Assembly: GCF_900143535.1 (NCBI RefSeq)
Contig: NZ_FRFA01000019.1
Span: 1 to 64,000 of the forward strand
Direction of reading: 5' to 3'
DNA length: 64,000 bases
Source: Tateyamaria sp. Alg231-49
Lineage (GTDB): Bacteria > Pseudomonadota > Alphaproteobacteria > Rhodobacterales > Rhodobacteraceae
A program made the position numbers and the translations under genes. Below, piece by piece: positions 1 through 64,000 of the stretch; the first letter of the stretch is position 1, and every line of letters starts with the position of its first letter. The notes under the pieces are model-generated. The model did not search any database, was not told where the DNA came from, and saw nothing but the letters and a program-made list of their open reading frames with translations.

Positions 1-1
1 T

Positions 2-211
2 TGGGAGAACGGATACTGCGAAAGCTTCAATGCCCGTCTCCGCGAGGAGCTGCTCAACGGCGAGGTCTTTTACTCGCTACGCGAAGCCCAAATCATCATC
101 GAAAAATGGAGAAAACACTACAACACCAAACGACCCCACAGTGCACTGGGCTATCGCCCACCGGCACTGGAAACCATCATCCCGATGGAAACCACGCCAA
201 TCATGCACTAA
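2..211 (+). pseudogene. IS3-family transposase (OrfB), C-terminal 69 residues, truncated by window edge
   Basis: The open frame enters from the left edge and has no start in the window. It reads WENGYCESFNARLREELLNG, then YNTKRPHSALGYRPPALE, and ends at a TAA. The pattern of a catalytic-region Glu in the E-x-FN context followed by the N-x-x-RPHSALGY motif is the standard C-terminus of the DDE integrase core of IS3-family OrfB. Only this end is visible, so it cannot be told whether the element is intact outside the window. It lies immediately upstream of a gene remnant and the groES operator, so the element may have inserted into a neighbouring gene. The IS3 assignment is firm; the subgroup is not determined. 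Confidence 0.88.
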
Positions 212-245
212 CATTCAAACTGGACCACTCAGGTGGGGCTGATCA
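212..245 (+). mobile_element. Probable right terminus of the IS3-family element
   Basis: About 34 bases after the transposase stop, the sequence runs through CCACTCAGGTGGGGCTGATCA. Read on the opposite strand this begins TGATCAGCCCCACC, a T-G start with a GC-rich tail of the kind expected for an IS terminal inverted repeat. The left copy is outside the window, so the exact end at 245 and any target duplication are inferred. Confidence 0.5.
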
Positions 246-442
246 CCGTTCCAGGCGTCAACGAGACGCTTCCGGCGGGAGAGTACGAGATCGAAACGGA
301 ATTGGTTTCACCCCCGGATCAACAGGATCCCGCAGCCTGGAAAGCCTCAGTCCTGGTGAAACTTGATCCCCGGACATCGCATCCGGGGCTTACACGGTCT
401 CTGACCCCTATTGTAGAGTTCCGTCGGGATAGCCACTTTTGA
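246..442 (+). pseudogene. C-terminal remnant of an unrecognised gene next to the IS end
   Basis: Directly after the inferred IS end, one frame stays open to a TGA at 440-442 and reads like real protein (for example LPAGEYEIETELVSPPDQQD and PAAWKASVLVKLDP). It has no plausible start of its own; the first usable codon is a GTG inside the IS tail. It looks like the 3' part of a gene disrupted by the insertion, but I do not recognise the family. A 7-bp perfect hairpin (368-374 with 382-388) lies inside it and is not followed by a T-run. A chance open frame remains possible. Confidence 0.35.
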
Positions 443-443
443 T

Positions 444-476
444 ACATTGGCACTCAGGTGTGGCGAGTGCCAATGT
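444..476. promoter_or_regulatory. CIRCE operator (HrcA-binding inverted repeat)
   Basis: The core is TTGGCACTC-N9-GAGTGCCAA (447-455 and 465-473), which matches the CIRCE consensus TTAGCACTC-N9-GAGTGCTAA with symmetrical A-to-G changes. The palindrome extends by three more pairs on each side to give 12-bp perfect arms. It ends about 50 bp before the groES start, the normal place for HrcA repression of groESL. Confidence 0.93.
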
Positions 477-526
477 GTCCCTATGCATGCCACCCCTACC
501 CGGAAATCCCGAAAAGGAGCATTTCC

Positions 527-2487
<1,961 letters not shown>

Positions 2488-2824
2488 AAGCGAACTTTTG
2501 CTCGCGGCATTGGAACCAATCTTTATGAGCCGCGAGCAGCATATTTCTGAAGACGGCTCGCACCAGCGACCTTGCTTCTTTGGTCGCTCTGCCCCCTGAG
2601 TAGACCATGTCTGAAGGCTCCGCTTTCTGACGTTAAGTTGCTCCAAGCTGATCTGTGTAAGCGTCGAAAACTGGAATGTAAGCTAGCTAGAGAATGCCTG
2701 CTGAAAATTCAGTAGGAAGTGTGTTTTCGAGTATTTAAGCGGCGCGCAAGTGGCAGTTCCCTAAAAAAGAAATTCTTCTTTCGCGTGCCGCTCTTTCTCG
2801 AAGTGCCTAGGAAAGGACACCACA
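2488..2824. other. Intergenic stretch with structured palindromes
   Basis: I see no convincing gene. It contains the groEL-end hairpin (2499-2538). It also holds a second inverted repeat with arms 2738-2747 and 2783-2792 (10 bp, one G-T wobble) enclosing a nested AAGAA/TTCTT stem, just upstream of the small frameshifted gene. The latter could be 5'-UTR structure. Confidence 0.5.
2499..2538 (+). terminator. Hairpin after groEL, probable terminator
   Basis: TGCTCGCGGC (2499-2508) pairs perfectly with GCCGCGAGCA (2529-2538). The loop itself folds as ATTGG-AA-CCAAT. There is no strong T-run after it, so termination efficiency is uncertain. Confidence 0.55.
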
Positions 2825-3014
2825 ATGAAACTCAACACCAATACCATCTTGGAAAAGATGAAGTCCGTTAAAGCCAGCTGTGGAGGCGCACCCTTCGGTG
2901 AAAAAAGAACGCAGGCCTAGAGACATTACAACGCTGCTGAGCGCCGCGCACAAAGCGAATGACGACATCAAGACGAAATACGAACTCGACGCGGCCAGGA
3001 AGGCCCTTGCGTAA
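2825..3014 (+). pseudogene. Small protein gene split by a +1 frameshift at a run of six A
   Basis: An ATG with AGGAAAGGA just upstream opens MKLNTNTILEKMKSVKASCG and stops after 31 residues at 2918-2920. If one A is removed from the run 2901-2906, the frame continues as ITTLLSAAHKANDDIKTKYE and ends at TAA 3012-3014, giving 62 residues with a charged helical C-terminal half. The strong ribosome site and the protein-like continuation suggest a real gene with a one-base insertion. I do not recognise the family. The short 31-residue form could instead be the true product. Confidence 0.45.
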
Positions 3015-3124
3015 TTAATAACGGCCGCGTGAAAAAACGGGCCAGTTTGCGCAAATGCAGAATGCAATATGCCGGGACCTGAACCGCAATCCATGATGGA
3101 TTGCCCTAAATTGATTGGAAAAAC

Positions 3125-3373
3125 GTGAAAAATGCAACTCTCGTAGCTGCCCTTGTGACATCCGTCGCATTCTCTGCCAATGCAATGTCCGCCGACACTG
3201 ATACCGACGGCGACGGCATGGCATCCTTCGCTGAACTTCAGCTTGTGTACCCTTTCCTCACCGATTCAATGTTCATGGACATCGATACAAACGGCGATGG
3301 CCTTGTCGACGACGAGGAAATGGCTATCGCCGTCGAGCTTGGCAATCTCGCGGATCCTGAAACCGATGCCTGA
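3125..3373 (+). CDS. Small secreted EF-hand protein
   Basis: This 82-residue protein starts at a GTG and has an N-terminal export signal (MKNATLVAALVTSVAFSANA). The mature part has two calcium-binding loops: DTDGDGMASFAEL, and DTNGDGLVDDEEM with the D-x-D/N-x-D/G-x-x-x-x-x-E spacing of EF hands. It is therefore likely a periplasmic or secreted Ca2+-binding protein of unknown role. The first loop is less canonical at its final acidic positions. It is followed 23 bp later by an SPW-repeat membrane protein on the same strand, probably in one transcript ending at the hairpin at 3764-3788. Confidence 0.7.
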   Translation: MKNATLVAALVTSVAFSANAMSADTDTDGDGMASFAELQLVYPFLTDSMFMDIDTNGDGLVDDEEMAIAVELGNLADPETDA

Positions 3374-3396
3374 AACCAAGGATTGGAGTGCGCGCT

Positions 3397-3753
3397 ATGC
3401 AGAATCGTGAAGCTTTCAGATGGACCTTCACCGCCTCGGGGCTCTGGCTGATGTTGTCGCCATTCATGCTTCTCGGCGGCCAATCGGCTCTTAGCAATGC
3501 CCTCGTTGGAGATGCAGGACTGCTCATTCTCTCGGGGCTTTTGGCATTGACCGTAGCGGGCTACGGCCACAGTAAACATTACCTGATCCAGACCTATCTG
3601 GGAGTTTCCTACGGTTTGGTTTTGGTAGCGGCTCCTTGGTTGTTCGGATTCACCGAACCTATGACCGCCTGGAATGCCGGCGTGGTCGGAACGGCTTTGG
3701 TTCTGGCGGGCCTTTATGTGGTGTTTCAAAAAATGCCGAAACACCACGCATAG
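3397..3753 (+). CDS. SPW-repeat membrane protein
   Basis: The 118-residue product has four hydrophobic segments arranged as two similar halves. Each half contains the S/A-P-W/F signature seen in SPW-repeat proteins (LMLSPFMLLGG near residue 20 and VAAPWLFGF near residue 80). These are small inner-membrane proteins of unknown function. The ATG was preferred over an in-frame GTG nine bases upstream because TGGAG sits 8 bases before it. The gene is probably co-transcribed with the EF-hand gene, and a strong hairpin follows the stop. Confidence 0.78.
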   Translation: MQNREAFRWTFTASGLWLMLSPFMLLGGQSALSNALVGDAGLLILSGLLALTVAGYGHSKHYLIQTYLGVSYGLVLVAAPWLFGFTEPMTAWNAGVVGTALVLAGLYVVFQKMPKHHA

Positions 3754-3763
3754 TGAAGACACT

Positions 3764-3788
3764 GTGTGGGGCGGCAAACGCCCCACAC
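3764..3788 (+). terminator. Rho-independent-type terminator
   Basis: A 10-bp perfect stem, GTGTGGGGCG with CGCCCCACAC around a GCAAA loop, lies 10 bp after the SPW gene stop. It is followed by TTCTAATCGTTG, a weak T-rich tail. Confidence 0.8.
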
Positions 3789-4138
3789 TTCTAATCGTTG
3801 TCCTTGCCAATACTACTCACCCTGCATCTCTTCCGGAGATGGCTATTGGCCATTGACCGCGAGTCGAACGCTTCGCGACTTATGGAGGAATGGACAGACT
3901 GTCTCACTGGACCAAGGTCGTAACCACTGGAGGTGTGCAACTCGTGTGCACTCCAAAGTGAAGGTCCGGAAAGCGCACGAAAGAAGCCTCTTGCGCAAAC
4001 GCAGCGAATTCACCCTTCGTCCGCACAGCGGACACCGTACCTATGCCTTCAATCCGCTGAAACCCAGCCTTGCCAGCGATGGTGTAAGGATGGGCAGGGT
4101 TGCCCATCCTCCGTTGCGTTTGGCGTCGCAGCCGTGCC
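3789..4138. other. Intergenic region between the SPW gene and ilvC
   Basis: No credible gene. An open frame crosses it but its composition is not protein-like and it runs into antisense ilvC sequence. The only structure I can support is the ilvC-side hairpin at 4087-4110. Confidence 0.6.
4087..4110 (-). terminator. Terminator hairpin of ilvC
   Basis: AGGATGGGCA (4087-4096) pairs perfectly with TGCCCATCCT (4101-4110) around a 4-base loop. It lies 28 bp beyond the ilvC stop on the minus strand. No long T-run follows. Confidence 0.7.
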
Positions 4139-5248
<1,110 letters not shown>

Positions 5249-5295
5249 TCAAGTGGGGTAGATCATGCGTAAGAAAGCCACTATGCGGTGAAATC

Positions 5296-5751
5296 ATGTT
5301 AGATGATGTAGACCGCCGCATAGTGCGCCAATGGCAGGCCGACCCGACCCTTGCCCCTGCTGATCTGGCGGAGCGGGCGCGGGTCAGTGTGGGCCAGCTT
5401 GCCCGTCGTCAGGCCAAGTTGCGCGAGGCCGGGGTGGTCAAGGGGGTCGTTGGCATCATTGACTGGGCGGCACTTGGATACGCGGTTGAGGTGTCTTTGC
5501 GCGTGACGTTGGACAAGACCCAAGGTGCGGCCTTTGACGAATTTATTGCCGGTGCCCGCGAGGTGCCCGAAGTGATCGAGATCCAAACGTTTTTGGGTCG
5601 GGTTGACGTGCGCCTGTCGGTCATCGCGCGGGACATGGCCCATTACCAGCATCTTTATCGCAGTCGCATTCTGGTCTTGCCCCATATCGCGGATATCGAG
5701 GCGCTGATGCATGTGGCCCGCATCAAGAGCGATCTGGCGCTGCCGTTATGA
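5296..5751 (+). CDS. Lrp/AsnC family transcriptional regulator (first of pair)
   Basis: The 151-residue protein has an N-terminal helix-turn-helix (LDDVDRRIVRQWQADPTLAP, then LAERARVSVGQLARRQAKL) and a C-terminal RAM ligand-binding domain (VPEVIEIQTFLGRVDVRLSV). The ATG at 5296 matches the usual MLDxxDRRI start; the frame is open further upstream but that part is not family-like. Lrp-type proteins sense amino acids and often control nearby biosynthetic genes. The divergent ilvC is an obvious candidate target. The stop overlaps the start of the next regulator by 4 bp (ATGA), so the two are translationally coupled and may form a hetero-oligomer. Confidence 0.9.
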   Translation: MLDDVDRRIVRQWQADPTLAPADLAERARVSVGQLARRQAKLREAGVVKGVVGIIDWAALGYAVEVSLRVTLDKTQGAAFDEFIAGAREVPEVIEIQTFLGRVDVRLSVIARDMAHYQHLYRSRILVLPHIADIEALMHVARIKSDLALPL

Positions 5752-6224
5752 CGTTGGATTACACAGATTTCGCGATCCTGCGGATGTTGGCGCAGGATGC
5801 AGGGCAGGGTGCGGGGGCCATTGGGCGCGCTTGTGGACTGTCGCAACCTGCCGCGTGGCGCCGGATCAAGCGGTTGCGCGAGGCGGGTGTTTTTGGGGGG
5901 CAGCGGCTGGTGCTGGATGCGGCGGGCCTCGGGTTTGGTGTGACTGTGTTTCTGGGGGTGAAACTGGCCACCAAGGGCCGCGTTAGTCTGGATGATTTTG
6001 AGCGCGCCGTCAGCGCCATTCCCGAGGTGCAGACGGTTGAGCATGTGCTGGGACTTTATGACTATCGCCTGCGCGTTGTGGCCCGCGACCTGCCCGACTT
6101 TGAGCGAGTTTTGCGCCGTCGCATAATGACTTTGCCCGGTGCGGGCGAGGTCGAAGCCAATGTACTGCTCAGCGAAGAGCGGCGCCCGGGGCCACTGGGG
6201 GTTGGCGCGCCCGGCGTTGGCTGA
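5748..6224 (+). CDS. Lrp/AsnC family transcriptional regulator (second of pair)
   Basis: This 158-residue protein has the same layout as its upstream neighbour: a helix-turn-helix (YTDFAILRMLAQDAGQ, then IGRACGLSQPAAWRRIKRL) and a RAM-type domain (IPEVQTVEHVLGLYDYRLRV). It starts inside the stop codon of the first regulator. The two share fold but are clearly diverged, consistent with an old tandem duplication. The last 12 residues (Gly/Pro-rich) extend beyond the usual domain end. The target is not shown by the sequence; the ilvC-side promoter is the likely one. Confidence 0.9.
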   Translation: MTLDYTDFAILRMLAQDAGQGAGAIGRACGLSQPAAWRRIKRLREAGVFGGQRLVLDAAGLGFGVTVFLGVKLATKGRVSLDDFERAVSAIPEVQTVEHVLGLYDYRLRVVARDLPDFERVLRRRIMTLPGAGEVEANVLLSEERRPGPLGVGAPGVG

Positions 6225-6265
6225 CATTGCCTTTTCCCGGCTCAGGCCTGTAGTAGGATCACACC

Positions 6266-7072
6266 ATGCTCGTCCTTTTGCTTATCATCGTTGTTTTGGG
6301 TGTGATCGGCGCACTTTACGTCCGTCGCGTGCGCCATAGGCGTGCGCTGCTGAGTGCGCCTTTGACCGACCGGGAGTGGGACATCCTGTTTGATGCCGTG
6401 CCTTTGCTGCGCCGCATGCCTGTCAAGTTTCGCGCAGCGTTCGAGGGCAAGGTCAATCTGTTCCTCGACCAAGTGGAATTTCAGGGCTGCAACGGGCTGG
6501 AGGTTACCGAAGACATGGAACTGTCCGTTGCCGCGCAGGCCTGCCTGCTCGTGGTGAATACGGATCGCTGGTACGACAAGCTGACCACCGTGTTGATGTA
6601 CCCGGCGGCCTTCAAATCCAAGCAGGTGCGCCGAGACGGATATGTCGTGAGCGAGGCCGAAGTGGTGCGGACCGGCGAAAGCTGGAGCAGGGGGCCAGTG
6701 ATCCTGTCATGGAGAGACGCACAAATCGGGGCAGAACAGGATCGCAGCGGGCACAATGTGGTTTTGCACGAGTTTGCCCATCAACTCGACGATATGTCCG
6801 GGCGCACGAACGGCATCCCGGTACTTGAGCCGGGGCAGGCCTTTGCAACATGGGAGGCCGTGTTCGTGGACGCCTTCAACCGCCATGTAGATGATGTAGA
6901 GAATGGTCGCAGAACGGCTGTTGACGCTTACGGCGCTACCAATCACCAGGAGTACTTTGCCGTCGTCATTGAGCTCTTTTACGAACGGCCTGCCGTGCTG
7001 AAGCGTGCGGAACCCAAGGTGTACGAACAGATTTCCAAACTGTTGCGACTTGATCCGGTGACATGGGGCTGA
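6266..7072 (+). CDS. mtfA: MtfA-like zinc peptidase (DUF980)
   Basis: The 268-residue protein begins with one hydrophobic segment (LVLLLIIVVLGVIGALYV) and then a soluble domain with a zinc-peptidase HEFAH motif at residues 168-172, followed by QLDDMSGRTNGIP. This matches the MtfA/DUF980 family. In E. coli, MtfA interacts with the glucose-PTS repressor Mlc; here the physiological partner is unknown. The N-terminal anchor is longer than in E. coli MtfA and would place the peptidase at the membrane. It stands alone between the Lrp pair and an aminotransferase. Confidence 0.88.
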   Translation: MLVLLLIIVVLGVIGALYVRRVRHRRALLSAPLTDREWDILFDAVPLLRRMPVKFRAAFEGKVNLFLDQVEFQGCNGLEVTEDMELSVAAQACLLVVNTDRWYDKLTTVLMYPAAFKSKQVRRDGYVVSEAEVVRTGESWSRGPVILSWRDAQIGAEQDRSGHNVVLHEFAHQLDDMSGRTNGIPVLEPGQAFATWEAVFVDAFNRHVDDVENGRRTAVDAYGATNHQEYFAVVIELFYERPAVLKRAEPKVYEQISKLLRLDPVTWG

Positions 7073-7156
7073 GCATCCAATTGAATACCAAGGTAGACTT
7101 TGCCTTTGGTGCAACGCTCCGGTAATTCATCAAGTTAATGATGGGAGAAACATGAC

Positions 7157-8284
7157 ATGGCTGCACTTTTGGATACCGTAGACCCGACCGGTCTGGAAGA
7201 ATTCTCGGTGGTTTTCACGGATCGCTCGCTGAACCACATGAGCGTGGCCTTTCAGGGGGTGATGAACGACATCTCGTCCATGTTGAAGGATGTGTATTCC
7301 GCTGACGCTGTGGTCATTGTGCCCGGTGGCGGCACCTTTGGAATGGAGGCTGTGGCCCGTCAGTTTGGACGCGGATCGGACGTTTTGGTCGTGCGCAACG
7401 GGTGGTTCTCCTATCGTTGGTCCCAGATTTTTGAACTGGGCGGGCTGACCGCCTCTACCACGGTGATGAAGGCGCGCCAGACTGGCAATGCAAGCCCGTC
7501 GCCCTTTGCCCCTTGCCCGATTGACGAGGTGGTCGAGGCCATCCGGACCCAGAAACCCGACGTTGTGTTTGCCCCGCATGTAGAAACAAGCGCGGGTGTG
7601 ATCCTGCCGGACGACTACGTTGCAGCGATGGCGGCGGCGGCCCACGATGTCGGCGCGCTGATGGTGCTGGATTGCATCGCATCGGGCTGTGCCTGGGTTG
7701 ATATGCGAAAGCTAGGTGTGGATGTGCTGATTTCCGCCCCACAAAAGGGGTGGTCAGCCTCGCCTTGTGCCGGTTTGGTTATGCTGTCCGAGCGGGCAGT
7801 GGCCCGGATGGAAGAGACCACATCAGACAGTTTCGCCATCGACCTCAAGAAGTGGCACCAGATCATGCAGGCCTATGAGAATGGGGGCCATGCCTATCAC
7901 GCGACCATGCCCACGGATGCGCTGCGCGATTTCCGTGACACCATGAAAGAGACGCAGACCTATGGGTTTGACAAGCTGAAGGATGCGCAATTGGCGCTGG
8001 GCAATGCGGTGCGCGCGATGATGGCTGACAAGGGCATTACGTCGGTTGCTGCTGATGGTTTTGGGGCACCGGGCGTTGTCGTCAGCTATACCAGCGACCC
8101 TGATATCCAGACCGGCAAACGGTTTGCGGCTGAAGGGATGCAAATCGCCGCCGGTGTGCCGCTGCAATGCGATGAGCCTGCGGATTTCCGGACTTTTCGG
8201 ATTGGCCTGTTCGGTCTCGACAAGCTTTATGATGTGGATGCGACGGTGGCCCGGTTGGGACGTGTTGTCGATCAGGTGCTGTAA
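7157..8284 (+). CDS. Class V aminotransferase (alanine/serine-glyoxylate aminotransferase-like)
   Basis: This 375-residue PLP enzyme of fold type I has the PLP-lysine in SAPQKGWS (K197), preceded by LDCIASGCAWVDM, and the N-terminal PGGGTFGMEAVARQF glycine loop. The family includes alanine-glyoxylate, serine-glyoxylate and related aminotransferases. The exact substrate cannot be read from sequence. GGGAGAA lies upstream of the ATG. It converges with the YqeY gene; a structured inverted repeat (8320-8349) separates them. Confidence 0.85.
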   Translation: MAALLDTVDPTGLEEFSVVFTDRSLNHMSVAFQGVMNDISSMLKDVYSADAVVIVPGGGTFGMEAVARQFGRGSDVLVVRNGWFSYRWSQIFELGGLTASTTVMKARQTGNASPSPFAPCPIDEVVEAIRTQKPDVVFAPHVETSAGVILPDDYVAAMAAAAHDVGALMVLDCIASGCAWVDMRKLGVDVLISAPQKGWSASPCAGLVMLSERAVARMEETTSDSFAIDLKKWHQIMQAYENGGHAYHATMPTDALRDFRDTMKETQTYGFDKLKDAQLALGNAVRAMMADKGITSVAADGFGAPGVVVSYTSDPDIQTGKRFAAEGMQIAAGVPLQCDEPADFRTFRIGLFGLDKLYDVDATVARLGRVVDQVL

Positions 8285-8319
8285 AGGCGGGCGCCCACGC
8301 GTCCGCCTTGAGGGGCAGA

Positions 8320-8349
8320 GCAAGGATGACACCCTGAGGTGTGCCTTGC
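8320..8349. terminator. Hairpin between convergent genes
   Basis: GCAAGG (8320-8325) pairs with CCTTGC (8344-8349), and inside this ACACC-CTGA-GGTGT forms a second stem. A separate AAGGCGG/CCGCCTT stem (8284-8290 and 8303-8309) begins at the aminotransferase stop. There are no T-runs, so a two-way terminator role is only probable. Confidence 0.5.
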
Positions 8350-8359
8350 CCGCCTCAGG

Positions 8360-8821
8360 TCAGCCGCACAAACGGTCCTTGACCATCGGCCCAACGGAGC
8401 CAAAGTCCATTTGGCCCGTATATTTGGCCTTTAGCACGCCCATGACCTTGCCCATGTCGCGAATGTTGTCCGCGCCCACTTCGGCGATGGCGGCATCAAC
8501 GGCCTTGGCGGAGGCCGCTTCGTCCAGCTGTTGCGGCAGAAATTCTTCGATCACCGAAATCTCGCCCAACTCACGTTCGGCCAGATCAAGACGCCCACCT
8601 TCTTCGTAGGTGCGCGCGCTTTCGACCCGTTGCTTGGACATTTTGCCCAGAATGGACAGCACTTCGGCTTCGCCCACTCCGTCGTCCTGGCCCGCGGCGC
8701 GGGCGTCGATGTCCTTGTCTTTGATGGCTGCATTGATCAGACGCAGCGTCGACAAACGCACCGCATCTTTCTCTTTCATAGCCTGTTTCATCGCAGCCGA
8801 AATCTTCGTGCGCAAATCCAT
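8360..8821 (-). CDS. GatB/YqeY domain protein
   Basis: The 153-residue product MDLRTKISAAMKQAMKEKDA...LSTLRLINAAIKDKDI is the stand-alone YqeY family, related to the C-terminal tRNA-binding domain of GatB. Length and the N-terminal KEKDxxRLSTLRLI signature match. The cellular role is poorly defined. It is divergent from carA, as is common in alphaproteobacteria. The open frame continues far upstream of this ATG, but that extension is antisense to carA and not credible, so the start at 8821 was chosen from family alignment. Confidence 0.92.
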   Translation of the reverse strand: MDLRTKISAAMKQAMKEKDAVRLSTLRLINAAIKDKDIDARAAGQDDGVGEAEVLSILGKMSKQRVESARTYEEGGRLDLAERELGEISVIEEFLPQQLDEAASAKAVDAAIAEVGADNIRDMGKVMGVLKAKYTGQMDFGSVGPMVKDRLCG

Positions 8822-9034
8822 ATTCGACGTCCATCCCCATGGCCTCGTGATAAGCGCACATTCATAGGCCATGTCAGATTGTGTGGCAAGGCATGCAATT
8901 CTTTCTAACCTATTGATATTGCTCATATCTGTAAAATACTGATCCTGCTTGACCCGGCCCACTGGTACCATTAGTTTCCGCGCAATTTGCTGCCCATAGG
9001 GCGTGCACCCCCCCTTGTTGCCAAAGGTTTGCCC

Positions 9035-10192
9035 ATGAACATCACCGCTCCGCCCGCGCCAACCGCCTGCCTCGCGCTGGCCGATGGAACGCTGTTTTAC
9101 GGCGCCGGTTTCGGGGCGACGGGGCAGGTCGTGGCCGAGTTGTGCTTTAACACCGCGATGACCGGCTATCAGGAAATCATGACCGACCCATCTTATGCCG
9201 GTCAGGTGGTTACCTTTACGTTTCCCCATATCGGCAACACCGGCGTAAACCCCGAAGATGACGAAACCGGCGATCCCGTGGCCAGTGGAATGGTTGTGAA
9301 GTGGATGCCAACGCAATCGTCGAATTGGCGCGCGACCGAAGAATTGTCTTCGTGGCTGGCTGCTCGGGGACGCATCGCGATTGGCGGCGTCGACACACGG
9401 CGGCTGACCCGCGCCATCCGGCAGGCAGGTGCGCCGCATGTGGCGTTGGCCTATGACCCCAACGGGAATTTCGACACTGATGCCCTTGTCGCCGCTGCGC
9501 GCGACTTTGCCGGGCTTGAAGGCATGGATCTGGCCAAGGATGTGACCTGCGCACAGTCCTATCATTGGAACCAGATGCGTTGGGCCTGGCCCGAGGGTTA
9601 TACGCCCCAGAACGATCCAAAATACAAAGTCGTCGCCATCGACTATGGCGCCAAACGCAACATCCTGCGCTGCCTTGCTTCTGCGGGCTGTGATGTGACC
9701 GTGTTGCCTGCGACGGCGACCGCTGATGAGGTTATGGCCCATAACCCTGACGGCGTGTTTCTGTCTAATGGCCCCGGCGATCCGGCCGCCACCGGCGCAT
9801 ACGCTGTGCCGATGATCAAGGACGTGCTGACCCGCGATCTTCCTGTCTTTGGCATTTGCCTTGGCCATCAGATGCTTGCGCTGGCCCTTGGGGCCAAGAC
9901 GATCAAGATGAACCATGGCCATCACGGTGCCAACCACCCGGTGAAAGACCTTGAGACCGGCAAGGTTGAAATCACCTCGATGAACCACGGCTTTGCTGTA
10001 GATGCGCAAACCTTGCCTGAGGGCGTGGAGGAGACGCATACATCGCTCTTTGACGGTTCGAACTGTGGTATTCGGGTCAAGGGCAGGCCGGTCTATTCGG
10101 TGCAATACCACCCCGAAGCCAGCCCGGGCCCTCAGGACAGCTATTATCTGTTCGAACGCTTTGCTGCGGCTATGGACGCACAGCGCACCTGA
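9035..10192 (+). CDS. carA: Carbamoyl-phosphate synthase small (glutaminase) subunit
   Basis: This subunit releases ammonia from glutamine for the large subunit CarB, feeding arginine and pyrimidine synthesis. The 385-residue protein has the N-terminal CPSase domain (TGYQEIMTDPSYAGQ) and a class I amidotransferase domain with the nucleophile in FGICLGHQM (C275) and the His/Glu pair in YHPEAS near the C-terminus. The ATG giving MNITAPPAP was preferred to an upstream in-frame codon at 8987 because homologues start here. carB is not in the window. Confidence 0.95.
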   Translation: MNITAPPAPTACLALADGTLFYGAGFGATGQVVAELCFNTAMTGYQEIMTDPSYAGQVVTFTFPHIGNTGVNPEDDETGDPVASGMVVKWMPTQSSNWRATEELSSWLAARGRIAIGGVDTRRLTRAIRQAGAPHVALAYDPNGNFDTDALVAAARDFAGLEGMDLAKDVTCAQSYHWNQMRWAWPEGYTPQNDPKYKVVAIDYGAKRNILRCLASAGCDVTVLPATATADEVMAHNPDGVFLSNGPGDPAATGAYAVPMIKDVLTRDLPVFGICLGHQMLALALGAKTIKMNHGHHGANHPVKDLETGKVEITSMNHGFAVDAQTLPEGVEETHTSLFDGSNCGIRVKGRPVYSVQYHPEASPGPQDSYYLFERFAAAMDAQRT

Positions 10193-10282
10193 CTCAAAAC
10201 CGTTCACCCTAAATAGAAATTTTAACGTCCCATTAACCATGCGGGCGCACTGTGGCTTGACCCATAGGTTCAGGCCCCGAGA

Positions 10283-12169
10283 ATGAGTGATCCTTTGCTG
10301 CGTTTGTCCGCGCCGCGCCCCGTTGCGCGGCGCGACCGCCCCGGCTTGCCGGTGGGGCGACAGTTGGTCAATGCCGGGCTGATCAGCCAGACAGCCGTGT
10401 TGCAGGCGCTGGCCATGCACCGGCGCATCGATTCCCCCTTGGGTGAGATTTTGGTGGCCGAAGGGCATGTGGCGCGTGACGATGTTCTGTCGGCGCTGGC
10501 CGTTCAATATGATGCCGACCGCGTGGATATGGATATCGATCCGCCCGATCCGGTCATGTCAAAGGCATTGCCCGCACATTTGTGCCAACGCTTTGGCGTC
10601 GTGCCGTGGCGCTGGATTGACAACACGTTGATGGTTGCAACCACGCGGCCGGATCAGATGGAGGCGTTGGCCGCCGCGCTGCCGCGCACCGCCCCGTCGA
10701 TGTTGCCGGTGATTGCGGATCAGGATCAGATCATCGCCCAAACCAGTGCGCTTCATGGCGCGCGCCTTGCGCGGCGCGCTGTGACCAAGTTGCCTGCGGC
10801 GTTCAGTTTTCGGACATGGTCACTGGGTGCGGCGATGGGGAGGGCGCAGGCTGTTCTGGTTGCGGGCGTCGTTTTTGGGTTGATTGCCCTTTACCCGGCA
10901 TGGGCCTTGACTGGCCTGATTGCATGTGCGGTGCTGACGCTGGTGATGACAACAACGCTCAAGGCCTTTGCCCTTGGCGCACGCATGACCCATCAACTGC
11001 CCGCCCGAGTCGAACCATTGGTGCTGGTCCCGAGAGGCCGGGCCCCCAAAATCTCTGTTATGGTGCCGCTGTTCAACGAAGAGCGGATCGCCGAAGCCCT
11101 GATCCAGCGCCTGTCCAAACTCACTTACCCCAAGGCTTTGCTGGAGGTTGTGTTGGTGCTGGAAGCCAAGGATGAGGTCACGCGCGCCACGCTAGAGCGC
11201 ACGGATCTGCCCAGTTGGATGCGGGTGATCGAGGTGCCCGATGATGGCACGCTTACCACCAAACCACGCGCGATGAACTATGCGCTCGACTTTTGCAGGG
11301 GCGATATCATTGGGGTGTGGGACGCCGAAGACGCGCCCGAACCCGACCAGCTAGAAAAGGTCGTTGCGCAATTTGCCAAGGCCGGGCCAAAGGTGGCCTG
11401 CCTGCAAGGCATTCTTGATTACTACAACCCGCGCCAGAACTGGCTGTCGCGCTGTTTTACGATTGAATATGCAAGCTGGTGGCGTCTGGTGTTGCCCGGT
11501 GTTTCCCGCCTTGGCCTCGTTTTGCCGCTTGGGGGGACCACAGTGTTTTTCCGCCGCAGCATTCTTGAAGACATTGGGGGCTGGGACGCCCACAACGTGA
11601 CCGAAGACGCCGATCTTGGGATCCGCCTTGTGCGACATGGCTTTACCACCGAACTGATCCCGACCGCGACCTATGAAGAGGCAAACTGCCGTGCGTGGCC
11701 GTGGGTCAAACAACGTTCGCGCTGGATCAAGGGATATCTGATCACCTATTTCGTGCACATGCGTTCACCACGCGCCCTGATGCGGGATCTGGGGTTTTGG
11801 CGATTTATGGGCATTCAGGCGATGTTTCTGGCCACCGTCATACAATTTGCGGCCTTGCCTGTGCTTTGGAGTTTTTCGCTGCCTGTGTTTGGCTTGCCCC
11901 ACCCGGTGGTCGAAACGCTGGGCCCCGTAGTCGTCTGGCCAGTGGCGGTGTTCTTCTTCGGCACCGAGGTGCTTAATATCGTTATTGGTATGCTTGCGGT
12001 TTCAGGCCGTCGGCATCGCCATTTGCTGGTCTGGGTGCCCACGCTTGTGTTCTATTTTCCGCTTGGGGCACTGGCGAGTTACAAGGCGCTTTATGAATTG
12101 GTGGTCAAGCCGTTCTACTGGGACAAAACCCAGCATGGGCATGGCAAGGCGGACAGCGACGCACCTTAG
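10283..12169 (+). CDS. Family 2 glycosyltransferase with N-terminal GspE/MshEN-type domain
   Basis: The 628-residue protein has three parts. Residues about 22-150 resemble the N-terminal domain of type II secretion ATPases (GRQLVNAGLIS, then LGEILVAEGHVARDDVLSAL). Two membrane segments follow at about 187-235. The catalytic part is a processive GT2 domain, about 255-490, with PLFNEE, a DAEDAPEPDQL acidic motif, TEDADLGIRL and a QRSRWIKGY (Q-x-x-RW) motif. Further membrane helices end the protein. It probably makes and exports a beta-linked polysaccharide; the product is unknown. MshEN domains bind cyclic di-GMP in some proteins, so allosteric control is possible but unproven. It follows carA by 90 bp. 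Confidence 0.88.
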   Translation: MSDPLLRLSAPRPVARRDRPGLPVGRQLVNAGLISQTAVLQALAMHRRIDSPLGEILVAEGHVARDDVLSALAVQYDADRVDMDIDPPDPVMSKALPAHLCQRFGVVPWRWIDNTLMVATTRPDQMEALAAALPRTAPSMLPVIADQDQIIAQTSALHGARLARRAVTKLPAAFSFRTWSLGAAMGRAQAVLVAGVVFGLIALYPAWALTGLIACAVLTLVMTTTLKAFALGARMTHQLPARVEPLVLVPRGRAPKISVMVPLFNEERIAEALIQRLSKLTYPKALLEVVLVLEAKDEVTRATLERTDLPSWMRVIEVPDDGTLTTKPRAMNYALDFCRGDIIGVWDAEDAPEPDQLEKVVAQFAKAGPKVACLQGILDYYNPRQNWLSRCFTIEYASWWRLVLPGVSRLGLVLPLGGTTVFFRRSILEDIGGWDAHNVTEDADLGIRLVRHGFTTELIPTATYEEANCRAWPWVKQRSRWIKGYLITYFVHMRSPRALMRDLGFWRFMGIQAMFLATVIQFAALPVLWSFSLPVFGLPHPVVETLGPVVVWPVAVFFFGTEVLNIVIGMLAVSGRRHRHLLVWVPTLVFYFPLGALASYKALYELVVKPFYWDKTQHGHGKADSDAP

Positions 12170-12819
12170 CCTTCGTCCTGACGTGCGTCCGCATCCTGCT
12201 TGAGACGGGTCATGAACGCCACAGAGATATGTTCGCGCAGCGCCTCACCTGCGCCTGCCTCGTCCTTAGCTTCGATGGCTCTGACGATCTTGTCGTGTTC
12301 GTCTTGCGCAATCCGGGTACGCCCCACCGCTGCCAGTGACGTTGTGGCCATCAGCGCCATAGTGCGGTGCACCAGATCAAGCTGTTGCACCAGATAGCGG
12401 TTGTGCGATGCCAGATGGATTTGTTTGTGAAAACGCCGGTTGGCGCGTGACAGCGCGGCCGGGTCGCCAATCAATTCATTGTCCGCTTCGACCATTTCGC
12501 GCAGAATGCGGACCTCTTCATCCGTGGCATGGCGCGCCGCGAGGGACGCGGCCAACCCTTCCAACTGGCTGCGTACAACGTAAAGCTCGGACATCTGGTT
12601 GTGATCAAGAGAGGCCACTATCAGGCTGCGCCCATCGCGCGCCAGCAGCGACTGGGTTTCAAGGCGTTGCAATGCCTCGCGCACCGGGGTGCGGGACACG
12701 CCAAAGCGTTCGGCCAACTCGCTTTCCACCAACCGGTCGCCGGGGCGATAGGTGCCGATGTCGATCGCCTCAAGGATCAGGGAATAGGCATCGGTGTTGT
12801 TGGAGCGCGCAGAGGGCAT
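12166..12819 (-). CDS. GntR-family regulator with FCD effector domain
   Basis: The 217-residue protein has an N-terminal winged helix (IDIGTYRPGDRLVESELAER, then FGVSRTPVREALQRLETQSL) and a C-terminal all-helical FCD domain with the metal/ligand-binding pattern (E-x-x-x-D, then FHKQIHLASHN). FadR-subfamily members usually sense carboxylic acids or sugar acids. The stop overlaps the glycosyltransferase 3' end by 4 bp in convergent orientation. Nothing nearby shows which operon it controls. Confidence 0.9.
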   Translation of the reverse strand: MPSARSNNTDAYSLILEAIDIGTYRPGDRLVESELAERFGVSRTPVREALQRLETQSLLARDGRSLIVASLDHNQMSELYVVRSQLEGLAASLAARHATDEEVRILREMVEADNELIGDPAALSRANRRFHKQIHLASHNRYLVQQLDLVHRTMALMATTSLAAVGRTRIAQDEHDKIVRAIEAKDEAGAGEALREHISVAFMTRLKQDADARQDEG

Positions 12820-12922
12820 GGGGCAAGGCTCTTAAGTCGTTGATATAGCGCACCCTAGGGTGCCGGGCGTGACCCGCGCAACCCTCTTGCAGTTAATCGC
12901 ACCCCGCTCTAAGCCTGCGCCT

Positions 12923-13570
12923 ATGCCAACTGCTGAATTCGCCCATGTGCGTGCCTGGGTCTTTGACCTCGACAACACGCTTTATCACCCTTCTGTCCGC
13001 CTCTTTGATCAGATCGAGGTTCGGATGACGGCCTATGTGATGGAGGCGCTTGGCGTGGACAAGGCCGAGGCAGATCGGCTGCGCGTCCACTATTGGCGCG
13101 AGCACGGCACCACACTGGCGGGCCTGATGCGCGAACATGACCTTGATCCCGATCCATATCTGGTGGACGTGCACGACATTTCGTTTGATGCTTTGCAACC
13201 CGATGCGGATCTGCACGCCCGCATCCGTGCGCTGCCCGGGCGGCGGATTGTCTACACCAACGGCTCGGCGCCTTATGCCGAGCAGGTGCTGGCAGCGCGG
13301 GGGCTTTCGGGTCTTTTTGATGCGATCTATGGCGTGGAACATGCGGGCTACCGGCCCAAACCCGAACACAGTGCCTTTGAAGAGGTGTTCACCCGCGACG
13401 GGCTGGACCCGGCCGTGGGTGCGATGTTTGAGGATGAGCCGCGCAACCTTGCAGCCCCCCACGCGATGGGGATGAAAACGGTCCATGTGGCCCCCGACCC
13501 GGTGGAAGAACCCCATATCCACCACCACACAGACGATCTGAGCCACTTTTTAACTCGGTTGACCGGGTAG
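12923..13570 (+). CDS. HAD-family pyrimidine 5'-nucleotidase
   Basis: The 215-residue protein belongs to the HAD superfamily, with the nucleophile motif DLDNTL at residues 15-20, VYTNGS as motif II, KPE as the motif III lysine region and FEDEPRN as motif IV. The DLDNTLYH start and the length fit the SDT1/pyrimidine 5'-nucleotidase group that dephosphorylates nucleoside monophosphates. The internal ATG at 12923 (MPTAEFAHVRAWVFDLDNTL) was chosen over an earlier in-frame codon because it places motif I at the usual distance. It is divergent from the GntR gene. Confidence 0.88.
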   Translation: MPTAEFAHVRAWVFDLDNTLYHPSVRLFDQIEVRMTAYVMEALGVDKAEADRLRVHYWREHGTTLAGLMREHDLDPDPYLVDVHDISFDALQPDADLHARIRALPGRRIVYTNGSAPYAEQVLAARGLSGLFDAIYGVEHAGYRPKPEHSAFEEVFTRDGLDPAVGAMFEDEPRNLAAPHAMGMKTVHVAPDPVEEPHIHHHTDDLSHFLTRLTG

Positions 13571-13634
13571 GACAGGATGCCGCCTTGGCCCGGCGGCGCA
13601 AAGGCATATGTCCTGGTGTAACGAAAGGCACATC

Positions 13635-14846
13635 ATGCGCGACATCACCCCTTGTGATATTCTGATTTCCGGCGGCGGCATTGCTGGCCTGACCGCAGCG
13701 GCGGCCTTTGGCGCTGCGGGCTTTGATGTCATCTGTGTCGATCCCACCCCGCCCGTGACCGAGCGTGAGGCGACAGGGTCAGACATGCGCACAACGGCCA
13801 TGCTGCAACCTGCCCGCGACCTTTTGGAGCAAGCTGGTCTTTGGGAGGCCCTTGCCCCCCATGCCACCGCGCTTGACGTGATGCAGATCGTGGACGCGGG
13901 CGGCACTGACGGATCAGCACGCGAAATCAGAGCCTTCCGCGCCAGCGATGTGTCCGATCTGCCCTTTGGCTGGAACCTGCCCAACTGGCGATTGCGCCGG
14001 GAAATGGTCGCGCGGCTTGAGGCGATGGACCGCGTGGATTTCCGCCCCGGCGTTGGCACACGCAGTCTTTTGGGTCGCACTGCCGAGGCGCGTGTGGGGC
14101 TCTCTGACGGCAGCCGTATCAGCGCACGGCTCGTAATCGCGGCAGACGGGCGCGCGTCGCCCATGCGCACCGTGGCCGGCATCGGCGTGACCACCCGTCG
14201 CTATGGGCAAAAGGCGCTGGCCTTTGCCGTAACGCACCCGATTCCGCACCAGAATGTGTCGACCGAAGTGCACCAGACCGGCGGGCCGTTCACCCTTGTT
14301 CCTTTGCCTGATCATGATGGAATGCCGTCTTCTGCCGTTGTCTGGATGGACGATGGGGCGGCCAGCATGGCGCGGATGCAAGCGGATGTCGCCGATTTCG
14401 AAGCAGAGATGACAGCGCGCAGTTGTCATATGCTTGGCCCTCTTACGCTGGCGTCGCGGCGCACGATTTGGCCCATCATCAGCCAATATGCCGAACGGCT
14501 GAGCGCGGCCCGGCTTGCTCTGATCGCGGAGGCCGCACATGTGGTGCCCCCGATCGGCGCGCAGGGCCTGAACATGAGCCTTGCGGACACCGCGACCCTG
14601 CTGGACCTCGCACAGAAGCGCCCTGAAGGCCTTGGGGATGCGGCGATGCTTGACGCCTATCACCGGGCACGCATGGGCGACATTCGGATGCGTGTGACGG
14701 GGATCGACCTTTTGAACCGCGCCAGCCAAGCGTCTTCTACAATGGCCCGCGATGCACGTGCCTTTGGGCTGAAAACCCTGCACGAAGTGGCGCCTGTGCG
14801 CAAAACGCTAATGCAACTGGGTCTTGGAACACGCAGCGCAGGTTAG
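13635..14846 (+). CDS. UbiH/UbiF-family FAD-dependent hydroxylase
   Basis: This aromatic-ring hydroxylase is of the type that acts in ubiquinone synthesis. The 403-residue protein has the N-terminal dinucleotide motif GGGIAGLTAA (13-22), the middle R-x-x-DG region (LVIAADGRASPMR) and the FAD-ribityl motif near residue 300 (EAAHVVPPIGAQGLNMSLAD). This motif begins with Glu where many homologues have a GDAAH sequence. An AAAGG ribosome site precedes the ATG. Which ring position it hydroxylates cannot be told from the sequence. Confidence 0.88.
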   Translation: MRDITPCDILISGGGIAGLTAAAAFGAAGFDVICVDPTPPVTEREATGSDMRTTAMLQPARDLLEQAGLWEALAPHATALDVMQIVDAGGTDGSAREIRAFRASDVSDLPFGWNLPNWRLRREMVARLEAMDRVDFRPGVGTRSLLGRTAEARVGLSDGSRISARLVIAADGRASPMRTVAGIGVTTRRYGQKALAFAVTHPIPHQNVSTEVHQTGGPFTLVPLPDHDGMPSSAVVWMDDGAASMARMQADVADFEAEMTARSCHMLGPLTLASRRTIWPIISQYAERLSAARLALIAEAAHVVPPIGAQGLNMSLADTATLLDLAQKRPEGLGDAAMLDAYHRARMGDIRMRVTGIDLLNRASQASSTMARDARAFGLKTLHEVAPVRKTLMQLGLGTRSAG

Positions 14847-14888
14847 GCAGAGGGCGTTTGCGGCCCTACGCTGTGCTGCTGTACTCTT

Positions 14889-15377
14889 TTAGTTGGTCGG
14901 TTTCAGCGCCTTTATCAGATCGTCATAAAGGGCGACGCGCTCTTCTTCGCTCAAAAACGCGCCGATTTCGACTTCGCGTCCCATGCCTTTGAGCGTCACA
15001 TATTGCGGCACTGGCCCCTCGCGGTCGTATTTGATCACTTGCGCCCAGTAGCGGTTGCAGTCCCATTCTTGTGTGTCGCCCTTTGGATTGGTGCGAACCA
15101 GATGTGCCTGATCGTCGCTGAGGGTCAGCACTTCGATGATTTGTCGCGCCCGCCGATTGCGCCGCAATGCAAAGTAGATGCCCCACACCGCCAGCATCAG
15201 GAACGGCAACAGCCCCCACAGCACCACGCTGCCCAGAAGCGGCAGGGCCGGAATCAGGATCAGGGTGAACGTGGACAGCACAAACGCCGCCATGCCTTTT
15301 TGCGGCAGGGAGTTGTGTGGCCACAGGTGCAGTTCCTGCGTTGGTGCGTCTGGTGCTGTTGTCCACTGATAGGGCAT
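14889..15377 (-). CDS. DUF2244 integral membrane protein
   Basis: The 162-residue product has two adjacent membrane helices at about 30-70 (AAFVLSTFTLILIPALPLLG, then LLPFLMLAVWGIYFAL) and a cytoplasmic C-terminal part with EWDCNRYWAQV and a closing LSEEERVALYDDLIKAL. This is the DUF2244 pattern, common in alphaproteobacteria, often close to cytochrome oxidase genes and of unknown function. ctaD lies about 1 kb away on the same strand. The frame is open further upstream, but the extra N-terminal part is not family-like. Confidence 0.87.
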   Translation of the reverse strand: MPYQWTTAPDAPTQELHLWPHNSLPQKGMAAFVLSTFTLILIPALPLLGSVVLWGLLPFLMLAVWGIYFALRRNRRARQIIEVLTLSDDQAHLVRTNPKGDTQEWDCNRYWAQVIKYDREGPVPQYVTLKGMGREVEIGAFLSEEERVALYDDLIKALKPTN

Positions 15378-15471
15378 GGGGAAGAGTATATGGCCCGCAG
15401 CCAAAAAGTCGAAGGGCAGGGTGTCGCGGGGCAGTGTGCGTCCCGCGACAGATGGTGAGCCTTGCGAAGTC

Positions 15472-16095
15472 CTAAAGATCAATCGCGCCTGTGAGCGGCG
15501 CGCTTGAGGGGGCAGGGGTAAGGTTGCGCTGTTGCGTGGCACCTGAGGCCAGGTCTTCGCGGTAAAGTTTGAGCAGGCCTTTGGTGCCGTCGGGCAGGCT
15601 CGCAATGGTGCCAAGCGTTGTGTCCCCGGCGGCTTCTGCCCGAAGGTAAGAACTGGTCAGCAGTTTTTGCTGAAAGCTGGTCAGGGTGCCTGTTTCGTCA
15701 TAGCCCATATAGCTTTGGTATTCGGAAATGGCGCGGCGTGTGGCGGGCCCGATGCGCCCGTCTATGTGCCCCGCGTTAAATCCGAAGTAGGCGAGCGACG
15801 ACTGAATCTCGCGCCCTTCCGGTGTCGCCGGGATGCTGGTGCGATACGTCTTTTTCGGAGCCGCGCGGCGGGGTGCCGAGGTGTAGGTCTGCGGGGCGGC
15901 GGCACGGGACCGCAGGCGTTGCTGTTCCTCGCGTGCCAGTTTTTGTTTGCGCACCTCTTTTTGGATCAGCGCACCGGCCACGCCGCCAAGGACGGCACCG
16001 GCCAGGAAGTCGCGGGTATCGGCGCTTGCTCGCGTGGCGGGGACAAGGGTGAGCGCGGTTGCCAGAACGGCGGATGTAAGTTTGATCGGTAACAT
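15472..16095 (-). CDS. Secreted protein with peptidoglycan-binding domain
   Basis: The 207-residue protein has a signal peptide (MLPIKLTSAVLATALTLVPA...ASA) and a glycine-rich helix (FLAGAVLGGVAGALIQ). A basic linker follows, then a peptidoglycan-binding_1-type repeat at about 95-150 (IQSSLAYFGFNAGHIDGRIG, then TRRAISEYQSYMGY). AAAGGAC precedes the ATG. It is paralogous to the 442-residue protein at 22247-23575, sharing the order signal, AGAxxGGVxG segment, PG-binding repeat and L/K-YR motif. A periplasmic wall-binding role is likely; no catalytic domain is visible. Confidence 0.85.
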   Translation of the reverse strand: MLPIKLTSAVLATALTLVPATRASADTRDFLAGAVLGGVAGALIQKEVRKQKLAREEQQRLRSRAAAPQTYTSAPRRAAPKKTYRTSIPATPEGREIQSSLAYFGFNAGHIDGRIGPATRRAISEYQSYMGYDETGTLTSFQQKLLTSSYLRAEAAGDTTLGTIASLPDGTKGLLKLYREDLASGATQQRNLTPAPSSAPLTGAIDL

Positions 16096-16420
16096 GTGTT
16101 GGGTCCTTTTTTCTTGGTCCTGCGACAGACGAGGCACAGCGTTTGGGCGGCGTGATCCACGGGGTGGCAGTTGAGAAAGAGTATGTTCCGGGTTGGCGCG
16201 CCGAAAAGGGCGCACGGCTTTTGCCTGTGTGGCCCGGCGAGGGTCTGCCAAAGGTGCGGGTTTGACAGGCAGCGTCCTGCCGGAACAGGCGCTTTGTTAT
16301 TGCATATCAAGTGGGGCGCGGCGGGCAGGGTGCTGGCAGGTGCCTGATCGCCGTGGCGTACCAAAGCAAAAGGCCCCAGCGTGACACCGGGGCCTTTTGA
16401 ATTTTCACTTTACAGCTTTG
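16096..16420. other. Intergenic region upstream of the peptidoglycan-binding gene
   Basis: No gene seen. It should contain the promoter of the minus-strand gene ending at 15472, and it contains the ctaD terminator (16368-16398). I could not pick a convincing -35/-10 pair. Confidence 0.6.
16368..16398 (-). terminator. Intrinsic terminator of ctaD
   Basis: AAAAGGCCCC (16368-16377) pairs perfectly with GGGGCCTTTT (16389-16398) around an 11-base loop. T-runs appear on both strands, so it can act in either direction. It lies 22 bp after the ctaD stop. Confidence 0.92.
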
Positions 16421-18094
16421 CTAGTGCGAATGCTGTTTGTCCCAGTCTTCCTGCTTTGGCAGGATTTCGAACGTGTGCTCTGGCGGTGGGCTGGGCAGTG
16501 TCCATTCCAGCGTGTCCGCATACTCGTTCCATGGGTTGTTTTCTGTCACCACCGCACCTTTGCGCAGCGAGTAGATGATCACCCCAAAGAAGAACAGGAA
16601 CGACGCAAAGCTCAGGAACGCGCCCCATGAGGACCATGCGTTCCAGTAGGCGAATGCCTCGGGATAGTCGATGTAACGACGTGGCATGCCCTGACGACCC
16701 AAGAAGTGTTGGGGGAAGAAGGTCAGGTTGGCCCCGATAAACATTGTCCAGAAGTGCAGTTTGCCCGCCCATTCAGGGTACATGCGACCCGTCATCTTGG
16801 GGAAGTAGAAGTAGATCCCCGCAAAGATGCAGAACACGGCCCCAAGCGACATCACGTAGTGGAAGTGAGCCACCACATAGTAGGTGTCGTGATAATAGCG
16901 ATCGACCGCAGCCTGCGACAGAACGATGCCTGTAACGCCACCCAAGGTGAACAGGAACAGGAAGCCGAAGGCCCACAGCATGGGTGTTTTCAGCTCAACC
17001 GAACCGCCCCACATGGTCGCGATCCAGCTAAAGATCTTGACCCCTGTGGGCACCGCGATGACCATCGTGGCCAGCATAAAGTAGGCCTGTTGGTTCAGCG
17101 ACATACCGACCGTGTACATGTGGTGCGCCCACACGACAAAACCCAGCACACCAATGGCGATCAACGCCCAGACCATCGGCAGGTAGCCGAAAACGGGCTT
17201 GCGCGAGAACGTCGCAATGACGTGGCTGATGATGCCGAAGCCGGGCAGGATGATGATGTAGACCTCTGGGTGTCCGAAGAACCACAGGATGTGCTGGTAC
17301 AGCACAGGGTCGCCGCCACCGGCAGGATCAAAGAAGGTAAAGCCAAAGTTACGGTCCATCAGCAGCATGGTGATCGCACCGGCCAGAACAGGCAGGGACA
17401 GCAGGATCAGCCAGCTTGTGATGAAGATCGACCACGAGAACAGCGGCACTTTGAACAGGGACATGCCAGGGGCACGCATGTTCAGGAATGTCGTGATCAT
17501 GTTGATCGCACCAAGGATCGAGGACGCGCCCGACACGTGGACCGCGAAGATCGCAAGGTCCATGGACATACCCTGTTCGTTGGTCGACAGCGGCGGATAC
17601 AGCACCCAGCCGACACCTGATCCAAGCTGACCATTGCCACCCGGTGCCAGCACCGAACAAATCGCCAGCGTGGTGCCTGCGACGTAAAGCCAGAAAGACA
17701 GGTTGTTCATCCGTGGGAACGCCATGTCCGGCGCGCCGATCTGCAAGGGCATGAAATAGTTGCCAAATCCGCCAAAGAGGGCAGGGATGACCACAAAGAA
17801 CATCATGAGAATGCCGTGACCCGTGATCAGAACATTCCAAAGATGCCCGTTGGGCGTACATTCGCCAGCGGCAGCCGCTGTGAGGCGCGCGCCTTCCATG
17901 CACATGTACTGGACACCGGGGTCCATCAGCTCAAGGCGCATGTAAACGGTAAAGGCCACCGACACAAAGCCGACGACGGCTGAAACGATCAGGTACAGAA
18001 TACCAATGTCTTTGTGGTTGGTGGACATGAACCAGCGAGTGAAAAACCCGCGCTCGTCTTCGTGTTCGTGGCCGTGAATGGCTGCGTCTGCCAT
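16421..18094 (-). CDS. ctaD: Cytochrome c oxidase subunit I
   Basis: This is the catalytic subunit of aa3-type cytochrome c oxidase, which reduces O2 and pumps protons. The 557-residue protein contains twelve-helix core landmarks: [12 protein letters not shown] at the N-terminus, the heme/CuB region [12 protein letters not shown] near residue 275 (with the D-channel glutamate and the cross-linked His-Tyr), and the [15 protein letters not shown] heme a/a3 ligand motif. AGGAGG lies 6 bases before the ATG at 18094. It is monocistronic, with its own terminator. Other oxidase subunits are outside the window, as is usual in this group. Confidence 0.97.
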
Positions 18095-18408
18095 GCGGTG
18101 CCTCCTAAATATGTGTTCTCGCCGCGCGCGGGGTTCCCTACCACGCAATGCGTTGGACCCGTTCTAGAGTTTTGCACTCAGCGCTTCAATAACTGATCTC
18201 ACGTTTAACCGGGGTGAATTGTCGCGCATTGTCGCCCAAATTGCCGCTTTTTCCTACTCTGCCATGCCATGAAGTTGGGCCTGTCGCAGAATAATGCCGC
18301 ATTTTTGCTAAGTGGTCGTCAAACTTCGTTCATTGTTCGACCGAATTTGCCGAGTACGTCACCGTCAAATGTGCGCAAGGCACAGTATTTATTGAGTGAT
18401 TGAGTAAT
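18095..18408. other. Divergent promoter region between ctaD and the Hint/RTX gene
   Basis: About 310 bp without a gene. The ctaD ribosome site is at its left edge. The right part is AT-richer, as expected for promoters, but I see no operator I can name. Confidence 0.6.
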
Positions 18409-20766
18409 ATGGCAACCAACGACAATACGAATCCAGGCACTGAGGACGATCAGGTCATTTCCGGCACCACCGGGACGGACACGCTGACGGGTGCGCTTGG
18501 CTCTGACACCATCAATGGCGGCGCGGGCGCTGACGTTCTGAGCGGGGACGGTCCGGTTGCGGGCAGTTGGCTGTTTGAGGCGTATGATTACAATTTCAGT
18601 TCAAGCGCTGGACAAGCTTTTGACATTGAAAACGGGACACTGACCGGAACGGGTTACGTCACTGATTTCAATGAAAGTGGATTAACCAGCACATTGCGCA
18701 ATGACGGGGTGAACAACCCTGCGGATTTCGGTGTCATCTACACCAGCACGCTAAACACGACTTTGGGCGGTACCTACCGTTTGACGACGCGTTCTGATGA
18801 TGGCTCAACCATTCAGATATTTGATTCCAGCGGCAATCCATTGTCCTTTGACAACCAGACTGGTGGCACGCTGGATTATTTGAACAATGACTTCCACCAA
18901 GGTGCCAGAACGCGCTACGGCGATGTCGAGCTTGACCCCAACGAAACCTACACCATCCAGATCCGCTATTGGGAAAACCAGGGCGCGGATGTTCTGTCGG
19001 CGACGATTTCAGGCCCCGACACAGGCGGCGCCGCTGAAGACCTTTTGACCACTGACATGATTGGCATCCCTCCGGGTCCGCTGAATTCTGTCACTGGCAC
19101 CCCGGCAGGGGTCGAGGGCGATGATGTACTGGATGGCGGTGCGGGCGATGACACCGTTTCCGGCGACGGCGGCGATGACACGCTGATAGGTGGTGCCGAC
19201 AATGACAGTTTGATCGGCGGGACGGGCGATGACAGCCTGACCGGAGATGGCGGCAATGACACCCTTGAGGGTGGTGCCGGATCGGACGAACTCGAAGGTG
19301 GTTCGGGCGATGACGTTATCACAGGCGATGACGGATCTATCGAGACGACTATTTACAAGGATGATTTTGAGGGCACGGTTGAGGGCTGGTCCAATAACCA
19401 GACCGAAACGGATTCCGGCCTTGGCACCTCTTTGGGCCGTTTCGGCAGCCCGGATGGCACAATCGCGACCCAGCGCACCTTTGATATCGGCTCTGACGCC
19501 GAACAGATCAACGTGGCGTTCGACGCTCTGCTGTTGGACACTTGGAACGGCGAAGATTTTATCATCACTGTCAACGGCACCGAAGTCCGCGTGCCGTATC
19601 TTGAAGGGGATGCAAGCGACCCGGCTCCACAGGCATTTGTCGGACCGGACGGCGCGACATACAGCTTTACCTTCACCAATCAGGCACAGGGCGACCTTGG
19701 TTACTCTACCGGTGACGATGCGATCCTCAATGTCGCGCTGACCATCACGGATGCTCCGGGCAGTCTGACGATTGGCTTTGGCTCGGATCTCAACAGCACG
19801 ATCGCAAACGAAAGTTTTGCGATCGACAATTTCAGCGTGGTCCGCGTCGACACCGCCAACGATACGATCACTGGCGGGACGGGCAATGACACGTTGACGG
19901 GCGGGGATGGCGATGACGTCTTTGTCTACACCTCTGGCGACGGCGACGATGTCATCACGGACTTTAACACCGGCAACACCGGTGGGATCGAGGATGACGA
20001 TCAGGCCAACAACGACTTTATCGACCTGTCTGCATTTTATACCCATCTGGGCGAGTTGCGGGCCGACCTTGCGGACAACGGTATTCTTGACCAGTCGGTT
20101 GGCGACTTCACGGACAACACCGCCCTTGGTGGGTCTCTCACGTTCACCGGAGTGCCGGGCAGTGATCTGACTTTTGACAACACCAACGTGGCCTGTTTCA
20201 CGCGCGGTACCCTGATCGAAAGCGTTGATGGTCCGGTGCCTGTGGAAAAGTTGCGCAAGGGTATGCGTCTGAAGACGTTGGACAATGGCAACCGTCTTGT
20301 ACGCGCGGTCTTGCGCCGCGAAGTGGATGCGCGCGGCGACCTTGCGCCGATCCACATCTGTGCTGGTGCCCTTGGCAACACCCGCGATCTGCTGGTGTCG
20401 CCGGCGCACCGGATGTTGATTTCGGACTGGCGGGGACAGATGTTGTTTGGAGCGGATGAGGTGCTGGTGAGTGCAGCGAACCTTGTGCGCGGCGATCTGG
20501 TCTACCGTGCGCCGCGTCCACGCATCACCTATTATCACATCTTGATGGACAGCCACGAGATCATCTTTGCCGAAGGGGCCGCGACCGAAAGCTTTCACCT
20601 CACCCGCGAGGCGGCTGAAGCGGTTGAATATGGCCATAGTGAAGAGGATGCTGTTGCGGCTGAAATCGCGCGGATGTTCCCAGAACTTTTGGCTTGTGCC
20701 AGCAAATGTGCCCGCCCAGCCGTCAAGGGCTATGAGGCGCGTGCGTTTGCAGGTTTGCTGGGCTAA
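18409..20766 (+). CDS. Large RTX protein with PA14 and Hint domains
   Basis: The 785-residue protein is a mosaic. Glycine-aspartate nonapeptide repeats occur at about 20-45, 235-310 and 485-520 (for example [20 protein letters not shown]). A PA14-like sugar-binding domain lies at about 50-205 ([19 protein letters not shown]). A beta-sandwich-like segment lies at about 318-480. A C-terminal Hint domain starts at Cys596 ([11 protein letters not shown]) and has SPAHRML around His667. RTX repeats bind Ca2+ and usually mark type I secretion; the Hint domain may self-cleave. The function is unknown. The start is uncertain: TTG at 18400 is in frame three codons earlier. It ends overlapping lipB, which is convergent. 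Confidence 0.85.
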
Positions 20767-21416
20767 TCCGCGCCGAAAATCTGCGTGAACCGCTGTTTCA
20801 AGGCGACATCCACATCGTCCATGGTGACGGGCAGGCCAAGGTCAACCAGAGATGTCACGCCGTGATCTGCAATCCCACAGGGCACGATGCCGTCAAAATG
20901 AGACAGGTCCGGTTCAACGTTGATCGACAGCCCGTGAAAGCTGACCCATTTGCGCAGGCGGATACCGATGGCGGCGATCTTGTCTTCTGCCGGTGATCCG
21001 TCGGGCAGGGGGGGCTTTTCTGGTCGTTCAACCCAGACGCCGACGCGGCCCTGCCGAATTTCACCGCGCACGTTGAAGGTATCCAGCGTGGCGATCACCC
21101 ACGATTCAAGCTGGTGCACAAAGGCGCGCACATCTTGGCCGCGTTTGCCCACATCCAGCAGCGTGTAGGCCACTCGCTGGCCCGGGCCATGATAGGTGTA
21201 TTGGCCGCCGCGCCGGGTTTCGAACACGTCAAAGCGGTCGGGGTCCGTGAGGTCTTCTGCCTTGGCCGAGGTGCCTGCGGTGTACAAAGGGGGGTGTTCG
21301 AGCAGCCATATGCATTCATCGGCCTCGCCTGCCGCAATGGCGGTGGCGCGCGCCTCCATCCATGCCTCGGCCTGGCGGTAATCGGTGAGGCCCTCAGTGG
21401 TGATCCATTCGACCAT
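20763..21416 (-). CDS. lipB: Octanoyl-[acyl carrier protein]-protein N-octanoyltransferase
   Basis: LipB transfers octanoate from ACP to lipoyl domains, the first step of lipoate synthesis. The 217-residue protein contains the signature [13 protein letters not shown] near residue 70-80, the lysine-bearing [13 protein letters not shown] and the nucleophile cysteine in GIVPCGI near residue 180. It is preceded by a DsbA-like gene on the same strand with a 5-bp gap and is probably co-transcribed with it. The 3' end overlaps the RTX/Hint gene by 4 bp. Confidence 0.95.
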
Positions 21417-21421
21417 GGGGA

Positions 21422-22087
21422 TCAGGCGGCTGCTTCTTCTTGGGCGACTTGCCGCAGGATTTGCGCGTAAGCATCTGCGCCCTGCGCCCCTGTCACGAGG
21501 TATTTTTGTGCAAAGATCATGGACGGCACGCCCGAAATGCCGTGCCCCGTCCAGAACGCCTGTTTTTCACGTACGGAGTCGGCCAGCGCGCCGGACTCAA
21601 GCACCTGCGCCGCGTCATCGCGCACAATGCCGACGGATTCGGCTACGTCCAGCAACACCTGCTGGTCGGACACGTCGCGCTGCTTGGTGAAATGAGCCTC
21701 AAACAGCGCCAGTTTCAGCGGGTGTTGCAACCCAACGCTCAGCGCAAATTCCAACAGTTGATGGGCAGCAAAACTGTTTACGATTTTGCTGTCCGGCGAA
21801 AACTGAAAGTCGATGCCCAGAGTTGCCCCAAGCTGTTGCAGCTGCGCGCGGTTTTGCGCCGACTGTTCGGGGCTTGAACCGTACTTCTCTGCGATATGCT
21901 CGCTCAGGTTCTGCCCTTCAGGTCCCATGGCGGGGTTCAACTCGAACGGTTGCCAGCGAATTTGAGCACCCATGCCAGTGACGCCAAGCGCTTGTTCGAG
22001 CTGGCGAAATCCGACGATGCACCACGGGCACATCACGTCAGACACGATGTCGATCTGGATCACGGGGGCTGTGTCTGGGGTGCTCAT
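21422..22087 (-). CDS. DsbA-family oxidoreductase (FrnE-like)
   Basis: The 221-residue protein has a thioredoxin fold with the CPWC active site at residues 20-23 ([12 protein letters not shown]) and a C-terminal cis-Pro region ([19 protein letters not shown]). This is the FrnE/2-hydroxychromene-2-carboxylate-isomerase-like branch of the DsbA family. There is no signal peptide, so it is probably cytoplasmic. The exact thiol substrate is unknown. MSTPDTAP was chosen as the start; a longer in-frame start adds 15 residues that do not look conserved. It lies directly upstream of lipB. Confidence 0.87.
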
Positions 22088-22246
22088 CTGTGGGGCGGTC
22101 CTTTTGCAGGGGTGCAAACCTACATCATGCACATTTGCGTATAATTCAAGCAGGGTTGACTGTGCGAGGGGGCGGGTAAGGAAATAATGACTGTGCGAAT
22201 CCCGAACCGATGGTACGCTGATGATGTATTATTCAGGAGATTTTTC

Positions 22247-23575
22247 ATGCTCACCAAGACCATTACTGCATCCGTTCTAGCCCTGTCATTCGCCATACTC
22301 CCTGCAAGCCGAGTTGCTGCGGATGCGGGTGACTTTGTGGCCGGAGCCATTATCGGCGGGGTCATCGGCCATGCCGCAACCAAAAACAGTCAACGCAGAA
22401 AGTCATCGTCCAGCACCTATGCCCGTCCCCGGATTCCTTCGACCCAAGAGGGGCGGGAGATTCAGGCCTCGCTAAACTATTTCGGGTTCAATGCGGGCAC
22501 GGTGGATGGCCAGTTGGGGCAGCGGTCGCGCAATGCGGTGTCGTCCTATCAGGCGTACCTTGGCTATCCTGTCACCGGCTATTTGTCTCCGTTTGAACAG
22601 AACCTGCTGATCAGTTCCTACAACCGGGCCCAAGCCGGTGGCTATGCGGTCACCCAACAGGTTGCGACCAACCCGGATGGCACGCGTGGCTTGCTCAAGA
22701 CCTACCGCGCCGAACTGGCGGGCCAGACCGCGGCCCCTGTTCAGGGCACAACGATTGTTGTGGCACCACAGCCTGCGGCCCCCGCGACCACCACCACAAC
22801 GACGACTGTGGTGGCCGCGGCCCCAGCGCCCGCACCGGCGGCAGAAGCCCCTGCGGCTGGTTTGCCGAGCTTCCTTGGCGGGGGCGCATCCCCATCGCTT
22901 GCGTCGCATTGCAACACCGTGTCGTTGCTGACCAACAGCAATGGCGGCTTTACCACGGCTGCGGCCATGACCGACCCCAACGTGGCGCTGAACGAACAGT
23001 TCTGCCTTGCGCGCACCTATGCCATTGCCAAGAGCGAAGATATGATAGCCAAGGTGCAGGGCTTCACCCCGGATCAGATTGCCGCCCAGTGCGAACAATT
23101 TGCCCCCGCGATGCAGCCTCATGTGGCCGCTCTGGCGCTCAAACCCCAGCCCGAAGTTGTGAGCGGCGTGGCAGCGTTCATCCTGACCACAGGCATGTCG
23201 CCTGCGCAGCTTAAGGGCACCGCGCAGATCTGCATGGGTGTCGGGTATCGCACGGACAACATGGAAGTGGCCCTTGGCTCTGCCCTGATGCTTTATGCCA
23301 TGGGGGATCATGTCTATGGCGAATTGATGGGGCACCATCTGGCCCAAGGGTTCGGCACATCTCAGCGGGTGGACACGGCGCGTGTTTGGTATGCCGAAGG
23401 CATCCGGGCAATGGACAGCGGCGCGCCTGCTGTCTTTGCCCCTGGTCAGCCCGAGCGTACCGAGCTTTTGCGCAAAGCGTCGCTCAGCCTTGGGACTTCC
23501 AATTCCAGTGTGGTCCCTCAGCAGCCGCAAGTGCAGCCTGCTTCACTGCCTAGCTTTGGCGTTGCCAGCGACTAA
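22247..23575 (+). CDS. Secreted peptidoglycan-binding-domain protein (larger paralogue)
   Basis: The 442-residue protein has a signal peptide (MLTKTITASVLALSFAILPA), a glycine-rich segment (VAGAIIGGVIGHA) and a PG-binding repeat (IQASLNYFGFNAGTVDGQLG, then SRNAVSSYQAYLGY). A low-complexity Ala/Pro/Thr linker lies at about 165-220. A C-terminal domain of unknown type follows, with paired cysteines (HCNTVSLL, QFCLAR, AAQCEQF, QICMGVG). AGGAGA lies 6 bases before the ATG. Its first 170 residues are paralogous to the protein at 15472-16095. It is followed by a good terminator. Confidence 0.85.
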   Translation: MLTKTITASVLALSFAILPASRVAADAGDFVAGAIIGGVIGHAATKNSQRRKSSSSTYARPRIPSTQEGREIQASLNYFGFNAGTVDGQLGQRSRNAVSSYQAYLGYPVTGYLSPFEQNLLISSYNRAQAGGYAVTQQVATNPDGTRGLLKTYRAELAGQTAAPVQGTTIVVAPQPAAPATTTTTTTVVAAAPAPAPAAEAPAAGLPSFLGGGASPSLASHCNTVSLLTNSNGGFTTAAAMTDPNVALNEQFCLARTYAIAKSEDMIAKVQGFTPDQIAAQCEQFAPAMQPHVAALALKPQPEVVSGVAAFILTTGMSPAQLKGTAQICMGVGYRTDNMEVALGSALMLYAMGDHVYGELMGHHLAQGFGTSQRVDTARVWYAEGIRAMDSGAPAVFAPGQPERTELLRKASLSLGTSNSSVVPQQPQVQPASLPSFGVASD

Positions 23576-23601
23576 GGACGCGCACTCAGCAACATCAAAT
23601 G

Positions 23602-23632
23602 ACCGGGGTCTTGGCGGGCCCCGGTTTTTCTT
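23602..23632 (+). terminator. Intrinsic terminator
   Basis: ACCGGGG (23602-23608) pairs with CCCCGGT (23619-23625), followed by TTTTTCTTT. It lies 26 bp after the preceding gene and before the tRNA. Confidence 0.92.
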
Positions 23633-23694
23633 TACGAAGTGCTCTTGGCAAGGGATGCGTTCGCCGCTAAAGACCCTTCACCAAGTCAAGGCAT

Positions 23695-23781
23695 GCGGCC
23701 GTGGCGGAATTGGTAGACGCGCAGCGTTGAGGTCGCTGTGAGGTAACACTCGTGCGAGTTCGAGTCTCGCCGGCCGCACCA
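23695..23781 (+). tRNA. tRNA-Leu (anticodon GAG)
   Basis: The cloverleaf closes with acceptor strands GCGGCCG (23695-23701) and CGGCCGC (23771-23777), discriminator A and an encoded CCA. The anticodon stem CAGCG/CGCTG encloses the loop TTGAGGT, giving anticodon GAG, and the T-arm contains GTTCGAGTC. The 87-base length with a long variable arm fits a leucine tRNA. The sequence beyond it is of accessory character, so the tRNA may be an integration site. Confidence 0.96.
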
Positions 23782-23808
23782 TATGTTTCCATCAATTTAT
23801 TGATTTTA

Positions 23809-23832
23809 AACAATACATCTGGATGTATTGTT
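23809..23832 (+). terminator. Palindrome after the tRNA gene
   Basis: AACAATACATC (23809-23819) is a perfect inverted copy of GATGTATTGTT (23822-23832) around two bases. It may end the tRNA transcript or be a recombination site. It is AT-rich and has no following T-run beyond TT. Confidence 0.5.
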
Positions 23833-23963
23833 CGTGTATCCACCTCAATATCCACCCTTGGCACTGTGGGTGATCATTGAAGATGGTCATAAACTGAGGA
23901 TTCGGCTTTCTGAATCTTTGGCCTTTATTGGCCACGCATCCGACAGAAAGGCAGCGAGCGCCA

Positions 23964-24584
23964 TCAGAGGTCGCTGAGGTTGCCAAACTTCTGAGAGATG
24001 AAATCCGCCCATCCAAGGGTGCTGCGGTATTCCGCGTCCTCCAGTTCGTCCACTAGCCGGTGATACGTCCGCCAATACATGCCTTTAGGTTTGATACCTT
24101 CCATCAGGTCCGGGTCATCCGCCTAGCCTAGTCGCTCTCGTATCTTGTCGGCCTGCCGTTGGCCGCGCTGAAAATCGGCTTCACGCTGAGATGGGTAAAT
24201 TAGCTGACAACAATGCCGACACGCGAATATCTGTCCCCCATAGAGCTTTGCCACCCGTCGCCCACATCCGCGCGCCGGGCAGGCGAACCACTCGCGATAG
24301 CCGCCATAGTGACATGGCTGGGAAAGCAAGCGGACAGGATAATCGTGGCTCTCCCATTCGTCGCCATAGTCTCGGCTGCGATAAATGAGCCTGACTTGTC
24401 CGTGCGCTGTCTGCACTTGGATATTGGCAACCTTTTCGCCGTCGATGGACCATCGCCATCCAAAGCGCCTTCCCGGAGTCAGGAAGCCCTCGCGCGCCCA
24501 CCGCCGCACATCAATGCTGCGATAGTTTGCTGTGGTGTTCTTGACGTTCCATTACCAGTGTCTTCCGCTGCCGATGCCACCCAT
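23964..24584 (-). pseudogene. Phage/ICE-type zinc-ribbon protein gene with two in-frame stops
   Basis: The frame opens with MGGIGSGRHW, the typical start of a conserved zinc-ribbon family of unknown function often found in mobile elements. It then meets TAA (24552-24554) at codon 11 and continues NTTANYRSIDVRRWAREGFL. The Cys pattern C-P-x-x-G-C-G-R-R with C-R-H-C (FACPARGCGRR; FACRHCCQL) is intact, and the frame meets TAG at 24123-24125 after RERLG. It runs on as KPKGMYWRTYHRLVDEL to a TGA at 23964. Read through, it is 206 residues, a normal length for the family as I recall it. Two independent nonsense codons make this a decayed gene. It is the nearest recognisable accessory gene to the tRNA. 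Confidence 0.75.
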
Positions 24585-24662
24585 TTTCGTTTTCGTATTT
24601 TGTCGAAATCATAAACGAATTTTGATTACTTGCGAAGCCGGTGTTCACTTAATGCTCCACTT

Positions 24663-24833
24663 ATGGCTTGGCCCAATTCAGTTCCCTCAGACCTCGCTAA
24701 AGCGCCGGATGAAATCGCGCGCTATCGCGACGCACCTGCGTCATCAGACGTTTGGGAGGTTCTGAAAGAATGGCTTGAGCAAAATGGCGTGACGCCACCG
24801 TCTCGCGAAGCCTCGGATAAATGGCGGAGTTGA
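24663..24833 (+). CDS. Possible small hypothetical protein
   Basis: The 56-residue frame MAWPNSVPSDLAKAPDEIAR...DVWEVLKEWLEQNGV looks amphipathic and protein-like. It lacks a clear ribosome site and resembles no family I know. It lies in the AT-richer segment after the tRNA. It may be a remnant or chance open frame. Confidence 0.25.
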   Translation: MAWPNSVPSDLAKAPDEIARYRDAPASSDVWEVLKEWLEQNGVTPPSREASDKWRS

Positions 24834-25090
24834 AAGGTGTACAGTGGAGAGATCAATCACGGCGGTCTGCACCAATGACTGCTATTCCGGACAAAGCAGC
24901 CTTTCGCCGCATCGCCCACCAATCACCGCCTTGCGGACGAAGCAGTCATTTGCTGCATGCTATGTCCGAAGACTAAGCGGTCGAACTACGCGCAAAATTG
25001 CGCGAGACCAAGGATCCCGCTTTCACGACTATCATCTATTGGACCTGTTATACTCGAAAACGGTGTCGCAACGTCCATGACATAAATTGA
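24834..25090. other. Non-coding stretch with degenerate internal similarity
   Basis: No gene is evident. Words such as CGGACAAAGCAGCC and GGACGAAGCAGTC recur within the stretch at about 24893 and 24938. They resemble loosely similar words in other gaps of this window. The role is unknown. Confidence 0.35.
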
Positions 25091-26521
25091 CTACTCGATA
25101 AACTTTTCGATCTTGGGCAGTTGGTAGTCGCCGCTGAACAGTGCTTCACCTGGGCCGTAAAAGCGAAAGTAGGGAAACCACCCGCCTCCTGTGGCTGTGG
25201 GCACATAGTTCGATTCCGAAACGCCGTCTGGTAGTTCGGGACCGAAGACGACGCGTACACTGCCATCTTCGTTGACTTCAAGGTCCTCTGTCGACGCGAC
25301 CCCATACTTTTCGAAGCCGTCAAGAAAGGTTGCATCCTCGAAATCATAGACCAAAACCGACCAGAACTGGCTTACGGGCACATCAGGTGGCACAACCAGA
25401 CTGTAGGTCGTTCCTCCATCGAGGCGTTCGTCGTCAGCATCCCTGCTGGTCAGCAAATACATCGTGGGGGGTGCCGTCAGATTGAACTCTTCGGCAGAGG
25501 TATAAAATGCAAAGAACGAGCTGCCACGGTCATCAAGTGCAATCGCACCAGAGTCCAAGAGCCAACTAAATGTCGTTTCATAAGAAGACGCTGGGGTTAG
25601 AACCGTCCATCCATTCCCCATTTCCTGTTTCTCAGAATGATTGTCGAAGTAGGCTTCTTGCAGAAAAACCTTCGCTTCATTTGCAGCATGATCGAGGATC
25701 TCAAGCTCGCGCTCTGTGGGCGTGAACTCTCGCCCCTTTTCAATTCCCAAGCGGCGCAACATTCCAAGTGCAACAGCATCTCGTTCTTCAAGGTTCTCGC
25801 TCTGAACAAACTCATCAATCAGCACAAATAACGAGCGATCGAACTCAACGACGCCATCAATATCCATTCCCTGTACATCCAAGTACTGGGTTTGCGCGGG
25901 TTGCCCAGGGTCGAAGATTTTCAGTTTTTTGGTGAACTCTTCGGCCGCGGCCAACGAATTGGGTGAGGCATCGGGAATAATCGGTCGTAGGAGTGTATAA
26001 CCGTTTAACGTTGTTTGAGGCAGGACATAATCCGCATCAAACGTGTCCCCGTCGTATCCTTCAGGCACAATGAGGTAGCTAGCACCAGCACCTTTATCCC
26101 GTCCTTTCGCACCGACGTCGGCAAGTGGGCGCTGCCAAATGTCCATTAACGTACCCCAAAGCCCGAGGTCATCTTCCGTGGGCGGCACGTCGATCATTAC
26201 GGGGCCGTCGGCGATGTTCCAAAACGCCATCACATAGGGCGTCGTATTATTTGGAGTTGTCACCGCTGCCCTGTAGTCTTGGATCTTGGAGAAGTAGCAG
26301 ACAACGTTGTAATCACAGCCCACCTCTGCAAAACCATCCCTCATCGCAAGTGCGTTCGTCAGCGGCATCGCCCAAACAGCGGTTTCCACAGCGCGGCGAT
26401 GAACCATCTTTTCCTGTGTCGAAAGCTCGGACGGAAGCGCATCGTTCTGCGCAATCGTTTGGGTGGCAAACCAAGTTGTTCCGGCAAGAACTACTGCAAA
26501 CGCAACTGTAGCTTCTTTCAT
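25091..26521 (-). CDS. DUF1254/DUF1214 family exported protein
   Basis: The 476-residue protein has a signal peptide (MKEATVAFAVVLAGTTWFAT...AQ). It has the two-domain layout of this family: an N-terminal DUF1254 part with VWAMPLTNALAMRDGF and TTPNNTTPYVMAFWNI, and a C-terminal DUF1214 part with FWSVLVYDFEDATFL and GWFPYFRFYGPGEALF. Members are periplasmic or lipid-associated proteins of unknown function. The gene has lower GC than the core blocks and sits in the island-like segment beyond tRNA-Leu. It is flanked by long non-coding gaps and is probably monocistronic. Confidence 0.88.
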   Translation of the reverse strand: MKEATVAFAVVLAGTTWFATQTIAQNDALPSELSTQEKMVHRRAVETAVWAMPLTNALAMRDGFAEVGCDYNVVCYFSKIQDYRAAVTTPNNTTPYVMAFWNIADGPVMIDVPPTEDDLGLWGTLMDIWQRPLADVGAKGRDKGAGASYLIVPEGYDGDTFDADYVLPQTTLNGYTLLRPIIPDASPNSLAAAEEFTKKLKIFDPGQPAQTQYLDVQGMDIDGVVEFDRSLFVLIDEFVQSENLEERDAVALGMLRRLGIEKGREFTPTERELEILDHAANEAKVFLQEAYFDNHSEKQEMGNGWTVLTPASSYETTFSWLLDSGAIALDDRGSSFFAFYTSAEEFNLTAPPTMYLLTSRDADDERLDGGTTYSLVVPPDVPVSQFWSVLVYDFEDATFLDGFEKYGVASTEDLEVNEDGSVRVVFGPELPDGVSESNYVPTATGGGWFPYFRFYGPGEALFSGDYQLPKIEKFIE

Positions 26522-26866
26522 GGTTTATAGATCTCCGTCAAAGTAATTGAGCTGTTTCGGTGGAAAGTAGGGCTGAATTTGGGTTGTCAAAACAAAAAAA
26601 GAAAAACGTGTCCCGCTGCAAAATTTCCGTGATGGAACCCAATTGCATTTGCCAAGCCAGGCTTTTTTCGGAAAGAATTGAGCTTCGTAAAGGTTGCAAA
26701 ACCTGGCCTAAGATCAACGTCGGCTTTGGGCTCAGAGCAGTCGTTCGCTGCGGTGTGTACGAACGAACGCTGTGCGGACACTTGCGACATTCCCGTATCG
26801 AAACAGCCAGAGCAATTCCAGTCCCGCTCCCACACATGACCGCCAAACCTGCATGGCTTTCGGGGG
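26522..26866. other. Intergenic gap with a repeat copy
   Basis: No gene seen. It holds one copy (26728-26751) of a 24-bp sequence that recurs at 28286-28309 with 2 mismatches. The two copies flank the FkbM gene in direct orientation. Confidence 0.5.
26728..26751 (+). repeat. 24-bp direct repeat, copy 1
   Basis: It begins GGGCTCAGAG, then CA, then GTCGTTCGCTGC. Copy 2 differs only in the middle two bases. Weaker similarity extends about 18 bp upstream. Confidence 0.55.
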
Positions 26867-28084
26867 TCAGTTCAGCCTTGCTTTGGCAAACAATACGGTT
26901 TCATCGTTGTGCAAGGTCCCGTGCTGCAGATAAAACTCGTAACCCAATCCGAGCCCGTCAATGTAGGACGGAATAGTGTGGAAGTCTTCGAGCTTGTGAT
27001 AGACGCAAATTGCCAAAGTGGGTCTGTCGCGTTCCAAAATCCTCTTCGCCCCTTTGAGGGCCGCCAGTTCAGCACCCTCAATATCCATCTTGATGTAGTC
27101 TATCCGCTCAATTGGCTTGCTCCCGGCGAGGTCGTCGATACTCAGCGTCTCGACCTTCGCCTCGTTTCGGTACTCCCGATAGCGAGGCAGGACAAAAGAC
27201 AATAGTTTGTGTTTCAAACGGCGCGTGGCAGACCTGCTATCGACGACCAGATGCGTCGCGGGCCCGCTCCCTCTTACGCTGAACGCTTGTCCTGAAATTT
27301 CACCAACCGGGGCCTGAACGACGTCCGAACGCTGCGACAGGTCTGGATTCAATGCGAGATTCCGTCGGAAAATGGCGAGATTGCTCGGTGAAAACTCGAA
27401 CGAGAAAACTCGCCCGGTTGCACCGACCGCGTGCAGGAAGAAAAGCGACGTTCCACCAAAACACGCGCCACAATCCAGAACGGTGTCACCTTTCGCGGGC
27501 GCGATCACCTGATCAGCGCCTCTGTACACATATTGGGAATGAGAGAATTCGTTGATGACGCCGAATGCCTTCGTGAAGATCTTCACATTGAAACCGAACG
27601 GATTGAGATCAAAGAGAGAGAGTTGCCCCCCACCCGGTTCAGTAAACTTTTCCGGCGTCTCAGCCTCAACGTTTTCCAGCGTCTCTCGCGTTAACCAGAA
27701 GTCGGCGCAATCAAGCGGCAGCGGTACATAGGGCCAACCCAGTATGCGGTAGGCCAGTACTGTCAGGAGGGTCTGTCGCGACAGATCATCGTGCATCGCC
27801 TGGTAGAGCCAAGTCCACTCGTCTGAATGCCGCTCCAATAGCGCGATAGACTGAGCAACCCTGTCCTCGGCGGTAGCTGCACCTTTGGGCACGTCGTATC
27901 CATCCGGTTCCATCCCCTCCGATGAACGGGGATCCCTCGTGACCTCTTCCGACTGTGCGAGACCCTCCAGCACCAGTCGCATATCTTGAAAAAATGAATC
28001 TGTTTCGCTACTAAGATACCGCGTGGACACCGGTGGGGCTTCGGCAATTGAAAGCTCTTTCATCTGCATTTTGAAGTCTTGCAT
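26867..28084 (-). CDS. FkbM-family SAM-dependent methyltransferase
   Basis: The 405-residue protein carries an N-terminal part of about 185 residues that I do not recognise and a C-terminal methyltransferase domain. The SAM-binding motif is VLDCGACFGG at 202-211, and the FkbM signature is YIKMDIEGAELAALKGA near 330-346. Such enzymes O-methylate sugars or secondary metabolites. No biosynthetic partner is adjacent, so the substrate is unknown. The gene is AT-richer than the core, lies in the island-like segment, and is bracketed by two near-identical 24-bp repeats. Confidence 0.85.
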   Translation of the reverse strand: MQDFKMQMKELSIAEAPPVSTRYLSSETDSFFQDMRLVLEGLAQSEEVTRDPRSSEGMEPDGYDVPKGAATAEDRVAQSIALLERHSDEWTWLYQAMHDDLSRQTLLTVLAYRILGWPYVPLPLDCADFWLTRETLENVEAETPEKFTEPGGGQLSLFDLNPFGFNVKIFTKAFGVINEFSHSQYVYRGADQVIAPAKGDTVLDCGACFGGTSLFFLHAVGATGRVFSFEFSPSNLAIFRRNLALNPDLSQRSDVVQAPVGEISGQAFSVRGSGPATHLVVDSRSATRRLKHKLLSFVLPRYREYRNEAKVETLSIDDLAGSKPIERIDYIKMDIEGAELAALKGAKRILERDRPTLAICVYHKLEDFHTIPSYIDGLGLGYEFYLQHGTLHNDETVLFAKARLN

Positions 28085-28690
28085 GGTTCATCCCGAGTAC
28101 AGTCAGTCTTTACGCCACCCAGAAATCGTATATCCGCCTCACTTGCAAGTCACACAGATCGTTTGTTCGAAACGGATTCCCTTGCATCGCGGATGCGGAT
28201 ACGTTTAACTTTCCCGCCCAATATCGTCATGAGCTTCTAAGTTTGCTACATGAGCAACAGCTTTGGATAGCTGAACGGCCGTTCCGGGCTCAGAGTTGTC
28301 GTTCGCTGCAATTTGCATCAATGTCCGCTTTGCCACCAACCGTCAGCTTTTGGTTTTGCATGCCCAAAGCCTGGCGACTTGAGTCGTGGCAGCTTCTGAG
28401 AGGTGGTTGGTTCTTTGGTCATTTGAAGTCCTGCCTATGGCTATGAGTCCTGACTCCAGAAACATGATCCCCCGCACCCGACGTGTTGCAATGGTCGCTG
28501 GTATGAGATGAATTCCCATACATTTCATTGCATGTGTGCAGTGGCTTTCCCGCAGCGTTTTGAAAGCGTGATGGGCGGACGTTTCTGGGCTGGTTTGAGG
28601 CCGAGAACAGTCTGTTTCTTGGGTCGCAACAAAACCGAACAATTTTTGTGGTATTATAGAGATGTAGTTTATTGAGTTTGAGGATTGGTT
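28085..28690. other. 606-bp intergenic region
   Basis: No open frame here reads like protein on either strand. It contains the promoter side of the FkbM gene, the second 24-bp repeat copy, and an AT-rich tail just before the small ORF at 28691. Confidence 0.55.
28286..28309 (+). repeat. 24-bp direct repeat, copy 2
   Basis: It begins GGGCTCAGAG, then TT, then GTCGTTCGCTGC, and matches copy 1 at 22 of 24 positions. Confidence 0.55.
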
Positions 28691-28855
28691 ATGAGTAAGC
28701 AAGAAGCTGTATCGCGGTTGGTGACATTGATCTGGCAGAGGTTTCGCGGGGTCCCAATTGAAGACGTCGAACGCGCGCTTGTGAAAGAAGGCTGGGCCAT
28801 TGGCGCGGTGCGCAAAGCAATAAATGCCTACCGTTCAGCCCGACAATTCATCTGA
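28691..28855 (+). CDS. Small hypothetical protein, 54 residues
   Basis: An AGGA ribosome site lies 6 bases before the ATG. The product MSKQEAVSRLVTLIWQRFRG...VPIEDVERALVKEGW...AIGAVRKAINAYRS is basic and helical, with a compact helix-turn-helix-like spacing. I do not recognise it. The good start context and protein-like composition argue for a real gene despite its size. Confidence 0.5.
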   Translation: MSKQEAVSRLVTLIWQRFRGVPIEDVERALVKEGWAIGAVRKAINAYRSARQFI

Positions 28856-29090
28856 CAACAATTCGATACCTTCAAATGCATCATGCGCTCCATTGATGCG
28901 TACGACCGCCACCGCGGTGCAGCGTGATTTCTTGCTGCACGCGCGCGGGAACGTCCGCTTATTTTGATTGGATAGAGCCACCGCGCATGTCTGACCCAAG
29001 ACTGTGCAACTTTTACGATGTTTCGCCCCGTCGGCGGTAATCCCTGCCATCCACCTTGCGGTTCGCGTCTCACATTGTCATGCATATGCC

Positions 29091-29876
29091 ATGACCACTG
29101 CACCGCCTCTTATGGTGTTCTCCGATCTGGACGGCACCCTGATCGATCAGCACACCTATGACTGGACACCTGCGGGGCCCGCTCTTAACGCGCTGAAAGA
29201 GGTGGGGGCGGGGGTTGTTCTTGCCAGCAGCAAGACGGCTGTTGAGGTTGACGCCTTGCGCAGCGAAATGGGGTTGTCGGGCTGGCCTGCGATTGTCGAA
29301 AACGGCGCAGGGTTGCTGGGCGCGCATGCGGCGCCCGACAGCATGGTGGATCAATACACGCGTTTGCTGGCTGCCCTTGATGCGTTGCCGGATGCGTTGC
29401 GCAGTTCGTTTGTAGGCTTTGACGACATGAGCGCGGCGGAGTTGTCTGCTGCAACCGGTTTGTCCGCGAAAGGGGCCGATCAGGCGAAACAGCGCGCATT
29501 TTCCGAACCCGGCACATGGTACGGATCGCAAGAGGAAAAAGAAGCGTTTCTGAGCCAGTTGCAAGAGCAGGGCATTGTCGCGCAGCAAGGCGGGCGGTTC
29601 CTGACACTTTCCTTTGGCGGAACCAAAGCTGAACGGGTGAGCGCCCTAAAGATGGAATACGCACCCAAGATTACAATCGCGCTTGGCGATGCGCCAAACG
29701 ACATAAGTATGCTGGAGGCATGTGATTACGGGGTCGTGATTGCCAATCCCGCCCGTGCGCCGTTGCCGCCGCTGAACGGCGAAGACGGTGGGCGCATCCA
29801 CCGCACAACAGGTGCAGGGCCTGCCGCTTGGAACGAAGCGGTGTTGGATTTCTTGGCACGACACAACTTGACGTAA
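29091..29876 (+). CDS. HAD phosphatase, mannosyl/glucosyl-3-phosphoglycerate phosphatase family
   Basis: The 261-residue protein has HAD motif I FSDLDGTLID near residue 10, motif II LASSKT, and motif IV LGDAPNDISMLEACDYGVVI. This combination is typical of the mannosyl-3-phosphoglycerate phosphatase (Cof-type) branch. Family members remove the phosphate from glycosyl-3-phosphoglycerate to give a compatible solute. The glycosyltransferase that follows 11 bp later, and the convergent GH13 phosphorylase, support a role in glucosylglycerate metabolism. The ATG at 29091 was chosen because motif I then falls at the usual position. Confidence 0.85.
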   Translation: MTTAPPLMVFSDLDGTLIDQHTYDWTPAGPALNALKEVGAGVVLASSKTAVEVDALRSEMGLSGWPAIVENGAGLLGAHAAPDSMVDQYTRLLAALDALPDALRSSFVGFDDMSAAELSAATGLSAKGADQAKQRAFSEPGTWYGSQEEKEAFLSQLQEQGIVAQQGGRFLTLSFGGTKAERVSALKMEYAPKITIALGDAPNDISMLEACDYGVVIANPARAPLPPLNGEDGGRIHRTTGAGPAAWNEAVLDFLARHNLT

Positions 29877-29887
29877 GGACAGACTTT

Positions 29888-31114
29888 TTGGCCGACTTTC
29901 ACCAGAACGGAAACATTGCCACCCTGCACAATCTGCGCACGCGCTCTTCGGCGGAACTGGCCGACGAACTCGTGTCCTTTGCGCAGACGCGCAAGATTTC
30001 CCTGATCCTCCCCTGCCTCTATTCAGAGCTGGAAGGGGACGCGATGCCCCATATTCTCTCTGAACTGTCCAAGGTGACGTATCTGCATCGGATCATCATC
30101 GGCCTTGATCGCGCAGACGAGGCGCAGTTTCGTCATGCAAAAGCGTTTTTTGAAGGGTTGAACCAGAACCATATCGTGATCTGGAACGACAGTCCGCGCA
30201 TGCTGGAACTGGGGCGGCGTCTTGAGGCGATGGGGCTTTATCCGGCAGAGCAGGGCAAGGGCAAGAATGTGTGGTCAGCCCTTGGTTATCTGATTGCCTG
30301 TGCTGACAGCGCGGTGATGGCCATTCACGACTGTGACATCCTGACCTATGACAACGAGATGCTGGCGCGTCTTGTGTACCCGGTGGCGAACCCGAACTTT
30401 CCTTATCAGGTGGCTAAGGGGTACTATCCGCGCATCGGTGGGGATCGCTTGAACGGGCGGGTGACGCGCCTACTGGTTAGTCCGCTGCTGATCGCATTAA
30501 AGCGGGTGATAGGGGATCGCGACTATATCGATTACCTGCGTAGTTTCCGCTATCCGCTGTCGGGCGAATTTGCGATGCGCACAGGTATCCTGCCTGATTT
30601 GCGTATCCCGTCTGATTGGGGCCTCGAAATCGGGGTGCTGTCAGAAGCCTGGCGTAATCTGGCGCCCAAGGCGGTCTGTCAGGTCGAAATTTCGGACGCT
30701 TACGATCACAAGCATCAGGACCTCAGTGCGGATGACGCCAATGAGGGGCTTAGCCGCATGTCCACCGACATCTGCAAGGCCATCTTTCGCAAGCTGGCCG
30801 CAGATGGAACCGTCTTTACAGCCAATGTGTTCCGGACACTCAAGGCCACCTATTACCGCAGCGCGTTGGATCTGCTTGAGGCCTATTACAACGACGCCAA
30901 GATGAACGGGCTGTCCATTGACCGGCACAGCGAAGAACGTTCAATCGAGTTGTTTGCTGAAAATATCATGCGGGCCGGGCAGGTGTTTATCGAAAACCCG
31001 CATGAGACACCGTTTATACCCACGTGGAACCGCGTGCATTCGGCTGATCCCAGCTTTTTGACCGATATGCTGGCGGCGGCGCGCGCTGATGATGCCGAAT
31101 TTCAAAGCGTTTGA
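29888..31114 (+). CDS. Glycosyltransferase, probable glucosyl-3-phosphoglycerate synthase
   Basis: The 408-residue cytoplasmic protein has a GT-A fold with SLILPCLYSELEGDAM near residue 38-53, a DCD metal-binding motif at 148-150 (MAIHDCDILTYDNE), and GKNVWSALGY before it. Length and the PCLYSE pattern resemble GpgS-type enzymes (GT81) that join a nucleotide-sugar glucose to 3-phosphoglycerate. The partner phosphatase is immediately upstream. The start appears to be TTG at 29888, with AAGGA 8 bases upstream; no ATG fits. Mannosyl transfer is the main alternative. Confidence 0.78.
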   Translation: MADFHQNGNIATLHNLRTRSSAELADELVSFAQTRKISLILPCLYSELEGDAMPHILSELSKVTYLHRIIIGLDRADEAQFRHAKAFFEGLNQNHIVIWNDSPRMLELGRRLEAMGLYPAEQGKGKNVWSALGYLIACADSAVMAIHDCDILTYDNEMLARLVYPVANPNFPYQVAKGYYPRIGGDRLNGRVTRLLVSPLLIALKRVIGDRDYIDYLRSFRYPLSGEFAMRTGILPDLRIPSDWGLEIGVLSEAWRNLAPKAVCQVEISDAYDHKHQDLSADDANEGLSRMSTDICKAIFRKLAADGTVFTANVFRTLKATYYRSALDLLEAYYNDAKMNGLSIDRHSEERSIELFAENIMRAGQVFIENPHETPFIPTWNRVHSADPSFLTDMLAAARADDAEFQSV

Positions 31115-31136
31115 TTGACGACAGACGAAGACCGGT

Positions 31137-32882
31137 TCAAGTCCGGTTTGTGATCCACCGGCATTGATAGGGTGCCAGCGTGATCGTACCGTCAGACGTG
31201 TCAATCACCTCGCCCGTCAGCAGATCCACCCAATCTTCATCATCAATCAGGTTCATCGCATCGGTGGCCAGCTCTACCGTCTTTGCACTCACATTATGCA
31301 GGGCAAAGATGGATTGATGGCGATCAAGGCTTTGGCGCCAGACTCCAAACACGTCATCCCGCAAGGACATGGTGAATTGCGTGGCATTGGGGTGAAAGGC
31401 GGGTTGTTCGGCGCGAATTTTCAACCGGTCTGACAACGCCGCGAGCACACGTGCGTGGGCCGTGGTTGGGTCATCCAGCACCGCGTTCAGTGACGGATAG
31501 TCCCAGTTGTGTCGGTTGATCGCACGGTTCATGCCGCGCCGCGCCACCTGTTCGTGATCGTTGCGCGTGCCTAGCATCGAATGGATGTAAAAGGCCGGTA
31601 TCCCTTCCAGCGACATCACAATAGTCTGAGAACAGATGAAGCGATCAAAGTGATAGCCGTCGGGTCCGTCAAACGTGCGCCCCGTCGCCTCATAAAAAGT
31701 GGTGTTGATCTCGTAAGGCGCCTCACCGCCGCCGGGCAGGGCGCGCATGGACACCAACCCGCCAATGTCCTTGATCACGTCGATCATCTTGTCCTGCTCT
31801 TCTTTGGGCAGGATGCCTTCGGCGGGGCGCATGCCAATGCCATCATGGCTGGCGGTAAAGTTCAGGTAGGCACAGCCCAATTGCGCGGGCGGCATCCCCT
31901 TTTGCCACTTTTGGAGATAGGCGGCCGACCCCGACATCATCGCATGCAGGATGAGCGGGGGCAGGGGGAAGTTGTAGATCGCGTGCGCTTCGTCCCGTTT
32001 GCCGAAATAAGACAGGTTTTCGGCCTTGGGCACGTTGGTTTCAGTCAGCAGGATCACCGTCTCGGCCGCGTAATCACACAGCAGGCGCATCAGTTTCACC
32101 ACCGCATGGGTTTGGGGCAGGTGGATCGAGGGCGAGCCGATTTCTTTCCACAGGAACGCCACCGCATCGAGGCGAATGATCTGCACCCCGTTGTCCACAT
32201 GCAGGCGGATGATGCGCAGGAATTCGAGAAGCACTTCGGGATTGCGGAAATCCAGATCGATCTGGTCGTGGCTGAACGTGCACCAAACATGACGCGCGCC
32301 ATGCGTGGTTTCGACCTTTTGCAACAGCGGCGTGGTGCGCGGGCGGACCACCATGTCGAGATCGTCATCGGGCGACGCCTCGAAAAAGAACCGATCATAG
32401 GGGGACTGGCCCTGCCGGTAGGCATTAAACCACGCGCCCTGGCTTGAGACGTGGTTCAGCACCAGATCGGACATAAGATGGAATTCGTTTGCGATGCGGT
32501 TGATGTCCGGCCAGTCGCCCAGTTGTGGGTTTACAGCACGGAAATCAGAAACGGCAAAGCCATCGTCCGAGGTGAACGGAAAGAAGGGCAGGATGTGCAC
32601 GCCGTTGACCACACCCTTCATCCTGCGCAACAGAAAGTCGTGCAGCAGGTCGAGCGGTTTGTGCACCCCGTCCACGATGGAGTTGCCATAGGTAATCAGC
32701 AGGGCGTCTTTTTCAGTCCACAGGTTGTTGGCGGGTTGGCGTCCCCGTTTGCGCGGCTTGGTGCCTTCGGGCCAGAACGCGTCCACAATCTTGCTGGACA
32801 GAATATCGCGGTCGAGATCGGGATAGATCTGTTCAACCAGTTTGGACAGCCGTTGGCCAAAGTTGTTTTTGCTTGGGAGCAT
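31137..32882 (-). CDS. GH13_18 sugar phosphorylase, probable glucosylglycerate phosphorylase
   Basis: The 581-residue protein is of the sucrose-phosphorylase subfamily. It has GVHILPFFPFTSDDGFAVSD near residue 95-113, the nucleophile aspartate in IIRLDAVAFLWKE (D239), the acid/base glutamate in LLTETNV (E280) and NFTASHDGIG after it. Members phosphorolyse sucrose, glucosylglycerol or glucosylglycerate. Because it converges on a glycosyl-phosphoglycerate synthase and phosphatase pair, glucosylglycerate is the best guess: this enzyme would recover glucose 1-phosphate from the solute. The 3' ends are 22 bp apart. Confidence 0.82.
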   Translation of the reverse strand: MLPSKNNFGQRLSKLVEQIYPDLDRDILSSKIVDAFWPEGTKPRKRGRQPANNLWTEKDALLITYGNSIVDGVHKPLDLLHDFLLRRMKGVVNGVHILPFFPFTSDDGFAVSDFRAVNPQLGDWPDINRIANEFHLMSDLVLNHVSSQGAWFNAYRQGQSPYDRFFFEASPDDDLDMVVRPRTTPLLQKVETTHGARHVWCTFSHDQIDLDFRNPEVLLEFLRIIRLHVDNGVQIIRLDAVAFLWKEIGSPSIHLPQTHAVVKLMRLLCDYAAETVILLTETNVPKAENLSYFGKRDEAHAIYNFPLPPLILHAMMSGSAAYLQKWQKGMPPAQLGCAYLNFTASHDGIGMRPAEGILPKEEQDKMIDVIKDIGGLVSMRALPGGGEAPYEINTTFYEATGRTFDGPDGYHFDRFICSQTIVMSLEGIPAFYIHSMLGTRNDHEQVARRGMNRAINRHNWDYPSLNAVLDDPTTAHARVLAALSDRLKIRAEQPAFHPNATQFTMSLRDDVFGVWRQSLDRHQSIFALHNVSAKTVELATDAMNLIDDEDWVDLLTGEVIDTSDGTITLAPYQCRWITNRT

Positions 32883-33118
32883 CGCGCAGCTATGTCCGGT
32901 GTTTTGAGTTGCAGTGCTTTGAGAGAAGCACCGTTTTCGCGGCCTTGCCTAGTCAAAACAAACGGATTCGGGAATGCTGTGTCTCCATCGTGTTGCAAAT
33001 GCACAGAAGTTAGGGCCTGCGCGGCGAACCTCTCTTGTTCTGTGTGCGTGGTGGGCCTTGCACGTTGTGCACGCTTTGTGTCCAATCGGGCGCGAGCAGG
33101 GGGAGAACAAGGGCCAAA

Positions 33119-34237
33119 ATGACGGGCGTGCTGGATGGATTGCGGGTTGTCGAATTTGCCGGGCTGGGGCCTGCACCGCTGGCCGGGCAGTTGCTGGCTG
33201 ATATGGGCGCGCAGGTCACAGTGATTGACCGCGCATCTGCGCCTGTCGATCCCACGGATGTGAACCGGCGGGGCAAACGCTCGGTCGCGCTAAACCTTAA
33301 ATCCCCCCAAGGACGCGACGTGGCGCAGGCCCTGATGGCCCAGTCCGATATTCTGATAGAAGGGTTCCGTCCCGGCGTGATGGAACGCCTTGGGCTTGGC
33401 CCCGAAACGTGCCCCGATACGCTGATTTATGGCCGCATGACAGGTTGGGGGCAGTCCGGCCCGATGGCGCATGTCGCCGGGCACGACATTACATACCTTG
33501 CGACAACGGGCGTGCTCAGCCTGATGGGCAGCGCGGATGCACCGCCCAAGCCGCCGCTGAACCTAGTCGCGGATTACGGTGGTGGTGCGCTGTTTTTGGT
33601 CTGTGGGCTGTTGGCGGCGGTGATCTCGCGCGGTGTGACGGGCAAAGGGCAGGTGGTGGATGCGGCCATGATTGACGGCGTTCCAGCCATGATGGGCCTG
33701 ATCCACGGGATGATGGCGAAAGGCGATTGGCGCGAACCACCTGGTACCAACTGGTTGGATGGGGGCGCGCCATTTTATCGCTGCTACCGTTGTGCGGACG
33801 GGCGTGATGTGGCCGTTGGCGCGCTGGAGCCGCAGTTCTATGCGCTGTTGCTGGACGGACTGGGCCTGAGTGATGCCATGCTCCCAGACCAGAATGACCG
33901 GGGCAGTTGGCCTGACATGACGGCCCGCTTTGCGATCATTTTTGCGCGCCACCCCCGAGACCACTGGGCCGAGGTGTTCTCGGGCACTGACGCGTGCGTC
34001 GCCCCCGTCCTGTCGATGGATGAAGCGGCAAAGGATGCTCATCTGGCACCACGCGGGACTTATGTAGAGGTCGGTGGCGTGCGCCAATCAGCACCTGCGC
34101 CGCGTTTTTCGCGCGCGCCTGCGGGAACTTTGCCTGCACCCGCAGCCCCCGGTGCGCAAACGGACGTGATCTTGGCAGAGTTGGGCTATGACGCGTCAGC
34201 CATTCGCGACTTGCACGATGGCGGGGTCTGTACGTGA
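33119..34237 (+). CDS. CaiB/BaiF family CoA-transferase (alpha-methylacyl-CoA racemase-like)
   Basis: The 372-residue protein belongs to type III CoA-transferases. It has the N-terminal LDGLRVVEFAGLGPAPLAGQ, NRRGKRSVALNLKSPQG, and the catalytic Asp in NLVADYGGGA (D152). GHDITYLATTGVLSLMG is characteristic of the AMACR (racemase) branch. The enzyme likely epimerises 2-methylacyl-CoA thioesters or moves CoA between acids. Its stop overlaps the next gene by 4 bp (GTGA), so the FAD monooxygenase is translationally coupled. An upstream in-frame start at 33035 was rejected because it adds Cys-rich non-family sequence. Confidence 0.87.
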   Translation: MTGVLDGLRVVEFAGLGPAPLAGQLLADMGAQVTVIDRASAPVDPTDVNRRGKRSVALNLKSPQGRDVAQALMAQSDILIEGFRPGVMERLGLGPETCPDTLIYGRMTGWGQSGPMAHVAGHDITYLATTGVLSLMGSADAPPKPPLNLVADYGGGALFLVCGLLAAVISRGVTGKGQVVDAAMIDGVPAMMGLIHGMMAKGDWREPPGTNWLDGGAPFYRCYRCADGRDVAVGALEPQFYALLLDGLGLSDAMLPDQNDRGSWPDMTARFAIIFARHPRDHWAEVFSGTDACVAPVLSMDEAAKDAHLAPRGTYVEVGGVRQSAPAPRFSRAPAGTLPAPAAPGAQTDVILAELGYDASAIRDLHDGGVCT

Positions 34238-35421
34238 GGGCACTGATCGCAGGGGCCGGGATCGGCGGGCTTGCCAGCGCGATTGCGCTGGCCCTGCGTG
34301 GCTGGGAGGTCGCCGTTTTCGAACAGGCCCCCAAACTGACCGAGATCGGCGCGGGCCTGCAGATATCCCCAAACGGCTGGCGTGTTCTTGAGGCTCTTGG
34401 TGTCGCGGAGGCCTTGCAATCTACTTTGTTTGAACCCGAGGCCATCGAGATGCGTATGGGGCAGGGCGGGGCGCAGATTTTTCGACTGCCGATGCGCGGA
34501 TTCGCCCGCGACCGGTGGGGTGCGCCCTATATTCATATTCACCGTGCGGATCTTGTCGGCGCACTTGAGGCGCGACTGCTTGGTTTGCAAATCGGTGCCA
34601 TTCGCACCGGGCACGCGGTTGCTGGCTATGAACAGACAGAGGATGCCGCCTCCCTGACAATGGCAGATGGAACTACGCACTTAGGCGACATCGTGATCGG
34701 CGCAGACGGGCTGCATTCAGTGATCCGCACGCAGATGCTGGGCGCTGACACCCCGCGCTACACCGGTAACGTGGCGTGGCGGGCGGTTGTACCTATTGAG
34801 GCGCTGGGCGCACTCGCGCCGCCGCCAACGGCCTGCGTCTGGGTGGGGCACAAACGGCACGCCGTCACCACGCGATTGCGGGCTGGCAACCTCGCGAACT
34901 TCGTGGGTATGGTGGAAAGCGACATTCCGACAAAGGAAAGCTGGCGGGCCGAAGGACATCGGGCAGACGCTGAGGCCGCCTTTGACGGCTGGGCCCCGGA
35001 AATCCGCGCGATCCTCGACAACGCCGATGTTCTGCATCACTGGGCACTGTTTGATCGTGCACCACTGCCGCACTGGCACGAGGGACGCGTGGCGGTGATG
35101 GGGGATGCGGCGCACCCGATGCTGCCGTCGATGGCGCAAGGGGCGGTGCAGGCATTGGAGGATGCATGGGTCCTGTCAAAAAGCCTTGAGGAGAAGGCCA
35201 CACCGCAAGACGGGTTTGCCGCCTATTTCAGACAGCGGATCGACCGCGTTTCGCGTGTGCAAAAGGGATCAGCGGCAAATGCGCGATTGTTCCATCACGC
35301 CCACACACCGGGGCGCTGGGGTTTTTATAGGCCAATGGGGCTGGCGGCACGGCTTGCTCCCAACGCGTTTCATGCGCGTCAGGACTGGGTCTACGGCCAC
35401 GACGTAACAGGCGCGGGCTAA
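34234..35421 (+). CDS. FAD-dependent monooxygenase (salicylate hydroxylase-like)
   Basis: The 395-residue flavoprotein hydroxylase has GAGIGGLASAIAL at 7-19, the middle motif DIVIGADGLHSVIR, and GDAAHPMLPSMAQGA near residue 290. The PSMAQGA sequence and the GLQISPNGWRVLEALG region resemble salicylate and 3-hydroxybenzoate 6-hydroxylases. The actual aromatic substrate cannot be told. The GTG start lies inside the stop of the CoA-transferase gene. A strong hairpin at the stop separates it from the convergent acs gene. Confidence 0.88.
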   Translation: MRALIAGAGIGGLASAIALALRGWEVAVFEQAPKLTEIGAGLQISPNGWRVLEALGVAEALQSTLFEPEAIEMRMGQGGAQIFRLPMRGFARDRWGAPYIHIHRADLVGALEARLLGLQIGAIRTGHAVAGYEQTEDAASLTMADGTTHLGDIVIGADGLHSVIRTQMLGADTPRYTGNVAWRAVVPIEALGALAPPPTACVWVGHKRHAVTTRLRAGNLANFVGMVESDIPTKESWRAEGHRADAEAAFDGWAPEIRAILDNADVLHHWALFDRAPLPHWHEGRVAVMGDAAHPMLPSMAQGAVQALEDAWVLSKSLEEKATPQDGFAAYFRQRIDRVSRVQKGSAANARLFHHAHTPGRWGFYRPMGLAARLAPNAFHARQDWVYGHDVTGAG

Positions 35422-35430
35422 ACCCGCGCC
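35410..35430. terminator. Bidirectional hairpin between convergent genes
   Basis: GGCGCGGG (35410-35417) pairs perfectly with CCCGCGCC (35423-35430). The monooxygenase stop lies in the loop, and TTTG follows on the plus strand. It can serve both that gene and acs. Confidence 0.8.
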
Positions 35431-35437
35431 TTTGCCA

Positions 35438-37390
35438 TCAGGACTTGTTCATCCGGTTTTCGATCAGATCGTCCACCACCGACGGATCGGCGAGGGTCGA
35501 CGTGTCACCCAGCGCGCCAAAGTCATCCTCGGCAATCTTGCGCAAGATACGACGCATGATCTTGCCTGACCGGGTTTTGGGCAGGCCGGGGGCCCATTGG
35601 ACCAAATCGGGCGACGCGATTGGGCCAATCTCCTGACGGACCCAAGTGCGCAATTCCTTGCGCAACTCTTCGGAAGGCTCTTCACCGTTCATCAAGGTCA
35701 CATAGCAGTAGATGCCTTGGCCTTTGATATCATGGGGATAGCCGACAACAGCGGCCTCGGCGACTTTGGCGTGGGCGACAAGTGCGCTTTCGACCTCGGC
35801 TGTGCCCATACGGTGGCCCGAGACGTTGATCACATCGTCGACACGGCCCGTGATCCAATAGTCACCATCTTCGTCGCGGCGACACCCGTCACCGGTAAAG
35901 TAGTAGCCCTTGTAGTCCGAGAAATAGGTCTTCTCGAACCGCTCATGGTCTTCCCAGACGGTGCGCATCTGACCGGGCCAGCTGTCGGCGATGACCAACA
36001 CACCTTCGACTCCGTCACCGTCAATGACTTCGGCAGTGGTTGGTTCCAGCACCAGTGGTTTGATGCCAAAGAACGGCTTCATGGCGGAACCGGGCTTGGT
36101 CGCATGTGCGCCGGGCAGGGGGGTCATCAGGTGCCCGCCGGTTTCAGTTTGCCACCAGGTGTCCACTATTGGGCAGCGCCCGCCGCCGACGACGTTGTAA
36201 TACCAGTTCCAAGCCTCGGGGTTGATTGGCTCACCCACGGTGCCGAGCAGTTTTAGCGAGGACAGGTCAGCCTTTTCCACAAAGCTGTCACCTTGGCCCA
36301 TCAGCGCACGAAGAGCTGTCGGGGCGGTGTAGAATTGCGCCACTTTGTGCTTTTCGCAAACCTGCCAAAAACGGGATGCGTCCGGATAGGTGGGCACGCC
36401 TTCAAACATCAGCGTCGTACCGCCATTGGCCAGCGGGCCATAGACGATATAGCTATGCCCGGTGACCCAGCCAACATCCGCGGTGCACCAATAGATGTCA
36501 CCGTCATGGTAGTCGAAGGTGATCTCGTGCGTCATCGCGGCATAGACGATGTAGCCGCCCGTGGTGTGCACAACCCCTTTGGGCTGACCGGTGGAGCCGG
36601 ATGTATAAAGGATGAACAACGGGTCTTCGGCGGCCATTTCCTCGACCGGGCAATCGGCAGAGACATCTGCGGCGGCCTCGTGTAGCCAGTGATCCATTCC
36701 GTCACGCCATGCGATCTGCTGTCCCGTGCGCTTGACCACCAGACAGTGAGTGTCGTGCATCACGTTGATGAGGGCCTGATTGACGTTGTCCTTCAGGTTC
36801 GTGACACGACCGCCGCGCGGAGCACCATCTGCAGTGATCACAACCTTGGCGTCACAGCCCGAAACGCGCGCCGCCAGAGCATCCGGAGAGAAGCCAGCGA
36901 ACACGATCGAATGAATGGCGCCGATGCGGGTACAAGCCAACATGGCATAGGCTGCCTCCGGGATCATGGGCAGGTACAACACTACCCGGTCCCCTTTGCC
37001 GACGCCCAGCGACTTGAGCACGTTGGCCATCTTGCAGGTCTCGGCGTGCAGCTGCTTGTACGTAATGTGCTGGGCCTCATCCTCGGGGCTGTCGGGCTCC
37101 CAGATGATGGCCGTCTGATCGCCGCGTGTGGCCAGATGACGGTCAATACAGTTGGCCGATACGTTCAGCGTGCCATCTGCGTACCAATTGATCGAAACAT
37201 TGCCGAGGGTGTAATCGACGTCTTTGACCTGTGTGTAGGGTTTGATCCAGTCGATCCGCTTGCCATGCTCGCCCCAGAACGCGTCGGGGTCGTTGATCGA
37301 GGCTGCATACATCTCATCGTATTTTGCGGCGTCGATATGCGCGCGCGCCACCATGTCTGCACTCGGGGCATAGGTCTTGATATCGGACAT
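35438..37390 (-). CDS. acs: Acetyl-CoA synthetase
   Basis: This enzyme activates acetate to acetyl-CoA through acetyl-AMP. The 650-residue protein has the AMP-binding P-loop [12 protein letters not shown] near residue 263, [38 protein letters not shown] and the acetylation-regulated lysine in [10 protein letters not shown] (K610). Length and order fit Acs. GGAGGAA lies 7 bp before the chosen ATG; an in-frame codon 63 bp upstream is less likely. The gene is alone on its strand with a long upstream region. Confidence 0.97.
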
Positions 37391-38107
37391 GAATGTTCCT
37401 CCGGTCTTCATTCCAGTCGTTCGGGAAATGCGCACCGAAACTCCGTCCAACACTGGTTGGCGGGGTAGACTGGCGCGCGGCCTCCTCCCATTGCGGCGAT
37501 CATACCCATTGCTGAAAAGAAAGGAATAAAAGGCTGGAATAGCAGGATTTTGTTGTGAAGGATTTTTACGTAAGTGGTGGAGTTAGTAAAAATATGATGC
37601 GATGGTCTAAAAGGAACATTAGAAACAGATGGTTAGCTGTAAACCAATTGGGGCGCACTTTGTGCAACGCGCGCGTCATTACTCAAAGCATCCGACACGA
37701 CATCTCAACGCAACAGGTGTGACCCCCCAAAGGCGCGCCGTATCCGTTGCCGGTGCAGCAGGTTCGACAAGTCCACACAGATGTTGTGTTGGGCGAACAA
37801 GGCGCAACGCCATTGCCCGTTTTGATCGCCGCACAGTTCCTCTTGGCGGACAAAGCAACAGTTCATCGGTGTATCATAAGGTTCGTCTTGGTGAATTAGA
37901 GTTCCTCGTCATAATCCTAACGTCCGGCTCCGCACCTTGCATCCTGACTACTCTGCCGGAATGCACATAATCATTACCATCACAGGACAGCATTGTTGGC
38001 GTGACACTTGCGGCGCATTGCGGGATCATTAATAGATATCAATCGGCGGCCGTGACTGCCATCGGCTCCGGGCAACTCCTGAGCGAATACAAGGGGCCTA
38101 GAACACG
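37391..38107. other. 717-bp intergenic region
   Basis: This region holds the acs promoter on the left and the ACR3 start on the right. A 42-residue open frame (37594-37722) exists but has poor start context. A longer open frame across 37629-37970 is Arg/Ser-rich and not protein-like. The middle contains words such as CGGACAAAGCAAC also seen in other gaps. I see no gene I would defend. Confidence 0.5.
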
Positions 38108-39145
38108 TTGAGCATCTTCGAACGATACCTGACTGTCTGGATTGCATTGGCTATGCTGGCCGGCATTTCTATTGGCAGCATCGCACCTCCTCTGGTTTCT
38201 GCGATCGCAGCAGCTGAAGTGGCCAACGTGAACCTGGTGGTCGCAGTACTGATCTGGGCCATGGTCTATCCGATGATGGTCGGAGTTGATCCATCCAGCC
38301 TTCGCGATGTGGTCAAACAACCCAAGGGCCTTGCCATCACGCTCATCGTCAACTGGCTTATCAAGCCTTTTACGATGGCCGCTCTTGGAGTGTTGTTCTT
38401 TGAGGTGGTCTTTGCGGACCTGATCGCGCCGGAGGATGCACAGCAGTATATTGCGGGCCTTATCCTTTTGGGGGCTGCGCCGTGCACGGCCATGGTGTTT
38501 GTCTGGTCTCAACTGACCCGTGGCGACGCAAACTACACCCTTTTGCAGGTTTCGGTGAACGACGTTGTTATGGTCTTTGCCTTTGCGCCGATAGTTGCCA
38601 TCCTTTTGGGCGCAACAAACATTGTAGTGCCTTGGGAAACACTGGTGCTCTCTGTTGTTTTGTTTGTTGCACTGCCGCTGTTGGCAGGCCTTTGGACCCG
38701 GAAACGATTGGGCGGAGCAGATCGAATTGAGGCTTTTCAGGCGCGCGTCAAACCTTGGTCGATGGTCGGTCTCATTGCGACGGTCGTGATCCTATTTGGA
38801 CTGCAAGGTCAGGTCATTCTAGAGAAACCTCAGGTCATCGCCTTGATCGCGGTGCCGATCCTTTTGCAATCATATGGCATCTTTGCCCTCGCTTATGCGG
38901 CGGCCTATGCCCTGAAAGTCCCGCATCGCATTGCTGCCCCGTGCGCTTTGATCGGAACGTCAAACTTCTTTGAGCTGGCGGTCGCCGTGGCCATTAGCCT
39001 GTTTGGTCTAAATTCGGGTGCAGCGCTCGCAACAGTTGTTGGCGTCCTTGTCGAAGTGCCAGTGATGCTCTCTTTGGTTGCCTTTGCAAACCGCACGCGT
39101 TCGAAGTTTGCGTTAAAACAGGAACCTGAGTCTGAAACGTCATAG
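38108..39145 (+). CDS. ACR3-family arsenite efflux transporter
   Basis: The 345-residue membrane protein has ten hydrophobic segments and the ACR3 landmarks [13 protein letters not shown] at the N-terminus and [19 protein letters not shown], which contains the essential cysteine. It also has [18 protein letters not shown] near residue 285. ACR3 exports As(III) using the proton motive force. The start appears to be TTG, preceded by AAGGGG, because the family N-terminus [11 protein letters not shown] begins there. No arsR or arsC is adjacent, which is unusual. Confidence 0.9.
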
Positions 39146-39402
39146 GCGAAAACGCTTGGGCTCGCCTGCGACGCTGAGCAGTAATGGGTTAGATGGTCCG
39201 AACAAAGAACATGGTGATTGCGGCAGGATGCTAAAGCCCAAGGCGACAAAAGGCTGCCACACAAAAACAATGCTGCAGACATCCGTTGCAAGCCAGAGGG
39301 CCATTCACCTCGCCCGCAGACACTGATTGCCAATGCGTTGGTCTGATCCTACAGCTATGGTCTGAGTTCCCCCAGACAATTTAAAGGGTCGCCGCAGGTT
39401 TG

Positions 39403-40287
39403 ATGCCCAATCGCTTCTCTTCTCATGTCACAGGAACCGCCGCTGCATGGAGCATCGTCTTGGTGTGGTCGTTTTGGTTGATTGTAAGTCGTGTTGCCAG
39501 CCAAAGCGGACTGACGATCTATGATCTGGCGGCGATGAGATATGGTTTGGCGTCGCTCGTGGCCTTGCCGCTTTGCCTTTATTACAAGCCATGGAGGGGG
39601 TTAAGCCTGTCCAAAATTGCGGTGCTCTCGTTCATTTTGGGGCCTGTTTATATTCTCATCGTATTTTCTGGTTTTCTCTACGCGCCCGCAGCGCACGGTG
39701 GGATATTTATGAACGGGATGTTGCCCCTGTTCAGTATTCTTTTCTCGGTCGTTTTTTTGCGTGTGCTGCCCAGCTTGCGTCGTTTCCTGGGGGCGGCGCT
39801 TATTCTCATTTGCTCTGTGCTGTTGGCATGGGATGGAAGTGTTTCAAGCGGTGACTACGCATGGTTTGGTGATCTGCTTTTTGTTGTTGGCGCTCTGTTT
39901 TTCTCTTCTTATGTCATTCTTTCTGAGCGGTGGCAGCTGAGCGCGATGCAGATCATCTTTTGCGGAACAATCGTCAACGCGTTGCTCTACCTGCCTATTT
40001 GGGCAATTTGGCTGCCCTCTGGCCTTTCAGATGCGCCGACGGGCCCGCTTTTGTTGCAGGCCATCTACCAAGGATTTGTGCCGAACCTGATTGGTTTGCT
40101 TTTTATTGCACATGCATCGCGGGCAATCGGAAATGGGAACACCTCTTTTATTCTAGCGGCTGTGCCGGGTGTTGGCGCGATTCTGGGGGTTCTGGTTCTG
40201 GGTGAAAGCCTGACAGTGTTCAGTATTTTGGCCATCACTTTCCTGACCGTCGGGTTGCTTATGAGCGTGCGACGGCAAACTCAGTAG
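39403..40287 (+). CDS. DMT-superfamily (EamA) transporter
   Basis: The 294-residue protein has ten membrane segments arranged as two EamA repeats, with WSFWLIVSRVASQSGLTIYD in the first helix pair and a second repeat beginning near YAWFGDLLFVVGALFFSSYV. The late motif IGNGNTSFILAAVPGVGAIL, then GVLVLGESL is characteristic of the drug/metabolite exporters. The substrate is unknown. A TTG directly before the ATG is in frame, so either may be used. It has a somewhat lower GC content than nearby core genes. Confidence 0.85.
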   Translation: MPNRFSSHVTGTAAAWSIVLVWSFWLIVSRVASQSGLTIYDLAAMRYGLASLVALPLCLYYKPWRGLSLSKIAVLSFILGPVYILIVFSGFLYAPAAHGGIFMNGMLPLFSILFSVVFLRVLPSLRRFLGAALILICSVLLAWDGSVSSGDYAWFGDLLFVVGALFFSSYVILSERWQLSAMQIIFCGTIVNALLYLPIWAIWLPSGLSDAPTGPLLLQAIYQGFVPNLIGLLFIAHASRAIGNGNTSFILAAVPGVGAILGVLVLGESLTVFSILAITFLTVGLLMSVRRQTQ

Positions 40288-40502
40288 CCGAAGGCCGCAT
40301 TCACGACAAAGCATCGCTGGGCTGAAAGCAGGCTTTGGCACAGCGCAATCTCACGCGGGTCTCGCACGATAACCTTTCCACCAAAATCGCCGACCACCCC
40401 CTCCGGCAACGCACCAATTCCCTTTGCTTGCGCAATCAACTTGGCAACCGCCCGGCACCACGCTAGCTTCTCGCCCAAGCGGGCACGAGAAGCGGCCCGC
40501 AT
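40281..40502 (-). CDS. Doubtful small ORF between the DMT and TRAP genes
   Basis: A 73-residue frame fills the gap and ends VNAAFGY, overlapping the DMT gene by 7 bp. Parts such as IGALPEGVVGDFGGKVIVRD look protein-like, but third-position GC is lower than in neighbours. Its start lies in what should be the TRAP promoter region. I do not recognise it. Confidence 0.25.
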   Translation of the reverse strand: MRAASRARLGEKLAWCRAVAKLIAQAKGIGALPEGVVGDFGGKVIVRDPREIALCQSLLSAQRCFVVNAAFGY

Positions 40503-40517
40503 CTAGGGAGACTATAC

Positions 40518-41534
40518 ATGAACAAATTTGCTGTAGGCGCCGTTGTCGGTGCCATTTCGTGCACTTTCGCGCTGGAGGCTGCGGCCACAGAATGGAACGT
40601 ATCCGTCTGGGGCAAGCGCCGCGCGTTCACAGAACATGTGGAAAAGCTGGCCGAACTGGTCGCTGAAAAGACCGGTGGCGATTTCACCATGAACGTCAGC
40701 TATGGCGGTCTGTCCAAGAACCGCGAGAACCTCGATGGTATCTCTATCGGCGCGTTCGAGATGGCGCAGTTCTGTGCTGGCTATCACGCCGACAAGAACC
40801 GGGTTGTGACCGTTCTGGAACTGCCGTTCCTTGGGGTTGAGAACCTTGAACAGGAAGTGGCCGTGGCCCGCGCGGTCTATGCGCACCCCGCCGCGACCGA
40901 AGAAATGGCGCAGTGGAATGCAAAACTGCTGATGACGTCGCCTATGCCACAGTACAACCTTGTCGGCACAGGCGAGCCTCGTGATGAACTGGCCGAGTTC
41001 AAAGGCATGCGTGTGCGAGCCACAGGTGGTCTGGGCAAAGCATTCGAAGCCGTTGGCGGTGTGCCAACATCCGTGACCGCGACCGAGGCCTATCAGGCCA
41101 TGGAAGGCGGCGTTGTCGACACAGTGGCCTTTGCCCAGCACGCGCACCTGTCATTCGGCACGATCAACCAGGCCGACTGGTGGACAGCCAACCTGAACCC
41201 CGGCACCGTGAACTGCCCGGTGGTGGTGAACATCGACGCCTATGACAGCCTGTCGGATGAGCACCGCGCCGCCCTTGACGCTTCGATCCCCGAAGCGATC
41301 GAACACTACCTGACCAACTACGCAGAACTGCTGGAGCGTTGGGATTCGGTTCTGGCCGAAAAAGGCGTTGAAAAGGTCGAAGTGGCCCCCGAAGTGATCG
41401 CGGAGTTCCAAGCGGTTGCGGGCAAACCGATCCACGATGCTTGGATTGCCGACATGGAAGCACAGGGCCTGCCGGGCCAAGAGCTTTATGATCTGGTTGT
41501 GAGCACTTTGGCCGACGCCAAAGGCGGCAGCTAA
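40518..41534 (+). CDS. TRAP transporter substrate-binding protein
   Basis: The 338-residue periplasmic DctP-type protein begins with a signal peptide (MNKFAVGAVVGAISCTFALE...AAA). The mature domain has the family pattern in LAELVAEKTGGDFTMNVSYG, GMRVRATGGLGKAFEAVGGV and ATEAYQAMEGGVVDTVAF, which includes the substrate-carboxylate arginine. It captures an organic acid or similar solute for the DctQ/DctM membrane pair that follows. A hairpin in the 82-bp gap after it may set higher expression of this subunit. The ligand is unknown. Confidence 0.92.
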   Translation: MNKFAVGAVVGAISCTFALEAAATEWNVSVWGKRRAFTEHVEKLAELVAEKTGGDFTMNVSYGGLSKNRENLDGISIGAFEMAQFCAGYHADKNRVVTVLELPFLGVENLEQEVAVARAVYAHPAATEEMAQWNAKLLMTSPMPQYNLVGTGEPRDELAEFKGMRVRATGGLGKAFEAVGGVPTSVTATEAYQAMEGGVVDTVAFAQHAHLSFGTINQADWWTANLNPGTVNCPVVVNIDAYDSLSDEHRAALDASIPEAIEHYLTNYAELLERWDSVLAEKGVEKVEVAPEVIAEFQAVAGKPIHDAWIADMEAQGLPGQELYDLVVSTLADAKGGS

Positions 41535-41545
41535 GCATTTGCCTC

Positions 41546-41572
41546 GGGCCGCTGCGCTTTGCGTGGCGGCCC
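41546..41572 (+). promoter_or_regulatory. Intercistronic stem-loop in the TRAP operon
   Basis: GGGCCGC (41546-41552) pairs with GCGGCCC (41566-41572), with a GCGC/GCGT inner pairing. It has no T-run. It sits between the binding-protein and membrane genes, where such stems commonly stabilise the upstream message or attenuate the downstream genes. Confidence 0.6.
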
Positions 41573-41616
41573 TCGCCAATAACAACACCGAAAATCAACA
41601 AAAATGGGGGTAGATC

Positions 41617-42246
41617 ATGGCAGGCTCTGCGGCGGTGCTTGAAGATTCCAGTTTGCTCAGTCGACTGGACCGCGCGCTGCTCCCGATAGAACGGTTTGGC
41701 GCGCTCCTGTCGGGTCTTGCGATCTTTTCCCTGATGTTTCTGGCTGCCTATTCGGTGACGGGGCGCAAATTTTTCGCCTCTCCGCTGCCCGGCTATGTGG
41801 ACTATATCGAAGCGGCCATGCCGATCATTGCGATCATGGGCGTGTCTTATGTGCAGCGCGACGGCACTCATGTGCGCATGGACATGCTCGTCAGCGCGCT
41901 CCGGGGCCGTGTCCTGTGGTTCTTCGAACTGATTTCCGTGCTTCTGATCCTGCTTCTGATCACCGCGCTCACGTGGGGCGCATGGGAACACTTTGACCGC
42001 TCTTTTGACTGCGCGCGCCCCTTGTGTAGCCGCGACAGCTCCATCGACATCGGGCTGCCCATCTGGCCGAGCAAACTGGTGGTGCCCATCGCCTTTGGCA
42101 TCCTGACCCTGCGGCTATTGTTGCAGGCGTGGGGATACGGGCGGGCCCTGATCCTTGGGCTTGAGAACCCTGTGGCGGTGCCCCTGAACCTCTCTGTCGC
42201 CGAACAGGCGCGGATTGAGGCCGAAGCGCTGGAAGGGACAGACTGA
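41617..42246 (+). CDS. TRAP transporter small membrane subunit (DctQ)
   Basis: The 209-residue protein has four membrane helices, starting LSGLAIFSLMFLAAYSVTGR, with the DctQ hallmark YIEAAMPIIAIMGVSYVQRDGTHVRMDML cut here into its two parts: helix 2 and the conserved RDGTHVRMD. It is longer than many DctQ proteins because of an inserted Cys-containing loop (FDCARPLCSRDSSIDIG). Its stop overlaps the start of the large subunit by one base. It works with the adjacent binding protein and DctM. Confidence 0.9.
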   Translation: MAGSAAVLEDSSLLSRLDRALLPIERFGALLSGLAIFSLMFLAAYSVTGRKFFASPLPGYVDYIEAAMPIIAIMGVSYVQRDGTHVRMDMLVSALRGRVLWFFELISVLLILLLITALTWGAWEHFDRSFDCARPLCSRDSSIDIGLPIWPSKLVVPIAFGILTLRLLLQAWGYGRALILGLENPVAVPLNLSVAEQARIEAEALEGTD

Positions 42247-43646
42247 TGGAACCCATTGAAATTGGGCTGTGGGTCAGTGGTGGCCTCTTGGTCTTTGTCC
42301 TTCTGGGCATGCGCGTGGCTTTTGCCGCAGGTTTGGCGGGTTTTGTCGGTCTGGTGTGGCTGCGCTGGAACGGATTTGACTACGACCCTGAACGGTTTTG
42401 GAAGGCGGTCGAGATCAGCGTTAAAGTCGCAGGGCTTACACCGCACTCTAAGGTTTCGGCGCAGGTGCTAAGCCTGATCCCGGTGTTCATCCTGATCGGT
42501 TACCTCGCCTACCATGCCCAACTGACAACGGCCCTTTTCACCGCTGCCAAACGGTGGGTGGCGTGGGTGCCGGGCGGTCTGGCAGTTGCGACGGTGTTCT
42601 CAACAGCAGGCTTTGCGGCTGTGTCCGGCGCGTCCGTGGCAACAGCGGCGGTGTTTGCGCGCATCGCCATCCCCGAAATGCTCAAGATCGGGTACAACAA
42701 GCAATTCGCGGCAGGGGTCGTGGCGGCAGGGGGCACGTTGGCCTCGCTGATCCCGCCGTCGGCCATCCTCGTGATCTACGCGATCATCGTGGAACAGGAC
42801 GTGGGCAAGCTGCTGCTCGCAGGCTTTGTGCCCGGTGCATTTTCGGCCATTGTCTACGCCGCACTGATCATCGGCATTGCGATGGTGTTCAAGACGGTGG
42901 GACCACCCGTGACAGGGTTCACATGGCGCGAACGGTTTCAGTCGCTGCCCCCCGCCATGCCGATCTTTGCGGTGGTGATCATCATCATTTTCTTTGTCTA
43001 CAACCCGTTCGGAGACGCTTGGGGCACGCCCACAGAAGGCGGGGCCATCGGGGCGTTCATCATCTTTCTTATGGCGCTGTACAAAGGCATGCGCTGGGGG
43101 GAATTGAAACGCGCACTTCTGGATACGGCCAAGCTGACGGTGATGATCTTTACTATCATCTGGGGCGTTCTGATCTATGTGCGGTTCCTTGGCTTTGCGG
43201 AGCTGCCGGCCGCGTTTTCAGACTGGATTACCTCGCTGGAAATGTCGCCCATGCTGATCCTGATCTTTATCCTGCTGGGGTATGCGGTGCTGGGCATGTT
43301 CATGGACGCCATCGGGATGCTGCTGTTGACACTGCCCGTGGTCTACCCGGCGGTGATGGCGCTGAACGGGGGCGAGTTCGTTTCCGCCGCCGACAGTGCG
43401 TTTGGCATGTCAGGACCCATGTGCGCGATCTGGTTTGGGATATTGGTGGTCAAGATGGCCGAGTTCTGCCTGATCACGCCGCCCATCGGTTTGAACTGTT
43501 TCGTGGTGGCGGGCGTGCGCGACGACCTGACCGTGCAGGATGTATTCAAAGGCGTGACCCCGTTTTTCATCGCGGATGCCGCGACCATCGCGATGCTTGT
43601 CGCGTTCCCGGGGATCGTGCTGTGGCTGCCGTCGCTGGCGGGGTAG
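42246..43646 (+). CDS. TRAP transporter large permease (DctM)
   Basis: The 466-residue protein has about twelve membrane segments and the DctM motifs GASVATAAVFARIAIPEM, GTLASLIPPSAILVIYA and FGILVVKMAEFCLITPPIGL near the C-terminus. It is the ion-coupled translocation subunit of the TRAP system. It begins at an ATG overlapping the DctQ stop (TGATG), so translation is coupled. No enzyme is adjacent downstream to suggest the substrate. Confidence 0.93.
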   Translation: MEPIEIGLWVSGGLLVFVLLGMRVAFAAGLAGFVGLVWLRWNGFDYDPERFWKAVEISVKVAGLTPHSKVSAQVLSLIPVFILIGYLAYHAQLTTALFTAAKRWVAWVPGGLAVATVFSTAGFAAVSGASVATAAVFARIAIPEMLKIGYNKQFAAGVVAAGGTLASLIPPSAILVIYAIIVEQDVGKLLLAGFVPGAFSAIVYAALIIGIAMVFKTVGPPVTGFTWRERFQSLPPAMPIFAVVIIIIFFVYNPFGDAWGTPTEGGAIGAFIIFLMALYKGMRWGELKRALLDTAKLTVMIFTIIWGVLIYVRFLGFAELPAAFSDWITSLEMSPMLILIFILLGYAVLGMFMDAIGMLLLTLPVVYPAVMALNGGEFVSAADSAFGMSGPMCAIWFGILVVKMAEFCLITPPIGLNCFVVAGVRDDLTVQDVFKGVTPFFIADAATIAMLVAFPGIVLWLPSLAG

Positions 43647-43795
43647 GGCGCAGCCCGTTGCCAGTTCTGCCATTCGCTGCAGTCTACATGCGCACGCGGG
43701 GAATGGCGGTGGTGTGCCCAAGGTGACCCACGTTTCAAAGTGGACGCATGTTTGGACTGAAAGGCCATTGGAATTAAAAAATTGATGGATGTCTT

Positions 43796-43903
43796 ATGGA
43801 TTGGGATCAAATGGCTCGCCCATGGCTCGACGCGGTCCGGGGTTTGGAAGCTTCGTTCAGTGAGGTATTTGGCGCGCTCTTTGACGCCGTGAAACTGCAA
43901 TAG
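43796..43903 (+). CDS. 35-residue ORF resembling the N-terminus of a methyltransferase
   Basis: The product MDWDQMARPWLDAVRGLEAS...FSEVFGALFDAVKLQ ends at TAG, and a terminator hairpin follows 10 bp later. The MDWDxxAxPWL start and the spacing up to KLQ resemble the first residues of class I SAM-dependent methyltransferases in this bacterial group, which would continue with a PGxxVLDxG motif. That motif is absent here. It may be a relic of a truncated gene or a genuine microprotein. Confidence 0.4.
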   Translation: MDWDQMARPWLDAVRGLEASFSEVFGALFDAVKLQ

Positions 43904-43913
43904 CAAAAAATGC

Positions 43914-43934
43914 CCGCCACTTGGCGGATTTTTC
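43914..43934 (+). terminator. Intrinsic terminator
   Basis: CCGCC (43914-43918) pairs with GGCGG (43923-43927) around ACTT, followed by ATTTTTC. A run of six A precedes it, allowing a longer stem. Confidence 0.75.
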
Positions 43935-44177
43935 ATGCAGAAGCCCGCCGGGAACAACAAACAAAATTCAAAGAGAACTAGCCCGCAGCCACCGAGCACA
44001 TCCGGTGGGGAGGTAACTGCTGGGTTCACCTCACATGAGTGCCCCTAAATGCTGCGCGTTTTGGGACCGCTGCCAAGGGACTGTGTATTTCGCTCAGCCC
44101 TTGTTTTGCTCTTCTCCAAACATGGCGTTCAACATCCTTTCGTTGGGAAGAGAATGGACATCAACGAAGGCTCGCAC

Positions 44178-44372
44178 TTAGCGATCCCCGCCTCGAGAAT
44201 AAGCGACGCAAGTTTCGTCTGACACCTTCCCAACACAGATTTTGGTCCCACCCGTCACTGTATCTAGGACGAGGTAAACCCCACCAGTCAGATCTCTTAA
44301 GACCTTATACCTTCCATTGTCAGCAAGCGCAGGAGTAGCCATTAACATAAGTATGACCGATAGGTGTCTCAT
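44178..44372 (-). CDS. Small exported protein of unknown function
   Basis: The 64-residue protein has a signal peptide (MRHLSVILMLMATPALA) and a short mature part with VLRDLTGGVYLVLDTVTGGT and two cysteines (KICVG, ETCVAY). GGAG lies 8 bases before the ATG. The VYxLDTxTG pattern occurs in other small periplasmic proteins of this bacterial group, of unknown role. The frame is open upstream, but that extension has no family-like sequence. Confidence 0.65.
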   Translation of the reverse strand: MRHLSVILMLMATPALADNGRYKVLRDLTGGVYLVLDTVTGGTKICVGKVSDETCVAYSRGGDR

Positions 44373-44696
44373 TACTTCGTCTCCTGTTGAACCGGCAATG
44401 TAGTACTCAGCCAAAAAGAGTTCTAGTTGCCAAAAATCACTTTCTGTTGGTGAGTGTTGCGTCCTAGTACGACCAAAAGGATCGAGGTTATCGAACGGCT
44501 GCTCAGTGTTGGAAAACCACCATCTAATGAATGTGCTCGAAACACGGGTTTGAGCCCAAACTACCCGTTGGTAGATGTTGCATCTTTTGTCAGTAAGAGC
44601 GGTTTCCGGACATTCGCTGTCGGTTGCTCCAAAGCCTGCGATACGCATTTGTAAGCACTTGTGACCTGTTTGATAACTAAGTTTGACTTACAGTAT
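44373..44696. other. Intergenic gap, no gene seen
   Basis: The gap contains the promoter of the small exported protein and the 3' flank of the cyclase gene. It includes a CCGGACATTCGCTG word of the kind seen in other gaps. Confidence 0.5.
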
Positions 44697-46025
44697 TCAA
44701 GCCACCGTATGCAGCACCCAGGCACCGGGCACCCCCTTCAAAGTGTGACTGCCTGCAGGTTCAAACTGCAACCCGGAGCCGGCGACAAGGTCGTGGACTG
44801 TGGACGAAACCCGACACGTACCTCCCGGTGTTGTATCGAGAATCCGCGCCGCCAAATTAACAGCAATTCCGGAAATATCATCGCCCCGACGTTCGCATTC
44901 TCCTGTATGTATGCCAGCTCGAACGGAAAGACCCAAAGATGCCGCCTCGACTTGTATGTCACGTGCGCACGCTACCGCGCGGCTTGGGGCCGCAAGCGTC
45001 GCCAGAACTCCATCGCCCAACGTTTTGATGAGAGTGCCACCTTGCCGGGCAATGTTGCGAGCAGCTGCAGTATCATGGGCTTCGATCAAGTCACGCCATT
45101 TGGCATCGCCAATTCGAACTGAAGTTTCAGTAGAACCAACAATGTCGGTCATCAAGATTGTGGCCAATACTCGATCGCTTGACGGCCCCTTTTCCGACAG
45201 TAACGCAAAAGAAGTGATCTCGTGGGCCATTTCGTCAGTATCACCAATCCAAGGTAGGTGGTCGTCTCTATCAAGAATCTTGAGTTTTCCGTTCGGTAAG
45301 TTGTCGGCCAAGTAGTGTGCCTCATCCATATTAACCGTTTGATCACGCTCGGAATGCAAAACAAGTGCGGGAGCGCTAACGACTTGAAGAATTGGTCGAA
45401 TATCTAGTTCGTAATTCAGTCGGGTGATTTTGATGGCCGAAGCAGGACTACCGGACTGAACGAGGATTTTGTTCATGAATGCTCGCTGCATTGGATCGTC
45501 ACTGACCGAAGGAGCCACAGTTTCAAAGAAACTTTCAAAGCTACCCCAGTTCTGACTCAAATCGGCTATATCATTTTCAAAATCAGCTCTTTTTATACCG
45601 TGTGGCCAATCTGGTTTCCATGCCTTGCAAGGAAAGCAACCAGCAAGAATAATACTGCTAACGCGTTCGGGATAGGTGGCCGCAAACATTGTCGTCATGT
45701 TCCCGCCTTCGCTGATTCCGAAGATCGAAGCCTGCTCTGACCCGACCGCGTTCATGACTGCGCGAATGTCGTCGGAACGTTCCTCAAGTGTCGGCGCACC
45801 TACGTCACGGTCGGACATTCCGGTCCCGCGCTTGTCAAATAGGATGAGGCGGCATCGCTCTGACAGGCGAGTGAGAAAGCGGTTGTATCCTGGATGCTCC
45901 CAAACAATGTCAATATTGCTGAGCCAGCCCGAAGCATAGACAAGATCTACCGGCCCATCCCCCACCACCTGATAGGCGATTGCCACATCGCCAGCCCTCG
46001 TGAATTGGGTTGGAGGCTTGTCCAT
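44697..46025 (-). CDS. Alpha/beta hydrolase fused to a class III adenylate/guanylate cyclase domain
   Basis: The 442-residue protein has an N-terminal alpha/beta hydrolase at about 10-265, with nucleophile elbow FGISEGGN and LVLHSERDQTVNMDEAHYLA. A C-terminal class III cyclase domain at about 285-442 starts ATILMTDIVGSTE and has KTLGDGVLATL and GIHTGECERRGDDISGIAVN. The metal-binding D of MTDIVGST and the second D of LGDG are present. It could make cAMP in response to a ligand bound or hydrolysed by the N-terminal domain. MDKPPTQF was chosen as the start by family resemblance; an ATG ten codons upstream (46055) is possible. AT-richer than neighbours. Confidence 0.85.
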   Translation of the reverse strand: MDKPPTQFTRAGDVAIAYQVVGDGPVDLVYASGWLSNIDIVWEHPGYNRFLTRLSERCRLILFDKRGTGMSDRDVGAPTLEERSDDIRAVMNAVGSEQASIFGISEGGNMTTMFAATYPERVSSIILAGCFPCKAWKPDWPHGIKRADFENDIADLSQNWGSFESFFETVAPSVSDDPMQRAFMNKILVQSGSPASAIKITRLNYELDIRPILQVVSAPALVLHSERDQTVNMDEAHYLADNLPNGKLKILDRDDHLPWIGDTDEMAHEITSFALLSEKGPSSDRVLATILMTDIVGSTETSVRIGDAKWRDLIEAHDTAAARNIARQGGTLIKTLGDGVLATLAAPSRAVACARDIQVEAASLGLSVRAGIHTGECERRGDDISGIAVNLAARILDTTPGGTCRVSSTVHDLVAGSGLQFEPAGSHTLKGVPGAWVLHTVA

Positions 46026-46316
46026 ATCGAAGCCCTTGGTTGTTTCAACAGTCATCGTGTATGATCGCGGCTTAACTGACAAGCTTTTGCACCTTTGGTG
46101 TTGGCTATTGGCTCGCCCCAAGTCTTCTTTGTATTGACCACCAAGGTCGCCAAAGGGCTGGAAGCAGTTGTTAGCCTACAGGCTACGAAGGCCTGGAAAG
46201 TCCGCAACTCGGACATTGATGGCCGGTGCGGCGAATGACGGCTTGATCCGCAAAGCCGCCACTAACCTCACCTTATCAAACCACACCGCACGCCTGCGCA
46301 TCACGCACCGCGCATT

Positions 46317-47237
46317 CTAAATCCGGATTGGGTTGGACCACGCCCGTCTGCCCGACGCATCAATCACCGTCACCCGAATCCACGGGCTATCGCGCAGCCG
46401 TTTGCGTGGCATCACCGCGCGTGTCATCGACGCTCCGTGCACCGCCGGAGAGACAGAGCCGTGTCCCAGAACGGTCATCACGCTAACAGCCGAACAGGTG
46501 ACGATGACCTCGTCGTCCGTAACCTCAACGTTGTGCAACTCTGGTCCTTGCGAGGCATAGAAATCTCCTCGTTTCAACGCCGCGAGCAGCAAGTCGGGAT
46601 CATTGGCCTCGGCCTTGACCATCACCCAGCCACCGAAATGATCGGGGGCATGGAAATGGGCATCATCGGTTGCGATCAGGGTCACATCGCGCCCTTCTGA
46701 CATCAGCAAATCGGCATAAAAGGTGCCGTCCGGGCGGTCACATTCCACAGCACATCCGTGATTGTAAATCTCAACCGCGTGGGCGGATGTGATCGAGCGG
46801 GCATCGTCCATCGTCATGCCGGACCATTGGGGGTGAGCGATGGTGACAAAGGCCCCGGCTGCGACCGCGCGGGCGGCAATCTCGGGGCCTGTTTCCTGAT
46901 CTGGGATCGGCACAAATTCTGGCGAATTGGAGGGCGCGAAAAAGCTTGGCAGCCCGACGGCCAAAATGTGCCACAGCTCGCCATTCTCCATCGCACCAGA
47001 ATGCAGTTCGGCCCCCAGAATTGTAGTAAAGCTGTCATCCCGATACGGCACCGTATCCGCGATGGGATAGTCGAAAGGTCCGACAAAGTGATCGGTCAAT
47101 GCAATGAAATCATACCCTTCCGCCTTGTAGCGGCGGCAGACTTCCTCGGGCGGCAAGGCCCCGTCAGACAGGTCAGAGTGGGTGTGCAGGTTGCCCCGCC
47201 AGAACGTGCCCGGAGCGGTGAAGGCAGATAGGGTCAT
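46317..47237 (-). CDS. PHP-domain metal-dependent hydrolase (CehA/McbA type)
   Basis: The 306-residue protein has the PHP metal motifs NLHTHSDLSDG near residue 15, ALTDHF near 47, and a later histidine cluster (TIAHPQW, EIYNHG, TDDAHFH). This pattern matches the CehA/McbA family of phosphoesterase-like hydrolases. The carbaryl hydrolase prototype gives the name, but most members have unknown substrates. It is cytoplasmic with no signal peptide. Divergent from glpD, it could act on a phosphodiester related to glycerophospholipid use, but this is only a neighbourhood guess. Confidence 0.82.
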   Translation of the reverse strand: MTLSAFTAPGTFWRGNLHTHSDLSDGALPPEEVCRRYKAEGYDFIALTDHFVGPFDYPIADTVPYRDDSFTTILGAELHSGAMENGELWHILAVGLPSFFAPSNSPEFVPIPDQETGPEIAARAVAAGAFVTIAHPQWSGMTMDDARSITSAHAVEIYNHGCAVECDRPDGTFYADLLMSEGRDVTLIATDDAHFHAPDHFGGWVMVKAEANDPDLLLAALKRGDFYASQGPELHNVEVTDDEVIVTCSAVSVMTVLGHGSVSPAVHGASMTRAVMPRKRLRDSPWIRVTVIDASGRRAWSNPIRI

Positions 47238-47492
47238 TGGCGCAGCTTTCTTTGTGTAAAGGGTGCGTATTTCAGTTCACATCAAGGAATGTTTGGCACA
47301 GGCCCAGACGCCGTGAAACCATCATTTTTGAAAATCTGCTTGCAGCAACGATGCCGCCCGTGGGGGGGCATTCTGGCGATTGGCTGCGCCTTGCGGTCAC
47401 TGGTGGGTCAAAAAAGGCGATTGGAAACTTGCGAATGTGCCGGTGCGTGCATACTCATGACCTCGTCCCACATACCATAGGAAGGCTGGCCC

Positions 47493-49070
47493 ATGCCCGC
47501 AGATACAGACACCAAGACTTACGATCTGTTCGTCATTGGCGGCGGCATCAACGGGTGTGGCATCGCGCGCGACGCGGCGGGCAGGGGGATGCGCGTGGCG
47601 CTGGCCGAGATGAACGATCTTGCGTCTGCCACCTCGTCTGCCTCGACCAAGCTGTTTCATGGCGGGCTGCGCTACTTGGAGTATCTCGAAATCAATCTGG
47701 TGCGCCACGCACTGGAGGAACGCGAAATCCTGCTGAGCGCCATGCCCCATATCAGCTGGCCCATGCGCTTTGTGCTGCCCTACAGCCCCGACATGCGGTT
47801 CGAAGGCGAAACACCGGTCTCGCGGATGCTGGCGCGCGTAATGCCGTGGATGAAGGGGCGGAGACCTGCGTGGATGATCAGGCTGGGCTTGTTCGCTTAC
47901 GATCATCTGGGGGGGCGCAAAATTTTGCCAAGTACCTCAACGCTGAACCTGAACACCGCGCCGGAGGGCGCGCCGCTGGTCGATAAATTCCAGAAGGCAT
48001 ACGAATACTCGGACTGCTGGATCGAAGATTCTCGACTGGTTGTTCTGAACGCACGAGACGCCGAAAACCGAGGCGCCCGCATCATGGTGCGCACGCGGGT
48101 GGAAGCGGCCATGCGGGATGGGGATCACTGGGTGATCACCGTGCGCGATACTGCGTCCGACAAAGTCGAGACCGTTCACGCCAAGATGCTGGTCAATGCG
48201 GGTGGCCCCTGGGTCGGCGATATCATCCACGGCAAGCTTGGCCTGAAATCCAACGAAGGTGTGCGCCTTGTGCGCGGCAGTCACATTGTGACCAAGCGGC
48301 TATTTAAGCACGACAAATGCTACTTTTTCCAAGGCACCGATGGGCGCATCATTTTTGCCATTCCATACGAGACCGACTTTACCCTGATCGGAACCACGGA
48401 CGCCGAACATCGTGACCCCGATGTGCGCCCCGAATGTACTCCGGAAGAACAGGCCTATTTGATCGATTTCGCCAATAAGTACTTCAAGCAGGACATCAGC
48501 GCGGCGGACGTGGTCTGGACGTATTCCGGCGTGCGCCCGCTTTATGATGACGGTGCCAGCAGCGCGACAGCGGCGACGCGGGATTACACGCTGAAGGTTG
48601 ACCAGAGTGACGGTGCGCCGATCCTCAACATCTTTGGCGGCAAAATCACCACCTATCGCAAGCTGGCCGAGGATTCGATGGACAAGATCGTACCGTTCTT
48701 TCCCGGAACACCCGGGCACTGGACTGCAGGCGTGGCCTTGCCCGGAGGGGACTTCGAGGTGGACGGTTTCGATGCGCTGGTGTCGCGCTTGAAGTCCGAG
48801 TTCAGCTTTCTTGATGCGTTCTGGGCGCGGCGTCTGGTGCGCGCTTATGGGACGGATGCGTGGACCGTGCTGGGGGATGCGGCAACAGCGGATGATCTGG
48901 GGCAAGCGTTTGGCGCGACCCTAACAGCACGCGAAATCAGCTACCTGATGGCTCATGAATACGCGCGCACTGCCGAGGACGTTGTGTGGCGGCGTAACAA
49001 GCTGGGCTTGCGGCTAGAAAAGTCGCAGATCGCTGTGCTGGATGAATGGATGCAGAAACAACAGCCGTGA
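47493..49070 (+). CDS. glpD: Aerobic glycerol-3-phosphate dehydrogenase
   Basis: This FAD enzyme oxidises sn-glycerol 3-phosphate to dihydroxyacetone phosphate and passes electrons to ubiquinone. The 525-residue protein has the N-terminal VIGGGINGCGIARDAAGRG, STKLFHGGLRYLE, VNAGGPWV and the C-terminal FGGKITTYRKLAEDSM. Length fits GlpD. AGGAAGG lies 6 bases before the ATG. No glpK or transporter is adjacent. The metallophosphoesterase gene follows 43 bp later. Confidence 0.95.
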   Translation: MPADTDTKTYDLFVIGGGINGCGIARDAAGRGMRVALAEMNDLASATSSASTKLFHGGLRYLEYLEINLVRHALEEREILLSAMPHISWPMRFVLPYSPDMRFEGETPVSRMLARVMPWMKGRRPAWMIRLGLFAYDHLGGRKILPSTSTLNLNTAPEGAPLVDKFQKAYEYSDCWIEDSRLVVLNARDAENRGARIMVRTRVEAAMRDGDHWVITVRDTASDKVETVHAKMLVNAGGPWVGDIIHGKLGLKSNEGVRLVRGSHIVTKRLFKHDKCYFFQGTDGRIIFAIPYETDFTLIGTTDAEHRDPDVRPECTPEEQAYLIDFANKYFKQDISAADVVWTYSGVRPLYDDGASSATAATRDYTLKVDQSDGAPILNIFGGKITTYRKLAEDSMDKIVPFFPGTPGHWTAGVALPGGDFEVDGFDALVSRLKSEFSFLDAFWARRLVRAYGTDAWTVLGDAATADDLGQAFGATLTAREISYLMAHEYARTAEDVVWRRNKLGLRLEKSQIAVLDEWMQKQQP

Positions 49071-49113
49071 CCTGACTTGCTTCAGGTGTCTGCGGTGTGG
49101 TTGCCTTTGATCC

Positions 49114-49869
49114 ATGGAATTTGACACATCCACCTCTTTCGCGGTGATCGCAGACATCCACGGCAATGCCGATGCGCTGAGCGCTGTCCTGTCGGATATT
49201 GATGCACACGGCATTGCGACCATCCTGAACCTTGGCGATCATTTCAGCGGTCCTTTGGCGGCGGCCGAAACGGCGGGTCTGCTCGCAAGCCGGGAGATGA
49301 TCAGCATTCGCGGCAACCATGACCGTTGGTTGATCGAACAGGACCGCGCCCACATGGGTGCGTCAGATGCCGCCGCCTTTGATCAATTGCGCCCGCAGGA
49401 TTTTGACTGGCTGCGCCGCCTGCCTGCAACCCGCAGTTTTGGGCAGTCCGTGTTTATGTGCCACGGCACACCGGACAGTGACACCACCTATTGGCTTGAA
49501 ACGGTATTGGGCGATGGCACTGTCGCACCAAACAGCCGCGAACAGATCGAGGAGGCGGGGGCGGGCGTGGATTGCCAGTTGATCCTGTGTGGTCACACGC
49601 ATCTGGCGCGCATGGTGCGTTTGAACGATGGGCGCGTCATCGTAAATCCGGGAAGTGTCGGTCTCCCTGCCTATGACGATGACGCGCCGGTGCCTCATGT
49701 GGTCGCGACCGGGTCAAGTGAGGCGCGCTACTGTATTGTGCAGTCAATGGACGGGACGTGGGACGTGACCTTTCGCGCGGTGCCGTATGACACAGCGCGC
49801 ATGTCACAGATGGCACGCGATGCCGGGCGTCTCGACTGGGCGCGGGCTGTTGCAACGGGATGGCTTTGA
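49114..49869 (+). CDS. Metallophosphoesterase (calcineurin-like)
   Basis: The 251-residue protein contains the five metallophosphoesterase motifs in order: DIHGN, LGDHFSGP, RGNHDRW, CHGTPD and GHTHLARM followed by NPGSVGLP. The GSVGLP ending is typical of the YfcE/Ser-Thr phosphatase-like branch. It has no signal peptide and is probably cytoplasmic. The substrate is unknown. It may be transcribed with glpD, which ends 43 bp upstream. Confidence 0.88.
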   Translation: MEFDTSTSFAVIADIHGNADALSAVLSDIDAHGIATILNLGDHFSGPLAAAETAGLLASREMISIRGNHDRWLIEQDRAHMGASDAAAFDQLRPQDFDWLRRLPATRSFGQSVFMCHGTPDSDTTYWLETVLGDGTVAPNSREQIEEAGAGVDCQLILCGHTHLARMVRLNDGRVIVNPGSVGLPAYDDDAPVPHVVATGSSEARYCIVQSMDGTWDVTFRAVPYDTARMSQMARDAGRLDWARAVATGWL

Positions 49870-49968
49870 GATTCAGGCATCCTGTGGGTCGTCCATTGCT
49901 TGACGCGGTTGCACCAATCAGCAAGGTTTAAGGCGCAGAAGAATGATCACGTATCATGGACGAACGGA

Positions 49969-49987
49969 CGTGCCCAAAAGGGGCACG
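49969..49987 (+). terminator. Hairpin upstream of the mrp operon
   Basis: CGTGCCC (49969-49975) pairs with GGGCACG (49981-49987) around AAAAG. It lies 100 bp after the phosphoesterase stop and 106 bp before mrpA. No T-run follows, so it could be a terminator or part of the mrp leader. Confidence 0.4.
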
Positions 49988-50092
49988 GGCAGGGCGTTTC
50001 GATAGTACTCGACAAAATCTGTCGATTATGATTGATCTGCGCGAAACTTGGTCCAAGTAGAGGGCTGATAAAAAAGATCGGGCGGAGGTTTC

Positions 50093-52954
50093 GTGTCACT
50101 CTTCATTCTAGTCGCGTTGCCCTTTTTGGGGGCTTTGCTGCCCGGTCTCATGAATTCGGCCGGGCGCTCCGCGTGTGCGGGTGTGACATTCACCGTATCG
50201 CTCACGGCTTTCATCGGATTGCTGACCAATCTGCCCAGTGTGCTGGCCGGAGAAGTGGTGACCGCCCGCGTCGACTGGATGCCAGTCTTGGGGCTGAACT
50301 TTACCCTGATGCTGGACGGGCTTGGGTTCTTCTTTGCTTTGCTGATCCTTGGGATCGGTTTGTTGATCATCGCCTATGGGCGCAACTACCTCAGCCGCGA
50401 AGACAACATGGGCCAGTTCTTTACCTATCTGCTGCTCTTTCAGGGCGCGATGGTGGGGATCGTTCTGTCTGATAACGTATTGCTTTTGCTTATTTTCTGG
50501 GAACTGACATCGCTGTCATCCTTCCTGCTTATCGGCTATTGGAAACACCTGCCCGAAGGGCGACAGGGCGCACGAATGGCCCTCACTGTGACCGGTATGG
50601 GCGGGCTTGCCATGATCGGCGGTATGCTGATCCTCGGCCAGATCGTGGGCAGCTATGACCTGTCCGTGATCCTGCAAAACCGTGAACTCATTCAGGCCGA
50701 CCCGCTTTATCTCCCGGCTCTGATCCTGATCTTGCTGGGCTGCTTCACCAAGTCTGCGCAGTTCCCGTTCCACTTCTGGCTGCCGCACGCAATGGCGGCG
50801 CCGACCCCTGTGTCGGCCTATTTGCACTCGGCCACGATGGTGAAAGCGGGCATTTTCCTGATGGCCCGCATGTGGCCGGTTTTGTCCGGCACGCCGGAAT
50901 GGTTCGTGATCGTCACGACAGCCGGTCTCGTCACCATGTGTATCGGGGCGGTGATTGCGCTGTTCAAACACGACCTCAAGGCGCTTTTGGCCTTTTCGAC
51001 CGTCAGTCATTTGGGTTTGATCACCATGCTTTTGGGCACGGGTACTGCCTTTGGTGCGATGGCGGCGATGTTCCACATCCTGAACCACGCGACGTTCAAG
51101 GCTGCGCTGTTTATGTCCGCAGGGATTATCGATCACGAGGCACACACGCGCGATATTCGCCGTCTGGGTGGTTTGCGCACGCTGATGCCAGTGACCTTCG
51201 TGATAGCGACGCTTGCGGCCCTATCCATGGCGGGCATTCCTCTTCTGAACGGGTTCCTGTCCAAGGAAATGATGCTGGAAGAGGCGAACCACACCGTTCT
51301 GTTCAACGTGCCCTGGCTGGTTCCTGTGCTGGCGACAGTCGGATCGGTGTTTTCAGCCGCCTACTGTTTCCGCCTGATCGGGCATACGTTCTTTGGCCCT
51401 GTGCGCGATGACTATCCGGCCAAGCCGCATGATCCTCCGGCCGGTCTGTGGATGCCTCCTGCAATTTTGGTGGTGTTGGTGGTTGTGATCGGGGTGGCTC
51501 CGTTTCTGGCCGAGCCCTTTGTCAAACTGGTCACGGCCTCTGTTCTGGGGGGCGAGGCGGAAGTGCCCAAAGCCTATTTCAAGATATGGCACGGCCTTGT
51601 GCCCGCGCTTTACATGTCCATCATCGCCACGGTGGGCGGCCTGATCCTTCTGATGGTGTTCAAGCCGGCCTTGCGTATCTGGGATGGCGCCCCACGCCCG
51701 GAAGCCAAAGTAATCTTCGAGGCGATTGTCGAGGCTGCGGCTACGCTGGCGCAAAAGCTGATCCTGCCGCTGCACAATGGCGCGTTCTCGCGCTATGCCG
51801 CCATCGGGTCGGTCGCCATCATCGGGGCAGGCTTTCACGCTTGGAGTACGGGGCAAGTCGGCCCCGCTACCCGCACGGCACAAGCCGCAGACCCTGTGGC
51901 CATTGCGGGCTGGGGTATGCTTGTGGCGGCGACGGTTGGTCTTGTGTTCCTACACCGCAATCGCCTGTTGTCGCTGATCCTAATCGGCATCGTTGGGTTG
52001 ATGGTTTCCATCGGCTTTGTCTTCTTCAGCGCGCCTGATCTGGCTATGACGCAGTTCACGGTCGAAGTGGTGACAATCATCCTGCTGCTGCTTGCGCTCA
52101 ACTTCCTGCCGAAAACGACGCCGGTCGAAAGCTCGGTCTTGCGGCGCGTCCGCGATGTGGCTGTGGCTGTTGCGGGCGGTGTTGCGACATTCGGGATCGC
52201 CTATCACTTTCTGCTGCGCGATGCGGTCACGACGCCTATTTCCGAATTCCACCTTGCCAATTCTTACAAGGGCGGTGGCGGCACAAACGTCGTCAACGTG
52301 ATCCTTGTCGATTTCCGGGGCTTTGACACTTACGGCGAGATTATCGTGCTCGGCATTGCGGCCCTGCTGATCTACGCGCTGACGCAATCCCTGCTGGGTG
52401 GACCAGTGCGGGCGCGTTTGCTGAACCGCAAACCGGATCAGCCGCGGGCAGGGGATATGCACCCGATGATGATGGTGGTCCTGACGCGGGTGATCATGCC
52501 GGTCGTGATGATGGTCGGTTTTTACATCTTCCTGCGCGGGCATAATGAACCCGGCGGAGGCTTCATCGCAGGGCTTATCGTGTCGATCGGCGTGGTGATG
52601 CAGTACATGGCGAGCGGGTTCAACTGGGCGTCGGCGCGCTTGCACTACCCCTATCACGGGGTGATCGGCGCAGGCGTGCTGGTTGCGGGCCTTACAGGCA
52701 TTGGGTCGTGGTTCGTGAACAAACCGTTCCTCACTTCGGACTTTACGTATGTGCGCATCCCGCCCTTCGAGAAATTCGAGCTGGCCACCGCAGCGCTGTT
52801 TGATGTCGGCGTGTTCCTTGCCGTTGTCGGCGCCGTGATGCTGTCGCTTGAAAGCTTCTCGCGTTTGGCGCGCCGCGCCCACGAACCAGAGACGGAACAC
52901 CCCATGGACATCGACCCCTCGCGGGATGTCGAAGATGCGAAAGGGGCCGTGTAA
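50093..52954 (+). CDS. mrpA: Mrp/Mnh Na+(K+)/H+ antiporter subunit A fused to subunit B
   Basis: The 953-residue protein is the largest subunit of the multicomponent cation/proton antiporter. Its N-terminal 500 residues are NADH-dehydrogenase subunit-L-like, with NVLLLLIFWELTSLSSFLLIGYW cut to its core WELTSLSSFL, and HSATMVKAGIFL. A middle MrpA-C part follows, and the last 150 residues are an MrpB domain (YIFLRGHNEPGGGFIAGLI). The A-B fusion is the arrangement of rhizobial phaAB. The start is GTG at 50093. It leads a six-gene operon with overlaps or 1-bp gaps. Likely roles are pH and sodium homeostasis. Confidence 0.95.
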   Translation: MSLFILVALPFLGALLPGLMNSAGRSACAGVTFTVSLTAFIGLLTNLPSVLAGEVVTARVDWMPVLGLNFTLMLDGLGFFFALLILGIGLLIIAYGRNYLSREDNMGQFFTYLLLFQGAMVGIVLSDNVLLLLIFWELTSLSSFLLIGYWKHLPEGRQGARMALTVTGMGGLAMIGGMLILGQIVGSYDLSVILQNRELIQADPLYLPALILILLGCFTKSAQFPFHFWLPHAMAAPTPVSAYLHSATMVKAGIFLMARMWPVLSGTPEWFVIVTTAGLVTMCIGAVIALFKHDLKALLAFSTVSHLGLITMLLGTGTAFGAMAAMFHILNHATFKAALFMSAGIIDHEAHTRDIRRLGGLRTLMPVTFVIATLAALSMAGIPLLNGFLSKEMMLEEANHTVLFNVPWLVPVLATVGSVFSAAYCFRLIGHTFFGPVRDDYPAKPHDPPAGLWMPPAILVVLVVVIGVAPFLAEPFVKLVTASVLGGEAEVPKAYFKIWHGLVPALYMSIIATVGGLILLMVFKPALRIWDGAPRPEAKVIFEAIVEAAATLAQKLILPLHNGAFSRYAAIGSVAIIGAGFHAWSTGQVGPATRTAQAADPVAIAGWGMLVAATVGLVFLHRNRLLSLILIGIVGLMVSIGFVFFSAPDLAMTQFTVEVVTIILLLLALNFLPKTTPVESSVLRRVRDVAVAVAGGVATFGIAYHFLLRDAVTTPISEFHLANSYKGGGGTNVVNVILVDFRGFDTYGEIIVLGIAALLIYALTQSLLGGPVRARLLNRKPDQPRAGDMHPMMMVVLTRVIMPVVMMVGFYIFLRGHNEPGGGFIAGLIVSIGVVMQYMASGFNWASARLHYPYHGVIGAGVLVAGLTGIGSWFVNKPFLTSDFTYVRIPPFEKFELATAALFDVGVFLAVVGAVMLSLESFSRLARRAHEPETEHPMDIDPSRDVEDAKGAV

Positions 52955-52955
52955 G

Positions 52956-53291
52956 ATGGAACTGCTTGTCGCCTCTGCCATCGGTATCATGACAGCCGCC
53001 GGGCTTTATCTGCTGCTGCGCCTGCGCACGTTTCCGGTGATCCTTGGGATTTCACTGCTGACCTATGCGGTGAACGTTTTCCTATTTGCCTCTGGGCGCC
53101 TGACGATTGGGGCACCCCCGGTCTTGCGCGACGATATGACCGTTTATTCTGATCCTCTGCCGCAGGCGTTGGTGCTGACGGCCATCGTGATCTCGTTCGG
53201 TATGACGGCGGTGGTCGTGATGATCGGTCTTGGTGCCTTTCTTGGATCAAACGACGATCACGTCGATGATCAGCCGGAGGACACACAATGA
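52956..53291 (+). CDS. mrpC: Mrp antiporter subunit C
   Basis: The 111-residue protein is NuoK-like with three membrane helices. It shows ASAIGIMTAAGLYLLLRLRT, LLTYAVNVFLF and a third helix with LPQALVLTAIVISFGMTAVV, the signature shared with NuoK and MnhC. It starts one base after the mrpA stop and overlaps mrpD by 4 bp. A frame open further upstream lies inside mrpA and was not used. Confidence 0.94.
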   Translation: MELLVASAIGIMTAAGLYLLLRLRTFPVILGISLLTYAVNVFLFASGRLTIGAPPVLRDDMTVYSDPLPQALVLTAIVISFGMTAVVVMIGLGAFLGSNDDHVDDQPEDTQ

Positions 53292-54835
53292 CCCACTGGT
53301 TGATTGCACCCGTTGTTCTACCTGCAATGCTGGCGCCGTTTATCGTGCTGGCCGCACGCTATCACATTGGCATCCAGCGCGCGTTTTCTGTGGCTGGGGT
53401 TGTGGCGCTGATCGTGATTTCAGCTGCACTGGCGTGGAATGCCTCTGACGGCACGGTTGAGATTTACCAGCTTGGGGATTGGGCCGCACCATTCGGGATC
53501 ATCCTAGTGGGGGACAGCCTTTCGACACTGATGGTTCTGCTCACGGCGGTGCTGGCCTTGTGCGTTCTGCTTTATGCCATCGGGTCAGAGTGGGATGACA
53601 GGGGCACGCACTTCCATGCCTTGTTCCAGTTCCAGTTGATGGGGATCATGGGCGCGTTTCTGACAGGCGATTTGTTCAACCTCTTTGTTTTCTTCGAAGT
53701 GCTGTTGATCGCGTCCTATGGCCTGATGATCCATGCCGGCGGCACAGCGCGACTGCGGGCAGGGGTGCAGTATGTGCTGTTCAACCTGATTGGCTCGACC
53801 TTGTTCCTGTTCGCGCTTGGCTCAATCTACGCCGAGACCGGGACCCTCAACATGGCGGACCTCGCGGCGCGCGTGGCGCTTATTGATCCGGCGGAAACCG
53901 TTGGGATACGGGTCGCCTCTGTCCTGCTGCTTCTGGTCTTTGCGATCAAGGCTGCTGTGGTGCCGCTGCACTTCTGGTTGCCCTCCAGCTATGCCGAGGC
54001 ACCGGCCCCGGTCGCGGCCCTGTTTGCGATTATGACCAAAGTGGGCGGCTACGCGATCATCCGCGTCTACACATTGATCTTCCCGCCGGATGTGGAGGTC
54101 ACGTCAGGCCTGCACGATCTGTGGTTGCTGCCCGCCGCACTTGCGTCACTGGCGATCGGGATGATTGGGGTGCTGGCGGCCAAACGGCTGGACCGCCTCG
54201 TGGCTTTCGCGGTCATCGGGTCCATGGCGATGGTGATGGTTTCGATCGCACTCTTTACTCCGACTGGCATCGCAGCAGCCCTGTACTACATCGTGCATTC
54301 GACCCTTGCGGCGGCGGCCTTGTTCCTGATTGCGGACCTTGTGCGCACGGGGCGGGGCAACGTCGAACTGACTGCGCAAGCGCCAATGGCAGGCGCTGCG
54401 CTTACGGCTGCGTTGTTCTTTATCGGCGCGATTGCGATGGCGGGTCTACCGCCCTTGTCGGGGTTCATTGGCAAGCTCTTGGTGCTGGATGCTGCGTTTG
54501 ACACGGACATGATGGTGTGGGTCTGGATCATCGTTCTCTGTTCCAGCCTGATCAGTATCCTCGGCTTTGCACGCGCAGGCAGTGTTCTGTTCTGGAAGGC
54601 GCACAGTGTCACCCATTCAGAAGATGATTTGGTCATGCCGCGCCCCACGACTCTGTCCTATGTGGCAGTCGGCGCATTGATCGGTTTGTTGACCCTGCAC
54701 ACGGTCTTTGCGGGTCAGGTACACGGGTACACCACACGGATTGCGGCCACGCTGTTCGAACCAACCGCTTATAGCAATGCGGTGCTGAATACGCCCGGAA
54801 AACTCTCCAAACCCAAGAAAGAGGAGGAGCACTGA
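53288..54835 (+). CDS. mrpD: Mrp antiporter subunit D
   Basis: The 515-residue protein is NuoN/NuoM-like with about fourteen membrane segments. LTGDLFNLFVFFEVLLIASY carries the conserved glutamate of the proton path, and AAVVPLHFWLPSSYAEAPAP carries the lysine and the trans-helix motif. It overlaps mrpC by 4 bp and is followed by mrpE after one base. Function depends on the whole complex. Confidence 0.95.
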   Translation: MTHWLIAPVVLPAMLAPFIVLAARYHIGIQRAFSVAGVVALIVISAALAWNASDGTVEIYQLGDWAAPFGIILVGDSLSTLMVLLTAVLALCVLLYAIGSEWDDRGTHFHALFQFQLMGIMGAFLTGDLFNLFVFFEVLLIASYGLMIHAGGTARLRAGVQYVLFNLIGSTLFLFALGSIYAETGTLNMADLAARVALIDPAETVGIRVASVLLLLVFAIKAAVVPLHFWLPSSYAEAPAPVAALFAIMTKVGGYAIIRVYTLIFPPDVEVTSGLHDLWLLPAALASLAIGMIGVLAAKRLDRLVAFAVIGSMAMVMVSIALFTPTGIAAALYYIVHSTLAAAALFLIADLVRTGRGNVELTAQAPMAGAALTAALFFIGAIAMAGLPPLSGFIGKLLVLDAAFDTDMMVWVWIIVLCSSLISILGFARAGSVLFWKAHSVTHSEDDLVMPRPTTLSYVAVGALIGLLTLHTVFAGQVHGYTTRIAATLFEPTAYSNAVLNTPGKLSKPKKEEEH

Positions 54836-54836
54836 T

Positions 54837-55340
54837 ATGGCCCGTCGCGCCTTTTTCTGGCTGCTGCCACACCCTTTTCTGACCATCCTTTTGGCGGTGG
54901 TGTGGATCCTGCTGCAAAACGAGTTTTCCGCAGGCATGGCTGTCTTTGGTTTGATCCTTGGAATCCTGATCCCGTGGGGCACGTCGATCTGGTGGCCCGA
55001 CACGCCAAGTGGATTTCATGTGGGCAGGATGTTCAGCTATTCGCTGATGGTGATTTGGGACATCATCAAGGCCAATATCGAGGTGGCGTGGATTGTTCTG
55101 TCGGTGTCCAATGACAAGTTGAAACCTGCATGGATCGTGGTGCCTCTTGATTTGGTGCAGCCCGAAGCGATCACCATTTTGGCAGGCACCATCACTCTGA
55201 CACCCGGCACCGTTTCGGCGGACCTGTCGGACGAAGGCCACAGCCTGCTGGTCCACGTGCTGCACACCGATGACCCGGATTCGGTGCGGGATGAGATCAA
55301 GACCCGCTATGAGGCCCGCCTGAAGGAGATTTTCACATGA
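54837..55340 (+). CDS. mrpE: Mrp antiporter subunit E
   Basis: The 167-residue protein has N-terminal membrane segments (FLTILLAVVWILLQNEFSAG), and a conserved cytoplasmic part with ITLTPGTVSADLSDEGHSLL and VHVLHTDD, as in MnhE/MrpE. It overlaps mrpF by 4 bp. MrpE is often less essential for transport but needed for full complex assembly. Confidence 0.94.
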   Translation: MARRAFFWLLPHPFLTILLAVVWILLQNEFSAGMAVFGLILGILIPWGTSIWWPDTPSGFHVGRMFSYSLMVIWDIIKANIEVAWIVLSVSNDKLKPAWIVVPLDLVQPEAITILAGTITLTPGTVSADLSDEGHSLLVHVLHTDDPDSVRDEIKTRYEARLKEIFT

Positions 55341-55624
55341 GTTCCGCGACTGGCATCATAGACATCGCCGTGATGATCACCTTTTGCGCACTGGCATTGG
55401 GTCAGACCCTTTCGATGGTCCGCCTTGTGTTGGGTCCCAGCTATGGCGACCGCATCCTTGCGCTGGATACGATGGTGATCAATTCGCTGGGCCTTGTTGT
55501 TGTGTTGGGCATTCATCAAGGCGTGCAGATCTATTTCGAGGTTACGCTATTGATCGCCATGCTTGGCTTTGTCTCGACCGTTGCGCTGGCGCGGTTCCTG
55601 CTGCGGGGGGACATCATCGAATGA
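55337..55624 (+). CDS. mrpF: Mrp antiporter subunit F
   Basis: The 95-residue protein has three membrane helices. The central RLVLGPSYGDRILALDTM is the MnhF signature, carrying the D-R-x-x-A-x-D motif. It overlaps mrpE and mrpG by 4 bp each, so translation is coupled along the operon. Confidence 0.94.
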   Translation: MSSATGIIDIAVMITFCALALGQTLSMVRLVLGPSYGDRILALDTMVINSLGLVVVLGIHQGVQIYFEVTLLIAMLGFVSTVALARFLLRGDIIE

Positions 55625-56010
55625 CCGGACAGATCATCGCGACATATGCCGCCGCCCTTAGCCTTTTGATCGGGTCAGGATTCATCATGGTTGGGGTCAT
55701 TGGCCTGTTGAAATTCAACGACCCGATGACCCGCCTGCATGCGCCGACCAAGGTGGGTACAATCGGGATCGGGATGTTGCTACTTGCGTCACTTTTGCAC
55801 TCTTATGCGATTGGTGGCTCATCCATGCACGAACTGCTGATTATGGCGTTCCTCTTTGTGACGGCGCCTGTATCCGCGAATTTCATCGCCAAGGTGAACA
55901 TTCATCAGCGCAGTTGCTCCACGCCTCCTGAACCACCAGAGGACGACACGTGGTCCACGTTGAATTCCCCGGAAGGCGACGTTGAGGACACAGCCTCGCA
56001 AAAGGGCTAG
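55621..56010 (+). CDS. mrpG: Mrp antiporter subunit G
   Basis: The 129-residue protein has three membrane helices and the MnhG pattern IGLLKFNDPMTRLHAPTKVG, then TIGIGMLL. The last 30 residues are a hydrophilic, acidic and proline-rich tail beyond the usual domain. The ATG overlaps the mrpF stop. No terminator is obvious; a weak GCCC/GGGC pairing lies just downstream. Confidence 0.93.
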   Translation: MTGQIIATYAAALSLLIGSGFIMVGVIGLLKFNDPMTRLHAPTKVGTIGIGMLLLASLLHSYAIGGSSMHELLIMAFLFVTAPVSANFIAKVNIHQRSCSTPPEPPEDDTWSTLNSPEGDVEDTASQKG

Positions 56011-56164
56011 TGGCAGGCATGTACGCCCTATTTGTTGTATTGGGCGCCAAATCCTGAGCAAAAGCGGGGCATGTGCCTAAAGATTGGGCGGATTCGCGTG
56101 GTCTGTATGGCTGTATCCCGCAAATTCATTGTGCATAGCCCATTACCGCACGCAGTCTAAACAT

Positions 56165-56274
56165 GCAGGATGTCTAGGGTTCCGCCTCATGTCAGAGGGT
56201 CAGGTCCAAGAGACATCGCTGGCCGGGCGCACCCGGTTGGTACACGGCGGGGCAAAATCCCGGGAGGCTACTGC
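56165..56274 (+). ncRNA. Guanidine-I riboswitch aptamer (ykkC RNA)
   Basis: The region has the conserved guanidine-I elements in order: CTAGGGTTCCG (56174-56184), GGTCCAAGAG (56203-56212, family GGTCCGAGAG), ACACGG (56242-56247), AAAA (56254-56257) and CCCGGGAGG (56259-56267). A P1 closing helix can form between GCAG (56165-56168) and CTGC (56271-56274). The hairpin between GGCCGGGCGC and CCCGGTTGG fits P2/P3. It lies 73 bp before an ABC-transporter binding-protein gene, as expected for a guanidine-responsive leader. Confidence 0.95.
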
Positions 56275-56280
56275 GCAGGT

Positions 56281-56346
56281 TTGACCCGCGCTCCGCATGC
56301 CCATCCACGCGGTCAATCCATCCTTTAAACAAATGGGGACTGACCG
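56281..56346 (+). promoter_or_regulatory. Candidate riboswitch expression platform
   Basis: Three strands can pair alternatively. Strand A TTGACCCGCG (56281-56290) can pair with strand B CGCGGTCAA (56308-56316), apart from one bulged C. Strand B GGTCA (56311-56315) can instead pair with TGACC (56341-56345), which follows the Shine-Dalgarno-like GGGGA (56335-56339), 7 bases before the ATG. B with C would mask the ribosome site and A with B would free it. This is a model from the sequence, not shown. Confidence 0.55.
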
Positions 56347-57399
56347 ATGAAGAAATTTGCAACACTCACCTCTGCGGCGCTTTTGCTGGCCAGTACGGCC
56401 ATGGCGGATGGACATGTCAAAACAGAATTCAAGATGGCGTGGACCATCTATGTGGGCTGGATGCCATGGGGCTATCTGGAAGACAGCGGCATCATGGACA
56501 AATGGGCCGCCAAATATGAAATCGACGTCGAGATCGTGCAGATCAACGACTATATCGAAGGGATCAACCAGTTCACGGCAGGCGCATTTGATGCAGTAGG
56601 GGCCACCAACATGGACGCGCTGTCGATCCCGGCGGGTGGCGGTGTGGACACCACGACACTGATTGTGGGCGATTATTCAAACGGCAATGACGCGATCATT
56701 ATCAAGGGCGAAGGCGATGTGTCATCGCTCGCGGGGAAAACGGTCAACCTCGTTGAATTGTCTGTATCTCACTACCTTCTGGCCCGCGCCCTTGCCAGCG
56801 CTGGTCTGTCCGAACGTGACCTTGAAGGGCTTGTGAACACTTCGGATGCCGACATGATCGCAGCCTATGCGACGGACGACGTGACACATCTGGTCACATG
56901 GAACCCGATGGCCGCCGAAATCCTTGCCGATCCGGTCGCCAACAGCGTCTATGACAGCTCGGACATTCCCGGCGAAATCGTGGACATCATGTGGGCCAAC
57001 ACCGAAGTGCTGGAAGCCAATCCAGCGTTCGGGAAGGCTGTCGCAGGGGCTTGGTTCGAAGTGATGGAACTGATGGCAGCAGGAGATGAAGAGGTGCTGA
57101 CAGCCATGGCCGAAGCGTCGGGTACCGACCTTGCAGGGTACAAAGCACAGCTTGCCGCGACCGAGATGTTTTATACCCCGGCCGAGGCTGTCGCCTTCAC
57201 CGAATCCGAAGAGCTAAAGACAACGATGGTCAGTGTGGCCGAGTTCCTCTTTGAGAACGGGATACTGGGCGAGGGCGCTCCATCGCCAGACTTTGTTGGT
57301 GTCGAATACCCAGATGGGACGATCACCGGAGATTCCAGCAACGTCAAACTGCGTTTCGACACCACGTATATGCAAATGGCCGCCGACGGCGCGCTGTGA
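56347..57399 (+). CDS. ABC transporter substrate-binding protein, probable guanidine importer
   Basis: The 350-residue protein has a signal peptide (MKKFATLTSAALLLASTAMA) and a nitrate/sulfonate/taurine-type binding domain. The lobe motif is KMAWTIYVGWMPWGYLEDSG, and aromatic residues suitable for cation binding are plentiful. DYIEGINQFTAGAFDAVGAT and the following lobes fit the family. It is the first gene after the guanidine-I riboswitch, so the ligand is probably guanidinium. A GC-rich stem (57408-57435) lies between it and the permease gene. Confidence 0.88.
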   Translation: MKKFATLTSAALLLASTAMADGHVKTEFKMAWTIYVGWMPWGYLEDSGIMDKWAAKYEIDVEIVQINDYIEGINQFTAGAFDAVGATNMDALSIPAGGGVDTTTLIVGDYSNGNDAIIIKGEGDVSSLAGKTVNLVELSVSHYLLARALASAGLSERDLEGLVNTSDADMIAAYATDDVTHLVTWNPMAAEILADPVANSVYDSSDIPGEIVDIMWANTEVLEANPAFGKAVAGAWFEVMELMAAGDEEVLTAMAEASGTDLAGYKAQLAATEMFYTPAEAVAFTESEELKTTMVSVAEFLFENGILGEGAPSPDFVGVEYPDGTITGDSSNVKLRFDTTYMQMAADGAL

Positions 57400-57441
57400 T
57401 GAAAGCTGGCCTGCTACGCGTGGCTGTGGCGGGCCCCTGAT

Positions 57442-58254
57442 ATGCGATTGATCAACATCACTCCTGGCCGAGCACTGACGGCATTCCTCGTGCTGCTGCC
57501 CTTTGCGCTTGTGCTGATCGCCTATGCGATTGGATCGGACATTCGGCTGACGGCGAACCCGTCAGACAAGCTGCTGCCCGCCCTCAGCACCATTGGCGAC
57601 ACAATGGTGCGTCTGACAACCGAAGGCGACAGGCGCACTGGTGATATATTGTTCTGGGTGGACACGTGGGCAAGCCTTAAACGGCTTGGCATTGGGATCG
57701 GAATTTCGGCGGCGCTTGGCCTGCTCTTTGGCTTGGCGATCGGCTTGCTGCCACTGGTGCGCAGCACGCTCAAACAGTTTGTTGCGGTCTTGTCGATGAT
57801 TCCGCCGCTGGCGCTGCTGCCCATTCTTTTCATTGTGTTTGGCCTTGGCGAGCTTTCCAAGGTGGTGCTGATTGTCGTGGGGACGCTGCCCTTTATCATT
57901 CGTGATCTTAGCCAGCGCACCATCGAAATCCCGCAAGAACTGCTGGTCAAGGCACAGACCCTTGGGGCCTCCACATGGGTGATCGCCATCCGCGTGGCCT
58001 TGCCGCAAATCATGCCGCGTCTCATTCAGGCAGTCCGCCTGTCGCTGGGCCCCGCTTGGCTGTTCCTGATCGCGGCCGAGGCCATTGCGTCAGACGCAGG
58101 CCTTGGCTACCGCATCTTTCTGGTGCGCCGCTATCTCGCCATGGATGTGATCCTGACCTACGTGATCTGGATCACACTGTTGCCCTTCCTCATCGGCTGG
58201 GGGCTGCGCTACGCCGCGCGCCGCTTCTTCCCTTGGGCGGAGGAGGGGTTGTGA
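57442..58254 (+). CDS. ABC transporter permease, probable guanidine importer
   Basis: The 270-residue protein has about six membrane helices and a BPD_transp_1 fold. The EAA loop reads TLGASTWVIAIRVALPQIMP. It is of the SsuC/TauC-like branch. Its stop overlaps the ATPase start (GTGA). The position between the riboswitch-controlled binding protein and the ATPase defines the importer; specificity is inferred from that. Confidence 0.92.
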   Translation: MRLINITPGRALTAFLVLLPFALVLIAYAIGSDIRLTANPSDKLLPALSTIGDTMVRLTTEGDRRTGDILFWVDTWASLKRLGIGIGISAALGLLFGLAIGLLPLVRSTLKQFVAVLSMIPPLALLPILFIVFGLGELSKVVLIVVGTLPFIIRDLSQRTIEIPQELLVKAQTLGASTWVIAIRVALPQIMPRLIQAVRLSLGPAWLFLIAAEAIASDAGLGYRIFLVRRYLAMDVILTYVIWITLLPFLIGWGLRYAARRFFPWAEEGL

Positions 58255-59018
58255 GCTTCGTCTCTGTCAAAAACGTATTCCAAACCTATGGCACCCGGCC
58301 CATCATCGAACGGGTAAACGTCGAGGTGGAAGAGGGCGAGTTCATCTCCATCGTTGGGGCGTCTGGCTGTGGTAAGTCCACCTTTCTGCGCCTGCTTTTG
58401 GCGCAAGAACGACCCACACGCGGTGAAATCAGCATTGCTGGCGCGCCGCCGGCGCGCGAACCGGGCCTCGACCGGGGTATCGTCTTTCAGCGCTACTCCG
58501 TTTTCCCTCACATGAGCATCCGCGACAACATTGTGGCCGGCGAGTCGTTTCGCCGGGGGTGGGGCCGGTTCTGGGGCGCAGAGCGCAAGGCGGCACAGGC
58601 CCGCGCGGATGAGACACTGGCGCGGATCGGGTTGGATCATGTGGCCGACCAATACCCGGCAACCTTGTCGGGCGGCATGCAGCAACGCCTTGCCATCGGA
58701 CAGGCCCTTGTTGCACGCCCGCGCGTGCTGCTGCTTGATGAACCCTTTGGCGCGCTGGACCCCGGCACGCGCATCGCCATGCACGATTTTCTGACGGACC
58801 TGCGGGCCGAGACCGGCATGACCGTATTCATGGTCACCCACGATCTGGAAGAAGCGTTCAAGCTGGGCGACCGGGTTCTGGTCTTTGATAAACCCCGCTG
58901 GGACCCGCAGGACCCCAATCTGAACGGGGCCACAATCACCTATGATTTTGACGCCCGCAACGGCGGCATCCCGTTTCAAACCTTGAAGGAGGAAACCCAT
59001 GTTCTTGAAGAACACTGA
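58251..59018 (+). CDS. ABC transporter ATP-binding protein, probable guanidine importer
   Basis: The 255-residue ATPase has Walker A GASGCGKST, Q-loop FQRYSVFPHM, signature LSGGMQQR, Walker B VLLLDEPFGALD and the switch histidine in MVTHDLEE. It starts at GTG inside the permease stop. Downstream, its 3' end overlaps the hydrolase gene by 20 bp. The C-terminal extension after residue 215 (WDPQDPNLNGATITYDFDA) is typical of the guanidine/urea-type transporters. Confidence 0.93.
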   Translation: MSFVSVKNVFQTYGTRPIIERVNVEVEEGEFISIVGASGCGKSTFLRLLLAQERPTRGEISIAGAPPAREPGLDRGIVFQRYSVFPHMSIRDNIVAGESFRRGWGRFWGAERKAAQARADETLARIGLDHVADQYPATLSGGMQQRLAIGQALVARPRVLLLDEPFGALDPGTRIAMHDFLTDLRAETGMTVFMVTHDLEEAFKLGDRVLVFDKPRWDPQDPNLNGATITYDFDARNGGIPFQTLKEETHVLEEH

Positions 59019-60243
59019 GCGGACACGCTCGCACCATCCGCACGATCATTCGAGCACAGAGGCGCGACACCACCACCCGGATCTGACCAAACTGCGCGGT
59101 TGGAAGGCGATGCAGGCCGAGGGCGATTTGCCCGAGACGGGCTGGGATCAGGAGCGCAAATGGGCGTTGCGCATGGGCTTGACCGGTGCGGATAGCATCG
59201 AAGACAAGTCGATCCCAACCTTTGCGCGCGGCGAGTTGCCCCACTACGCAGGCATCAACACTTTTCTGAAAGCGCCTTATGCAGAGGACGTCACCGAGGT
59301 GCAGCACTATGATGCCACCGTGCTGGGTATTCCTTTTGACGGAGGCACGACCTACCGCGCAGGCACGCGGTTCGGCCCGCAGGGCGTGCGCAAAATCTCA
59401 GCGCTTTATACGCCTTACAACTATGAAATGGCGGTGGACCTGCGCGAACAGATGACCCTGTGTGATGCGGGCGATGTGTTCACTATCCCGGCCAATATCG
59501 AAAAGACGTTCGATCAGATCACCCGCGGGGTGAGCCATGTGGCCTCGTCCGGATCGCTGCCCATCATGATCGGCGGGGATCACTCGATTGGGTTCCCGTG
59601 CGTGCGCGGCATAGCGCAGTGCACATCGAAGAAAATCGGGATCATTCACTTTGATCGGCATGCAGATATTCAAGAGAAAGATCTGGATGAGCGCATGCAC
59701 ACAACCCCATGGTTCCATGCGACAAACATGGACAACGTGCCTGCCAAAAACCTTGTGCAGATCGGTATTGGTGGCTGGCAGGTTCCGCGCGAGGCGGTGA
59801 AGGTTGCACGCGAACGCGAGACCAACATCATCACCATGGGTGACATGGAAAAGATGGGCATCGATAAGACCGTCGAGATGGCGCTGGAAATGGCGTGGGA
59901 CGGCGTAGATATGGTGTACCTGTCCTTTGACATCGACAGCATTGATTGCGGATTTGTGCCTAGAACCGGTTGGCCCGAACCGGGTGGCTTCCTACCACGC
60001 GAAGCGCTCGCCTTGGTCTCCAAGGTCGCGGCCGAAGGGATCTGCGGCATGGAACTGGTTGAGGTCGCTCCGCCCTATGACCAATCCGAAATCACCGCCC
60101 TCATGGGCACGCGCGTGATTGTGGATGTTCTGGGCAGTCTCGTTGCAAGCGGCAAGATGGGCGATCACAAGCGTCACATGGACAAGCCCGTCGAAATCCC
60201 CCACGGCGAGTTTGAAGGAAAGCGGTGGTCCAATGCCACATGA
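58999..60243 (+). CDS. gdmH: Guanidine hydrolase-like enzyme (arginase/agmatinase superfamily)
   Basis: The 414-residue enzyme has the ureohydrolase metal-site motifs GGDHS (192-196), FDRHAD (218-223) and SFDIDS (309-314). It departs from agmatinases: FDRHAD replaces FDAHxD, and IDCGFVPRTGWPEPGG follows SFDIDS. These are features of the nickel guanidine hydrolase GdmH (Synechocystis Sll1077 type), which splits guanidine to urea and ammonia. The N-terminal 30 residues are His-rich (RSHHPHDHSST, ARHHHPD), suggesting metal binding. AAGGAGGA precedes the ATG. Its place after a guanidine-I riboswitch and importer strongly supports this over agmatinase. Confidence 0.9.
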   Translation: MFLKNTERTRSHHPHDHSSTEARHHHPDLTKLRGWKAMQAEGDLPETGWDQERKWALRMGLTGADSIEDKSIPTFARGELPHYAGINTFLKAPYAEDVTEVQHYDATVLGIPFDGGTTYRAGTRFGPQGVRKISALYTPYNYEMAVDLREQMTLCDAGDVFTIPANIEKTFDQITRGVSHVASSGSLPIMIGGDHSIGFPCVRGIAQCTSKKIGIIHFDRHADIQEKDLDERMHTTPWFHATNMDNVPAKNLVQIGIGGWQVPREAVKVARERETNIITMGDMEKMGIDKTVEMALEMAWDGVDMVYLSFDIDSIDCGFVPRTGWPEPGGFLPREALALVSKVAAEGICGMELVEVAPPYDQSEITALMGTRVIVDVLGSLVASGKMGDHKRHMDKPVEIPHGEFEGKRWSNAT

Positions 60244-60724
60244 TCACGCGCATGGCGCGCACAGCCATTCCCACGACCATCAGCACCACCATGACTACGG
60301 GCACAGCCACACGCATGGTCCAGGACATAACCACGACCACCCGGATCACATGCATTCCCACATGCATGCTGTTGATGATGCGGCAGAATTACAGGTCCTG
60401 ACCGACCAGTTTATCGACGGCTTCGTGGCTGCCAAGGACAAGATGTCTTACCTGCGTATCGCCGGTGTCCCGCTGGAAATTGACGCCCCCGGCGGCGGTC
60501 CCAAGATGAAACTGGTCGATGTCACTCTGACCACCGAATGGCAGGTGGGCACGGCTTCACCGTCCTTTGGTTCGCGCGAGCTTAGCTACATGCCATATCC
60601 GGGCGAGATGGTGACCGAGCGTACCAATATGGGTCTCATCTACGTCTCGCTCGAGACCAAGCAGGTCACGGACCTGCGAAGCTTTATTCAAAACCACCCT
60701 GCATCCGGAAAGGATTATGTATGA
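60233..60724 (+). CDS. His-rich protein, candidate nickel carrier for the guanidine hydrolase
   Basis: The 163-residue protein has 20 histidines in its first 45 residues (patterns such as HSHSHDHQHHH and HGPGHNHDHPDH). A non-His domain of about 115 residues follows (FIDGFVAAKDKMSYLRIAGV, then KMKLVDVTLTTEWQVG), which I do not recognise. It overlaps the hydrolase gene by 11 bp and the next gene by 4 bp, so it is made with them. Other GdmH enzymes need HypA/HypB-like helpers; none is here, so this may be the local nickel chaperone. A metal store or zinc-binding role is possible. Confidence 0.78.
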   Translation: MPHDHAHGAHSHSHDHQHHHDYGHSHTHGPGHNHDHPDHMHSHMHAVDDAAELQVLTDQFIDGFVAAKDKMSYLRIAGVPLEIDAPGGGPKMKLVDVTLTTEWQVGTASPSFGSRELSYMPYPGEMVTERTNMGLIYVSLETKQVTDLRSFIQNHPASGKDYV

Positions 60725-60918
60725 AACCGATGCTCACTTTGATTGCCGCCGTCGCAACCACACCCGCGCTGGCACACCCTTCTCTGGCGCCGCATGCGCA
60801 TAACGAGGCAACAGCGTTTTCACCGATGGCTGCGATTGTCGCCTTGGCACTGGTCGGGGCCGTCGCGATTGCCGCGCCCCATCTGCGAAACGCTATGATG
60901 CGTGCGACAGCGCGCTAA
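60721..60918 (+). CDS. Small membrane protein at the end of the guanidine operon
   Basis: The 65-residue protein has an N-terminal signal-like segment (MKPMLTLIAAVATTPALA), a short histidine-bearing stretch (HPSLAPHAHNEA), and one membrane helix (MAAIVALALVGAVAIAA). It starts inside the stop of the His-rich protein gene. The spacing of His suggests a metal-facing periplasmic loop. The family is unknown to me. Its 3' end overlaps uxuA, which is convergent, by 26 bp. Confidence 0.68.
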   Translation: MKPMLTLIAAVATTPALAHPSLAPHAHNEATAFSPMAAIVALALVGAVAIAAPHLRNAMMRATAR

Positions 60919-62068
60919 TCACACCGCGTAGTTCGGCCAACCCCCGCAAACGTCCAATCAAAGGATATCCGGGGATCATCTCTTGGCTGAGGTCGGACAG
61001 CATGTGATGCCCATGATCCGGGCGAAAGGGGATCAAATGGTCGGCGCGCCCTTGGGCGCGTCGACGTTTTTGTTCGTCAAGCAAGACCTGCACAAGGGTC
61101 ACCATATCGGTGTCGCCCTCCAGATGCGCGGCCTCTTCAAATGACCCATCGGGGTCCTTGGCGACGTTGCGCAGATGGGCAAAGTGGATGCGATCGGCAA
61201 CTTTGGCTGCGATGGCGGGCACGTCGTTCTTGGGGTTCGCGCCAAGCGAGCCGGAACAGAGCGTGATCCCATTGGCGGGGCTGTCATAGGCGCCAAGCAC
61301 CCAATCCAGATCGTCGCCATCGGACACAATCCGCGGCAGGCCCAGAATGTCCCTGGGTGGGTCATCCGGGTGAACGCACAAACGCATGCCAAGCTCTTCG
61401 GCAGCTGGGATAACTTCATCAAGGAAGCGTTTGTAATTGCTCCGCAATACGTCTCGGTCAATTCCTTCGTAGGCGCTAAGGGCATCGCGTAACCCTGCCA
61501 GGTCATAGCGATCAAATGCGCCGGGCATGCCCGCCATGATCGAGCCGAGCAAGGCTTCGCTATCCGCCTCTGACGCCTGCTGAAACCACACTGCGGCTTT
61601 GGCCCGCACGTCTTCGGGGTAGTCGTCTTCGGCGGCGCTGCGCCCCAGCATATGGATTTCAAACGCGGCCATGCGCGTGGCCTCAAACCGCAGACAGGTC
61701 GCCCCGCCAGCCACTGGAGCGGTCAGGTCGGTCCGCGTCCAATCCAGCAGCGGCATAAAATTGTAGCAGATCGTGTGAACGCCGTTGGCGGCGAGGTTGG
61801 CCATGGATTGCCGATAATTTGCGAAGAGCTTGGAAAGGTCACCATCTCCGCGCTTTATCCGCTCATGCACAGGCAAGCTTTCTACAACGACCCACTCAAA
61901 GCCGGCATCTGTGATATGGGCCTTGCGCGCAGCGATTGTATCCGTGGGCCAGACCTCACCATATGGGATTTCGTGCAGGGCGGTGACGATCCCGGTGGCC
62001 CCAGTCTGCGCGATGTCGCTCAGAGGGATGGTGTCGAGGTCACCGTACCAACGCCAGCTTTCGATCAT
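60893..62068 (-). CDS. uxuA: Mannonate dehydratase
   Basis: UxuA converts D-mannonate to 2-keto-3-deoxygluconate in hexuronate breakdown. The 391-residue protein is of the xylose-isomerase-like TIM-barrel fold, with ESWRWYGDLDTIPLSDIAQT at the N-terminus, the metal-site segment LCVHPDDPPRDILGLPRI and FAHLRNVAKD later. Length and motifs match. Its ATG overlaps the stop of the oxidoreductase gene by 4 bp, so the two are coupled. Confidence 0.95.
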   Translation of the reverse strand: MIESWRWYGDLDTIPLSDIAQTGATGIVTALHEIPYGEVWPTDTIAARKAHITDAGFEWVVVESLPVHERIKRGDGDLSKLFANYRQSMANLAANGVHTICYNFMPLLDWTRTDLTAPVAGGATCLRFEATRMAAFEIHMLGRSAAEDDYPEDVRAKAAVWFQQASEADSEALLGSIMAGMPGAFDRYDLAGLRDALSAYEGIDRDVLRSNYKRFLDEVIPAAEELGMRLCVHPDDPPRDILGLPRIVSDGDDLDWVLGAYDSPANGITLCSGSLGANPKNDVPAIAAKVADRIHFAHLRNVAKDPDGSFEEAAHLEGDTDMVTLVQVLLDEQKRRRAQGRADHLIPFRPDHGHHMLSDLSQEMIPGYPLIGRLRGLAELRGVISALSHAS

Positions 62069-63462
62069 CCGTTGTGCTCCTCAAGGGCCTTGCGTGCACC
62101 GAGTGTCCAAAGGCGCCATGCGGCCTCAGTCACGGGGGTGCGCAGTTGGGTGGCCAGATCTGTGGGAAAAACCTCAGCAACGGAGAGGAGGGCGGCCACC
62201 TTGTCTTCCACACTGTCCTGCGCCGTTGAGATATCAAACAGATGCGCTGCCATCGGGTCGCGCACATCAATAACCTGACCTGCTTCATCGACGCCGCTGA
62301 CGTAGCGCATCCATGCGGCCACACCGAGGCTCAGGGCCTCAATCGAGCGGCCTGCGCTGATGTTGTCGGCAATGGTTCCGAGCAGGCGTTGCGGCAGTTT
62401 CTGACTGCCATCCATCGCGATCTGCCATGTGCGGTGCTGAATCGCGGGATTGGCATAGCGCGCGAACAGCGCGTCCGCATAGGCGTTGAGGTCGACGCCA
62501 TCGGGCGGCGTCACAGCAGGCATAATCTCGGCCCACAGACGGTGCACAAACGCGGCGAACACCGGGTCGGCGACGGTGGCCGCGATGGTGTCATGCCCGG
62601 CGAGGTAACCGGTATAGGCCAGCGCGGAATGGGTCCCGTTCAGCATGCGCAACTTCATCTGCTCGTGGGCGCTCACATCCGCGACCATCTCGGCGCCGGC
62701 TGCCGCCAAATCAGGGCGTGCACCGTTCACAAAGTCATCCTCAATCGCCCATTGAGAAAAGGGTTCGTGCAATACGGGCGCGCCGCCGGGTTTGCCGGTG
62801 CGTTCCGCAATCCGGTCAATGTCAGCCTGCGTGGTTGCTGGCGTGATCCGGTCCACCATGGTCGAGGGAAACCGCCCCTGTTCGGCGACCCAGTCCGCCA
62901 GATCGGGGTCGATCTGGCGCGCCAAATCAAGCACCACGGCGCGCACCAGCTTGCCATTGTCGGGCAGATTGTCACAACTTAGCACGGTAAAGGGCGGATG
63001 CCCGGCCGCGCGGCGCATTTGCAGCGCACGCACCAGAAAGCCGGGGGCAGAGACGGGCCGTGAGTTTTTCAGATCCGCCTGAATATCCGGATGGTCAAGG
63101 TTCAGGGCCCCGGATGCTGGATTATGACAGTACCCTTTTTCTGTGACGGTCAGAGACACGATCTTGATCGCTGGATCAGCCATGGCAGCCAAAACTTGGC
63201 CGGGGTCCTCTGGCGCAACAAGAACATCGTTTAGCACATTGATCTTGCGGATGTCTTCGCCCTCAGGTGCCAGGGTGATCGACGCATAAGACCAGTCGTG
63301 GCTGCGCAAAGCGTCGCGGGTTGCAGGGCTGCGCAAGGACACACCGACAATACCCCAATCCCCACCGGATGCGGCCATGGCGTCGGCCACGTAGACACAG
63401 CCAAACGCGCGGAAAAACGCGCCAAGACCAAGGTGTACGATGCCGGATGCAGGACGGGTCAT
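62065..63462 (-). CDS. uxuB: Fructuronate reductase / mannitol dehydrogenase family
   Basis: The 465-residue NAD(P)-dependent long-chain oxidoreductase has the N-terminal IVHLGLGAFFRAFGCVYVAD and the C-terminal catalytic part with LRMLNGTHSALAYTG and a K-x-x-x-x-N/H motif (KLRMLNGTH). Members include fructuronate reductase (UxuB), tagaturonate reductase and mannitol dehydrogenase. The neighbours uxuA and uxaC make fructuronate reductase the natural choice. It is coupled to uxuA and follows uxaC after 49 bp. Confidence 0.92.
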   Translation of the reverse strand: MTRPASGIVHLGLGAFFRAFGCVYVADAMAASGGDWGIVGVSLRSPATRDALRSHDWSYASITLAPEGEDIRKINVLNDVLVAPEDPGQVLAAMADPAIKIVSLTVTEKGYCHNPASGALNLDHPDIQADLKNSRPVSAPGFLVRALQMRRAAGHPPFTVLSCDNLPDNGKLVRAVVLDLARQIDPDLADWVAEQGRFPSTMVDRITPATTQADIDRIAERTGKPGGAPVLHEPFSQWAIEDDFVNGARPDLAAAGAEMVADVSAHEQMKLRMLNGTHSALAYTGYLAGHDTIAATVADPVFAAFVHRLWAEIMPAVTPPDGVDLNAYADALFARYANPAIQHRTWQIAMDGSQKLPQRLLGTIADNISAGRSIEALSLGVAAWMRYVSGVDEAGQVIDVRDPMAAHLFDISTAQDSVEDKVAALLSVAEVFPTDLATQLRTPVTEAAWRLWTLGARKALEEHNG

Positions 63463-63511
63463 TTCAGCATCACCTGATCGGTGTAAGGGGCGGAAAAATT
63501 TAGGTATTCAG

Positions 63512-64000
63512 TCATAGTTTGTATGCCGTTTTTGCCAATCGATAGGTCAGGTCGTGGGCGACTTCGACTGCTTCTTGGAGGTCCAGTCGTCCGGTTCGCA
63601 CCAATCCGGCCAGAAACGCACAGTCGACACGACGGGCCACATCGTGACGCGCGGGGATTGAACAGAAGGCCCGTGTGTCGTCGTTGAACCCGACGGTGTT
63701 GTAAAAACCCGCCGTTTCGGTCGCCATTTCGCGAAAGCGCAACATGCCCTCATAGCTGTCGTGAAACCACCACGGTGGCCCAAGTTTCAGGGCGGGATAA
63801 ACTCCGGCCAACGGCGCCAATTCACGCGAGTAGGCGGTTTCGTCCAGTGTAAAGATGATCACCGTCAGATCGCTGCGCCCGCCATAAGCGCTGAGCAGTG
63901 GGCGCAGCGCCGTCACGTAATCCGTGCGGGTCGGGATGTCATAGCCCTTGTCGCGTCCAAAGCGCGCAAAGACTTCCCCTGAATGGTTGCGTGCCGAACC
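63512..64000 (-). CDS. uxaC: Glucuronate isomerase, C-terminal part, cut by window edge
   Basis: The last 162 residues are present and the frame runs off the right edge. They include SARNHSGEVFARFGRDKGYD, PPWWFHDSYEGMLRFREM, and FNDDTRAFCSIPARHDVARR, matching the C-terminal barrel part of UxaC, which isomerises glucuronate to fructuronate and galacturonate to tagaturonate. With uxuB and uxuA downstream, it forms the first step of the hexuronate operon. Confidence 0.9.
   Translation of the reverse strand, partial: GSARNHSGEVFARFGRDKGYDIPTRTDYVTALRPLLSAYGGRSDLTVIIFTLDETAYSRELAPLAGVYPALKLGPPWWFHDSYEGMLRFREMATETAGFYNTVGFNDDTRAFCSIPARHDVARRVDCAFLAGLVRTGRLDLQEAVEVAHDLTYRLAKTAYKL

Follow-up and report, generated by a model that had tools for sequence, protein, structure and literature searches.

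How might a guanidine hydrolase that is predicted to depend on nickel obtain its metal, in an operon where Pfam and NCBIfam matches reveal no hypA or hypB gene? GdmH and metformin hydrolase are, in the available text of the reports on them, nickel enzymes with HypA/HypB-type helpers (PMC11399263, PMC11271267, PMC12186494, PMC8390497). The question arises from a stretch of 64,000 nucleotides of Tateyamaria sp. Alg231-49, here called the window, in which a gene for such a hydrolase is followed by two small genes; the first encodes a His-rich protein of 163 residues and the second a membrane protein of 65 residues. The features of the operon are as follows, all on the forward strand:

56163-56268, +, guanidine-I riboswitch aptamer (RF00442; cmscan 77.9 bits against a gathering threshold of 63), heading the operon
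56347-57399, +, substrate-binding protein of an ABC importer (TIGR03427; NCBIfam 500.4 bits against a cut-off of 333.9)
57442-58254, +, ABC importer permease (PF00528)
58251-59018, +, ABC importer ATPase (PF00005)
58999-60243, +, GdmH-type guanidine hydrolase; closest PDB chains 7esr/7oi1 and 9fek
59029-59082, +, His-bearing N-terminal extension of GdmH, residues 11-28, SHHP...HHHPD; HHP[DNS] is kept in alphaproteobacterial GdmH
60233-60724, +, 163-residue His-rich protein, proposed nickel chaperone or loading factor of GdmH; strictly linked to GdmH
60233-60367, +, His-rich tail of the 163-residue protein, residues 1-45, 20 His; conserved GHNH...HxHSHM end
60371-60706, +, core domain of the 163-residue protein, residues 47-158, without a known family
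60721-60918, +, 65-residue membrane protein with a signal-peptide-like segment, HPSLAPHAH and one hydrophobic segment (by eye)

The order is riboswitch, binding protein, permease, ATPase, gdmH, 163-residue gene and 65-residue gene. The gdmH stop and the start of the 163-residue gene overlap by 11 nt, and the start of the 65-residue gene overlaps the preceding stop by 4 nt, as ATGA. The initial annotation had described two small His-bearing proteins behind the hydrolase and translationally coupled to it, a hydrolase with a His-rich N-terminus, and an operon missing hypA and hypB. These observations hold—both ORFs are present, the larger having 20 of its 21 His within residues 1-45, the overlaps are as given above, the first 30 residues of GdmH contain 7 His, and HypA has no match anywhere in the window's genome. 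A guanidine-I riboswitch (RF00442) was found in nine of the ten named homologous loci searched, L076 being the exception; the TIGR03427 importer, although its model is named 'putative urea ABC transporter', probably transports guanidine here.

The identity of the hydrolase follows from its nearest structures. A PDB search gave the Synechocystis GdmH (7esr/7oi1) at 546.8 bits and the Nitrospira inopinata guanidinase (9fek) at 536.1 bits, with the next-best chain, a guanidinobutyrase, far below at 166.5 bits; the protein also falls under both agmatinase NCBIfam cut-offs. By sequence it is of the GdmH/guanidinase type and not an agmatinase, and nickel-dependent hydrolysis of guanidine is predicted. 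Its N-terminal extension carries a motif, HHP[DNS], that is present in all 90 untruncated alphaproteobacterial GdmH sequences examined (one truncated sequence, L098, is left out of the count), as HHPDL in 78, HHPDF in 8, HHPNF in 3 and HHPSY in 1. Three of four actinobacterial GdmH sequences have no HHP[DNSE]-type motif and the fourth has HHPER; in the PDB search, alignment with the Synechocystis and N. inopinata proteins begins C-terminal to the HHPD region.

The 163-residue protein belongs to no family that we could name, as the initial annotation had supposed. It matches no Pfam or NCBIfam family, and none of 17 aligned cores, a set in which six share just 22-27% identity with that of the window, matches a Pfam family. 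No PHROGs family is matched by the core, and no PDB chain by the core profile at E up to 10. As a single query the whole protein gave three PDB matches at E up to 10, which lead to no known family; the best, chain C5-Zn1-HEHE-1 (E 0.027), spans residues 12-71, including much of the tail. Neither small protein matches the HypA/HypB models PF01155 or TIGR00073, the UreE domains PF02814 and PF05194 are matched neither by the 163-residue protein nor by the 17 core sequences, and a zinc-uptake identity, which was the initial annotation's own caveat, finds no counterpart among the Pfam and NCBIfam matches. Five pattern matches to possible viral relatives yielded no confirmed one. AlphaFold2 gives the core a helix-helix-strand-strand-strand-helix topology, in a model that is confident save for the stretch around residues 101-130 (pLDDT >=90 for 71 of 163 residues at full length and for 63 of 117 with the core alone). 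Foldseek found no match at E <=0.001 for either model; COMM domains and cystatin-like folds recur among the neighbours without significance, the best COMM-protein E values being 0.57 and 0.53. Family members in two plasmid records are annotated as 'hypothetical protein'.

The reading frame is nevertheless more than a chance ORF, since a scan of named genome contigs yielded 190 stretches encoding a relative. The core is under purifying selection, because its dN/dS is 0.025-0.089 when the window's copy is compared with nine near homologues (two further comparisons were saturated) and has a median of 0.20 and a maximum of 0.67 over 1335 closer pairs.

Tail and core behave differently. Among the matches listed (80 loci of the 190), the His count of the tail ranges from 6 to 27; in the same listed loci HN[HR] is kept in 79 of the 80 tails and [HQ][LMIF]H[ST]H in 77. 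In distant alphaproteobacterial members the tail is short (L111, L112) or almost free of His (L113), and the core is retained; because these tails are very short or nearly absent, bulk storage of nickel is not the essential function. The 163-residue sequence lacks Cys and, on inspection by eye, shows neither a signal peptide nor a membrane segment. Invariant columns across the 17 aligned cores are F, D, L, L, G, P, Y, P and Y, and these cores share no invariant His or Cys and no invariant set of metal ligands. The His tail is probably disordered, and the combination of a constant core with a variable tail fits a docking domain that carries a metal-collecting tail.

If the core docks, the distribution of genes points to its partner. 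Among 244 Rhodobacterales genomes the core is found in 23 (E <=0.001) and GdmH in the same 23 (E <=1e-100), and the two genes adjoin in every one. Among 337 alphaproteobacterial genomes the core occurs in 12 and GdmH in 11 (E <=1e-90), with both in 11; the genes adjoin in all 10 of those carriers other than the window's genome. The twelfth core (G367) is missing about 26 N-terminal residues and its start codon, and there is no GdmH within the 17 kb fetched around it—apparently it is a remnant, and no other clear exception to the linkage was found. The co-occurrence survey that the initial annotation had proposed thus found the family with GdmH in both samples, with this one truncated core in excess. 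In a phylum-wide sample, 7 of 398 genomes encode GdmH, and in each of the new ones (G652, G724 and G910) a diverged core lies beside it. The core profile was found in 6 of 299 genomes of that sample, namely five known carriers and G819, which is free of GdmH; the match in G819, a piece of 16-21 bits (16.3 bits on closer reading) that falls on residues 411-479 of another, long frame, is taken to be chance. With all samples taken together, the core is present in 36 of 36 distinct GdmH genomes seen.

The named loci give the same picture, with the reservation that the 80 are the matches listed among 190 and overlap the genome samples, and hence are not independent of them. Among those listed, GdmH lies upstream of the core in 79 of 80; the remaining locus, L052, begins at a contig end, and in L034 another gene stands between the two. 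Plasmid pNGR234b of Sinorhizobium fredii NGR234, the one examined of five S. fredii plasmid records with GdmH, carries GdmH and the core behind genes for a permease and an ATPase; the seven neighbours scanned there include no HypA or HypB. For four actinobacterial GdmH genes, which also come from plasmid records, the 14-17 kb read include no core, and for this reason the core family looks alphaproteobacterial. The core diverges faster than GdmH, with a mean difference of 0.31 versus 0.11 over 77 loci, and the mirror-tree correlation of their distances, uncorrected for the species tree, is r = 0.52. We are highly confident that the 163-residue protein works on or with GdmH.

Sharing an operon with GdmH also means sharing one with the importer, and the protein could in principle belong to uptake, of guanidine or of a metal, and not to the hydrolase. 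Strong matches to the binding protein, permease and ATPase are indeed found in 73, 75 and 77 of the 80 listed loci, respectively; four of the seven listed loci without a binding protein are cut by contig ends, and three (L038, L046, L093) are not. The distribution of genes contradicts this reading. The importer binding protein exceeds its cut-off in 11 of 67 Rhodobacterales genomes, of which 10 also have GdmH and the core; the eleventh (G024) has its importer beside urea carboxylase and has neither GdmH nor the core, and in G652, which has GdmH and the core, 19 kb contain nothing that closely matches the binding protein or permease of the importer. Because of these two genomes we conclude that the 163-residue protein follows the hydrolase and not the importer, and the lack of an evident signal peptide or membrane segment likewise speaks against a place in uptake, which is the least probable of the roles that we weighed.

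The initial annotation placed the two small proteins in the position of HypA/HypB-type helpers. Across 21 GdmH carriers (G200 and G228 are left out), neither HypA nor HypB exceeds its cut-off in 17; HypA does so in 4 of the 20 carriers other than the window's genome, with a fifth match among these 20 under the cut-off, and HypB in 4 of the 21, the same four. The placement is borne out genome-wide in 17 of the 21 carriers. The HypA/HypB loci of three of these four were fetched (G031 is left out), and all three contain a gene for the large subunit of a NiFe hydrogenase.

Each of the 21 carriers also has weaker matches to the HypB model, of UreG strength; their identity was checked in the window's genome alone, and there the best is ureG of a ureC-ureE-ureF-ureG cluster. 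GdmH might accordingly draw its nickel from the urease maturation proteins UreE and UreG, with the 163-residue protein a mere adaptor or dispensable. A urease operon with UreE, UreF and UreG in the window's own genome and the UreG-strength matches in 21 of 21 carriers are in keeping with such a route; it leaves unexplained, however, why the core is found in every one of the 36 GdmH genomes and is absent from other genomes of the same samples, and we consider it improbable. That UreE, UreF and UreG of the window's genome could serve GdmH is nonetheless an observation that counts against a dedicated loading factor.

Published work on related enzymes bears on whether a helper is needed at all. 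The N. inopinata guanidinase produced in E. coli is reported to be an active homohexamer that resembles Synechocystis GdmH and holds one Ni and one Mn per subunit; in the available text of that report no nickel chaperone is known for the comammox enzyme, and how nickel is acquired without HypA/HypB is called unclear (PMC11410670). In one study, as far as its available text goes, E. coli extracts showed MetCaCb activity with no chaperone co-expressed, so nickel loading is not always chaperone-dependent; MetAB had no effect in those extracts, yet the knockout lost growth on metformin (PMC11271267).

The reading that we favor, with moderate confidence, is that the 163-residue protein serves as a dedicated maturation factor that loads nickel into alphaproteobacterial GdmH; such loading is probable because the core accompanies GdmH throughout, mostly where HypA and HypB are missing. 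Three steps of this reading are inferred, namely that nickel is the metal, that the protein docks on GdmH and that transfer is direct. The N-terminal His tail would collect Ni2+, the core would recognize apo-GdmH, with the contact probably in or close to the N-terminal extension that carries HHPD, and the nickel would be handed on to the di-metal site of the enzyme. One protein with no recognizable nucleotide-binding domain would then do what GhaA and GhaB, which are of HypA/HypB type, do in Synechocystis. The 65-residue protein, where present, would probably bind metal through its N-terminal His at the outer face of the inner membrane.

Some observations count against a loading role: the tail is very short or nearly gone in some distant members, the core has no invariant set of metal ligands, four actinobacterial GdmH genes lack a core nearby, the GdmH-type enzymes of comammox bacteria have no known chaperone, and the mirror-tree r is only 0.52.

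Another role compatible with a close partnership is that of a structural or regulatory subunit of GdmH—a stabilizer, cap or modulator—whose tail acts secondarily as a nickel buffer or as protection against excess metal. The strict one-to-one linkage of the two genes fits a subunit, as do a core that stays constant over tails of 6-27 His, nearly gone in L113, and that holds no invariant metal ligand set. The N. inopinata enzyme, however, is described as active in E. coli without such a subunit (PMC11410670, in its available text). The HN[HR] and HxHSH-type motifs are kept in most members from the named loci and HypA/HypB are absent from most carriers tested, and we think a purely structural or regulatory part rather unlikely.

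The metal, too, could be another one, with the His-rich protein handling zinc, manganese or copper, or detoxifying metals beside GdmH. His-rich tails bind several transition metals. The Mn that accompanies Ni in each subunit of the N. inopinata guanidinase gives this suggestion some substance (PMC11410670, in the text available). No metal-uptake family is matched in Pfam or NCBIfam, however, and the linkage is to an enzyme of nickel type under a guanidine riboswitch; we regard a different metal as very improbable. Loading of nickel remains our preferred account of the 163-residue protein.

The 65-residue protein has a looser relationship with the hydrolase. Among the 80 listed loci, a small ORF with a signal-peptide-like and a second hydrophobic segment lies directly after the core gene in 37 (no His filter applied), and 36 of these 37 start with the ATGA overlap; all 36 ATGA-coupled relatives have an A/S-H junction at the expected cleavage site, as placed by eye. 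In the window's protein the predicted mature N-terminal His is residue 19. A stricter filter for small ORFs, which overlooks many true cases including the window's own 65-residue protein, returned 17 ORFs beside the core in 1.07 Mb of named loci, 15 of them His-first, and 38 elsewhere, none of them His-first. The 65-residue protein is a real but optional part of the locus.

Similar small proteins also occur beside other nickel enzymes. In each of the three hydrogenase loci fetched, one lies directly after hupL. In L147 another stands within a urease operon, between two genes that resemble ureA and ureB and that we take to be these; the same scan of the urease locus of the window's genome (L185) found no such protein, and L146 covers its urease cluster in part only. 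A single HupE/UreJ match in the window's genome (24.1 bits; cut-off 23) is likewise predicted to be His-first when mature. The predicted His-first mature form and the similar proteins after hupL make the 65-residue protein probably nickel-related, while its presence in only 37 of 80 loci and its occurrence in hydrogenase operons indicate that GdmH does not depend on it and that it is not confined to GdmH. By analogy, the hydrogenase, urease and HupE/UreJ-2 cases suggest nickel capture at the membrane, from a small sample. The view in the initial annotation that both proteins assist GdmH finds partial support: the 163-residue family tracks the enzyme and probably serves it, while the 65-residue kind, optional and found in hydrogenase operons as well, is the weaker case.

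Assignment of the 65-residue protein to DUF6732 (PF20506) was rejected, at 10.7 bits against a cut-off of 27, although 7 of 26 aligned proteins of its kind touch that family at E up to 1 (best E 1.6e-6). DUF6732 genes exceed the cut-off in 10 of 31 genomes, at places other than the GdmH loci, and the 3-9 kb around those examined contain no urease or hydrogenase gene of the tested set.

A broader scenario can be drawn from both proteins, and we offer it only tentatively: in alphaproteobacteria one small, nucleotide-independent protein of a new family may have replaced the HypA/HypB pair and its GTPase-assisted loading, passing nickel from its His tail to the HHPD extension of GdmH and being inherited with the enzyme class-wide, while tiny His-first, one-pass proteins may act as outer nickel antennae beside GdmH, NiFe hydrogenase and (at one locus) urease. 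The narrower proposal already provides a one-gene candidate for the nickel supply of alphaproteobacterial GdmH, for which the partner is clear, HHPD is a candidate contact motif and carrier isolates are named, and it gives a testable function to a family annotated as 'hypothetical protein'. If true, it would bring a new domain family to the known nickel-loading factors and offer a practical aid to producing active guanidine hydrolases in E. coli. The literature available to us, mostly open-access and in part only as partial text, holds no description of such a protein beside GdmH, so absence is not proven.

Several known systems invite comparison. Proteins of the Hpn kind are small, His-rich, nickel-binding and linked to nickel enzymes; unlike them, the 163-residue protein has its His stretch joined to a conserved core that follows one enzyme. 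The 65-residue protein resembles DUF6732 in being small, with a signal-peptide-like start and one hydrophobic segment, and DUF6732 has A-H-x-G-H after that start. A published search for secreted proteins whose mature form begins with His led, in the available text of the report, to metal-binding domains on HupE/UreJ-2 permeases, among them Ang-1 from a Rhodobacteraceae bacterium, fused to a HupE/UreJ-2 permease domain (PMC12537917). Like Ang-1-HupE/UreJ-2 as described there, the 65-residue protein should, by prediction, present an N-terminal His beside a membrane anchor once mature (PMC12537917), but it has neither the folded anglerase domain nor the permease.

The His tail of UreE is reported to add nickel capacity and yet to be removable, and the 163-residue protein shares with UreE, so far as the available text describes it, a constant folded core and a His tail of variable length (PMC13044922). 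Its tail, however, is N-terminal where that of UreE is C-terminal, and its core has no conserved metal-binding His and no significant PDB fold match. We regard UreE as a near analogue in function; judged by its sequence, the protein is UreE-like in build but not a UreE and unrelated to it, because tail position, core sequence and core ligands all differ. Compared with GhaA/GhaB of Synechocystis, the 163-residue protein is single and small, with no HypA/HypB match, no nucleotide-binding domain found and no Cys; it shares with that pair, in the available text of the reports, the position of a co-operonic accessory to the same enzyme under the same class of riboswitch (PMC12186494, PMC8390497, PMC11271267).

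The junction between gdmH, the guanidine hydrolase gene, and the gene for the His-rich protein varies among the fetched loci. At one locus an inserted gene, overlapping the gdmH stop, lies between the two; at another they are separated by a spacer with a long inverted repeat, spotted by eye, instead of overlapping as at many other loci. This repeat may lower expression of the downstream His-rich protein gene.

L034:6586-6969 (+), carboxymuconolactone decarboxylase family gene (PF02627, Pfam match)
L085, about 6790-6870, long inverted repeat

In the window itself, the ORFs upstream of the riboswitch (50093-56010, +) presumably form a multi-subunit Mrp-type Na+/H+ antiporter operon, judging from their translations.

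Parts of the system also occur apart from GdmH. Genome G367 holds a truncated core domain of the His-rich protein that lacks a start codon, with no GdmH found in its vicinity; it seems to be the remnant of a guanidine hydrolase locus that has been lost. Genome G024 carries the TIGR03427 importer beside a urea carboxylase and is without GdmH; from its gene content, this set is probably a guanidine carboxylase route.

L143:7103-7360 (+), truncated core domain, G367
L209:2564-10200 (-), TIGR03427 importer and urea carboxylase (TIGR02712), G024

Small proteins resembling the window's 65-aa protein are found at other nickel enzyme loci. One, 73 aa long and built on this plan, is encoded within a urease operon just upstream of a GdmH operon, and in three Rhodobacterales NiFe hydrogenase loci hupL is directly followed by a protein of 57-61 aa, predicted from sequence to be signal-peptide-like and one-pass with an N-terminal His—a similar plan.

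L147:1111-1332 (+), 73-aa protein
L182:12894-13078 (-), post-hupL protein
L183, from 2567 (+), post-hupL protein
L184, from 13407 (-), post-hupL protein

The window's genome also encodes a HupE/UreJ-type protein whose predicted mature N-terminus is His, resembling the plan described for Ang-1-HupE/UreJ-2 (PMC12537917).

L210:1018-2052 (+), HupE/UreJ-type protein (24.1 bits; cut-off 23)
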